Source: Nitrospirota bacterium (GTDB taxonomy: Bacteria > Nitrospirota > Thermodesulfovibrionia > Thermodesulfovibrionales > UBA6898). Taken from it: a stretch of DNA of 42,672 bases. Every line of letters starts with the position of its first letter. The first letter of the stretch is position 1. Positions 1 to 42,672 of this stretch are shown one piece after another. The translations under genes were made by a program, and so were the position numbers. The DNA lies in contig JAJZPM010000031.1 of the NCBI GenBank assembly GCA_021811105.1, positions 1 to 42,672 on the forward strand, given 5' to 3'. A model generated the notes under the pieces. That model saw only the letters and a list, made by a program, of their open reading frames with translations. It ran no database searches and had not been told where the DNA came from.

Positions 1-145
1 GCTCCTCCCTTCTAAGGTGAGTATTAATACTCCTACTATTTTAAATAAAAAAAGCGCACCAGTCAATAGAAATGTGGGTGCGTGCTAAAAAGTGGTAAAA
101 AAAGTTTAAAAAAGGACTAAACTGTTACCTACGGCACAAAGAGTC

Positions 146-171
146 AATGGGGTCAGGTCTTTCATCTTGCA
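146..171. repeat. RAYT-associated terminal repeat, copy 1
   Basis: A 26-bp stretch with the core ATGGGGTCAGGTCTT followed by CTTGCA matches 24 of 26 bases at 42476-42501, where it overlaps the stop codon of a RAYT transposase. No transposase can be read next to this copy, so it looks like a solo or decayed end. The 60 bases upstream are AT-rich, with an imperfect GCGCACC/GGTGCGT inverted repeat near 54-90. Confidence 0.55.
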
Positions 172-302
172 GAAGTGATATTTGTATCCATATGCTGAAA
201 GCTGCCCGCTGATGGCTGAGAGCATTATTTCGAAACCGAGGGGGATGGGAATGAATTTTAAGAAGAGCTACAAAACATTAATCGGTGCGTTCCCCCGTCC
301 CC

Positions 303-332
303 TTGACACTAACTTTGATACGATTGTAAAAT
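303..332 (+). promoter_or_regulatory. Predicted sigma-70 promoter of the RHS remnant
   Basis: TTGACA at 303-308 and TAAAAT at 327-332 are separated by 18 bases. A GGGAGG ribosome-binding site and ATG follow at 379. The promoter looks intact although the gene it serves is broken. Confidence 0.5.
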
Positions 333-378
333 GCATGGAACTGCCGCACATTTCCGGGGAACAAAAAGGGAGGGAAAC

Positions 379-1078
379 ATGAATGAGGGACGGGGAATCA
401 CAATAATATCTGTCGACCTGATTATGCATACAATTAAGGAGTTGTGCTTATCAGGAAGGATGAAATCATCACGCAACAATAATATCGCCAAAACGCTGGT
501 TTTATTTTTTGTCCTACCGCTCTTTCTTTACTCCGGCGTCAGTCTGGGCGCGTCCGTAGACGTCGCGAATGGAAACCTTCATCACTCCCAGACATTGTTC
601 GAATTGCCCGGTTCGACAATGCAGAACGGCTTCACGCTTTCTTATAACAGCCTTGACTCCAATAGGTTGCCTCTGGGCGTCGGGTGGAAAGGAAGGCGGG
701 GTCACGGCGTACACATACGACATGACGAATCCGACAGTAACTCCGCCATTAACAGAAAAGACAGACCCGTCGGGAAGAAAGACGACGTATAAGTATGACT
801 CCAAAGGAAACATCACTTCGGAAACGGATTCTGCCGGGAAAACAATATCATACACTTACGACAAAGACAATAATGTGACTTCCGTGACAGACTATTTCAA
901 CCGGGAGACTACTTTTTATTCTTACAACAGTGCGGGCCAAGTCACGAGAATGACAGACTCTTCTGGAAATGTAACGACTTATGAATATGACGCAAAAGGC
1001 AATCTTACTAGAATTACAGAACCTTCAGGCCAATCATATGATTTTCATAACGTTCCTCAAGAACAGACGTCTCCGTAG
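379..1078 (+). pseudogene. Broken RHS/YD-repeat surface protein gene
   Basis: The reading frame opens at ATG 379, with GGGAGG five bases upstream. An internal ATG at 460 would give a cleaner signal peptide with a hydrophobic core LVLFFVLPLFLY. The first frame then carries a typical RHS N-terminal passage (VDVANGNLHHSQT) up to about 690. From about 700 another frame carries four to five YD-type repeats, such as YKYDSKGNITSETDSAGKT and YEYDAKGNLTRITEPSGQ, ending at 1078. RHS proteins usually exceed 1000 residues, so most of the gene is gone and the two ends are joined out of frame. In intact relatives this would be a large secreted or surface polymorphic protein. An assembly collapse of a repetitive gene is an alternative explanation. 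Confidence 0.75.
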
Positions 1079-1287
1079 GCGATGATGTTGGAGTCGGAGG
1101 CACTGACCCGATCACCTTCCGCGTCGGCGGTTACAGTCCAACTACGGAAAAGATGAGGATTACCGCCTCCGGCAACGTCGGAATCGGGACGGCGAATCCC
1201 GCTGGCAAATTGCAGGTCAGCGGGGGCCACAGAATCACCGTAAATTCATCAAATGCATTGTCGGCGGCGACTATTACCTGCCCATAA
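1051..1287 (+). pseudogene. Remnant of tail-fibre-like repeat protein
   Basis: Directly after the RHS piece, in a different frame, an open stretch without a start codon encodes VGDDVGVGGTDPITFRVGG and then SGNVGIGTANPAGKLQV, ending at TAA 1285-1287. The xGNVGIGTxNPxxKLxV motif is a hallmark of phage tail-fibre-like and adhesin stalk repeats. Only about 78 codons remain, including an Ala/Thr-rich end that stops abruptly. The stretch probably reached this place by the same recombination or deletion that truncated the RHS gene. Confidence 0.6.
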
Positions 1288-1349
1288 AGAACTATTAAGA
1301 TCAAGGTGTATTGGGGCGCTCTGTAGAAAGGGGGACGAAATGTTCCCGC

Positions 1350-2117
1350 TTACCCTATCTCAAACATATCAAGAATCCCGTACAGCGCCATGACCGCGGG
1401 GGAATCGGCGGGAAGCCCCACGATCCCTTTGCCCTGAAGGTCGAACTCGAAGATATTATGGTCCTGGGGTACAAGTCCTGCGACCGTCAGCCCCAGTTCC
1501 TCCGCCACCTTCTTCAGTTCCCGTCCCTCGTCACCAGATACGCGGTTGATGATGAAGGCGTGTTTGGCGACATCCAGTTCGAGTTCCTTCACTAGTCCGT
1601 CGATCCTCTTGGCGGTGCGCACCCCCCTCACCGTCGGATCGCTCACGATCAGCAGGAGATCGACCTTGTGCGTAGTACGCCGGCTCAGGTGCTCCATACC
1701 GGCCTCGTTATCGATCACGACATAAGAATAGGTCTCCGACAGTTTGTCGGTGTATTTCCTGATGATGTTATTAGCGGCGCAGTAACAGCCCGGACCTTCA
1801 GGCCTCCCCATGACGATAAGATCAAATCCTCTGGCCTCGATGATCGACTGTTGCACCTGATAATCGAAGAGCTGTTCCATCGACATGCCGCCGGGCCGGT
1901 CGCCCCCGCTGCGAATAGTCTGGAGCGACTCTTCCCTGAGATGCCCTATGGTGGCGTGCACATCGACGCCGAGCGCCTCGTTCAGGCAGGAGTTGCTGTC
2001 GGCGTCAACCGCCAGAACCGGTTTCTTCTTCTTCTCGATCAGATATTTCACGGTCAGGGCGGCAATGCTCGTCTTTCCTGTGCCGCCCTTCCCTGCCAAT
2101 GCCACTACATATGCCAT
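1350..2117 (-). CDS. cooC: CooC-type nickel-insertion ATPase
   Basis: A 255-residue P-loop ATPase of the MinD/ParA class. GKGGTGKT sits at residues 9-16 (deviant Walker A) and VDADSN at about 38-43. GPGCYCAAN carries the CxC pair (C111, C113) that binds Ni or Zn at the dimer interface in characterised CooC. The family loads nickel into the C-cluster of carbon monoxide dehydrogenase using ATP. The length is normal. GAGGGG lies upstream of ATG 2117, and a TATAAT box is at 2147-2152 on this strand. No CODH subunit gene lies nearby, so its client must be encoded elsewhere or it acts on another nickel enzyme. It is divergent from apgM and faces the RHS debris. Confidence 0.9.
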   Translation of the reverse strand: MAYVVALAGKGGTGKTSIAALTVKYLIEKKKKPVLAVDADSNSCLNEALGVDVHATIGHLREESLQTIRSGGDRPGGMSMEQLFDYQVQQSIIEARGFDLIVMGRPEGPGCYCAANNIIRKYTDKLSETYSYVVIDNEAGMEHLSRRTTHKVDLLLIVSDPTVRGVRTAKRIDGLVKELELDVAKHAFIINRVSGDEGRELKKVAEELGLTVAGLVPQDHNIFEFDLQGKGIVGLPADSPAVMALYGILDMFEIG

Positions 2118-2340
2118 ATATAAATACCCCTCTTTTGTTTTCTTTCATTATATATTATTTCCTCACGCGGAAAGCTTTAAGGCTCATGATTGAGCAGCCG
2201 CCAATCAAAAAGTCTTGTAAATGATCCCGAGATCGTAACTCCCTTTTCCCCCTCTTATCTTTTCTCCTCGGCGAATCCGCCTGAGTGCGGAAAGAGGGGG
2301 TGCCAAAGGCGGGGGCGTTATTCCGAAATGCCATCTCTAC

Positions 2341-2376
2341 TTGCAAAGTTCTCCGGTTTTCAGTAATATTTCGACA
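2341..2376 (+). promoter_or_regulatory. Predicted leaderless promoter of apgM
   Basis: TTGCAA (2341-2346), a 17-base spacer and TAATAT (2364-2369) place the expected transcription start at about 2376, the A of the apgM ATG. No Shine-Dalgarno sequence is present. The 11 bases TAATATTTCGA before the start recur immediately upstream of smpB (16480-16490). Confidence 0.5.
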
Positions 2377-3584
2377 TGCAAAAATTACTGAAGGGACTCG
2401 TCCAAAAGAATTCCTCCAAGATCGTGCTCGTTGTCCTTGACGGCCTCGGCGGGCTTCCTCTGAACGGAAAGACCGAACTCGAAGCGGCAAACACTCCTAA
2501 CCTAGATGCCCTCGCACGGGCGGGTGCCTGCGGCCTTCACGTGCCGGTTGCGTATGGTATCACTCCGGGGAGCGGGCCCGGTCATCTGTCACTTTTCGGA
2601 TATGACCCGGTCGAATTTCAGATCGGCAGGGGGATACTCGAGGCGTTGGGCCTCGGAATGGAAGTGGAAAAAACCGATATTTGTCTGCGCTGCAATTATG
2701 CGACGATAGAAAACGGCCTCATCAAGGACCGCCGCGCGGGCAGGATACCTACAGAACTGAGCCGAAAAATTACCGAAAAACTCCAGTCGACCATTAAGAA
2801 GATCGATGACGCAGAGGTCCATTTCGCTCCCGGGATGGAGCACAGGTTCGCGGTCATTTTCAGGTTTCCGGAGTCGCTAAGTCCGGCTGCGGATGCCGTG
2901 AACGACACAGACCCCCAAAAAGAAGGGAAAGCGCCGCTTGCACCTGTGGCATCATCGCCGGCCGCGGGGCGTGTCGCTAAGGTGGCTGAAAAGTTCGTTG
3001 CGGGAGTCTCCGCTGCGCTGAAAGACGAGAAGCAGGCGAATTATATACTCCTCAGGGGATTTTCGGTTATGCCCCATCTCCCTTCATTCGACGAGGCTTA
3101 CGGTCTCAACGCAGCAGCGATCGCCACGTATCCGATGTACGGAGGCCTCGCGAAACTCGTCGGAATGTCTACGCCCCATGTCCCGGGCGGAGTGCAGGAC
3201 GAGATCGACTTTCTGAAGGCGAATTACGATTCCCATGATTTCTTCTTTCTTCACGTGAAAAAGGTCGATTCCTATGGAGAAGACGGAAATTTCACTGAAA
3301 AATGCAGGCGGATCGAGGAATTCGACGCCCTTCTCCCCCAGATTCTCTCGCTCAATCCCGACGTCCTCATGGTCACGGGAGACCACTCAACGCCCGCCAT
3401 TCTCAAAGGCCACAGCTGGCACCCGGTCCCCGTGCTCATCAAATCCCCGTATGTCCTGGGAGACCTCTGTGCTGGTTTTTCCGAAAGAGAGTGCACGAAA
3501 GGGGAACTCGGCATCTTCCCCACGGTAAACCTCATGCCTCTCGCGCTGGCCAACGCCGGACGACTAAAGAAATTCGGCGCCTGA
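2376..3584 (+). CDS. apgM: Archaeal-type 2,3-BPG-independent phosphoglycerate mutase
   Basis: A 402-residue member of the alkaline phosphatase superfamily (ApgM/aPGAM), which interconverts 3- and 2-phosphoglycerate in glycolysis and gluconeogenesis using two divalent metals. Visible motifs are VVLDGLGGLPLNG near the N-terminus (metal ligand Asp), TPGSGPGHLSLFGYDP (nucleophile region), FFLHVKKVDSYGEDGN (metal site) and MVTGDHSTPAILKGHSWHP (Asp/His metal ligands). Length is typical. Residues around 170-190 form an Ala/Pro-rich low-complexity insertion. The gene stands alone, divergent from cooC, and its start fits a leaderless transcript. Confidence 0.93.
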   Translation: MQKLLKGLVQKNSSKIVLVVLDGLGGLPLNGKTELEAANTPNLDALARAGACGLHVPVAYGITPGSGPGHLSLFGYDPVEFQIGRGILEALGLGMEVEKTDICLRCNYATIENGLIKDRRAGRIPTELSRKITEKLQSTIKKIDDAEVHFAPGMEHRFAVIFRFPESLSPAADAVNDTDPQKEGKAPLAPVASSPAAGRVAKVAEKFVAGVSAALKDEKQANYILLRGFSVMPHLPSFDEAYGLNAAAIATYPMYGGLAKLVGMSTPHVPGGVQDEIDFLKANYDSHDFFFLHVKKVDSYGEDGNFTEKCRRIEEFDALLPQILSLNPDVLMVTGDHSTPAILKGHSWHPVPVLIKSPYVLGDLCAGFSERECTKGELGIFPTVNLMPLALANAGRLKKFGA

Positions 3585-3691
3585 GAAACCTCATTTCTCT
3601 ATCGCTGCAGACTGATCCACCAAGGTCTCCTTTTTTACCCTGATTCACGCAGGCCGTTTTCATGACAGCATCCTGCTAATTGTCGTATCAT

Positions 3692-5086
3692 ATGAAGATG
3701 ACCGAAAAAGATAACAGAAGAGTTCCGCTGATCGATACGCACTGTCACCTCGACATGTCCGAGTTCGACAACGACAGGGAGGAGGTCATTGCGCGGGCAA
3801 AGGACACCGGATTTGAGGCACTGATATCCGTAGGATCGGACTTCGTCAGCACCGCAAAAGCAATGGAACTCGCGACCCTGTACGATTTTATCTATGCGGC
3901 GGTCGGCGTCCATCCCCATGATGCGAAGGACTTTTCTGACGAAATGTACCTCGGGCTCGCCTCCCGCGCACTGAACAGGAAAGTCGTTGCGATAGGCGAG
4001 ACCGGACTCGACTACCATTACGACCACTCGCCCCGCGACGCCCAGAGGGAGGTCTTCAGAAAGCATCTCCGCCTCGCGAAGGAGGCCGGGCTGCCGGTCA
4101 TAGTCCACAGCAGGGAGGCGAAGGAGGACACGATGGCGATCCTTGCCGAGTCGGGCATAGACCGTGGTGTCTTGCACTGTTTTTCCGGTGACCTTGATAT
4201 GGCGGAACAGGCTATGTCGATGGGGCTTTTCATATCGCTTGCAGGTCCGGTGACGTTCAAGAAGTCGTCGCGCTTACGCGAGATAGCGCGCCTCATCCCC
4301 GACGAATATCTGCTGATCGAGACCGATGCCCCCTACCTCTCGCCGGAGCCGTTCAGAGGCAGGCGCAATGAGCCGTCATACCTGGAACACACTGCAAAGT
4401 TCATCGCAGATCTGAGAGAGATCAGTCTTGACGACCTGGCACGGATCACGACGCTCAACGCCAAACGGCTTTTCGGGATAGGGACCCTCCCTGACAGGGC
4501 AGAGATCGCCTACCAAATCCGGGACAGTCTCTACCTGAACATCACGAACCGCTGCACCAACGCGTGCTCCTTCTGTGTAAAGTTCCGTTCCGATTTCGTC
4601 AAAGGGCACAGACTGAGACTCAGCCATGAGCCGACCGAGGAGGAGATCACCCGTTCAATCGGTGACCCTTCCCTTTATAATGAAGTGGTTTTCTGCGGCT
4701 ACGGCGAGCCCCTCCAGCGACTGGACACGGTAAAGCATGTGGCCCGCTGGATAAAGGAACGGGGAGGAAGGGTAAGGATCAACACTAACGGCCACGCCAA
4801 TCTCATCCACAAGCGGGACATCCTTCCCGAGCTGAAAGGGATCGTCGACAGCATCTCGGTCAGTCTTGACGCGCAGGACGAAGCCACTTACAACAGACTT
4901 TGCAAGCCGGCGTTCAAGAACGCCCACGCAGAGATCATCTGGTTCATCAGACAGGCAAAGGAATTCATCCCGGACGTTCAGGCGACGGTGGTAGAGCTTG
5001 AGGGGGTGGATATTGAAAAATGCCGCGAGATAGCCGCGCAACTCGGGGTAAAGCTCAGAATACGGAAACTCGACGTTGTGGGGTGA
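3692..5086 (+). CDS. TatD-family nuclease fused to radical SAM domain
   Basis: Two enzymes in one chain of about 464 residues. Residues 1-255 are a TatD-type metal-dependent DNase, with IDTHCHLD, GETGLDYHYD, VIVHSRE, LHCFSG and ETDAPYLSPEP supplying the metal ligands. Residues from about 270 form a radical SAM domain beginning NITNRCTNACSFCVKF with a CxxxCxxC cluster motif, then FCGYGEPL and RINTNGHANL, as in the TatD-associated radical SAM family, which is often encoded as a separate neighbour. The substrate of the radical SAM half is unknown. The start is uncertain: ATG 3692 is chosen, with TTG 3680 and ATG 3698 as alternatives, and no good ribosome-binding site is seen. The 3' end overlaps the convergent HD-GYP gene by 32 bases. 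Confidence 0.9.
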   Translation: MKMTEKDNRRVPLIDTHCHLDMSEFDNDREEVIARAKDTGFEALISVGSDFVSTAKAMELATLYDFIYAAVGVHPHDAKDFSDEMYLGLASRALNRKVVAIGETGLDYHYDHSPRDAQREVFRKHLRLAKEAGLPVIVHSREAKEDTMAILAESGIDRGVLHCFSGDLDMAEQAMSMGLFISLAGPVTFKKSSRLREIARLIPDEYLLIETDAPYLSPEPFRGRRNEPSYLEHTAKFIADLREISLDDLARITTLNAKRLFGIGTLPDRAEIAYQIRDSLYLNITNRCTNACSFCVKFRSDFVKGHRLRLSHEPTEEEITRSIGDPSLYNEVVFCGYGEPLQRLDTVKHVARWIKERGGRVRINTNGHANLIHKRDILPELKGIVDSISVSLDAQDEATYNRLCKPAFKNAHAEIIWFIRQAKEFIPDVQATVVELEGVDIEKCREIAAQLGVKLRIRKLDVVG

Positions 5087-6167
5087 AGTGCTCCACCCAC
5101 TTCAGGAACGCCTCGACCACTAACGGATCGAACTGGGTCCCGGCGCACCTAATGATCTCCTCGATAGCGTCCTGCTTTGTTTTCATCTGGCGGTAGGGTC
5201 TGTCTGAAGTCATCGCATCGAAGGCGTCCGCCACAGCGAGGATGCGCGCCATAAGCGGTATTTCTTCACGCTTCAGACCGAAGATGCCGTTTCGCCCGTC
5301 CCAGTGTTCGTGATGATACTTCACGCTCTGGATGATCTCCTTGAACTGCTTCAGTTCCACGAGTATTTCGGCGCCGAGGGTGGCATGCCGCTTGATCTCG
5401 ATCCATTCCTCCGGTTTGAGCTTGCCGTTTTTGTTAAGGATTTCCTTCGGCGTAGCGATCTTCCCTATGTCGTGAAGGAGCGCGCTGATTTTCAGCTTCT
5501 CCAGCACCTCTTTCTCGAGCCCCATGACCCGGCCGATGCCGATGGAATATTCCGTGACCCGCTCCGTATGCCCCGCCGTCCAGCATGAAGACGCCTCAAG
5601 TGCCTTCACGAGAGACCGTATCGCGCCCAGCAGCAGCGACTCAAGTTCGCTGTAAAGCATGGCGTTTTCTATCGCAAGTCCCGCCTGTGCCCCAATCGCC
5701 GAGAGGAGCTTGGAATCGTTTGAATAAAATTCCTCCCTGGACGACTTGTCCGCGACCACGATCGCGCCGATGACCTTCACCTTGCCGATGAGGGGACAGA
5801 CCATCAGCGACGACAGTTCAGGCATAAAGCCTCTATGCTCCGTCTCGGCAAGCCTGCAAAAAGCCGCAGCTTTTCTCGAATCTATCGATTTCCAGATGAC
5901 CCTCGAGTTCTTGTCGAACACGCGCGTATCGTCCCAGTCTCCCTTGCTCACTTTCGTGTGGAGCTTCTCGCCCTTTTCGTCGAGGAATAGGACCGCGGCG
6001 GTACGGACCCCGATCGTATTGATCGCCTCATTGGCTATCCTCAGCGCGATCTCGTCGATGCTGAGGAACGAAAAAACCTCGGACATACGGTAGAGAAGAG
6101 AGAGCTCCTCGTATACGTTGCTCAGTTCCTGGATCGTCAACGAAAGGTCATGTTCACGGCTTATCAA
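5055..6167 (-). CDS. GAF-HD-GYP-like signalling protein with degenerate GYP
   Basis: 370 residues: a short N-terminal helical segment, a GAF sensor domain (about 30-175), then an HD-GYP-type phosphohydrolase domain. The HD pair is intact (LLHDIGK, H232-D233), as are HATLGAEIL, HHEHWDG (285-291) and DAFDAMTSDRPYR. The signature that normally reads GxGYPxGL is GRNGIFGL here, so the Gly-Tyr-Pro triplet is replaced. Family members hydrolyse cyclic di-GMP; with this change activity or partner binding may differ. The start is TTG 6167, supported by GAGGTG seven bases upstream inside the preceding gene. It overlaps the response regulator by 14 bases, which suggests translational coupling as the last gene of the kinase operon. 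Confidence 0.88.
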   Translation of the reverse strand: MISREHDLSLTIQELSNVYEELSLLYRMSEVFSFLSIDEIALRIANEAINTIGVRTAAVLFLDEKGEKLHTKVSKGDWDDTRVFDKNSRVIWKSIDSRKAAAFCRLAETEHRGFMPELSSLMVCPLIGKVKVIGAIVVADKSSREEFYSNDSKLLSAIGAQAGLAIENAMLYSELESLLLGAIRSLVKALEASSCWTAGHTERVTEYSIGIGRVMGLEKEVLEKLKISALLHDIGKIATPKEILNKNGKLKPEEWIEIKRHATLGAEILVELKQFKEIIQSVKYHHEHWDGRNGIFGLKREEIPLMARILAVADAFDAMTSDRPYRQMKTKQDAIEEIIRCAGTQFDPLVVEAFLKWVEHFTPQRRVSVF

Positions 6168-6528
6168 CGTTCATCACCTCTTCCACCATTTCCAAAAGGG
6201 CCTTGGGACTGAAGGGCTTTGTGATGTACCGCGTAACGCCGCTGCGCAGACCGAGTTGCTCGTCCGCATCCTGTCCTTTCGCGGTAAGCATAAAGATGGG
6301 GATTTCCGCGATTTCGGGATCGTGCTTGAGGATCTTGCAGAGTTCTATCCCGCTGAGTTCCGGCATCATCCAGTCGAGGATGATAAGCCCCGGCTTTTCC
6401 CTCTTGATGACATCCACCGCGCCCACGCTGCTTCTCAGGGTCACGACGTCGATCATGGCCTTCTTGAGCTTGTCCTCGATCATCATCAGGATGAATGGTT
6501 CGTCATCAATTACCACGACCTTTTTCAT
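6154..6528 (-). CDS. Single-domain response regulator (CheY-like)
   Basis: A 124-residue stand-alone receiver domain. VVVIDDEPF supplies the acidic pair, LIILDWMMPELSG the phospho-acceptor Asp, MLTAKG the switch Thr and TKPFSP the conserved Lys. No output domain follows. The start at 6528 is fixed by the ATGA overlap with the kinase stop codon; the longer open frame upstream only reads through the kinase gene. Placed between the kinase and the HD-GYP protein, it probably relays phosphate from the kinase to a separate effector, the HD-GYP protein being the obvious candidate. Confidence 0.9.
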   Translation of the reverse strand: MKKVVVIDDEPFILMMIEDKLKKAMIDVVTLRSSVGAVDVIKREKPGLIILDWMMPELSGIELCKILKHDPEIAEIPIFMLTAKGQDADEQLGLRSGVTRYITKPFSPKALLEMVEEVMNVDKP

Positions 6529-9500
6529 TTCATCTCCCTCCGGGGAAGCGACAAGACCACTTCTGTCCCCGCGCCCGGCTTGCTCCTGATCTCCATACTG
6601 CCGCCATGCATCTTGACGATCTCCCGGCACAGAGAGAGGCCAAGCCCTGTTCCCTTGATCCGCTGCCCGTGCCTGCCGCGATAAAACCTTTCCGGAAGAT
6701 GAGAGAGGTCTTCCTCGGAGATGCCCCACCCGTTGTCGGAAACGGTAATCACGATACCCCCTTCCGTGTCCGTAACGCTAACATGGACGCGGCACCCCTC
6801 GTCTGAAAACATCAGCGAATTGCCGATAAGATTCGTCAGCACCTGCTTTATCTTCTCCTCGTCGCCTACAACATACCGTCCGGCGTCAACGTCATATTTT
6901 ATCTCGGCCTTCTTTTTTTCCACGAGCGGAGAAAAGGACCGCGAAAGGCCCGACAAAAGTTCCTTCATGTCTACATTTACCATTTTCAGGATCTCCTTGC
7001 CGCTCTCTATCCGCGCGATACTCAGCAGATCGGACACCATATTGGACAGCCTTATCCCCTCGCTCAGAATAGTACGCAGATATTTCTTAGCCCGTTTGCC
7101 GTCGATGTCTTCTTCAAGAATCATCTCGGTCATTCCGACGATTGCGGAGAGCGGTGTTCTGAATTCGTGCGAGACTGACCGTATGATCTCGGTCTTCATC
7201 CGGTCTATCTCTTTCTCGCGGCTGATGTCCCGCACGAGGTTTACCACTCCCGACACTCCTCCCCCGGCGTCGAGCACCGGAGTTGCGCTTATCAGAACTG
7301 CATTTCTGCTTTGGAACACGCTGGTCAGGAAGGTCTCCCGGCTCATCCTGCCTCCGTTCAGCGCCGCATCGAAACATTCACCGAGAGAAAACCTGAAATC
7401 AATGTTGTCATCCGAATACCTGAACACGTCGCAGATCGGCATCCCAACGGCAGCAGTAGCGGTAACACCCGTCATTTTTTCGAAGGCCTTATTGACCGAA
7501 ATGATCCTGCCGTTGACATCGACTGTAATTATACCATCCGCCACGCTCTGAAGAATAGTGTCCGAGAGCCCCTTTTCCGTAATCGCCTTTAAATAAAAAT
7601 CCGATCGCTCTATCGACACGGCCAGGATATTCGCGATAATCTTGAGGAAATGGAGCTCGTCTTCCTTAAACTCCCTCGTCCCCAGATAGTAGAGGGAATA
7701 GACGCCGACGGTCTTTTCCCCGATATGCATGGGGACGGCGATGACAGACTGGAACTGCGAGTTGCCGATATCGGAGGCCAGATAAAATTTGGCTTCAACC
7801 CGGATGTCCCCAACCACGGTGGGGACCCGTCTCTCCGCGGAATATCCCTCGATGGAACTTACCGTGTTTGCATAAATGAGTTTGCCCTCTTTCCCGTTTT
7901 CAGGAGACGCGGACCTGAGGATGAAATTCCCCTCCTGGTCCCTGACGAGCAGCCAGACAAAATCAGCCGAGAATATGTTTCTGATCAATTCGAGAACCGG
8001 TCCCATCACATCCTTCAGTTCGATCGCAGACCCCAGCCTTGTCGAAAGCGAGAGGATCTGCGCCTGCTCTTCCTCCCGCCTGGATCTCTGGTACTCGTAA
8101 AGTTCCCTCATCTTCTCGTACAGTTTGATATTTTCGAGAGCGATCCCGGTCATTTCCCCCACGGAAGTGAGGATATTTTCTTCCTCGGATGTGAAATAGT
8201 GCGTCCTGAAACTAAACAGGCAGAAGACGCCGATGACCCTCTCCTTGCCCCGGACTGGTATGCAGCAATATCCCTTCATCCCGGAATGTTTAACAAAGGA
8301 CCGCTCTATCCTCTGGTCCTTCGAAAGGTCCGAGGTCGTCATCACCTGACCGGTGACCGCCACCCTGCCGGGCACGTCCTCACCGAGCCTGATCCTTCCC
8401 ATCATCTTCACGAATTCCTCCGATATCCCGCGGTGATACTGACAGACCATCTCTCTCTTGGCATCGTCGATGAAAAATATCCCTCCGCCGTCCATCCTCA
8501 GCATCTCTATCATCCTGTCAAGGATCTTCGTAAATATTTCGTCTGCTCTCAACGACTTGCTGAGTATGCCGGCAATGCTGTTAAGGGCAACCAACTCCCT
8601 GTTCTTGTTGAATATCTCTTCCTCGTGTTTCATGCGTTCCGTCACATCCCTGATGAGTTCTATCACGTGAAGCACGTTGCCCGAGGAATCCTTGATGGGA
8701 CTCGCCACAATTTCGTGAAACCTTCTTTCGCCGGCGGGACCGGCATGCTGATGAGTCGTCCGGTAATTCTTTCCGGTGATGAACACAGTCTGGGCAGGAC
8801 ACTCGTGGCCCCCGGTCCAGCAGGGCTTGTCCATATGGTGGGCTACCGCATGGCAAAACCGACCGATCACATGGCCCCCCGCCTCCATCATGGCGACCTT
8901 GTTCGCCCTGATGATGCTGTACTCCTTGTCGATCACGAAGAGTTGGTCTTCGATGCTGTCCATGATCGTTTCGACGTATTCCTTCTCTCGCTGCAGCTCG
9001 TTTCGGAGCTCCTGTTGTTCCCTGAAGTCCTTAAAAATGCCGATCTTCCCGACCATCTTGTCGCCTTCGAAGATCGGAGACCCGCTGATCAGCAGCGGTA
9101 TTTGTATACCGTCCCGCGAGAGCATGTTGATCTCATAGATCGATGAAATTCCCCTCTCCCGTTTCTCCTCAATTTGCCTGCGGATCACCGCGGCATTTTT
9201 CTCGTCGAAGAAGTCATAGAGCGAGGCCCCCATTACTTCTTCCCTCGTATAACCGAACATCCTGGTAAATGCCGGATTCACGTCCGTAATCCTGTTTTCC
9301 CCGTCAACGACCCATAGAGGATCGACCATCACGTTGACATACGTGTCTTTCCGCTTCAGCTCGAGAGTTTTTTCACGCAGGGCAGCCGCCATCTCGTTGA
9401 AGGCCCTCGTCACTTCACCAAGCTCGTCATCGGAAACGACCGGCAGACGTATGTCGAGATTGCCCTCTTTCATCAGCTTCGATCCCCTCAGAAGCCCTTT

Positions 9501-9776
9501 CAGAGAGATCAGCATGCCCCTCGAAAAGAGGATGGACAGCATGAGCGCGAGCACCAGAATGTAAAACACAAAGGGAACCAACTGTCCGACAAGTTTGTCG
9601 GAAAACTCCCTGTGCGGTTGAGTATAATCCGCATTCTCGGGGGGATGGACCGACTCCTCTTCAGCGATCATCTTGTTGACCTGTTTCACCACGGTAAACG
9701 TCAATGGCACCACGATGAGGGACGCGAAGACCAGAAAGATTACGATATGTTTATAAATTATCCTCGTCTTGGCCAT
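6525..9776 (-). CDS. Multi-sensor membrane histidine kinase (HAMP-PAS-PAS-GAF-GAF-PAS)
   Basis: A 1083-residue sensor kinase. Two membrane segments (about 9-30 and 66-88) enclose a short, roughly 35-residue periplasmic loop. HAMP follows (about 88-140), then PAS (about 145-260), PAS (about 265-385), two GAF domains (about 395-560 and 580-745), PAS (about 750-860), HisKA with SVSHEFRTPLS (H870) and HATPase_c with NLIGNSLMFS, DNGWGI and GTGLGLSL. All catalytic boxes are present. The second PAS contains a Cys/His-rich stretch, CHAVAHHMDKPCW then GGHECPA, which could hold a metal or cofactor. It starts with TGATG coupling to the transporter gene and hands over to the response regulator by ATGA overlap. 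Confidence 0.92.
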   Translation of the reverse strand: MAKTRIIYKHIVIFLVFASLIVVPLTFTVVKQVNKMIAEEESVHPPENADYTQPHREFSDKLVGQLVPFVFYILVLALMLSILFSRGMLISLKGLLRGSKLMKEGNLDIRLPVVSDDELGEVTRAFNEMAAALREKTLELKRKDTYVNVMVDPLWVVDGENRITDVNPAFTRMFGYTREEVMGASLYDFFDEKNAAVIRRQIEEKRERGISSIYEINMLSRDGIQIPLLISGSPIFEGDKMVGKIGIFKDFREQQELRNELQREKEYVETIMDSIEDQLFVIDKEYSIIRANKVAMMEAGGHVIGRFCHAVAHHMDKPCWTGGHECPAQTVFITGKNYRTTHQHAGPAGERRFHEIVASPIKDSSGNVLHVIELIRDVTERMKHEEEIFNKNRELVALNSIAGILSKSLRADEIFTKILDRMIEMLRMDGGGIFFIDDAKREMVCQYHRGISEEFVKMMGRIRLGEDVPGRVAVTGQVMTTSDLSKDQRIERSFVKHSGMKGYCCIPVRGKERVIGVFCLFSFRTHYFTSEEENILTSVGEMTGIALENIKLYEKMRELYEYQRSRREEEQAQILSLSTRLGSAIELKDVMGPVLELIRNIFSADFVWLLVRDQEGNFILRSASPENGKEGKLIYANTVSSIEGYSAERRVPTVVGDIRVEAKFYLASDIGNSQFQSVIAVPMHIGEKTVGVYSLYYLGTREFKEDELHFLKIIANILAVSIERSDFYLKAITEKGLSDTILQSVADGIITVDVNGRIISVNKAFEKMTGVTATAAVGMPICDVFRYSDDNIDFRFSLGECFDAALNGGRMSRETFLTSVFQSRNAVLISATPVLDAGGGVSGVVNLVRDISREKEIDRMKTEIIRSVSHEFRTPLSAIVGMTEMILEEDIDGKRAKKYLRTILSEGIRLSNMVSDLLSIARIESGKEILKMVNVDMKELLSGLSRSFSPLVEKKKAEIKYDVDAGRYVVGDEEKIKQVLTNLIGNSLMFSDEGCRVHVSVTDTEGGIVITVSDNGWGISEEDLSHLPERFYRGRHGQRIKGTGLGLSLCREIVKMHGGSMEIRSKPGAGTEVVLSLPRREMK

Positions 9777-10723
9777 CAGAAAAGGTTCCTAATCAGGTAC
9801 ATAAGCAGAACGACCACGCCCCAGGAAAAAGAGATCACCCCCAGCGGCAGAATGCCCTGTTCTATGATGGAATCGAAATCAACAGAAAAACCGATTGCCG
9901 CAAGCGCCGCGCTAAGACAGAAATTGCTCGTCTCCCTGAAATACTCCTTAACATGCGCAAACGCACCGCTCAGGTTGACCCCCACGGCAAGCAGTATAAA
10001 AACGATCACGAACCATGGTATATTCACCCTCCTTCCCTCCTTCCCGGAATAAAAGAGGGAAGCAGTCACGAGAAAAAAAAGAAAGGACATCCTGATGAGT
10101 TTGATCTTCTCCGCACCTGCGAGGCATTCAGGGCATACGTTCAATGCCGCCACCTTCACCTGTCCTAACATCGGCAGTGTCGCACCGGCCAGAAAATTGA
10201 ATTCGCCGTGCGTCAGCGAAAGGGCGTCGCTGAGGATCGGATAGAAGATCATCCCGGTCAGCCCCAGCATCATCACCGATATGACCGCTACGGATGTGTC
10301 CTCTCTCTTTGCCCCTATCAGCGGCGAAATAACGGCAATCGCAGACGCCCCGCACACGGAAAGCCCCGAGGCAAGAAGCACCGCCACTTTTTTTTCAATG
10401 CCGAAAATCCCGGCGATGAGAAGCGTAAGCCCGAACAGCGCCGAGGATACCAAAAAAATCGCCAGCAACTGTCCCCACCGCAGCTCGTCCAGAACAAGCT
10501 GCGATCCGTACAGCGCGATCCCGAGGGGGAGGAATATAGTCAGGGCGGTCTCCGTTCCCCTTTCGAAATAGTCCCTGCTGCCGATCATGTTGCCCGCGAG
10601 CATGCCGACAATGATTGAGATTACAAGGGCATCGAAAGAGGCATGAAAAGTCGACAAAAAATATGCCAATGCGGCAATGACAAGGACGACGCAGAATCCC
10701 GCGATATGATCTTCAATCTTCAT
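9776..10723 (-). CDS. YeiH/UPF0324-family membrane transporter
   Basis: A 315-residue integral membrane protein with about 9-10 hydrophobic segments. It carries the family signature GLSVCGASAIAVISP, TLPMLGQVKVAA and a C-terminal AALAAIGFSVD. The family is annotated as putative sulfate exporters on limited evidence, so the substrate remains open. It is first gene of the operon transporter-kinase-regulator-HD-GYP, sharing one base with the kinase start. A possible extended -10 (TGGTACACT) lies in the 232-base gap toward hisS, with a weak -35. The context suggests that the kinase may monitor or control this transport process. Confidence 0.85.
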   Translation of the reverse strand: MKIEDHIAGFCVVLVIAALAYFLSTFHASFDALVISIIVGMLAGNMIGSRDYFERGTETALTIFLPLGIALYGSQLVLDELRWGQLLAIFLVSSALFGLTLLIAGIFGIEKKVAVLLASGLSVCGASAIAVISPLIGAKREDTSVAVISVMMLGLTGMIFYPILSDALSLTHGEFNFLAGATLPMLGQVKVAALNVCPECLAGAEKIKLIRMSFLFFLVTASLFYSGKEGRRVNIPWFVIVFILLAVGVNLSGAFAHVKEYFRETSNFCLSAALAAIGFSVDFDSIIEQGILPLGVISFSWGVVVLLMYLIRNLF

Positions 10724-10955
10724 GTTTCTTTTATATTTTTCTCAAGTGTACCATAAATGCCTGACATGAAGAAACAGGCCGTACTGTCCCCGGAAGAAGC
10801 CGTTGTTCTACGGCCACGGGCAATCGGAATGTGATTGGCAGACGAAAAGTCCCGTCAGGATACTGTTCTTAGTTACATAAACGGAACAAAAAAGGCGGTG
10901 TTTGATCGTGGTTCGAGTAAGAACAGGCGTGACCCCTCGCCGCCTTTTACCATGG

Positions 10956-12239
10956 TCAGTGCTCTTCCGCTTGACTTCGCGACACATTGCGCAGAAAGTC
11001 CCGCACACCCGACGCGGGGACTGCACCCTCGGTCGCATCCGAAAGCCTCTTCCATTTAAGCTCACCTGCGCGCAGTTCGTCATCGCCGATGATAAAGACA
11101 TACTCTGCAGCGAGACGGTCCGCCTTTCTCATCTGGCTTTTCAACGAGGCTGAGCCATCGCCGAGTTCGGTCCGGTACCCATCCTGCCGCAGGCTGTCCG
11201 CAATGAGGACACCCTCGGTGCCGGCCTTCTCCCCGATCACCGCGATAAAAGCGGCGGGGCGGGGCAGATCCTCCCTCACAGCCATTTTCAGGAGCTCGAC
11301 GATTCTCTCCATACCTACCGCAAACCCTACAGCCGGCGTCTCCGGCCCGCCAAACTCCTTCACCAGCCGGTCATATCTTCCCCCGGCGGCTACCGCGTTC
11401 TGGGCGCCCAGGTTTTCGCTCGTCACTTCGAAGGTAGTCCGCGTATAGTAGTCAAGTCCCCTCACCATCTCAGGATTCACCGTATAGGATATACCGAGCT
11501 TTTCTATCAGATGGAGGAGCCTTTCGAAATGCGCCCTGCACTCTTCGCAGAGGTGATCGATGACCCTGGGGGCACCCTTTCTGACCTCCCTGCAGCCCTC
11601 CACTTTGCAATCCAGAATTCTCAGAGGGTTCTGGTGGTATCTACGGCGGCAGTCGGTACATAGATCGTCGAGCCTGCCGGCAAAAAAAGACAAAAGTGCC
11701 TCCTTGAACGCCGGCCTGCACTTTTCGCATCCGATCGAATTTACCTGAAACCTGAGATTGGGCAGACCCACACCGGCAAGAAATCGCCCCAGCATCGAAA
11801 GCATCTCGGCGTCAGTCTCCGGATGCGGAGAGCCGAAACACTCCGCCCCTATCTGGTAAAACTGTCTCAAACGTCCCGACTGCGGCCTTTCGTATCTGAA
11901 CATCGGCCCCGCATAATAGAATTTTTGCGGTGACGGAATATTGAAAAGGTGGTTTTCTACATAGCAGCGGACTACCGGCGCGGTCCCTTCAGGCCTGAGA
12001 GTGATGCTCCGGCCGCCCTTGTCCTCAAAGGTATACATCTCCTTTTCTACGATATCGGTGTCCTCGCCGATGCTCCTCGTAAAGACTCCTGTCGCTTCGA
12101 CGATCGGCGGCCTTATCTCCCCGAACCCGAAAGACGAGAATACCTCCCGCGCCTTCTTTTCGACGGATTGCCAGATGTAAATATCAGGCGGCATTACGTC
12201 TTTCATGCCCTTCAGCGCCTGGAAACGTCCGGAACTCAT
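10956..12239 (-). CDS. hisS: Histidyl-tRNA synthetase
   Basis: A 427-residue class II synthetase that charges tRNA-His. Motif 2 is RYERPQSGRLRQFYQIG. The histidine-binding signatures are VRGLDYYTRTTFEV (HisA) and AAGGRYDRL (HisB), and GFAVGMERI forms motif 3. A C-terminal anticodon-binding domain occupies about 330-420. The inserted domain (about 165-230) has several cysteines (CEKC, CTDC, CKVEGC, CEEC), a pattern seen in some bacterial HisRS and possibly metal-binding. It is coupled to divIVA by an ATGA overlap. It is the last gene of the yggS-proC-yggT-divIVA-hisS run. Confidence 0.96.
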   Translation of the reverse strand: MSSGRFQALKGMKDVMPPDIYIWQSVEKKAREVFSSFGFGEIRPPIVEATGVFTRSIGEDTDIVEKEMYTFEDKGGRSITLRPEGTAPVVRCYVENHLFNIPSPQKFYYAGPMFRYERPQSGRLRQFYQIGAECFGSPHPETDAEMLSMLGRFLAGVGLPNLRFQVNSIGCEKCRPAFKEALLSFFAGRLDDLCTDCRRRYHQNPLRILDCKVEGCREVRKGAPRVIDHLCEECRAHFERLLHLIEKLGISYTVNPEMVRGLDYYTRTTFEVTSENLGAQNAVAAGGRYDRLVKEFGGPETPAVGFAVGMERIVELLKMAVREDLPRPAAFIAVIGEKAGTEGVLIADSLRQDGYRTELGDGSASLKSQMRKADRLAAEYVFIIGDDELRAGELKWKRLSDATEGAVPASGVRDFLRNVSRSQAEEH

Positions 12240-12715
12240 TCTTCGCCTTCTCCCCTGTTCTCGCCTTCCCTGAACGCATCGTGTTCGAGCATCCTGACAT
12301 GATTTTCGATAAGCCTCTTCAGCTCTTCCTTGAAATGACGGCGTATCCCTTTCAGATCGACGATGTCTTCGTGGATTTTTATCACCTTCTCCTGCGCCTC
12401 CCTGACCAGATTATCGGCCCTTAACTCCGCCTCCTTGATCAGGAGTTCCGCCTCCTTCCGCGCATTGGTCTTGTAATCTTCGACCATCTGCTGCGCCGTC
12501 ATCAGGGTCTCCCGCATCGTCGATTCCATGTCCTTGTATTCCTTGATATGATTCTCCGCCCTCTGTACGCTTTCTTTCATTGAAGCGTTCTCCCGAAGAA
12601 GTTCCTCCATCTCCTCCCGGATCACCTCAAGAAACGCGTAGACCTCCTCGACGTCGAACCCCCTGAACTTCATCGGAAACTGCTTCTGCTGGATGTCAAG
12701 CGGCGTAATTCTCAT
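12236..12715 (-). CDS. DivIVA-domain protein
   Basis: 159 residues. The N-terminus carries the DivIVA lipid-binding signature: MRITPLDIQQKQFPMKFRGF followed at once by DVEEVYAFL. After it comes a long charged coiled coil (about 35-145) and an acidic tail. DivIVA-type proteins bind negatively curved membrane at poles or septa and recruit partners. In diderms outside the Firmicutes, short versions accompany yggT and proC as here, and their function is less defined. It lies three bases after yggT and overlaps hisS. Confidence 0.85.
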   Translation of the reverse strand: MRITPLDIQQKQFPMKFRGFDVEEVYAFLEVIREEMEELLRENASMKESVQRAENHIKEYKDMESTMRETLMTAQQMVEDYKTNARKEAELLIKEAELRADNLVREAQEKVIKIHEDIVDLKGIRRHFKEELKRLIENHVRMLEHDAFREGENRGEGEE

Positions 12716-12718
12716 ATA

Positions 12719-13024
12719 TCATCCTCCTCCAAACGTATAGCCTATTTTTATGAGAGACCTTATCAGAAACAACTGCACGAATATAATAGCAAGAATGACC
12801 ACGACAGGAGAAATATCGATCGGCCCCAGCCTGTGACCGATGACCCTTCTGATGGGACGAAAAACCGGCTCGGTCACGGAGTATAGAAACCTGACGATAG
12901 GGTTATAGGGGTCGGGGTTCACCCAGCTGATGAGGGCCGCCACTATGACGACCCACTTGTAGACTTCCAGCAGCATATCGAAGATCTTTGCCACTGCAAC
13001 GATAAAATCACCAAAGACGAACAC
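12719..13024 (-). CDS. YggT-family membrane protein
   Basis: 101 residues with two or three hydrophobic segments and the family signature SWVNPDPYNPIVRFLYSVTE then PVFRPIRR. YggT proteins are small inner-membrane proteins of uncertain role, linked by context to cell division and osmotic stress. The start is GTG 13024, sharing one base with the proC stop (TAGTG). Confidence 0.87.
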   Translation of the reverse strand: MFVFGDFIVAVAKIFDMLLEVYKWVVIVAALISWVNPDPYNPIVRFLYSVTEPVFRPIRRVIGHRLGPIDISPVVVILAIIFVQLFLIRSLIKIGYTFGGG

Positions 13025-13812
13025 TATTCCCTCCTTCCAAGCTCTGCCGCCCTCTTCCGAGCGGCCAGAAGGGCATCGCTCACAATGTCTCGCAGAGACC
13101 TCTCCTCAAAGACCTTCAGCCCCGCCTCGGTCGTCCCGCCGGGAGAAGTCACCATCCTTCTCAATTTTTCCGCCGACATGCCGGTTTCGAGCAACTTGAC
13201 AGTGCCCAGCATGGTCTGTAGCGCAAGGGCTGTCGCGTCCTTTCCCGAGAGCCCCATCCTTTCGCCCGCCCCGATCATCGCCTCGACGAACAACGCAAAA
13301 AAGGCCGGGCCGCTGCCGGACACAGCGGTCACGGCATCCATCAACTCTTCCGGAAGGACAAGGACCCTCCCGATGGACATGAGAATAGCCTGGACCGTGT
13401 CGACCCCGGAGCCGTGAAAAGATCCGCAAAGAGACATGACCGACATGCCTTCCTGTACCAGCGCCGGGGTATTCGGCATCACCCTTATCAACTGCCTTGT
13501 CTTTAGCCTGGATTCGAGATAGGCGAGCGTGATACCCGCCGCTATCGAGATTACCAGTGTCTCCTCGGTTATCCCAGGGGCGATCTCATCGAGCACCTTT
13601 CCCATATTCTGCGGTTTTACTGCAAGTATGATGACATCGCAGGAGGAGACAACCTTATGATTGGAAGAAGTCGCCTTCACGCCGTACGTCGCCGCGAGTT
13701 CATGTCGCCGATCCTCCCTCGGCTCGGAGACATATATATCCTTCATTCCCTTCGCCGTCATCCCCTTTATCATCGCCTCCGCCATATTTCCGCCGCCGAT
13801 AAAGCCGATCAT
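13024..13812 (-). CDS. proC: Pyrroline-5-carboxylate reductase
   Basis: 262 residues, the final NAD(P)H-dependent step of proline synthesis. The Rossmann motif GFIGGGNMAEAMIKG is at the N-terminus. VMPNTPALVQEG and the C-terminal AVSGSGPAFFALFVEAM and TSPGGTTEAGL, typical of P5C reductase, are intact. Length is normal. It overlaps yggS by four bases (ATGA), an arrangement common in bacteria that carry yggS-proC-yggT. Confidence 0.95.
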   Translation of the reverse strand: MIGFIGGGNMAEAMIKGMTAKGMKDIYVSEPREDRRHELAATYGVKATSSNHKVVSSCDVIILAVKPQNMGKVLDEIAPGITEETLVISIAAGITLAYLESRLKTRQLIRVMPNTPALVQEGMSVMSLCGSFHGSGVDTVQAILMSIGRVLVLPEELMDAVTAVSGSGPAFFALFVEAMIGAGERMGLSGKDATALALQTMLGTVKLLETGMSAEKLRRMVTSPGGTTEAGLKVFEERSLRDIVSDALLAARKRAAELGRRE

Positions 13813-14543
13813 GCCTCCTCCTTTTTTCTCTCTCCGAAGATCGCCGTTCCCACCCGCACCATGGTTGCGCCCTCTTCAACCGCTGTTTCGAAGTCGTTCG
13901 ACATCCCCATCGACAGTTCCTGCAACGGGAAGCCCTTTGCTTCCGCCCTGTCTCTGATTTCCCTTAATTTTCTAAAGAAGGGTCTGGCTTCCTGTGGGTC
14001 CTCAAAGTAAGGCGGTATCGTCATGAGCCCCTCGACCTTCAGGTGCCTCATACCTCTTAACCTCTCGAGGAGTCCTATCGCTTTATCCTCTGATATCCCA
14101 TACTTACTCTCTTCATCTGAAAGTTTTACCTGAACAAGGATCCTCTGCGTTTTGTTTATCTTCTCCGCCGAACTGTTCAACATTTCCGCAAGCTCCTCGG
14201 AATCTACGGAATGTATCAGATCGAAAAGATCGGCCGCCATTTTTGCCTTGTTCTTCTGCAGGTGTCCGATAAGGTGCCAGCGCGGCCTGTATCCCTTCAA
14301 AGTCCCTCCGGGGGGTACGCCTAGCAGATTTCTTATATCCGCGAGCTTATCGCGAAACTCCTGCACCCTGCTCTCACCGAAGTCCCTTAGTCCTATTTCA
14401 AGCGCCCTCACAACCACATCCGCAGCCACATTCTTCGTCACCGCGATGAGTCTTACATCATGAGGCTCCCTCCCGGCCCTCATGGCGGCATGGGAAATCG
14501 CCCTATAGATCTTTTTTGTATTTTCCGAGAGACCGCGGTCCAT
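13809..14543 (-). CDS. YggS/PLPBP-family pyridoxal phosphate-binding protein
   Basis: A 244-residue single-domain PLP protein of the alanine-racemase N-terminal fold. IAVTKNV holds the PLP lysine. HLIGHLQKNKAK and SMGMSNDFETAVEEGATMVR with VGTAIFG are the phosphate-binding signatures. The family maintains PLP homeostasis and has no established catalysis. It opens the five-gene run. ATG 14543 lies about nine bases after the transcription start predicted from TATAAT at 14559-14564, so the leader would be too short for a standard Shine-Dalgarno. Confidence 0.93.
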   Translation of the reverse strand: MDRGLSENTKKIYRAISHAAMRAGREPHDVRLIAVTKNVAADVVVRALEIGLRDFGESRVQEFRDKLADIRNLLGVPPGGTLKGYRPRWHLIGHLQKNKAKMAADLFDLIHSVDSEELAEMLNSSAEKINKTQRILVQVKLSDEESKYGISEDKAIGLLERLRGMRHLKVEGLMTIPPYFEDPQEARPFFRKLREIRDRAEAKGFPLQELSMGMSNDFETAVEEGATMVRVGTAIFGERKKEEA

Positions 14544-14558
14544 GGTTCGTCCAGAAAT

Positions 14559-14564
14559 ATTATA
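14559..14564 (-). promoter_or_regulatory. Predicted -10 box of the yggS operon
   Basis: TATAAT on the minus strand, 15 bases before the yggS start codon. No convincing -35 hexamer at 16-18 bases; a TTGAAT is 20 bases upstream. Confidence 0.4.
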
Positions 14565-14636
14565 CTATTCTCTCTCGCAATAAAATTCAATAAATTGGGG
14601 CAGATCAACAGCGTCGGAAACACTAAGAAACATATG

Positions 14637-14708
14637 TCAGTGCCCCGGCACCTGGGCTCCCGACAGGGTGACGACGAAGGAGGTGACTGCTATCAGCAGG
14701 ATGCTCAT
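14637..14708 (-). pseudogene. N-terminal stub of a LysE-family exporter
   Basis: An ATG overlapping the radical SAM stop codon (TATGA) opens a 23-codon frame encoding MSILLIAVTSFVVTLSGAQV and then PGH before TGA. This closely resembles the N-terminus of LysE/RhtB-type exporters, where SGAxxPGP is conserved in the first membrane helix. Nothing downstream before yggS continues the protein, so only the first helix survives, presumably after a deletion. A genuine one-helix peptide is possible but less likely. Confidence 0.5.
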
Positions 14709-16339
14709 AGACCGACCGCCTCACAGTATTCATTCCAGAGCCTCTCCTTCGGAACGCCGGCATCGATAAAATCCCACGGAAGGATCTCCTCCCCGGACTT
14801 TTGCCTGAATAGAAAGAAATCACTATCGATCCGGGGATGGCCTTCTCTCAGGGAAAATTCCTTTCCTGAAGCGAGATACTCCGCCAATTCGGAAAGACGC
14901 CTGTCCCCGAGTGAAAACAACCCCTGCAGGTAGGCGTACTTCGGGACGTCGTGGAATAACTTCACGCCCCTGAGGCCTGAAAGTCCCTTCTTAAGATATT
15001 TCAGTCTCTCTTTTACGTCTTTCAGCGCAGCCATCGGATGCCACTGAAACGGTGTAAACGGCTTCGGGATGAAGGTGCTGACGCTCAGGGTGATAAACCC
15101 CCGGGCCGTATTCTCCCGTACTTTCCGCACGAGCGAGATCATCCCCTCGATGTCCTCCATCCTCTCCGTCGGAAGCCCGATCATGAAATAAAGGCGAAGG
15201 GTCTCTATCCCGCCTTCAAGAATAAGCCCCGCAGTCTCGAATATGTCTTGATCGGAGATCCTCTTGTTGATGACGTCCCTGAGCCGCTGGGTGCCCGCCT
15301 CGGGAGCGATTGATATGCTCTTATGTCCCTTCATCAGGGCAACGATCCTTCCGCTTCGGGGACTTGCCCGCAAAGAAGTGATCGAAAAATCGACTCCTTC
15401 GATCGACAGCACTTCCTCCGCCATTGGATAATCCGTGAGCGAGGGTCCGACAAGACCTACCTTCCTGGTCCTCAGTAGCGCCTCCTGGATTTCATCCCTG
15501 AGCAGTCCGGGGTCTTTGCGCCTCGCCGGCTTATAGATACGTCCGGCAACGCAGAACCGGCATGACCAGACGCACCCGCGCATCGTCTCCAGAAGATACA
15601 TGTCGGAAAACTCGGCCTCCGGAGTCGTGATACGCTGCTTCATGGGCAACGCGGAGATATCCGCTACCGTCCTTTTGCGGATGACTGCGCTCGCGGGAGG
15701 AAATGCCTTCCTCGATATAATGCCCCCGCCTTCAGCGGAATAGGACACCTCGTACAAGCGGGGGACATAAATACCTTCTATTTTCGCGGATTCCCGGAAC
15801 AGCGCTTCCTTCGAGCGAGACGCTCTGAAGACCGCAAGAAATTCAGGAAGCGCCTCCTCAGCCTCTCCGATCACACAGATATCGAAAAACTCCGCCAAAG
15901 GCTCGGGGTTGTAGAAGGCACATACACCGCCCATGATCACCACGGGATGCCCACCGTGCCTCATCGACGACCTCGCGGGTATATTCGCCAGTTTCAACAT
16001 CTTTATCACATTCGGGTAATCATTTTCGAATGAGACTGAAAATGCGACGATATCGAACCTGCCGAGCGGCCGTTTGGATTCCAGCGCAAATATTTCGTCG
16101 CCCGTCCTCTCGTATTCCGCCATTTCTTCAGGCCCCGGAAGAAATGCCCTTTCGCATACCACGTCATCCATATCGTTCAACAGCCCGTAGATGCCCTGAT
16201 ACCCCAGGTTCGACATGCCCACCGAATAAGTATTCGGGAAGACAAGGACAATATTGATCTTACCGCCCGGATCTTTAAAGACGGTCCCCTTCTCTTTGGA
16301 CAGCAGATATTCGGCCTTGCCGAGAAGTTTTTTGTTCAT
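14705..16339 (-). CDS. B12-binding-type radical SAM protein (TIGR03960-like)
   Basis: 544 residues. The N-terminal half resembles a cobalamin-binding-type Rossmann domain (NTYSVGMSNLGYQGIYGLLN, VIGEAEEALPEFL). From about 255 the radical SAM core starts MRGCVWSCRFCVAGRIYKP with CxxxCxxC. SIAPEAGTQRLRDVINK and LYFMIGLPTERMEDI are typical of this family. The function is unknown, although relatives are often encoded near ribosome or RNase genes. The start at 16339 is preferred over 16384 because a TATAAT box (16358-16363) lies between them and GAAGGG precedes the downstream ATG. The C-terminal half-domain found in longer relatives is missing, which is normal for split versions. Confidence 0.85.
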   Translation of the reverse strand: MNKKLLGKAEYLLSKEKGTVFKDPGGKINIVLVFPNTYSVGMSNLGYQGIYGLLNDMDDVVCERAFLPGPEEMAEYERTGDEIFALESKRPLGRFDIVAFSVSFENDYPNVIKMLKLANIPARSSMRHGGHPVVIMGGVCAFYNPEPLAEFFDICVIGEAEEALPEFLAVFRASRSKEALFRESAKIEGIYVPRLYEVSYSAEGGGIISRKAFPPASAVIRKRTVADISALPMKQRITTPEAEFSDMYLLETMRGCVWSCRFCVAGRIYKPARRKDPGLLRDEIQEALLRTRKVGLVGPSLTDYPMAEEVLSIEGVDFSITSLRASPRSGRIVALMKGHKSISIAPEAGTQRLRDVINKRISDQDIFETAGLILEGGIETLRLYFMIGLPTERMEDIEGMISLVRKVRENTARGFITLSVSTFIPKPFTPFQWHPMAALKDVKERLKYLKKGLSGLRGVKLFHDVPKYAYLQGLFSLGDRRLSELAEYLASGKEFSLREGHPRIDSDFFLFRQKSGEEILPWDFIDAGVPKERLWNEYCEAVGL

Positions 16340-16357
16340 GCAGAAAGCCCTTCTGCT

Positions 16358-16363
16358 ATTATA
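16358..16363 (-). promoter_or_regulatory. Predicted -10 box of the radical SAM gene
   Basis: TATAAT on the minus strand, 18 bases before ATG 16339, giving a leader of about 12 bases. No clear -35 is seen. Its position argues against the upstream ATG at 16384. Confidence 0.4.
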
Positions 16364-16456
16364 CTTTTTTTGACTCCCGCACATCCGCCTTCTTTGTTGT
16401 GCTATTTATGCAACTGTACGGTAAGGACCAATCAGTCGGGACCTCTGTCTCCCCGC

Positions 16457-16491
16457 TTTCAATTGTAACGGTGGCGTGTTAATATTTCGAA
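16457..16491 (+). promoter_or_regulatory. Predicted leaderless promoter of smpB
   Basis: TTTCAA (16457-16462), a 17-base spacer and TAATAT (16480-16485) put the start point at the smpB ATG. TAATATTTCGA before the ATG is identical to the sequence before apgM. There is no Shine-Dalgarno. Confidence 0.4.
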
Positions 16492-16934
16492 TGAAGATAG
16501 TCGCACAGAACAGAAAGGCCTTCCATGACTATTCGATAGAGGAAACAGTCGAGGCAGGTATCGTCCTGACGGGCACCGAAGTCAAGTCGCTGCGGGAGGG
16601 AAAGGCAAACCTCAAGGACAGCTATGTCCTCGTCAAAGATTCTGAAGTCTTCCTCCTCAACTGCCACATAAGCCCCTATACCCACGGGAACATCATGAAC
16701 CACGACCCCGTAAGGACCCGCAAGCTGCTTCTGCACAAGAAGGAGATCGCGCGGCTCCTGGGCAAGACGATCCAGAAAGGCTATTCGCTCATTCCCCTGA
16801 AAATATACTTCAAGGATTCCCGCGCCAAGGTCGAAATAGGTCTTGCGAGGGGGAAAAAGATGTACGAAAAGCGTGAGTCTATCAAAAAGCGGGAGGCAGA
16901 CCGCGAAATAGAGAGGGCCATGAAAAGCCGCTGA
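16491..16934 (+). CDS. smpB: SsrA-binding protein SmpB
   Basis: A 147-residue RNA-binding protein that escorts tmRNA to stalled ribosomes in trans-translation. Conserved features are [59 protein letters not shown] and the C-terminal basic tail [22 protein letters not shown] 16491 gives the family N-terminus [15 protein letters not shown] at 16476 would add five residues and is not needed. It sits 25 bases upstream of ssrA, its functional partner. Confidence 0.96.
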
Positions 16935-16959
16935 ATGTGCTAAAATATATATATAGAAA

Positions 16960-17306
<347 letters not shown>

Positions 17307-17334
17307 CTTTTCTTTATTTTACAAGGGGTTAGAT

Positions 17335-17832
17335 TTACGACTGAGACGTTTTTTGGTTTCCATCTCGTTTCGCATTGAGGTCTACCACCTGCCCTCTCCG
17401 GTTGACCAATTCCTCAAGTCTCCGGGGTGTGGCGTGGTAGTATTTCTGGGTCGTGCGGGGATCGCTGTGTCCCATGAGGAGCTGGGCGTCGAACACGTTG
17501 GCTCCTGGGGTCTGGGCGATCTGAGTGCAGAATGAATGACGGGATGCTTCGTAGTATGTCACCGGGATGCCGCTGTATTGCTTCCAGGCATTATTAAGAA
17601 CCTTCGGCCTGTAATACCCTCCCGTAGTAGCATTGATGAACAGGGGCGCACCGGGCAGCTTGTCCTGCACGTTCTTTGACACGATCTCCCTGGCTCTAGT
17701 GGATAGCGGGATGTACCTCGCCGTGTTCGTCTTTGTGGTTTCCTTAAGGAACGGCCCGCTCCAGGTCCTTTGAATGCACGATCCCTGTGACACCCATCTC
17801 CCTGAAGGTTGCGTATAAGCTTGTTGCGGCAT
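17335..17832 (-). pseudogene. int: Tyrosine recombinase, C-terminal fragment
   Basis: The integrase homology begins at about codon 27 (near 17755) with KETTKTNTARYIPLS, the catalytic-lysine hairpin. It continues through YEASRHSFCTQIA (Arg of the HxxR box, with Glu in the usual His position), LLMGHSDPRTT (second His) and KYYHA (Tyr nucleophile). The N-terminal arm-binding and core-binding domains and the first catalytic Arg are absent, so it should be inactive alone. The first 25 or so codons only re-read the helicase gene in another frame. It lies next to attL, the expected position for the element's integrase. Confidence 0.85.
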
Positions 17833-18805
17833 GCCTCATATCGACGAAGAAATCTCCAGTGCCCTTGAGGTTCTGCACATAGTCCAGGGCCACGATTCTA
17901 ACACCGTCCTGGAGTTTATGCTTTTTGATCTTCAGGCGCATCTCCTCTGGCGTCCAGATATCGTCGTAAATTATCGGGTCCCACATCTCCAGCAGATCCG
18001 TCGCTTCACCTACCTCGGCCTCGCGATCGATAAACCTCCCGGTGAGTAGGAGCCTCTGTGGGACATCCGCCAGGTTGGCGATGAGCTTCATCATCTTTTC
18101 CTCGCGGGAATCCTCCGTCGAAAATATGAGCGGCCTCTCACCTTTGCGCATAAATGAAGCCATAAGTTGCGCGAGGAAGGTTGATTTACCCGCACTCGTG
18201 TACCCACAGATTAGCCACATATGCCCCGGAAATGCTCCAGGCACCGGGTCTGATATGGCCGAGGGAGCTGGCACAAATGTCTGCTTGCCGCTCTTGGCGA
18301 GTGCCCACTGCTCATTGAGAGACTGGATGATATCAGTGGCCTTCGGAGATTTCTTCCCCTTGACGGTCTCGGCCAGCCCAATAACCCCATGCTCCAGCTC
18401 CAGCAGTAGGGGCTGCACCTCCCCGGAGTAAGACTTCTCGTGCATCTCAGCGGTAAACCTACTGATGCTCCTGATGGTAGCCTTGTCCTTGACGATCTTC
18501 GCATGGTGTTTGATGTTGGCCGCCGAGGGCGTATTAATAGCGAGGGAGGCAAGGTATTGGTTGCCACCCACAGCCCCAAGCTCGCCCATGCTCGCAAGCC
18601 GTTCAGACACGGCTATAATGTCGGCCTTCCCCTCAAGCTGATAGACATCGAGCAGGGCGTTGAATATTTTCCTATGGGTCTCCTTGTAGAAATCCTGAGC
18701 ACTGAGCGTGTCGGATACATCCAGTAAGCAGTCAGGCTCCAGGATGATCGACCCCAAAACAGACTGCTCGGCCTCGATGTTGTGCGGTGGAATTTTATTA
18801 AGCAT
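17744..18805 (-). pseudogene. DnaB-like replicative helicase, C-terminally truncated
   Basis: 353 codons against roughly 440-470 in full-length DnaB. The N-terminal domain is recognisable (PPHNIEAEQSVLGSIILEPD). Walker A is ICGYTSAGKST and Walker B VRIVALDYVQN. The DnaB reading runs to about GVTGIVHSK, then the last residues come from integrase DNA read out of frame. The missing part includes the later RecA-core motifs and arginine finger, so ring activity is improbable. It may still make a protein that binds initiator or host helicase. GAAAGGAAAG lies upstream of the ATG. Confidence 0.8.
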
Positions 18806-18826
18806 TTCTTTCCTTTCGTTCGTCTG

Positions 18827-19378
18827 TTATTGGATGGTGATCCCACTGAGGGTTGCTGCGCCACCCTCCACCGTAAGGCTTCCATCGATGATTGTTGTTC
18901 CGGGTCTGTCACTAAACCCACATGAATATCCGCCCTCCATGGTCACAGCGATAGCTCTGTTCATCGCAACCCTCTCCGGGAAAATTTTTGCGAGAACTCT
19001 TATAACGTCACCTTCTTTTGCTGTATCGTATGCTGCCTGTATGGAACCCCAATATAGGGCAGCGATACTTACTAACTGCGTAGAGCACAACGAAAGAGTG
19101 GTGGCACTAGCCTCCGGAGACGGGGCGCTTTCATTGCCGGATGCATCATATGCCGTAATAACGAAATAATACGTAGTTTCTGGCTGCAGTCCCGTCACGA
19201 GGAAGGCAGTCGTATTACCGGCATCAATGACGTTAGGGTAAACACCGGTGGTTGTCCCGTAATGGATTTTATAACCAGCGACGTTTATAGCTTCCCATTT
19301 TAGCGCGGCGTCCTGCGCGAAAAGGAATGATGGGAACAGGACTATAACCCAAATAACAAAGAGGTGCTTAATTTTCAT
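18827..19378 (-). CDS. Secreted fibronectin type III protein
   Basis: 183 residues. A signal peptide (about 1-21, core LFVIWVIVLFPSFLFA) is followed by a fibronectin type III domain (about 24-95: GLQPETTYYFVITAYDASGN). The C-terminal part (GSIQAAYDTAKEGDVIRVLA, TIIDGSLTVEGGAATLSGI) looks like the first turns of a beta-helix that ends early. It is coupled to the replication gene by TAATG. Export signals are unusual inside an early phage operon, so it may be host-derived cargo acting on the cell surface, possibly truncated from a longer beta-helix protein. Confidence 0.7.
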   Translation of the reverse strand: MKIKHLFVIWVIVLFPSFLFAQDAALKWEAINVAGYKIHYGTTTGVYPNVIDAGNTTAFLVTGLQPETTYYFVITAYDASGNESAPSPEASATTLSLCSTQLVSIAALYWGSIQAAYDTAKEGDVIRVLAKIFPERVAMNRAIAVTMEGGYSCGFSDRPGTTIIDGSLTVEGGAATLSGITIQ

Positions 19379-20658
19379 TACTTGCCCCCTCCCGGTTTGT
19401 GTGGAATTATTCTCAACTCGCGGCCAGCAGCATCGTAATGCCTTTCACTTTTGACGGGGGTTGTTCCGGTAGCGCTACGGACGACCTTCTCCATCCTGGC
19501 CCGCAACACATCCCACTTATCCCTCAGCTTTTTGCCCGAGAGAATATTCGGCCCCCAGAAGTCGTCCTCGGCAGCAAAGCGCATAACCCTGGCAATAACC
19601 TGCGGTTCCTGTTTGTCGATGCGGACGAGTTTGTCCATGTCTCCTGCCCACCCTTGTATCTTTTTCTCAATCCTTGCTTCTGTTAAATGCCACAGTCTGT
19701 CACTACATCCGTTTAGGAGGATTAGGGAGTAAAGCCTTCCCGCTAAACGGTAAGCTACGTCATCGCGTTGAAAACGCGTGACAAGAGAATTATCTTTAGA
19801 TAATTCTTCTTCTTCTACTTCTTCTTCTACTTCTACTTCCTGATAACATTCCAATAACGTGTTATTTAACGTCGGATAACTGTTATTTAACGTGTTATTT
19901 AACGTTAAATAACAAAGATCCCCGAGGGATAGCAGGGGTTTGAGGTTGAGCGCAGCATCAAAAACCATCACCGAAACGCCATCTTTTTCACACGAGCCAA
20001 GGTCAAAACTCACGGTAGTGCCATGCCCAATGAGAATTTTTCGACAATCACCTATGGCCCTCCCATAAGAATTAATCTGGTCAACCGTCCTTTGGGATAA
20101 CCGCCCCCTCTTGAGCTCAATAATAATTGGACCGCTGGCAGTATCACACCTTATGTCGATATAACTATTTCCTACCCTGACCTGGCGAGATACCGAAAGC
20201 ACCTTTTCGTTATACAGGGACGCCTCCGGCATAGAGAGGATGTTCGCTATGGCGTCCTCAAGATCAGACTCGGAGCACGCCAAAATGGCGGGCACTGGAG
20301 ATTTGAGATGAGACGGGAGATTGTCAATGCCGAGCTTTGCCTTATCGAGAGTTTGGTGCTCCGACAGAAAATTTATTGAGTGTATCCATCTCCGACCATC
20401 ATGTAGGAACCACTTAACACTTGTCTTGTCGTTGATCTCCTGGAGTAGGCCGGGCATGTTCTCGTAGGTCAGATAGGGGACGCGAGGACAAATCTCGTCT
20501 TTAATATACCCCACCCCACCATTCATCTTCCCGTATGAGTTGTAATGGGGTATCAACATACAGAATAAAACAGCAGCCTCCGGGCAAAGCGAGGCAAACC
20601 CCTCAGAATTCGATATATCTCTGTTAATCATGCGCCCCCTTGTTTTGTGTTTGTTCAT
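19378..20658 (-). CDS. Phage replication initiator with NucS-like nuclease domain
   Basis: 426 residues. The N-terminal part (about 10-105, MINRDISNSEGFASLCPEAA) resembles winged-helix phage replisome organisers. Residues about 128-235 form a PD-(D/E)XK nuclease domain of NucS/DUF91 type: ESDLEDAI, VGNSYIDIRCD (D168), IIIELKRGRLSQRTVDQI (E181, K183, Q194). A low-complexity linker (TLNNTLNNSYPTLNNTLL, then EVEVEEEVEEEE) carries the putative origin in its DNA. The C-terminus (DDFWGPNILSGKKLRDKWDVL) is typical of phage initiators that load helicase. ATG 20658 directly follows the previous stop; ATG 20631 also has a good site (AAGGGGG). Confidence 0.75.
   Translation of the reverse strand: MNKHKTRGRMINRDISNSEGFASLCPEAAVLFCMLIPHYNSYGKMNGGVGYIKDEICPRVPYLTYENMPGLLQEINDKTSVKWFLHDGRRWIHSINFLSEHQTLDKAKLGIDNLPSHLKSPVPAILACSESDLEDAIANILSMPEASLYNEKVLSVSRQVRVGNSYIDIRCDTASGPIIIELKRGRLSQRTVDQINSYGRAIGDCRKILIGHGTTVSFDLGSCEKDGVSVMVFDAALNLKPLLSLGDLCYLTLNNTLNNSYPTLNNTLLECYQEVEVEEEVEEEELSKDNSLVTRFQRDDVAYRLAGRLYSLILLNGCSDRLWHLTEARIEKKIQGWAGDMDKLVRIDKQEPQVIARVMRFAAEDDFWGPNILSGKKLRDKWDVLRARMEKVVRSATGTTPVKSERHYDAAGRELRIIPHKPGGGK
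19787..19913. other. Putative replication origin inside the initiator gene
   Basis: Three exact copies of GTTATTTAACGT (19861-19872, 19882-19893, 19894-19905) and one inverted copy (19902-19913); the last two form the palindrome GTTATTTAACGTTAAATAAC. Beside them lies a strongly strand-biased CTT/TTC-rich tract (about 19803-19840), then the perfect hairpin GAATTATCTTTAGATAATTC (19787-19806). Iterons within the initiator gene next to an asymmetric melting region is the arrangement of lambdoid origins. The iteron-binding protein is presumably the encoded initiator. Confidence 0.65.
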
Positions 20659-20889
20659 CTACACCCCCTCCCCGAAATCGAACTCCAGAGGAACATCGTC
20701 CGGGCAATATTTCTGGATGAAGCCTGGGCGTGTTATTACATGCCCCTCGCAGAATCCCCTTTTGGTGTTATCGCAATAGCGGAGATTGCCCTCGTTGTGA
20801 TACATCAGGTAGGAAAACGCACCACCCCTTAACAGGCGCACGCCTTTCAGAATAATATTTCCGTTATATGAAAATTCCTTTGGTAGCAC
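20659..20889 (-). CDS. Hypothetical phage protein, 76 aa
   Basis: Starts at GTG 20889 with no clear ribosome-binding site and ends directly before the initiator ATG. Contains scattered Cys (YCDNTKRGFC, QKYC) that could form a small metal site, and an acidic end (PLEFDFGEG). No family recognised. Its position in a closely packed operon and a full-length open frame support coding. Confidence 0.5.
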   Translation of the reverse strand: MLPKEFSYNGNIILKGVRLLRGGAFSYLMYHNEGNLRYCDNTKRGFCEGHVITRPGFIQKYCPDDVPLEFDFGEGV

Positions 20890-20896
20890 AGGTTGT

Positions 20897-21124
20897 TTAT
20901 CCTTTCTTTGCGGCCTGCAGTTCGGCCTGCAACTCTCTTAGGTTCTGCATCGCGAGTCGATTAACAGACGGGTCATACTTCTTTCGTATCGAGGTAAAAA
21001 CATCAACAGGGAGAGAGGCTTTGAGAGCCCTGATATCTTCTATCAGGGCATCTCTCTGCTCCCCCGCAAGGGTCCCGGAATTAGTCACAACTGAAAGGTT
21101 CAGCCTGGGATCGCGCCAGGCCAC
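20897..21124 (-). CDS. Hypothetical phage protein, 75 aa
   Basis: A charged helical protein. The C-terminal half (NRLAMQNLRELQAELQAAKKG) is amphipathic and probably coiled. The start is adjacent to the stop of the nuclease gene at 21125. No family recognised; possibly an accessory protein of the nuclease or RecT. Confidence 0.55.
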   Translation of the reverse strand: MAWRDPRLNLSVVTNSGTLAGEQRDALIEDIRALKASLPVDVFTSIRKKYDPSVNRLAMQNLRELQAELQAAKKG

Positions 21125-22360
21125 TTACTCAGACACCTCATCTTTTTCGGGTGTACCGTAGATCTCCTCCTCGGTGGCCTTGACCTTAGCTGCCTTTTTG
21201 AAGCCGAACCGCTGAGAAATCTTTCCACCACCGCAGGCTAACCGCAGCATGTTAAAGTTCTCCTTGAGGTCGTCATTGAGGTTCTCGACTGCTTTGAGGG
21301 CCTTCTCTTTATCTGCGCTGAGATATTTGTTTAAATCCAACCCGTTATCAAGGCAGAATTGAACCAATTCTTTAACACCCACACCGAGGGACATGGTGGT
21401 ATTGGTGCCGTATGATCCTAGGCCGATATCCAGAGGCTCTCTCTCCTTCAAAAACATCTTGAGGCGGTCTTCTATCGTCTTGGTGTCTCTTTTGAGGCAC
21501 TGCGCCTTCTGAGCGAGCCTGAAGGCCACTTCCTCGTCCTGGATGACCCTTGGGATCGCGAGTGACGAGTCATTCAGTGGGCAGGGGTAATTACAGAGTG
21601 AGCACGTCGTCCCCTGATGTGCCGGCCAGTCAGCGGGGTCCTCGGCGTTCAGTGAGTTCACCTTCTCCCAGAAAGTCTTGAGCATCTTCGGCACATCCAC
21701 GACCGAGCCACGGTCGTATTCGATCTCGACCTTGGCGTTCTCGTACCGAATGAAGTCCCAGACAAAGATTACCTTCTGGATGAATGGGTTCTTCTCCATG
21801 ATCGCCCAGGCGTACTGCTTGCCCTGGCCCTTACGCTCCAACTCGGATTGTGATGTGACCGTCCGGGCGCTCTTGTAGTCGGTAGCCTTCCAGATACTAT
21901 CCGTCACCATGTCTACTCGGTCGATTCTCTGGTGGACGAAGATGCCATTCTCGGAACACCACCTATCCTCATCCTCATAGGAATGGAGATTGGGAAACTC
22001 CACGGCTGAGAAGTTCTGGTTGAAGGCGATGCCGACCTCTGTCTTCCAGATCTTATCCGGATCGATCTTGAATCGCTCGCCGAATCCTTTAACAACCCCG
22101 TACAGGCTGTTATAGAACGACTCCGGCAGGGCTGTCTGGGCCTTCCACAGCCCAGAGAAAACCATCTCCAGGAGCTCGGCATCCTGCCCGAGCTTGTTCT
22201 TGACGAGCTGGTCCGTATAGACCTGCGCTACAAGATGAAGAAACGTCCCCTCCTCCAGGTATGAGTTCTTCTCATAGGGCGTCCGCAGGATATACTTCTC
22301 ACGGAAATAGAAGGGACATTCAAATGCGCTTAGTTTAGAATTACTTATTGGTATCATCAA
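21125..22360 (-). CDS. Cas4/RecB-like PD-(D/E)XK exonuclease with Fe-S cysteines
   Basis: 411 residues. The nuclease elements are in order: GTFLHLVAQ (H42), KTEVG (E108), RIDRVDMV (D147), ATDYKSAR (D161, K163) and KQYAWAIM (Q182). Four cysteines, C15 near the N-terminus and C253, C256, C260 in CSLCNYPCP, match the split iron-sulfur staple of Cas4 and AddB nucleases. The C-terminal 150 residues are family-specific. RecT lies two genes upstream, so this enzyme probably resects DNA ends to provide single strands for annealing, taking the place of RecE or lambda Exo. ATG 22360 has GGAGGT upstream. Confidence 0.85.
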   Translation of the reverse strand: MMIPISNSKLSAFECPFYFREKYILRTPYEKNSYLEEGTFLHLVAQVYTDQLVKNKLGQDAELLEMVFSGLWKAQTALPESFYNSLYGVVKGFGERFKIDPDKIWKTEVGIAFNQNFSAVEFPNLHSYEDEDRWCSENGIFVHQRIDRVDMVTDSIWKATDYKSARTVTSQSELERKGQGKQYAWAIMEKNPFIQKVIFVWDFIRYENAKVEIEYDRGSVVDVPKMLKTFWEKVNSLNAEDPADWPAHQGTTCSLCNYPCPLNDSSLAIPRVIQDEEVAFRLAQKAQCLKRDTKTIEDRLKMFLKEREPLDIGLGSYGTNTTMSLGVGVKELVQFCLDNGLDLNKYLSADKEKALKAVENLNDDLKENFNMLRLACGGGKISQRFGFKKAAKVKATEEEIYGTPEKDEVSE

Positions 22361-22373
22361 AAGTAGACCTCCT

Positions 22374-22562
22374 TCAATTTTGGGATTTACTCGGACGAAC
22401 TGGGGTGTTTAATGTTCTTTCCACATTCCACAGCACTATTACTTCCCGACCGCAATCACACCGACAGAGCCATAGCGCCTTCCCCTGCGGCGTGTTTTTG
22501 TCCCGCCGAAGAACAAGGAGGCGGCCAAACCCCTGATTGTTTATATCGCAAAGTGACGGCAC
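22374..22562 (-). CDS. Small CDCG zinc-ribbon-like phage protein
   Basis: 62 residues starting at GTG immediately after the recT stop. NNQGFGRLLVLRR and WLCRCDCGREVIV match the N-terminal module of phage proteins that continue into an SCGC motif and often precede AP2 or HNH domains. Here the partner SCGC half is absent (the end is TLNTPVRPSKSQN), so the zinc site may be incomplete. Role unknown; possibly a remnant of a homing-endonuclease-type gene. Confidence 0.55.
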   Translation of the reverse strand: MPSLCDINNQGFGRLLVLRRDKNTPQGKALWLCRCDCGREVIVLWNVERTLNTPVRPSKSQN

Positions 22563-23570
22563 TTATGCCTTACCCTGCTGCTTCCTTGAGAGCAGTACGC
22601 TAAGGGAATTCCTATACTCGGCCACCAAGGCGATATAGTCCTCGTCACTTTTTGCCCTGGCCCTTCTCTGACCTAACTCCATATTTTTCGCCGCGTCATT
22701 GATGTCGAGGATGTCACACATGGCGTCAATGTCTTCCTTGAGATCTGCGGGGATGTTATAATCCACAGGCTCCACGGGAACTTCGATGAAGTCACCGTCC
22801 TTGCCGAGGTCGAGCCCTTCGTGCTCGTTGAGCACCTGCACCGCCTTCGCCACGCGCTCGTTCACGGGGAGGGTCTTGACGTGGTACTTGATCGCCGTCT
22901 TCCTCATCTGCTCGTCCGGCCAGGTGTGCCATGGCATCTTCTTATTGTCCTTCCCCTTCGAGGACTGAAACACCTTCCAGAGCTTCCACTTCGGCAGGAT
23001 GATGAAATCTACTGTGCCATCATGGAGCACCGACTTGGAATAGGCACAAACCACATGGTCCCAGATCTTGATCGGTTCCTTGATGAATTTGTCCATATCC
23101 ACCGGAGGATTGAGACACATCCTGTACCTGATGCGCGAGTCACTCCCCTGCTCATAATCAAACTCGTCCCAGTCATAAACAACCTGGGCCTCGATCGTCT
23201 TCACCTGCCCGGCGTCCATGCAGATATTCACAAGTCCCCGATAGGAAAAGTCGAGACAACACTTCCCATCCCTCGGGACAAGATATGCCTGCTGCATAAC
23301 CGGATTGAGCGTTGCTCCTGTCAGTGCTACGTTCACCATCGCATTTTTGATGCTCTCCGGGTCGGACTTGCGGAGAGCCTCTCCCGTGGCATCGTTCCTC
23401 CTGAGCGCCTGTAGAGCATAGACGACCTCCCGGTTCCATTTCCCGTCGTCGTTGCCGCACGCCCTCACAAAGGCAGCCTTTGCGGCCATCGCCTGCAATT
23501 CGTAAATCGGTACGTTCTTTTTCTCCTGTGTTGCCGGGACACTGGCGCCCGGAGCTGCTGTTGTTGCCAT
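22563..23570 (-). CDS. recT: RecT-family single-strand annealing protein
   Basis: 335 residues. The RecT signature is clear: LTGATLNPVMQQAYLVPRDG, CCLDFSYRGLVNICMDAG and PDEQMRKTAIKYHVKTLP. RecT coats single strands and anneals homologous DNA for phage recombination and repair. It is longer than E. coli RecT (269) because of a C-terminal extension with an acidic stretch (about 255-335). GAGGAG before ATG 23570 overlaps the end of the AP2 gene. It is grouped with the Cas4-like nuclease and the SbcC-like ATPase. Confidence 0.93.
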   Translation of the reverse strand: MATTAAPGASVPATQEKKNVPIYELQAMAAKAAFVRACGNDDGKWNREVVYALQALRRNDATGEALRKSDPESIKNAMVNVALTGATLNPVMQQAYLVPRDGKCCLDFSYRGLVNICMDAGQVKTIEAQVVYDWDEFDYEQGSDSRIRYRMCLNPPVDMDKFIKEPIKIWDHVVCAYSKSVLHDGTVDFIILPKWKLWKVFQSSKGKDNKKMPWHTWPDEQMRKTAIKYHVKTLPVNERVAKAVQVLNEHEGLDLGKDGDFIEVPVEPVDYNIPADLKEDIDAMCDILDINDAAKNMELGQRRARAKSDEDYIALVAEYRNSLSVLLSRKQQGKA

Positions 23571-23804
23571 TTAGATCTCCTCCTCTGGAAAATTCAATTT
23601 CCACTTTGGTAAGTTGAGTTCTTTAGCCTTGGCATTGTACGCCTTAGCTGCCTCCGTTTCTGACGTAAAATACCCCACAAAATTCTTATGTCCGTCGTGC
23701 CATACATAAACCATCCACATCTCCCGCCTGCCATCCCGCCACACACCCCGAAGGGAAGCTCGCCATTGTCCTACGCACGCCCCCCGGAAGTCACGCGAAA
23801 ACAT
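23571..23804 (-). CDS. Stand-alone AP2-domain DNA-binding protein
   Basis: 77 residues. From about residue 20 the chain reads GVWRDGRREMWMVYVWHDGH, then KNFVGYFTSETEAAKAYNAK and LNFPEEE, an AP2/ERF three-strand-plus-helix fold with its conserved YxGxF-type, EAAxAY and NFP elements. Bacterial and phage AP2 domains usually sit in HNH homing endonucleases; no nuclease domain is present here. The start is uncertain, since ATG 23804 overlaps the preceding gene by 34 bases and a GTG near 23747 or ATG 23720 are alternatives. It could regulate this operon or be a domesticated endonuclease piece. Confidence 0.7.
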   Translation of the reverse strand: MFSRDFRGACVGQWRASLRGVWRDGRREMWMVYVWHDGHKNFVGYFTSETEAAKAYNAKAKELNLPKWKLNFPEEEI

Positions 23805-23935
23805 GCGAAATCGCGGAGGGCATTGCCTACTAGGAGCGCTGTGGTTTCGTCCATAATCCCCACCGGCTGCCCATCGATCCAGAGACGAATCATCTCTGTA
23901 TCATTAACGCTTACTGTGTCTATGTCGTATTCCAT
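23771..23935 (-). CDS. Hypothetical phage protein, 54 aa
   Basis: ATG 23935 is chosen because of GGGAGGT five bases upstream; a longer frame opens at 23983. The acidic N-terminus MEYDIDTVSVNDTEMI precedes MDETTALLVGNALRDFA. No family recognised. The 3' end overlaps the AP2 frame. Confidence 0.5.
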   Translation of the reverse strand: MEYDIDTVSVNDTEMIRLWIDGQPVGIMDETTALLVGNALRDFACFRVTSGGRA

Positions 23936-23984
23936 CAATACCTCCCTACTGTGAAGTTTAAAATATACATAGAATCCCATCACT

Positions 23985-24962
23985 CTAAAAGATGCGGTCG
24001 ATAATCGAGATCAGATATGGCATCTCGATCTTGAAGTCCGGGTCCTCGATCATGCGCTCCTTCAGGTTCTCGATCACCTGATAGAAATACGCGCAGTCTA
24101 CGCCGATGAGCTGATCGTCGAGGACATTGATATCTTTCAGGTTGAGTTCGCTCACCTGGAAACACATCTTGAGGTACTGCCCTGCATTGATATGCCATCC
24201 GCGCTTCAGGAACTTCCTCGTGCGAATGACCGACGCGATAGGATAGAGCGACCCAACATAGGAGAGAGTCTTCGAGAGGATCGCTTCCAGCGCCGGCTGG
24301 TTAAGGTAGAGCCTTTGGTCTTCGGAGAGCCAGTAGTTCGTGCAATGCACAAAATCGTAGTTTTTATGGATCTCCTTAGGGTTGCCATAGAACCGAATAA
24401 CAAGCTGGACCCCGTTGGAGAGCGTGATCGCGTTGGAGGTCATGAAGATGACGCGGTAAGGCTCCTTCTTGCCATCCCCCTCTAGCTCCCCTGCGGGGAT
24501 GTCGTCCGCATCCGAGACCATACTTTCAACCGGGGCTGTTACGCCCTCAACAAACTCCTCACCCTCCTCCGAGGGGCGGCTCTCGAAGAACTGATATTCG
24601 CCATCGGTTTTATCCCCGGCGAGGCCCTGCGATTTAACAATGACGCGAACGCGGCCCGTATCCTCCTCCACTTCGACCCGTGGACGGATGCGGGCTCCCG
24701 TGCCTGGCCTCTTCCCTGCCCCTTCCGGGTGTGCATCGTTATACTTCTTCACAAAATACTCGGCGACGCGCCTGCATGTCTCCTGATCGGTGAAATAGTA
24801 GTCGTAATCGTTAACCTTCTCGTTGAGAAGGAGAGACACGATTGACCCTCCCGTTATCATCGAGTTCTTGTCAATGAGCTTGCGGATCTCCTCGTCGTCG
24901 ATCGACTTTAGGAAGTCTTTATGTTTGCGGATGAGAAGTTTGGTAGCTGTTTTTTTATTCAT
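23985..24962 (-). CDS. Nucleotidyltransferase-fold phage protein
   Basis: 325 residues. MITGGSIVSLLLNEKVNDYD with YYFTD fits the polymerase-beta-type nucleotidyltransferase core: a Gly-Gly-Ser loop and a DxD metal pair. The usual third acidic strand would lie near RVIFMTSNAITL or LVIRFYG. An inserted region (about 75-165) is long and acidic. The C-terminal half (KNYDFVHCTNYW, RTRKFLKRGWHINAGQYLKM) recalls tRNA-nucleotidyltransferase-like phage proteins of unknown function. The start overlaps the end of the upstream zinc-finger gene by eight bases. It could modify nucleotides, RNA or protein. No HEPN partner is adjacent, which argues against an MNT-HEPN toxin pair. Confidence 0.6.
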   Translation of the reverse strand: MNKKTATKLLIRKHKDFLKSIDDEEIRKLIDKNSMITGGSIVSLLLNEKVNDYDYYFTDQETCRRVAEYFVKKYNDAHPEGAGKRPGTGARIRPRVEVEEDTGRVRVIVKSQGLAGDKTDGEYQFFESRPSEEGEEFVEGVTAPVESMVSDADDIPAGELEGDGKKEPYRVIFMTSNAITLSNGVQLVIRFYGNPKEIHKNYDFVHCTNYWLSEDQRLYLNQPALEAILSKTLSYVGSLYPIASVIRTRKFLKRGWHINAGQYLKMCFQVSELNLKDINVLDDQLIGVDCAYFYQVIENLKERMIEDPDFKIEMPYLISIIDRIF

Positions 24963-25155
24963 GGTCCACCTCCCCTATGGCTCTTATTTCATCTGTCAGC
25001 TCATCGATTTGATCTTGTAATTCGCGGGCTCGATCAGCCCTATGGCCCAACTCCTCATTAAGATCGCGGATCTCTCCGAGGAGCAGGCAGGCTGGACAGT
25101 CCCGGCCATCGTAGCAAATTTCTTCGTGCCCATTAGAGCAAAGGTCCATGCTCAT
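24955..25155 (-). CDS. Small zinc-finger coiled-coil protein, 66 aa
   Basis: ATG 25155 has GAGGAGG six bases upstream and overlaps the stop of the thymidylate-synthase-like gene (ATGA). DLCSNGHEEICYDGRDCPAC supplies Cys and His suited to one zinc site. The rest is a heptad-like helix (EIRDLNEELGHRADRARELQ). Similar short proteins occur in phage early operons; function unknown. Confidence 0.6.
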   Translation of the reverse strand: MSMDLCSNGHEEICYDGRDCPACLLLGEIRDLNEELGHRADRARELQDQIDELTDEIRAIGEVDHE

Positions 25156-25682
25156 GATTCCCTCCTCATCGTCCGTATCCGGGCGATCTCTTCCTGGTAG
25201 CCGTAGATATGCGCCCCCGCTGAGTATGCGTACATCGGTCCGTTCTTCAGGCCGGTCTCCCTGGCGACATACTGCTTGAGAAGTTCGATGCCGCCGAGGT
25301 TTGTCGGAAAACCCGCCCAGAGGTCCCACGAGCGGAAATGGCAGGTGACGGTCAGCGCCAGGCCGTCGCCCGCGGGAATGGCCTTGAAGTCGAGGAGGCG
25401 GAGACAGGGCAGCTCGGGGTCCATGAGATAATTTACGAAACAGTCTTCGACTGACTCCTTTGTACAGGGCACCGGGAGATTGAGATGGGGAGGAATAACA
25501 GGCACCATATCCTGATCCGGATATTTAATGTAGACCCCGATGCCCGGATACTGGAGGCGATACTGCTCCTTTTCAAAGGAGCCCTTCTGGATCTTCTGCG
25601 TGTAAGAATTATCGAAGATATTCCAGAGGAGTTGAAACCATGCGTCCGCGATCGTGTTCGCTTCGAGGAAGAATGGCTTCAT
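25152..25682 (-). CDS. Half-length thymidylate-synthase-like protein
   Basis: 176 residues. The C-terminal half matches thymidylate synthase in order and spacing: FRSWD (R117, S118, D120) for RSxD, FPTN (N128) eight residues later, and AHIYG (H158, Y160) 30 residues after that, as in D169/N177/H207/Y209 of E. coli ThyA. LPC (C93) is a candidate for the catalytic cysteine, four residues further from RSxD than usual. The N-terminus is about 50 residues shorter than in ThyA. It may be a pyrimidine-modifying enzyme or a non-catalytic relative. It is coupled by ATGA to both neighbours. Confidence 0.65.
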   Translation of the reverse strand: MKPFFLEANTIADAWFQLLWNIFDNSYTQKIQKGSFEKEQYRLQYPGIGVYIKYPDQDMVPVIPPHLNLPVPCTKESVEDCFVNYLMDPELPCLRLLDFKAIPAGDGLALTVTCHFRSWDLWAGFPTNLGGIELLKQYVARETGLKNGPMYAYSAGAHIYGYQEEIARIRTMRRES

Positions 25683-27301
25683 GCCGCCACCTCCCCCTTT
25701 GGAGCCTTCAGGGCCTCAATGAATGCCTCAAGTTCCGTGGGGTCTGTCGGTGCCTGCTGCACCGCGCCGTCAACAACCACGAAAGCACCAGGAGGGATGT
25801 TGTCGCCATGCTGAACAACGGTGAGGAGGTACTGCCAGTCCTCGGGGTCCTCCATGACCTGCCTGCCGAATTCTTCGAGTGTTGAATCATCAAGGGACTC
25901 GGCCCGGTCAAGAAGAATCGTCTTCAGGGCCTTGTCTTTATTCAGCGCCTTTGTGATTGTTATGGCGAAGGCAACTTTCTCCGATGTGCTCAGCCTGTCG
26001 AGCGGAACATCCCCGACAAAGATTTTGTCGCCCACGATCTTGAGGTTTGGAATGGGCATATTCGCCGCCTTCGCCAGAACATCCGGCAATTCGTTTCTGA
26101 GTTTGCTGAGGATGTCGGTGAGTTTCTGCGTCTCGACCTTCTTTGTCTCGTAATCAGCCTCTTTCTTTCCGGCGTCGAGATGGTCGTTGTAAAGCGCTAC
26201 CCCTGCCGCATCCGCTTCAAGCTCGCCCTGAAGTGCGAGGAGTTCTTCTTCGAGGGGCTCAATAGCAGGAACATCCTCGATCTTCGGGAGTGCCGCCAGG
26301 GTGCCTTTCTCATTTTCGAGAGCCAGAAGATAAGCCTCGCGTTCGCGTTGGATATCTGTAGCGGCGGCGATAAGTCCCTCAACCGCGTATTGTGATGACC
26401 GAAGGTCACTAAGCTTCTCCTCCGTCTCTGCAATCTGCATCGCAAGACTGGAGGCTTTTTTATTGTTCTCTTTGATAAAGCTCGCCATGTCCGCATGTTC
26501 CGGAACGGCTAACCACTCCTCGGCCCCCTTGATCTTCCTCTCGGTCTTGTCTCTGAGGGCCTGCGTGCCCTTGGCTTGCCGGTCTGATGTTTTAGCCTCG
26601 GTGATCTTGTGCTCAACAGCCTTGATCTTCTCGTGGATCTCTCCAGACCGATCGCCACGGAATGAGAGCGGGTCAAAATTCTTGGCCTTCTCCCTGGCAG
26701 CTTCGGCGAGGGCCTTCTTCTGTGCGGCCTCCTTGTTGATGTCGGCCCTCTCCAGATAGATAACCCCGTTCTTGGTATTGGTCAGGGTCTCAACAATCTC
26801 CATGCCATCCCTGCTATAATCGATGCCGCGCAGGAACTCCTCGGGGACGAAAGAAAGCATCTCCGGCGTGAGGATAGTCTTGAATAGATCCCGCATATAC
26901 TTCGCTCTCTCCTTCGGCTCAAGCGACAGGAAATGGAGGGGATCGAACCTGGAGCCCCCGGTCAGCTTACTAATGAACTGTTGCGGTGCCGCAACGGGCG
27001 ACATAACCGTCTCGTTTGTTGGTAGATGGGTGGGGACCTTCACAGAAAACCGCTCGGACTTTTGTGTCCTGATGCGGTTGGCCTCGATGCCTTCGAGGTC
27101 GATAAGTATCTCGGCCTTGTCCGCGCCCTTGCGTATCATTGAAGGGTCGATACCCTCGACAAGGCCATCCTGAACCGCGTCCAAGATAGTAGTCTTCCCC
27201 ATGCCGTTTTGTCCCGTGATAAAGCTCAAGCGGCTGTGGGGGTGAATGGTGACATCTTTCAGGATGCCGTAATTGGAGATTCGTAGTGAGGTTATTTTCA
27301 T
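25679..27301 (-). CDS. SbcC/RecF-like SMC-family ATPase
   Basis: 540 residues. Walker A GQNGMGKTT is at the N-terminus (about 30-38). A central coiled coil (about 175-400) is shorter than in SbcC. The signature LSTSEKVAF and the Walker B region LKTILLDRAESLDD are near the C-terminus. In Walker B the residue after the Asp is Arg, and the glutamate comes two positions later, so hydrolysis geometry may differ. No zinc-hook CxxC is visible. Phage members of this group usually act with a nuclease in recombination or end processing; no SbcD-type phosphoesterase is adjacent, but RecT and the Cas4-like nuclease are. Confidence 0.82.
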   Translation of the reverse strand: MKITSLRISNYGILKDVTIHPHSRLSFITGQNGMGKTTILDAVQDGLVEGIDPSMIRKGADKAEILIDLEGIEANRIRTQKSERFSVKVPTHLPTNETVMSPVAAPQQFISKLTGGSRFDPLHFLSLEPKERAKYMRDLFKTILTPEMLSFVPEEFLRGIDYSRDGMEIVETLTNTKNGVIYLERADINKEAAQKKALAEAAREKAKNFDPLSFRGDRSGEIHEKIKAVEHKITEAKTSDRQAKGTQALRDKTERKIKGAEEWLAVPEHADMASFIKENNKKASSLAMQIAETEEKLSDLRSSQYAVEGLIAAATDIQREREAYLLALENEKGTLAALPKIEDVPAIEPLEEELLALQGELEADAAGVALYNDHLDAGKKEADYETKKVETQKLTDILSKLRNELPDVLAKAANMPIPNLKIVGDKIFVGDVPLDRLSTSEKVAFAITITKALNKDKALKTILLDRAESLDDSTLEEFGRQVMEDPEDWQYLLTVVQHGDNIPPGAFVVVDGAVQQAPTDPTELEAFIEALKAPKGEVAA

Positions 27302-27678
27302 GCCGGGTTCTCCCCCTTGTCCGCCCCTTCCAGCTCAAACTCCGCATCAATAATCTCTTCCCTCTCGATCTCCGGCCCCTTCCCTGCGAACAGGCCCATC
27401 GCTTTCTCTTGGCCCTCTTTGAATCCCGCCGCCCTTGCAGAATTCATCCTTGCTTCAACAGCCGGGCGGATAGAGAATAGGAGGCGATCGATATCGTCCA
27501 TCGACACAATATCAGTCTCCCCTTCGATAGGCTTAAGTGCCAGGGGTTTCCCCCTGAGACCTATGAGTGCTATCTCATCGTCCACCCCAAGACCAACAAC
27601 GCGAAGTGTTATTGTGGCCTCCTGCGGCTTGCCCGGTTGGGCCTTAAGGCGAACCGTCTTGTCATACAAAATCTCCAT
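27298..27678 (-). CDS. Hypothetical phage protein, 126 aa
   Basis: Follows a good AGGAG site and overlaps the SbcC-like gene (ATGA). The N-terminal half is beta-rich (EATITLRVVGLGVDDEIALI). A central helix (RPAVEARMNSARAAGFKEGQ) and a very acidic tail (EIEREEIIDAEFELEGAD) follow. No family recognised. The tight coupling suggests work with the SbcC-like ATPase. Confidence 0.65.
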   Translation of the reverse strand: MEILYDKTVRLKAQPGKPQEATITLRVVGLGVDDEIALIGLRGKPLALKPIEGETDIVSMDDIDRLLFSIRPAVEARMNSARAAGFKEGQEKAMGLFAGKGPEIEREEIIDAEFELEGADKGENPA

Positions 27679-27679
27679 T

Positions 27680-27838
27680 TCATTTCTCCTTTCTTTTGTC
27701 GGGACAGGTTATTTTTGCCTCGACCATCTCGTCGATCTTGCAGGGCTTCCCATAAAGCCGTGCCTGAGTCACACAGAAGACACCGAGGGTGTATTGCTGT
27801 GCGTACTCACACTTTTTTTGTTCGATGTCACAGTGCAT
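27680..27838 (-). CDS. Small cysteine-rich protein, 52 aa
   Basis: ATG 27838 lies just after GGAGGAGG. MHCDIEQKKCEYAQQY contains two of five cysteines (others in GVFC, KPC, ITC), suggesting a small zinc module. It ends one base before the next start codon. It overlaps the preceding small frame (27769-27936) by 70 bases. Confidence 0.5.
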   Translation of the reverse strand: MHCDIEQKKCEYAQQYTLGVFCVTQARLYGKPCKIDEMVEAKITCPDKRKEK

Positions 27839-27936
27839 TCCTCCTCCTCGCGTTCCACCTGCCTGAGCCAGATGGTTTTTTCGCAATTAGACATCATCCC
27901 GATCTTCTCCAGTCTCGTCGGCTCAGTCCTTTTCAT
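27769..27936 (-). CDS. Possible small overlapping frame, 55 aa
   Basis: Its ATG overlaps the stop of the gene at 27933 as ATGA. MKRTEPTRLEKIGMMSNCEK and TIWLRQVEREEEE look like a helical peptide, but the C-terminus is Ser/Thr-rich and overlaps the Cys-rich gene in another frame. One of the two frames may be translated only in part. Confidence 0.35.
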   Translation of the reverse strand: MKRTEPTRLEKIGMMSNCEKTIWLRQVEREEEECTVTSNKKSVSTHSNTPSVSSV

Positions 27937-28268
27937 GCGTTGTTGGTAGTGACCTCCGGATGCCCGAACAGCCTATTGAGAAGCCTTTTGACGAAGCGCC
28001 GTCGCTCCTTCTTGCTGCCGACCTCTGCGTAATGCTGACCTTCGAGGGCCTTGATCTCTCTTTCGAGGCGGTGCCTGAGCTGCGTAATGTCACTTAGGAA
28101 GCCGACCTTCAGCTTCGTGGTGTTTGGCACCTCCCGGCTGATACTACTGCCATACAGCTTCTTATGGAGCCTCTTCACCTCCTTCATCTCCAGGCCGATC
28201 CTGCCATCGAGACTCGGCTTACTGCCGGGGATTTCCTGTTTTCTTCTAAATTTTCTGAATACGCCCAT
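27933..28268 (-). CDS. Hypothetical basic coiled-coil protein, 111 aa
   Basis: ATG 28268 follows GGGGAGGAGG. The protein is strongly basic at both ends (FRKFRRKQ; KKERRRFVKRLLNRLFG) with a central amphipathic helix (ITQLRHRLEREIKALEGQ), consistent with nucleic-acid binding. The start overlaps the preceding gene by 23 bases. No family recognised. Confidence 0.55.
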   Translation of the reverse strand: MGVFRKFRRKQEIPGSKPSLDGRIGLEMKEVKRLHKKLYGSSISREVPNTTKLKVGFLSDITQLRHRLEREIKALEGQHYAEVGSKKERRRFVKRLLNRLFGHPEVTTNNA

Positions 28269-28557
28269 CTATTCCTCCTCCCCTTAGTGAATTTGAATGT
28301 AACGCCTTGCGCAGCCCTATCTCGCGGTGTCGCTGTAAGCGCTGCAGCTTGCCTTCCTCTGTGATTGATACATTGCGGAGGAGCGCATCTGCGGCCATAG
28401 CGCCCAGGTCGCAATGCATGCATGTACTGGCTAATGCAAAATCGGCCAAGCCGAGCCTCGCCTTCTTATGCCTTTTAGCGCAAAATTCCGGATTAATTGT
28501 TGGCTCGCCCTGGATGTCACGGCATCGCGTCGGAAAGTCTGCCAAGAACCCCTCCAT
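28246..28557 (-). CDS. Hypothetical phage protein, 103 aa
   Basis: TAATG coupling with the upstream gene. Contains FCAKRHKKARLG and STCMHCDLGAMAADALLR, whose three Cys and His could form a zinc-ribbon-like site. The C-terminal 20 residues overlap the next gene. No family recognised. Confidence 0.5.
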   Translation of the reverse strand: MEGFLADFPTRCRDIQGEPTINPEFCAKRHKKARLGLADFALASTCMHCDLGAMAADALLRNVSITEEGKLQRLQRHREIGLRKALHSNSLRGGGIDGRIQKI

Positions 28558-28793
28558 TATTTACCCCCACGATCATCGATGGTCACTTTCACCCCACCCT
28601 CAGCCAGCGGCGTCCATTTGTAGTTCGCCCAATACCGAGGGCATTTGGTTGTTATGGCCTCCATGTAGTTGCTGTCCATCTCCGAAAGAACCTGCTGTCC
28701 GGTTTCGTGGACATGCGCAGAGAGTCTCATTATTAAAAGCCCCCCGCACAAAAAACCAGCGGTAAAGGCCAACAGCATACGGCAAAATTTCAT
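28557..28793 (-). CDS. Membrane-anchored hypothetical protein, 78 aa; first leftward gene
   Basis: ATG 28793 has an excellent AAAGGAGG site. A hydrophobic N-terminus (MLLAFTAGFLCGGLLI) is followed by a soluble segment ending GGVKVTIDDRGGK. It is the first gene of the long leftward operon and may be an early exclusion or membrane-acting protein; that role is inference from position only. Confidence 0.6.
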   Translation of the reverse strand: MKFCRMLLAFTAGFLCGGLLIMRLSAHVHETGQQVLSEMDSNYMEAITTKCPRYWANYKWTPLAEGGVKVTIDDRGGK

Positions 28794-28860
28794 CTCTCCT
28801 CCTTTGAGGCAATGGTAGAATGGAGCGGGAAGCCCGCCTTCTTTGTCATAGAAAAAAAAC

Positions 28861-28889
28861 TTGACAAACTTCGCAGTTAGTGCTAATTT
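28861..28889 (+). promoter_or_regulatory. Predicted rightward promoter of the repressor operon
   Basis: TTGACA (28861-28866), a 17-base spacer, TAATTT (28884-28889). A second TTGACA is at 28894-28899 without a good -10. On the other strand ATGACT and TACAAA (about 28889-28917) could be the divergent leftward promoter, which is less certain. Confidence 0.5.
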
Positions 28890-28918
28890 TGTATTGACAG
28901 TTAAGGGAAAAGTCATGG

Positions 28919-28958
28919 TCAATGGCATCTTAGTGATTATGCTTCAATGCCATTGAAG
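28919..28958. promoter_or_regulatory. Putative repressor operators
   Basis: TCAATGGCAT (28919-28928) and its exact inverted copy ATGCCATTGA (28947-28956) flank 18 bases. The right half is itself a palindrome, CTTCAATGCCATTGAAG (28942-28958). They lie between the divergent operons, where an XRE repressor would be expected to bind. Confidence 0.55.
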
Positions 28959-28976
28959 AAGTAAAACCCATTTATG

Positions 28977-29003
28977 GGGGCTATAAGTAATATAAATAGC
29001 CCC
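28977..29003. promoter_or_regulatory. Inverted repeat upstream of repressor gene
   Basis: GGGGCTAT and ATAGCCCC form perfect 8-base arms around an 11-base AT-rich loop, ending 20 bases before the repressor ATG. It could be a second operator or a hairpin in the leader next to the ribosome-binding site. Confidence 0.4.
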
Positions 29004-29023
29004 TCGCGAGAAAGGGGGAAGGG

Positions 29024-29518
29024 ATGACAGAGGTAATCAAGCTCGGCAAGAAGGTACGGATGAGAGACCAAGCCCTAACAAAGGCCATCGCAAAGAGGCT
29101 CACCCAGCTCATCGGTGAGGACACACTAGAACCAATCGCAAGGGAGCTTGATATTAAGCACAACACGCTCTGGAGCTACACCCATGCGATATGTATGCCC
29201 AGCGTGGAGGTGCTCATCAAGATCGCCAAATACTTCGGGAAGACCCTAGATTGGCTTGTGCTCGGGGCGGCATCTGAGATCCCAAAGGATGACAGGGAGA
29301 GGGGCCTTCTCGCCAGAGTGCGCGAGGCCGAAGAATTGGGGGTTGACTTAAAACCCATAGAGGAGTATATAATGTTCCTCGTTGACAGAAAGAAGGGGGG
29401 CGCTTACAAGTTGAGCAACGACCAGGTATTGAGAGCCGCAGAGCCCAAACCGGAAAAATATGCCAGCGAAAGAAGGAGTGCAGGAAATGAGGGGGAAGAG
29501 CCTGTTGGTGGTCGATGA
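29024..29518 (+). CDS. XRE-type helix-turn-helix repressor
   Basis: 164 residues. The Cro/C1-type HTH covers about 25-75: DTLEPIARELDIKHNTLWSY then MPSVEVLIKIAKYFGKTLDW. The C-terminal part is charged and shows no LexA-type peptidase motif, so SOS-type self-cleavage is not expected. GGGGGAAGGG precedes the ATG. It is the likely immunity repressor, acting on the operators at 28919-28958. Its last 32 bases overlap the receiver-RadC gene, so the two are made together. Confidence 0.85.
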   Translation: MTEVIKLGKKVRMRDQALTKAIAKRLTQLIGEDTLEPIARELDIKHNTLWSYTHAICMPSVEVLIKIAKYFGKTLDWLVLGAASEIPKDDRERGLLARVREAEELGVDLKPIEEYIMFLVDRKKGGAYKLSNDQVLRAAEPKPEKYASERRSAGNEGEEPVGGR

Positions 29519-30266
29519 TGAGGAGTCATTCCTACAGCTTGTGGAATGGCATTATTCACTTCAAGGGGTCAAGGTAGAAAGGGCCTTGACGTTGGGAGAG
29601 GCAAGCGAGAAATTATATGTACGAACACCAGATGCTGTCCTTCTGGATTTGATGCTGCCGGATGGTAGCGGTATGGATTTTTTTGAGAAGAGGCTGCGGG
29701 GCAATACACCAACCGTCCTCATCTCGGGATTTGGTGAGGATTATACTGAAAGGGAATTTACAGATAAAGGAGGGTACGGCTTCTTGCAAAAGCCATCGGC
29801 CATGTCGGATATCGACCTGAAGATATCAGGAGCTATAAAATCACACAGGGAGCGGTTTTGCGTTAGGGCGGATATTGAAATCGTAGTTGAAACAACACCG
29901 GACAGGGTGGCAGTTAAAAACCCTAGCGATGTATTTGAGATGCTGCGCTTTATGGGGCAGCTCGACAGAGAAATGCTCTGCGTTGTCCATATGGATTCGC
30001 AGGGGATGTCCATCAAGACAGAGATGGTATCCCTCGGGACGCAAAGTTCTCTCTTGACGCACCAGCGGGAGATTTTCAAAAACGCGGTACGCAACGGGGC
30101 GGCCTCGATCATCCTGGCGCACAACCATCCATCAGGAAAACTCGAAGCATCAGAGCAAGACAAAGAGCTAACCCGGTCTGTTTTTCTATCCGGCGAGGTC
30201 CTTGGGATACATCTTCTCGATCACCTCGTCATTGGTGGTAACTCTTTTTTATCAATTCAACCGTAA
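29487..30266 (+). CDS. Receiver-RadC (JAMM) fusion protein
   Basis: 259 residues from ATG 29487 (GGAG upstream; a longer frame from 29460 is possible). Residues 1-120 are a complete response-regulator receiver: D10-D11, phospho-acceptor D54 (VLLDLMLPDGSG), S80 and K102. Residues about 140-259 are a RadC/UPF0758 MPN domain with an intact JAMM site: E179, H212 and H214 in AHNHPSG, S222 and D225. The usual RadC N-terminal helix-hairpin-helix part is replaced by the receiver. JAMM domains are zinc hydrolases in many proteins; the RadC reaction is unproven. The element has no kinase, so phosphate would come from a host kinase or small donors. Confidence 0.88.
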   Translation: MRGKSLLVVDDEESFLQLVEWHYSLQGVKVERALTLGEASEKLYVRTPDAVLLDLMLPDGSGMDFFEKRLRGNTPTVLISGFGEDYTEREFTDKGGYGFLQKPSAMSDIDLKISGAIKSHRERFCVRADIEIVVETTPDRVAVKNPSDVFEMLRFMGQLDREMLCVVHMDSQGMSIKTEMVSLGTQSSLLTHQREIFKNAVRNGAASIILAHNHPSGKLEASEQDKELTRSVFLSGEVLGIHLLDHLVIGGNSFLSIQP

Positions 30267-30276
30267 GGGGGATTCC

Positions 30277-30582
30277 ATGAAAAAGGTTGTTGTAATTGCA
30301 TTACTGTTCATGCTTGTTATGTCTGCTATCGCGCAGGCAGAGATGAAGACGGTGGTATGTTCCCAGTTTGATAGCCGTGGCGATCAAGCCTTCTGTTATG
30401 GGCTTAACAGAGTGACCGGAGCAGTAGATACATCGGAGTCACAATCGCTCGAAGTTTACCTGTTGGAGGGATGGAAGATCCTGTCAATGACGGATATTAC
30501 ATTTCTCGGGGAGGCCAGCAAGAAAATCCTCCTTCAGAGGGCTGGCTCCGAGGGCGCTAAGGCACGGACGCTCCCCCATTAA
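30277..30582 (+). CDS. Small secreted hypothetical protein
   Basis: 101 residues with a clear signal peptide (MKKVVVIALLFMLVMSAIAQ then AE). The mature part is about 80 residues with two Cys. AAGGGGG precedes ATG 30277, ten bases after the RadC-fusion gene. Mature region: VVCSQFDSRGDQAFCYGLNR, LLEGWKILSMTDITFLG. No family recognised. The last gene before attR is a usual place for lysogenic cargo. Confidence 0.65.
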   Translation: MKKVVVIALLFMLVMSAIAQAEMKTVVCSQFDSRGDQAFCYGLNRVTGAVDTSESQSLEVYLLEGWKILSMTDITFLGEASKKILLQRAGSEGAKARTLPH

Positions 30583-30639
30583 TCCGTTTCGCTCCCGTTT
30601 CACGGGGCATCCTAAGTCCTTAATTTCAAAGGTGGAAGG

Positions 30640-30669
30640 CCGGGTTCGATTCCCGGCGCCTCCACCAAT
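30640..30669. repeat. Attachment site attR
   Basis: Exact 30-bp copy of the ssrA 3' end (17277-17306): a T-arm, acceptor 3' strand and ACCA without the rest of a tRNA or tmRNA. Sequence to the right is presumably the original ssrA downstream region. Confidence 0.92.
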
Positions 30670-30699
30670 TTCTTTTCCTTAACGGCTGGCGATTCCCAA

Positions 30700-30727
30700 A
30701 ATAGGCGGGACAGCTGTCCCGCCTATT
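30700..30727. terminator. Perfect palindrome between attR and degQ
   Basis: A 28-bp perfect palindrome with AATAGGCGGGACAG arms. It probably ended both ssrA (from the left, before integration) and the DegQ-type gene (from the right, stop at 30754). No long U-run is present on either side. Confidence 0.6.
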
Positions 30728-30753
30728 CATGATGACAACCCCGGAATACTGCG

Positions 30754-32211
30754 CTATGGTTTTATCGTTACGTAGATATACCCGCCGCTCCGGTAAATCA
30801 ATAGGAGCACGCCTTCTTTCGGTCCGATCTTCGAGGCCACGTCCTCATAATCTTTCAACCCCCGTATCTCTCTGCGGTTGATTTCCTCGATCACGTCATT
30901 CTTTGCCAGTACGCCGCTTGCGGGACTGTTCTCGCTCACCTCGGCGACGATCACGCCTTTTACGTTGTGCGGAAGGCCGAGGGCATCCCTCGCACCAGGT
31001 GTGATCTCCTGCACTGAGACTCCCGAGAGCGCATTGTGGTGCTCGACGGTCCTGGTCACTTTTGCTGCCTCCGGCATTTCTCCGATCAGGACCTTGAGCG
31101 TGACCTCTTTACCGTTTCTCAGCACTTTGACGGCTGCCTCTTTGCCCGGAGCCGTATTTGCAGTCATATTCCTTAGGCTCGTGGTATCTTCGACCGTCTG
31201 GCCGTCATATGCTATGATGAGGTCCCCGCGTTTCATCCCGGCCTTTTCCGCAGGGCTGTCCTTCATCACGTCTGTTACCAGCGCGCCGTGCTCCAGGGAA
31301 ATCCCAAGAGACTTCGCAAGCTCGGGGGTCAGATCCTGGATCGATACGCCGAGCCAGCCTCGTATGACTTTTCCATACTTGAGAATGCTCTGGGCCACGG
31401 CATTTGCCATGTCGGAGGGGATTGCGAAGCCGATGCCCATGTATCCGCCGCTCGTAGAAAATATCGCCGTATTGATCCCGACAAGCTCGCCGTTGGTGTT
31501 GACAAGCGCACCGCCGGAATTGCCCGGATTGATCGCAGCGTCGGTCTGAATAAAGTCTTCATAGGCAGATATCCCCACATTCGACCTCCCGGTCGCACTT
31601 ACAATACCCATCGTGATCGTCTGGTTCAGTCCGAAGGGATTGCCTATCGCGAGGACGACGTCGCCGGACTTTAACAACCGGGACTGGCCGATCTTTATTG
31701 CCGGAAGGTCCTTCGCCTCGATCTTTACCACCGCGATGTCAGTCTTGGGATCGGCCCCGATGACCTTCCCCTTGAACTCGCGTTTGTCATAAAGGATGAC
31801 CTTGATCTCGTCTGCGCCCTTCACCACATGGTTGTTGGTCAGGATGTATCCGTCCTTTGAGACAATCACCCCGGAGCCGAGGGCAGCCTGTTTAAATTTT
31901 CTCGGGTGTGCCTGTCCCTCCCCAAAAAACTTTCTGAACATCGGGTCGTTAAAAAAGTCGCCGAAGGAACTTCCCTGCATGGTGACAGTCGTTGTGGTTG
32001 AAATGTTCACAACCGACGGTCTCGCCACCTCTGCCACTTCAGACAACGCCTGGCTCATCTTGCCGAGGAACTCCCTCGATGCAACTGAAACCCCGGAATC
32101 CTGTCCCCATGCCGTTTGCTGCAGACCAGACCCTATCAGACATAAAAACATTACCGTAACGGCCGCTGTCCTTATCAACAAAGTACTCTTTCTCTTACTG
32201 CTAGCGCACAT
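30754..32211 (-). CDS. DegQ/HtrA-family periplasmic serine protease
   Basis: 485 residues. A signal peptide or anchor (about 12-35) leads into a trypsin-like domain with the catalytic triad in LTNNHVV (His), TDIAVVKI (Asp) and NPGNSGGALV (Ser). Two PDZ domains follow (about 275-365 and 385-485). Such proteases degrade or refold misfolded envelope proteins. The start at 32211 is chosen over 32250 because GAGGAGG lies seven bases upstream. Length and domain order match DegP/DegQ. It is monocistronic, facing the element. Confidence 0.93.
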   Translation of the reverse strand: MCASSKRKSTLLIRTAAVTVMFLCLIGSGLQQTAWGQDSGVSVASREFLGKMSQALSEVAEVARPSVVNISTTTTVTMQGSSFGDFFNDPMFRKFFGEGQAHPRKFKQAALGSGVIVSKDGYILTNNHVVKGADEIKVILYDKREFKGKVIGADPKTDIAVVKIEAKDLPAIKIGQSRLLKSGDVVLAIGNPFGLNQTITMGIVSATGRSNVGISAYEDFIQTDAAINPGNSGGALVNTNGELVGINTAIFSTSGGYMGIGFAIPSDMANAVAQSILKYGKVIRGWLGVSIQDLTPELAKSLGISLEHGALVTDVMKDSPAEKAGMKRGDLIIAYDGQTVEDTTSLRNMTANTAPGKEAAVKVLRNGKEVTLKVLIGEMPEAAKVTRTVEHHNALSGVSVQEITPGARDALGLPHNVKGVIVAEVSENSPASGVLAKNDVIEEINRREIRGLKDYEDVASKIGPKEGVLLLIYRSGGYIYVTIKP

Positions 32212-32370
32212 AAAAAACCTCCTCGAATTGTTATGACTGTTTCGCGGCATAAACTTCGTTATGACGCCGCATCAGGAGTGCACGGCCGGCATGCCCTGCA
32301 TCTCCGCCTTCTTTTTACCCTATCACATAAAAAGACTACTTTCAACATGCCGGTCCGCACATCCTTCACG

Positions 32371-32409
32371 TTGACATCATGCAAAAAGGTGCTCATAATT
32401 AAACACCCA
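32371..32409 (+). promoter_or_regulatory. Strong predicted leaderless promoter of the GNAT gene
   Basis: TTGACA (32371-32376), a 17-base spacer and CATAAT (32394-32399) predict transcription from about 32406, three bases before ATG 32409. No ribosome-binding site lies close to the ATG. Confidence 0.55.
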
Positions 32410-32972
32410 TGCTGATCGCAAAGGTGCCGAGAACGATACAAGACGGAGACCTTACACTCAGGCCGCTGAGGATATGGGACGGTCCCTTCCTCTCGAGGAT
32501 GCTGATGAGGGAAGATATACTCAGGTCCTGCGGGCTGAGAAGGCCCCTCGAACTACCGTGGTTTTCTCTTTATCGCCGATTAAAGGCGATGTTCCCCCTT
32601 GCCTACCGTATCGAATACGCATCAGACGCAATAGGATTTATCGGGCTTTGCAACCTCCGGCCTGATCAGTCGGCCGAAATGTCCCTTATGATATTCAAAT
32701 CCTCCTGCCGACGCATGGGATTGGGCACGACCGCCTTCCGTCTGCTCTCAGCGGCACTTGAAGGGAATCATCTTGTAAGAAGATGGGTTGTTTCGGTCAG
32801 AAGAGACAACGCTCCGGCATACGCGTTCTGGAGGAAACTCGGGTTTGAGGAGGTTTGGCGGGACGGAGAGACCGTAAGAATGGCCCTGTCCGCGGGCAAA
32901 CAGAGGGCGGGCCGGAAATCTCCCTGGTATCAGACAATTGCAGAAAAAATCTTTATGCAGGGTAACGCATGA
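32409..32972 (+). CDS. GNAT-family N-acetyltransferase
   Basis: 187 residues. The acetyl-CoA-binding region is SSCRRMGLGTTAFRLL (R/QxxGxG/A) followed by VVSVRRDNAPAYAFWRKLGF, standard for RimI/RimJ-like GNATs. LTLRPLRIWDGPFL at the N-terminus recalls RimJ-type proteins. The acceptor (amine or protein N-terminus) cannot be told. It overlaps the rhomboid gene by four bases (ATGA), suggesting a functional pair. Confidence 0.85.
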   Translation: MLIAKVPRTIQDGDLTLRPLRIWDGPFLSRMLMREDILRSCGLRRPLELPWFSLYRRLKAMFPLAYRIEYASDAIGFIGLCNLRPDQSAEMSLMIFKSSCRRMGLGTTAFRLLSAALEGNHLVRRWVVSVRRDNAPAYAFWRKLGFEEVWRDGETVRMALSAGKQRAGRKSPWYQTIAEKIFMQGNA

Positions 32973-33619
32973 TTCCGTTGAGCGATATTGACAGGCATCC
33001 CTTTCGGTTCCCGGTCGTGACCGCACTTATCATCGGGGCAAATGTCATTATGTTCTTTCTCGAACTGACTAACGGCCAATCTTTCATCCTTCGGTGGTCG
33101 CTAATCCCCTCGAAGATATCAGCCGGGCATGACCTCATCACCATTCTCACCGCGATGTTCTTGCATGGCGGCTGGCTGCATATCATCGGCAATATGGTCT
33201 ATTTCTGGGCATTCGGCCCGGAGATAGAAGACGCGATGGGCCGCATTCGTTATCCGATCTTTTATCTGGCGGGCGGGCTTGTCGCAACCATGGCGCAGGT
33301 TATGATTAATCCCTTGTCCAACGTACCGAATCTCGGCGCAAGCGGCGCAATCGCTGCGGTGATGGGCGCGTTTCTCGTCACCTTTCCGAAAGACAGGATC
33401 AGGACTGTCGTCTTCATCGGATTTTTTTTCACCATTACGTTCATACCCGCACTGATCCTTGTCGTCTTCTGGTTCGTGCTGCAACTCCTGAGCGAGATCG
33501 GAAGTATCATGGAGCGGAGTTCCGACGGTGTTGCCCACATGGCGCACATCGGGGGCATACTCTTCGGCATACTCACCGCGCGTTTCTTCGAGATAAAAAA
33601 AAGGCTCCAGCGAAATTGA
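32969..33619 (+). CDS. Rhomboid-family intramembrane serine protease
   Basis: 216 residues, about six membrane helices. The catalytic pair is in LGASGAIAAVMG (Ser) and VAHMAHIGGILFG (His). FLHGGWLHIIGNMVYFWAFG contains the conserved His/Asn oxyanion region. WSLIPSKI marks the first loop. Rhomboids cleave transmembrane substrates in the bilayer. Translation is coupled to the GNAT gene. Confidence 0.93.
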   Translation: MIPLSDIDRHPFRFPVVTALIIGANVIMFFLELTNGQSFILRWSLIPSKISAGHDLITILTAMFLHGGWLHIIGNMVYFWAFGPEIEDAMGRIRYPIFYLAGGLVATMAQVMINPLSNVPNLGASGAIAAVMGAFLVTFPKDRIRTVVFIGFFFTITFIPALILVVFWFVLQLLSEIGSIMERSSDGVAHMAHIGGILFGILTARFFEIKKRLQRN

Positions 33620-33698
33620 CTGCGGCCGCGGCCCTTAATTCCCTCTGCTCCCAGCCCGGATGTGTTGATTTCTCCGGATTCGTGAACTGCCGGTCATC

Positions 33699-34733
33699 AT
33701 GAAAAAAGCCGACAACTCAGAATTACGCAGGTCTGACGTGCCTTCTGCCGATCTTCACGACGGAGCCAGGCAGAATGTGGCCGCACGAAATACCGCTTGC
33801 GGACGCCCTTTCACGGTCACGGCCGAAGACGCCGGCACCAGGGTAGACGTTCTCGCTTCATCGGTTTTCGGAATAACCCGCTCCCAGATACAGCAACTTA
33901 TCGAAAAGGGGCTTCTCACGGTCAACAGACTTGCAGTAAAGCCGAACTATAAAGCAAAGCCGGCTGACATCATAGCATTGACGATTCCTGAGGCCGGGGA
34001 GAAACTCATACCGCAAGACCTGCCTGTCAGGGTTCTTTACAGCGACGATTTTCTGGTCGTACTGGACAAGCCCGCCGGCATGGTCGTCTACCCGGCCGCA
34101 GGCCATAGCAGCGGAACGCTGATGAACGCTGTTGCACATTACCGCACAAAATTGGCCTCGGTCGGTGCACCCCTAAGGCCAGGAGTAGTACATCGTCTCG
34201 ACAAAGATACGTCCGGGGTAATGGTGGTTGCAGTCGACGACGGGGCTTATTACGGACTGGTCGAGCAATTCCGAAAACGGACTATCGACAGGAAATATAG
34301 GGCTATTGTCTACGGAAATTTAAAAGAGGACTGCGGAAAAATTTCCTCAAGAATAGGGAGGTCGGAATCCGACAGAAAAAAGATGTCTACCCGGATAAGG
34401 CGTGGCAAGGAGGCGGTCACCGCCTGGAAGGTGCTCGAACGGTTCGGCGCCGCCACATTGATTGAAGCGAAACTTGGGACCGGAAGGACCCACCAGATTA
34501 GGGTCCATTTCGCCTCGGTCGGCCATCCGGTCCTCGGAGACAGGACATACGGCAAGAAAACCATCCTGACGATTCACGGGAAGAAGATCGTATTCCCGCG
34601 GCAGATGCTGCATGCGGAACTGCTCGGTTTCATCCACCCGGCGACCGGCGAGCATATGGAATTCAGGACCGATCTCCCGCAGGACATGAAGGAAATAGTC
34701 GCGACACTAAGGCAGTTATCGAGTGTCTCATAA
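33699..34733 (+). CDS. RluA-family pseudouridine synthase (RluD-like)
   Basis: 344 residues. An S4 domain (about 45-95: TRVDVLASSVFGITRSQIQQ) precedes the catalytic domain with VHRLDKDTSGVMVVA, where the Asp is the nucleophile, and TGRTHQIRVHFASVGHPVLG. The family isomerises uridines in 23S rRNA or other RNAs. The N-terminal 35 residues are extra and unconserved, so a later start is possible, though no better site is evident. Confidence 0.9.
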   Translation: MKKADNSELRRSDVPSADLHDGARQNVAARNTACGRPFTVTAEDAGTRVDVLASSVFGITRSQIQQLIEKGLLTVNRLAVKPNYKAKPADIIALTIPEAGEKLIPQDLPVRVLYSDDFLVVLDKPAGMVVYPAAGHSSGTLMNAVAHYRTKLASVGAPLRPGVVHRLDKDTSGVMVVAVDDGAYYGLVEQFRKRTIDRKYRAIVYGNLKEDCGKISSRIGRSESDRKKMSTRIRRGKEAVTAWKVLERFGAATLIEAKLGTGRTHQIRVHFASVGHPVLGDRTYGKKTILTIHGKKIVFPRQMLHAELLGFIHPATGEHMEFRTDLPQDMKEIVATLRQLSSVS

Positions 34734-35036
34734 TTGGATGCGCATTCCGATCGAAGGATCTCCCCCCGCCCCTGGTTTGCAAAAGAGTCCCGAAAGCTTT
34801 CGGGATTTAGCAAAGGGAGGCCAGGAGGGATTTTCTGATAATTATCTGCATACTATTTCGAGGGCGGCACTAAAAAAAGCCAGTGCACACGTTCAAACCA
34901 TTCGGGGACCTTCACACTACTGTGCTGGAACTGGGCCGCGAAGACCAGGATGCATTCGAAGAGTACAAACCCCCCGATTGAGGAGTCCGGCATTCCTTTC
35001 ACGTATTCTCCCTTTTGTCCTTCATTCCTGCCTTTC
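34734..35036. other. Intergenic region with possible gene remnant
   Basis: Between two genes that converge on it. It holds the hairpin at 34788-34805 and, at 34874-34981 (+), an open stretch without start codon (VHTFKPFGDLHTTVLELGRE, DQDAFEEYKPPD) bounded by stops. The composition looks protein-like, but no family was recognised. Nothing else seen. Confidence 0.4.
34788..34805. terminator. Hairpin after the RluA-family gene
   Basis: TCCCGAAAGCTTTCGGGA is a perfect 18-bp palindrome 55 bases after the stop codon, followed by TTTAG. Probably a terminator for the rightward gene; the T-tract is short. Confidence 0.55.
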
Positions 35037-36590
35037 TCAAAGCGCTCTCCATGCCCGCCCGTCTTTCTGTATCAGCAGGTCGGCTTCCGGGGGACCGGAC
35101 AGACCGGCAGCATAATTCGGGAAAGTGTTGAACTCCGCGGCAGATTCCAGACGCTCAAGCAACGGTGAGAGCAGCGCCCACGTCTGCTCGACCCCGTCCT
35201 CTCTCACAAAAAGCATCTGGTCTCCCTGCATGCAGTCGAGCAATATCCTCTCATAGTCGCCCAAGGCCGATATCTTCTTGTAGGAGAAGTCCATCGTCTC
35301 GGTGCCGAGACAAACCCTCGTTCCCTGGGTCTTGGCCTGGAAGATCAGACTGGTCCCTTCATCGGGCTGGACCCTCATGATCAGGGTATTCGGCTCTATC
35401 CTACCTTCGAGGGTGCCGGCGAACATCAGATGGGGAACAGGCCTGAAATGTACCGATATCTCGGCCTTCCGTGAGGCAAGTCTCTTCCCCGAACGGAGGT
35501 AAAAAGGCACGCCGTTCCACCTCCAGTTGTCGATAAACACCTTGAGCGCGGCATAGGTGGCGGTGACCGAATCTTCCGGAATGCCGTCTTCTTCCCTGTA
35601 GCCAACGACTTTTTCCCCTCCGATGACGCCCTTGCCGTACTGCCCCAGCACGACCACGTCACCCGCCTCTCCGGCAGGAAACGGTCTTACCGAACGAAAG
35701 ACCTTCACCTTTTCGTCGCGGACATGTTCCGCCTCGAAGGCGACCGGAGGCTCCATGGCGGTAAGGGCGAGAAGTTGGAAGAGATGGTTCTGGAACATGT
35801 CCCTGATCACCCCTGCCTTCTCGTAATATCCCGCCCTGTGCTCGACCCCCAGCGTCTCCGAAACCGTTATCTGCACATGGTCGATATATCGCCTGTTCCA
35901 GAGGGGTTCGAAGATCGAATTCGCAAACCTGAACATCAGGATATTCTGGACCGTCTCCTTGGCAAGATAATGGTCCATCCGGTAAATCTGGCCCTCTTCG
36001 AAGGACTTTCTCAGTACCCTGTTCAGCCTCTCGGCGGATTCGAGGTCGCGGCCGATCGGTTTCTCGATCACGATGTGCGCATATCCCCTCTCCTCGCGCG
36101 AAAGACCGGCGGTCCCCAGGTTCGACGCCACCGTTTCATAGATATCGGGAGGTACGGCGAGATAAAAGATGCGGTTTCCGGTTGTCCCATGCCTTTTTTC
36201 GAGGTCGGTGATCCTTCTCTTCAGCAGCCTGTACGAGCTTGTCTGTGTATAGTCGGCCTTCACGTAATAAAGCCTGTGCGAAAACTCGGTCCAGGACCGG
36301 AAATCGAAATCGCCTGCAAGCGCGCTCTGCACGGCATCACGCACGGTACCGCGAAAAGCGGCCCTTTCCATGTCGCTTCTGGCAACTCCGATGACAAAAA
36401 AATTAGCGGGAAGGAGGCCATTTTTTGCGAGCCGGTAGAGAGAGGGCAATAACTTTCTCCGGGCGAGATCTCCCGTGGCCCCGAAGACCACGAGGCAAAA
36501 AGGCCGCGGGATCTCGACATCGCAAGTCTCCAGGGTTTTATAGGCAATGCCGGTAAGCTTATCGGGAGAAAGCGCCTTGATATCTTCCAT
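35037..36590 (-). CDS. zwf: Glucose-6-phosphate 1-dehydrogenase
   Basis: 517 residues, first step of the oxidative pentose phosphate pathway, yielding NADPH. VVFGATGDLARRKLLPSLY forms the nucleotide-binding motif. IEKPIGRD and YRMDHYLAKETVQNI contain the catalytic Lys and His. Length and order are normal. It is the last gene of a leftward group with aspS 96 bases upstream. TACAAT on this strand near 36640 may be its own -10. Confidence 0.95.
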   Translation of the reverse strand: MEDIKALSPDKLTGIAYKTLETCDVEIPRPFCLVVFGATGDLARRKLLPSLYRLAKNGLLPANFFVIGVARSDMERAAFRGTVRDAVQSALAGDFDFRSWTEFSHRLYYVKADYTQTSSYRLLKRRITDLEKRHGTTGNRIFYLAVPPDIYETVASNLGTAGLSREERGYAHIVIEKPIGRDLESAERLNRVLRKSFEEGQIYRMDHYLAKETVQNILMFRFANSIFEPLWNRRYIDHVQITVSETLGVEHRAGYYEKAGVIRDMFQNHLFQLLALTAMEPPVAFEAEHVRDEKVKVFRSVRPFPAGEAGDVVVLGQYGKGVIGGEKVVGYREEDGIPEDSVTATYAALKVFIDNWRWNGVPFYLRSGKRLASRKAEISVHFRPVPHLMFAGTLEGRIEPNTLIMRVQPDEGTSLIFQAKTQGTRVCLGTETMDFSYKKISALGDYERILLDCMQGDQMLFVREDGVEQTWALLSPLLERLESAAEFNTFPNYAAGLSGPPEADLLIQKDGRAWRAL

Positions 36591-36686
36591 ATTCCGTTTT
36601 TTCCTTCAGTATTGCAGAGCGCGGGCCTCTCACAAAAATTGTAGCAGAAAAAAAACGGATCGAAAAGGCTGAGTCGTGAGAGGGCC

Positions 36687-38474
36687 TTACGTCTTCTCGA
36701 CAATCACGTCGGTCTTGATATGCAGTTCCCGGAGCTGCTTAGGATCGACCGACGAAGGCGCGCCGGACATCATACAGAAGGCCTTCTGCGTTTTCGGGAA
36801 GGCGATTACGTCCCGTATGGAGGGTGCCCCTGCCATCAGCATCACGAGACGGTCAAGCCCGAGCGCGATGCCGCCGTGCGGCGGCGCGCCGTACTGCAGC
36901 GCATCGAGGAGAAACCCGAATTTCACCCTCGCCTCCTCTTCAGTAATCCCGAGGAGATCGAACATCCTCTTCTGGACATCCCTCCGGTGAATACGGATGC
37001 TCCCCCCGCCTATCTCATAGCCGTTCAATACCACGTCATAGGCCTTCGCCTTCAGCGAAGAGAGCATTTCCCTGTCGTTGATATCGCCTTCAAGCATCGC
37101 GGCGATGTCCCCGTCTGCAGGAGAGGTGAAAGGGTGATGCATCGCCTGAAACCTCGCCTCTTCCTCGTCCCACTCAAGAAGAGGAAAATCCAGGACCCAT
37201 GAGAACCGGTATCCGCGCTGGATGAGATTCAGTCTCCTGCCGAGTTCGAGTCTCATACGGCTGAGAACGTCATAGACGACCTTCCGTTTGTCGGCAACGA
37301 ACATCATCAGGTCCCCGTCTTCGGCCTCCAAGCGGGCCGCCATCTCCGTCATCACATCTTCCGGGAAGAACTTGGCGATCGGCGATTCGAACCCGCCCTT
37401 CACCTTAATCCAGGCAAGTCCCTTCGCCCCGAAAGACTGGGCCTCGGAGGTCAGGGTGTCGATCTCTTTCCGTGAAAGGCCGGCCATGCCTTTACCGTTT
37501 ATCGCCTTTACGGACCCGCCGGAAGCGAGCGCATCGAGAAACACCTTGAACATACCCTTTGAAGCGAGATCGGCCATATCTTTCAGTTCGAGGCCGAACC
37601 TCAGGTCCGGTTTGTCGTTTCCGAACCGGTCCATCGCCTCCCGGTAACTCAACCTCGGAAAGGGAGTTTCTATGTCGGCATCGAGGACGCTCTTGAAGAG
37701 CCGCTTCATTAGCCCCTCCATAAGAGAAAGTACCTCTTCCCTGTCGGCGAAGGACATCTCCAGGTCCACCTGGGTGAACTCCGGCTGGCGGTCTGCCCTG
37801 AGGTCCTCGTCACGGAAACACTTGACGATCTGGAAATATCTTTCGAGACCCGCGACCATCAAGATCTGCTTGAAGAGCTGGGGAGACTGGGGAAGCGCGT
37901 AAAACTGGCCCGGGTTCAGACGGCTCGGCACGAGATAGTCCCTCGCGCCTTCGGGCGTCGATTTCGTGAGCATGGGCGTCTCGATCTCGAGAAAGCCGCG
38001 CTCATCGAGGTAATCCCTTGTGATCTTTGCGATGCGGTGGCGCATAATGAGGTTCTTCTGCATCTCAGGCCTTCTCAGATCGAGATATCTGTGCTTCAGA
38101 CGCAAGGCCTCGCCGGCCTCGGCAGCCTCTTCCATGTTGTAGGGCAGCGGCGCCGCCTCGTTAAGCACCTCGAGTTTCCTCACATACATTTCGACCATGC
38201 CGGTAGGAATGTTCGGGTTTTCGGTGCCTGCGGGTCGTCTCCGGATCTCGCCCGTCACGGCGATCACATACTCGGCCCTAAGGTCGTGGGCGCGCTCATG
38301 GACATCGGCCGCAACGTCCGGGCTGAAGACAGCCTGGCACAGGCCGCTCCTGTCTCGCAGGTCTATGAATATCAGGCCGCCGTGGTCCCTTCGCCTGAAG
38401 ATCCATCCTGCGATCGTCAGCACCGACTGTATGTCGCCTTCGTTTAGCTCTCCGCACCCTTTGTCGCGAATCAT
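36687..38474 (-). CDS. aspS: Aspartyl-tRNA synthetase, probably non-discriminating
   Basis: 595 residues, bacterial type. An N-terminal OB fold ([18 protein letters not shown]), class II core with [31 protein letters not shown] (motif 2), the bacterial GAD insertion (about 300-410) and [14 protein letters not shown] (motif 3). His in RRDHGG and Gly in [11 protein letters not shown] correspond, from memory, to the two positions linked to relaxed tRNA specificity (H31 and G82 in Pseudomonas), so it may also charge tRNA-Asn for GatCAB conversion. Start overlaps the upstream pseudouridine synthase by ATGA. Confidence 0.94.
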
Positions 38475-39202
38475 GCCGCCTCCCCCAATTGCAATTCTTT
38501 GCTTATCTTCTTCATCTCTTCCGCTGTCATCCGCCTGTATGCTCCGGGACCCAGATCTCCCATCTCGATGCCGTCGATCCTCACCCTCATCAATCTGATG
38601 ACCGGATGGCCGACCCTCTCGAGCATCCGCCTGATCTGCCGTTTCTTTCCTTCGTATATCGTCATCTCTATCCAGGAATTGTTCTCGGTCTTCCTCAACC
38701 GCTTCACCTTCGCGGGTGCGGTCATTCCGCCTTCGATCTTGATTCCGTTTCTCAACTTTTCGATGTCCTCTTCTTCAAGCACGCCCTTCACCTTCGCAAG
38801 GTAGGTCTTCGGTATCTTTTTGGAGGGATGAAGTACCGCGTGCGCAAAATCCCCGTCATTGGTGAGAAAGAGCATGCCTTCGGAATCGTAGTCGAGCCTG
38901 CCGACCGGAAAGACCCTCTGCCTGATGCCCCTCAGGAAATCGTTAACCGTGGGCCTTCCCTGCGGGTCGCCGATCGAAGTTACCACTCCCCTCGGCTTGT
39001 TGAATATGTAGTAGACCTTCTTTTCGGGAGTCACGAGGAGCTTGCCGTCCACCTTGATATGGTCCCTGAGCGCATCGGCCTTCATCCCGATGACCGCGGG
39101 CTGCCCGTTCACGGTCACGCGTCCTTCCATGATCAGCTCCTCCGCCTTCCGGCGAGAGGCTATGCCCATCTCTGCGATTATCTTCTGAAGTCTCTGTTCC
39201 AT
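38471..39202 (-). CDS. rluB: RsuA/RluB-family 23S rRNA pseudouridine synthase
   Basis: 243 residues. S4 domain at 1-60 ([20 protein letters not shown]), catalytic [18 protein letters not shown] (Asp nucleophile), then KTYLAKVKG and [18 protein letters not shown]. Length favours RluB-like over RsuA, though the exact target uridine is not readable. ATG 39202 gives the family N-terminus; the open frame further upstream has no matching protein. A TATTAT at 39212-39217 suggests a very short leader. Confidence 0.88.
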
Positions 39203-39441
39203 GAAGTATAAATAATAACATAAAGACCGGCAGAGAGACCTAATCGATATATTACAGCAGATCCTGAAGGCCTTCGGGACACGACAACTGGAATCGATCA
39301 TAGACAAGTAAATGCAGTCAACGCTCTGAGTGTAATCCAAAGAAAGGGACTGCTGGCCACTCAAGGGTTTGGAAGGTGTTGTCCACCCCGGCGAATCCGC
39401 AGAGGCGGACATGCGGCAGAGCAGATTACCCGGTAATGTCC

Positions 39442-39470
39442 TGGACAACAAGGGGATAATGGTGGATAAT
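39442..39470 (+). promoter_or_regulatory. Predicted sigma-70 promoter
   Basis: TGGACA (39442-39447), 17 bases, GATAAT (39465-39470), then GGAGG and ATG 39500. The upstream part of this 297-base gap (39203-39499) contains a small TCCGC-AGAG-GCGGA hairpin and no evident gene. Confidence 0.55.
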
Positions 39471-39499
39471 ATCACGGGATCAGGCAGTACGGAGGTTTT

Positions 39500-40042
39500 A
39501 TGACGGACAAATTTCATAACGGACAGGTAGTGCACCACAAAGTCCTCGGCACGGGGAGAGTTGTCAATATAGAGGAGACGCGGCTCGTCGTGGACTTCAT
39601 AAGGGGCGGCGTGAAATTGTTTGATCCGTCTGCGGCAGCAGACGAACTGTCGGATGGCCCTTATCAGGAGGAGGGAGGAAGAGATATGGAGATGGATGAA
39701 TTGAAAGACGCGATCAGGGAAGTCCTGCGTGAAGAGGGCCTTGTCGGCGCTGCCCCCCGTCTTGCTGCTAAGTGGGAAGGCGGAGAGATGGTCCTGAAGC
39801 CGGGGAAGCCGGACTTACAGGGAAAGACCGTTCCGATAGATACCTTCTTCCATAAGATCGTCATTGTCCGCAACCAGCTGAGGGTCCTCGAACAGAATAT
39901 CAATTCCCATAAGAACCTGACGGACGCAGAAAAAGCGGACCTGCAGCAATATATCACCCGGTGCTACGGGTCGCTGACGACCTTCAACGCACTGTTTGCG
40001 GACAAGAGCGATTGGTTCGTCGGGGCCAGGAGGGACGATTGA
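39500..40042 (+). CDS. UvrD-tail/CarD-like domain protein of unknown function
   Basis: 180 residues in two parts. Residues 1-50 (NGQVVHHKVLGTGRVVNIEE, VVDFIRGGVKLFDP) resemble the small Tudor-like module at the C-terminus of UvrD/PcrA helicases and in CarD, which contacts RNA polymerase. An acidic helical linker follows. Residues about 105-180 (IDTFFHKIVIVRNQLRVLEQ, LQQYITRCYGSLTTFNALF) are a distinct helical domain of unknown function. It has its own promoter and GGAGG site. A role in transcription-coupled regulation is inference from the first domain. Confidence 0.65.
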   Translation: MTDKFHNGQVVHHKVLGTGRVVNIEETRLVVDFIRGGVKLFDPSAAADELSDGPYQEEGGRDMEMDELKDAIREVLREEGLVGAAPRLAAKWEGGEMVLKPGKPDLQGKTVPIDTFFHKIVIVRNQLRVLEQNINSHKNLTDAEKADLQQYITRCYGSLTTFNALFADKSDWFVGARRDD

Positions 40043-40089
40043 GAATGAAATTTCTTTAATTTGACAATCTGTTTCACCAAGTATTAATC

Positions 40090-40095
40090 TATAAT
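40090..40095 (+). promoter_or_regulatory. Possible -10 box of glycosyltransferase gene
   Basis: Perfect TATAAT; the only good TTGACA (40061-40066) is 23 bases away, too far. The following leader of about 115 bases has a TCCGG-AATAGAG-CCGGA stem (near 40131-40147) and paired TGCAC segments. No known riboswitch class matches. Confidence 0.35.
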
Positions 40096-40217
40096 TTGAC
40101 GGGCAGCCGTTCAGTCGGGATACATTTCCGGAATAGAGCCGGAGGATGCACTGAGAAGCTCCTTAACCTCGGTTGCACGTTAGGCCACTCCCAACACGCA
40201 ATAAAGGAAATACGACA

Positions 40218-41579
40218 ATGTATACTCAGAAGGTCAGAAATCTTCCCGATAACTCTGCGGGCATTTCGGCGGAACCTCTTCAGATCCTCTGGAATTTGAG
40301 TATTATCGCCTCGATCATCACTGCCCTCCTTTTTATACTTTACACGAGTATTTTCTCGAATCTCTTTCATCCTGTATTGCAGTATGCAAGAACGGCCCAA
40401 TGGTCCCACTTCATCGTCCATCCGAGTGTGATCTGGGCAACGATGGGCTCTCTTCTTCTGGTATTCAGAACTATCCTATGGCTTTGGTATAAACCTGCCG
40501 CCTCCGCAGCATGGAACAATGCGCCCTCCTTAACGGTGATCATCCCGGCATACAATGAGGGGCGGATGGTCGAAAAATCGATCGATTCCGTGGCGGCAGC
40601 GAGGTACCCGAGCGAAAAGCTGGAACTTATCGTCATCGATGACGGCAGTAAAGACGATACCTGGCACTACATCATGAGGGCGGCCCTCCGCCACCCGGGC
40701 CTGGTAAAACCGGTCCGATTCCCTGAAAATCGGGGCAAGCGTGCGGCCCTCGAGGAGGGTTTTCGGCGGGCGGAGGGGGAAATAGCCGTCACCATAGACT
40801 CAGACAGCGTGATCGAGCGTGACACCCTTCTGTCCATTGCCGGCCCTTTCCGCAATCCGAGGGTCGGGGCGGTCGCCGGGAAAGTCTCCGTCTTCAACAA
40901 AGAGGAGGGGATTATTCCCCGAATGCTCCACGTGCGGTTCATTTTGTCCTTTGATTTTCTGCGCGCCGCACAGTCTACTTACGGGGCCGTCTACTGCTGC
41001 CCGGGGGCCCTTTCCGCCTACCGCCTGTCGGCCATTCGCCAGGTGCTGGAACGCTGGATGAAACAGACCTTCCTCGGCGAGCCCTGTACTTACGGGGAAG
41101 ACCGTTCTTTGACGAACTTCATCCTTTCCGAAGGGTACGATACGGTCTATCAAAGAACTGCTGTCGTCCATACGGTGGCTCCCGCCACATATACAAAAAT
41201 GAGCAGGATGTACCTGAGGTGGGAGAGAAGTTATATAAAGGAAGAACTGCGGCTTTTCAAGGTCCTCTGGAAGCGGCCCTTATGGTCCCGCCTTATCACG
41301 CTTGTGGATGTCTGTGTGCGGAACCTGCGCTTTCCGATCAGCTATGCGGTTCTCGGGCTGCTCGTGTTCATGTGCATGCACGACCCGGCGACTATCCTCC
41401 GGCTGCTTTTCGCCATCGGACTAATGTCGTTCCTTAATACGCTGTATTATTTCCGTTCCGAAAGATCGTGGGATTTCATCTACGGCATCCTCTACTCCTA
41501 TTTTTCTGCCTTTACACTCTTTTGGATATTCCCTTATGCGCTCCTCTCCGTTCGCTCCCGTTCATGGATGACGCGGTAG
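40218..41579 (+). CDS. Processive family-2 glycosyltransferase
   Basis: 453 residues of the hyaluronan/NodC/PgaC-like class. Two N-terminal membrane segments (about 22-45 and 70-93) precede a GT-A domain with VIIPAYNEG, VIDDGSKDDTW, TIDSDS (DxD) and YGEDRSLTN (catalytic Asp). YLRWERSY stands in for the processive Q/RxxRW signature. Three or four membrane helices close the protein. Such enzymes polymerise a sugar and extrude it through the membrane; the sugar cannot be told. ATG 40218 follows AAAGGA. No polysaccharide export or modification gene is adjacent. Confidence 0.88.
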   Translation: MYTQKVRNLPDNSAGISAEPLQILWNLSIIASIITALLFILYTSIFSNLFHPVLQYARTAQWSHFIVHPSVIWATMGSLLLVFRTILWLWYKPAASAAWNNAPSLTVIIPAYNEGRMVEKSIDSVAAARYPSEKLELIVIDDGSKDDTWHYIMRAALRHPGLVKPVRFPENRGKRAALEEGFRRAEGEIAVTIDSDSVIERDTLLSIAGPFRNPRVGAVAGKVSVFNKEEGIIPRMLHVRFILSFDFLRAAQSTYGAVYCCPGALSAYRLSAIRQVLERWMKQTFLGEPCTYGEDRSLTNFILSEGYDTVYQRTAVVHTVAPATYTKMSRMYLRWERSYIKEELRLFKVLWKRPLWSRLITLVDVCVRNLRFPISYAVLGLLVFMCMHDPATILRLLFAIGLMSFLNTLYYFRSERSWDFIYGILYSYFSAFTLFWIFPYALLSVRSRSWMTR

Positions 41580-41816
41580 GATGCGCTTATTTTCTATATA
41601 TGTCCCAACCCCGGTCTCCCCGGCCGATACACTCTTATCACTTAACCAGTTTTCGGCATATATTTGGTAAGATAAGCTTATCACGATGCATTATCTCAGT
41701 GGGCTTACAAAATCGAATAGGAGGTGATTTTCCAGAAGAAAAAAATATCGTGGGAATTTGCAGTCCAGCCGAGGCTCGGTAATTATTCAAGCTAATTTCT
41801 CGAAAGGAGAGAGGAA

Positions 41817-42164
41817 ATGAAAAGAGGCATTCTGATTGTTGCAGTCATTGGTCTGTTCATGGTATTAAGCTATTCCAGGAGCGAGGCTCAGGCATTTATC
41901 GCCGATTCTCCGTTCACATCGAGTTATCTTGCAGTATATCCGGACTTTAATGCTTTTGGCGATCATGCGATGATTACTTATGAAAGCACGGACGCCAACG
42001 GCAGTTACTTTGCTGTCGTTCTCGATGCCAACGGCGTCCCGCGGCCGTCAGAAACTTATGGATGGAATTACTTATTTGCCGATGTGCGTAGCGACGGCTA
42101 CCTTGACGTATATGGATCAAATACCGGTTATAGCGATGACTGGCATTATATCGCTACTTTTTAG
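41817..42164 (+). CDS. Small secreted hypothetical protein
   Basis: 115 residues. A signal peptide (MKRGILIVAVIGLFMVLSYS) ends near SEAQA. The mature part is rich in Tyr, Asp and Ser (YESTDANGSYFAVVLDANGV; DGYLDVYGSNTGYSDDWHY), beta-like and acidic. AAAGGAGAGAGG precedes the ATG. No family recognised. The 237-base gap before it holds GATAAGCTTATC (41671-41682) and no evident gene. Confidence 0.7.
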   Translation: MKRGILIVAVIGLFMVLSYSRSEAQAFIADSPFTSSYLAVYPDFNAFGDHAMITYESTDANGSYFAVVLDANGVPRPSETYGWNYLFADVRSDGYLDVYGSNTGYSDDWHYIATF

Positions 42165-42482
42165 TCGCACTACCGCACATTAGCCCTGCTTCTTACGACT
42201 CCGGATGAAAGGGGGAAGAAACCTTCCCCCCCTTTCAATCATCGGTTTCGGTATTCCGGGGACCTGGCCGCTCAGAGCGCCTAACCCATCTTCCGCAGTT
42301 CGAAAAGTGAAAGTTAGTCATATCAAGTAGTTACAGTTGCAAACAGGCTATTTTCTGCACTACATTTTCTGCGTTTTCGATAATCTTGGGTCTGTTTGGC
42401 AAATGGATCTTCAGTCTCTGAAGGAGAACTTTCAGTTCTTTTGGCGGTGTCGAGACCACGCGCACGCGGAAGGAAAATGGGG
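42165..42482. other. Intergenic region before RAYT gene
   Basis: Apart from the hairpin at 42207-42236, nothing convincing is seen. Open frames here lack ribosome-binding sites and protein character. Confidence 0.5.
42207..42236 (+). terminator. Hairpin after the secreted protein gene
   Basis: GAAAGGGGGAAG and CTTCCCCCCCTTTC form a stem of 12 or so pairs with a four-base loop, 43 bases after the stop. It lacks a U-run. Confidence 0.5.
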
Positions 42483-42672
42483 TCAGGTCTTTTTTCTTGC
42501 ATTAGATGTCTTGTTCACCCATCTGCTTATTGTGGAATAGTGGACGCCCAGGAATTCCGCCATTTCCTTCTGGCTGTATCCATAGTCCATCACGGCTTTT
42601 CTTATCTGATTGGCAGAGTGCTCTCCTTGGGAGAGTATCGTTGACAGCGCCGGCCTATTTACATACCTTTGC
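42483..42672 (-). CDS. REP-associated (RAYT/IS200-like) transposase, C-terminal part
   Basis: Partial at the window edge: 62 codons plus stop. YVNRPALSTIL leads to VMDYGYSQKEMAEFLGVHYS and TISRWVNK, the C-terminal helix-turn-helix typical of RAYT Y1 transposases. The catalytic HUH domain lies beyond 42672. The TGA stop falls inside the repeat (42476-42501) that also occurs at 146-171, so the gene end and the element's recognised end appear to coincide. Confidence 0.82.
   Translation of the reverse strand, partial: QRYVNRPALSTILSQGEHSANQIRKAVMDYGYSQKEMAEFLGVHYSTISRWVNKTSNARKKT

Follow-up and report, generated by a model that had tools for sequence, protein, structure and literature searches.

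The DNA considered in this study (the window, 42,672 nucleotides from a draft Nitrospirota genome) holds a prophage remnant of 13.4 kb, integrated in a tmRNA gene. Its features are collected in Table 1. The leftward operon comprises an integrase fragment, a truncated DnaB-like helicase, an exonuclease, RecT, a thymidylate-synthase-like protein and an SbcC/RecF-like ATPase. The rightward operon begins with a repressor gene and continues with the subject of this study, a gene encoding a receiver domain fused to a RadC domain (the protein is called P0001), followed by a gene for a small putative exported protein and then by attR, so that the fusion comes second in the repressor operon, at the remnant's right end.

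Table 1 Features of the prophage remnant, in order along the window
Feature	Positions	Strand	Basis
tmRNA gene	16960-17304		
attL, 3' end of tmRNA gene	17277..17311	+	repeat
Integrase C-terminal fragment (tyrosine recombinase), only profile positions 59-170 of 172	17335..17832	-	profile match
DnaB-like helicase, C-terminally truncated, runs into integrase fragment	17744..18805	-	profile match
PD-(D/E)XK exonuclease	21125..22360	-	profile match
RecT-like annealing protein	22563..23570	-	profile match
Thymidylate-synthase-like protein, 176 aa, partial match (profile 145-219 of 266)	25152-25682	-	
SbcC/RecF-like AAA ATPase, phrog_1499	25679..27301	-	Pfam, phrog
Perfect 8-1-8 palindrome CTTCAATG-C-CATTGAAG between divergent operons, candidate repressor operator	28942..28958	+	
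XRE/HTH_3 repressor-like gene, 164 aa; 3' end overlaps fusion by 32 bases	29024..29518	+	HTH_3 2e-5; phrog transcriptional repressors
Shine-Dalgarno-like AAGGAG, 8 bases 5' of fusion ATG (29487)	29473..29478	+	sequence
Receiver-RadC fusion gene P0001, 259 aa	29487..30266	+	Pfam, structure models, fold search
Receiver domain, residues 7-111; D10, D11, D54 (phosphoacceptor), S80, K102	29505..29819	+	Pfam, residue check, model
RadC-type JAB domain, residues 144-257; E179, H212, H214, S222, D225	29916..30257	+	Pfam, residue check, 2qlc alignment
Small protein, signal-peptide-like N-terminus, third operon gene	30277..30582	+	sequence
attR, tmRNA 3'-end repeat, 94% identical over 35 bases, 13,363 bases from attL	30640..30674	+	repeat

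The element counts as a remnant: its integrase and DnaB genes are both incomplete, and among those of its genes that were scanned none for capsid or tail could be recognised. The truncations mean that it is probably unable to move on its own. The fusion was originally described as lying in a mobile element: the location stands, but what is left of that element is no longer intact. The two truncated frames beside attL (17335-18805, minus strand) look like the product of an internal deletion. Elsewhere in the element, a phrog_4400 protein (23985-24962, minus strand, 3e-67) aligns over its full length, at 34-45% identity, with proteins from phages of Vibrio, Sulfitobacter and Lysinibacillus, of which some are annotated as tRNA nucleotidyltransferase, and a 426-aa protein (19378-20658, minus strand) weakly matches the endonuclease NucS (3e-4) and the candidate defence family PDC-S11 (1e-3). 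The N-terminal half of the thymidylate-synthase-like protein matches nothing, and the AAA protein has no relative in the viral contigs scanned. The element had also been said to encode no kinase, and none was recognised among its genes scanned; the host genome, by contrast, has 59 HisKA matches.

A Pfam scan finds no S24 peptidase (self-cleavage) domain in the repressor. The palindrome upstream of it is likely to be its operator, and a partial second copy of the palindrome lies at 28919-28928. The repressor has one distant relative in viral contigs and no match among phage records. Another genome of the same order (G103:C11, L103/L104) encodes a relative with 31% identity over 115 aa; a small lipoprotein-like gene comes directly after it, and then an integrase gene. 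The third protein of the rightward operon bears a weak likeness to the product of that lipoprotein-like gene. There is no RadC or receiver gene in the 19 kb covered at the G103 repressor, and a repressor module that does without receiver-RadC speaks for the fusion being an accessory insertion.

Domains and predicted structure of the fusion protein

The fusion gene is one unbroken open frame of 259 codons. Pfam assigns the N-terminal part to Response_reg (E 4.1e-14, profile positions 2-108 of 111) and the C-terminal part to RadC (E 1.5e-33), both above the curated cut-offs, so neither match is due to chance. The original prediction had placed a receiver and a RadC JAMM domain in one chain, with five named residues in each, and all ten are present at their positions. 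It had also put the gene directly after the repressor gene and overlapping it, as is borne out by the overlap of 32 bases.

The domain boundaries are natural: a full receiver whose alpha-5 extends to about residue 124, a linker of about 20-30 residues and a full RadC domain. The two halves have similar GC3 (0.53 and 0.56). A split of the fusion by an internal start was ruled out, the sequence of the frame having no in-frame start at the receiver/RadC junction. Since the window also contains no N, and both domains are whole (the receiver through alpha-5) with no start at their junction, two genes are unlikely to have been joined in assembly.

Structure prediction was to sink the fusion if it gave no receiver fold, but AlphaFold and Foldseek both find that fold, and the RadC fold with it. 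With a receiver-rich alignment, AlphaFold predicts the receiver, alpha-5 included, at a pLDDT of about 94. With an alignment of receivers and RadC proteins, pLDDT is mostly 84-97 up to residue 100 and about 67-95 in RadC, and falls below 50 in region 106-138; pTM is 0.52, and the placement of the domains relative to each other is not predicted. Mixed alignments that misaligned receivers onto RadC were left out of folding. Foldseek matches in the PDB include RadC (2qlc, 9.5e-12) and many receivers, e.g., NtrC1 (1zy2, 2.4e-8), as well as DgcR and PorX, response regulators with enzymatic outputs.

The receiver is a classical PF00072 domain, matched over its whole length, with the D/D/D/S/K set and a predicted (beta-alpha)5 fold, and it scores best against NtrC-type and KdpE-type receivers. 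A cRec identity was rejected, since Pfam at E up to 0.001 lists only PF00072 and PF04002. The C-terminal half belongs to RadC (PF04002), by a significant match and the JAMM residues E, H, H, S and D. Pfam finds no UPF0758_N or HhH part, as chromosomal RadC has. This separates the protein from the chromosomal form and not from the RadC domain family, since many mobile RadC proteins also lack UPF0758_N. Nor does Pfam find a match to the HEXXH metalloproteases of PF06114, which would mark an ImmA-type protein.

Relatives and origin of the architecture

JAB-only RadC proteins share 35-42% identity with the RadC half. Such short forms are encoded by many viral contigs and by two other RadC genes of the host genome (L002 and L003), which also has one of the chromosomal HhH form. 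The original prediction supposed that the receiver had replaced a helix-hairpin-helix part, which need not be so, given that RadC proteins of mobile elements are commonly JAB-only already. For the same reason the receiver would most simply have been added to a short JAB-only RadC. The receiver was not freshly copied from one of the host's receivers, since its own closest relatives share about 30-36% identity with it at best. A single-sequence scan of genome contigs with the fusion brought up receivers only.

Searches of 27 genomes from the family, 230 from the class, a phylum sample of 396 and three other phyla (296, 255 and 266 genomes) brought up no second receiver-RadC fusion. With thresholds of 1e-24 to 1e-26 and limited candidates scored per genome, they are searches that a very divergent fusion could escape. 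Among 50,697 phage records and 72,556 plasmid records, no match covers 80% of the protein. RadC relatives are encoded by 566 viral contigs, the best 80 of which have no receiver frame, and among ten long viral RadC frames with N-terminal extensions, UPF0758_N occurs in three and a receiver in none. A Foldseek search of the BFVD viral structures returned RadC and receiver proteins separately, with no target well fitted over both domains, and a receiver-RadC protein is absent from the literature searched. The join looks real and very rare, and comes at present from one draft genome.

Possible functions

The complete receiver, the complete RadC JAB domain and the position of the gene at the attR end of the remnant are best read together as a response regulator of the prophage, with a RadC hydrolase for output that host kinases would gate and that would be expressed along with the repressor. 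I put the chances of this reading at even. It draws on the retention of all catalytic and phosphorylation residues, the two predicted folds, the 32-base operon overlap, the ribosome-binding site, the HisKA matches of the host and the solved structures of other response regulators that have an enzyme for output (DgcR and PorX); against it, no homologous fusion was found, hence there is no conservation of architecture to compare. I infer that phosphorylation gates the putative enzyme activity, in the following way. The fusion would be expressed together with the repressor in the lysogen, and D54 would receive its phosphate from a histidine kinase of the host or from a small phosphodonor. The alpha4-beta5-alpha5 face would then rearrange, as in other response regulators, and would open or dimerise the RadC domain, turning a Zn-dependent hydrolase on or off. 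Compared with action on the repressor, an accessory (moron-like) action on nucleic acid, a nucleotide or a host protein seems somewhat more probable. A review (PMC11981726) describes RadC as topologically like JAMM proteases and as having an enzymatic activity established for no member.

Action on the repressor is the substance of the first alternative, a possibility I entertain but hold to be on the unlikely side: RadC would serve as a protease or binding partner that clears away the overlapping XRE repressor once the receiver is phosphorylated, letting host two-component signals induce the prophage, much as in ImmA/ImmR of ICEBs1 but with a JAB enzyme for ImmA. The overlap of the genes for repressor and putative metalloenzyme fits such a scheme, as does the repressor's lack of a self-cleavage domain. 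So does the company that radC keeps in viruses. In the best 80 of 566 viral RadC loci, where XRE-type genes were found by an iterated profile, 6 of 10 strong matches lie within 1 kb of radC, compared with 1.4 expected from uniform placement (p about 0.001), a p-value that is too strong since the clustered loci are partly kin (the RadC proteins of L021, L022 and L026 are 52-68% identical). Pfam confirms the HTH of the strong matches near radC. Genes for XRE-type HTH proteins share the strand of radC and are no more than about 1 kb from it in six viral contigs (L021, L022, L026, L030, L076 and L095). There may thus be a general link between repressors and RadC across viral contigs. The absence of RadC near the G103 repressor speaks against the scheme, and another review (PMC5512222) argues that RadC-family JABs miss the groove that holds a peptide tail and are more likely nucleic-acid enzymes. 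With G103 on one side and clustering in partly related viral loci on the other, a link of the fusion to the repressor is possible but tenuous. In its fullest form, a temperate phage's lysogeny switch would be under host two-component control, the receiver, once phosphorylated by a host kinase, activating a RadC-type JAB enzyme to remove or inactivate the repressor encoded alongside, in a JAMM-based counterpart of ImmR/ImmA; this I think quite unlikely.

The fusion may instead have arisen by a chance joining of a receiver and a phage RadC, intact because the event is recent or the prophage recently dead, with no phospho-regulation at all. A single instance across all sets searched and a truncated prophage around it are what a neutral fusion would leave, and as the prophage is degraded, the gene itself may be a relic that is being lost. 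I nonetheless consider this explanation unlikely, set against the intactness of all ten functional residues of both domains and a receiver that has no close relative.

It is more doubtful that the protein is anti-phage cargo, a single-protein defence of the lysogen in which the receiver senses signals related to infection and RadC attacks nucleic acid. The fusion adjoins the repressor in a lysogeny operon, a frequent site of prophage defence genes. Part of the receiver (residues 4-63, 29496-29675) weakly matches one PADLOC profile of SduA (Shedu), at 5.8e-5, which suggests that some SduA proteins may carry a similar N-terminal receiver-like domain before their nuclease. No defence family, however, matches the whole protein, and a nuclease activity of RadC is only putative. 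Finally, that assembly of a draft genome in 93 contigs artificially joined a receiver gene to a RadC gene is very improbable, in view of the natural boundaries, unbroken frame, similar GC3, lack of N, ribosome-binding site and operon overlap.

RadC is among the commonest bacterial and mobile-element proteins without a settled function, and its wiring to a receiver provides a handle on it. The receiver could be switched by acetyl phosphate, BeF3 or D54 mutants, so that RadC activity could be sought by comparing the protein switched on with the protein switched off. Should the repressor be the partner, the fusion would give a prophage a new way to read host signalling, and a true JAMM-based counterpart of ImmR/ImmA would give a function to the RadC proteins of mobile elements.

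Comparison with known systems

The fusion shares its JAB domain and the motif HNHPSG...S..D with RadC/UPF0758 (PF04002), as represented by E. coli RadC and by 2qlc of Chlorobium tepidum, a structure to which its RadC half is about 40% identical. Chromosomal RadC has UPF0758_N/HhH in front, where this protein has a receiver. The JAB-only RadC proteins of phages and mobile elements are like it in having a short RadC domain within a mobile element, with 38-42% identity, but have no receiver in the best 80 of 566 viral loci.

CheB, DgcR and PorX likewise combine an N-terminal receiver with a C-terminal enzyme (in PorX a metalloenzyme), but their output domain is not RadC, and their partner kinases are known. 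In ImmR/ImmA of ICEBs1, as here, a repressor gene is followed by a gene for a putative metalloenzyme in a mobile element. ImmA, however, is a HEXXH (PF06114-type) protease with no receiver and no homology to the fusion.

RadC is joined to another domain, as it is here, in fusions to HhH, ArdC-N and a DinG-type helicase carried by mobile elements, and a receiver is not mentioned among such partners in the relevant passages of PMC5512222 and PMC11981726. Lastly, the cRec domains of jumbo phages also bring a receiver fold into a phage protein, but they are divergent and not tied to kinases (PMC7824862), whereas the receiver described here is of the PF00072 type and carries the usual D/D/D/S/K set.
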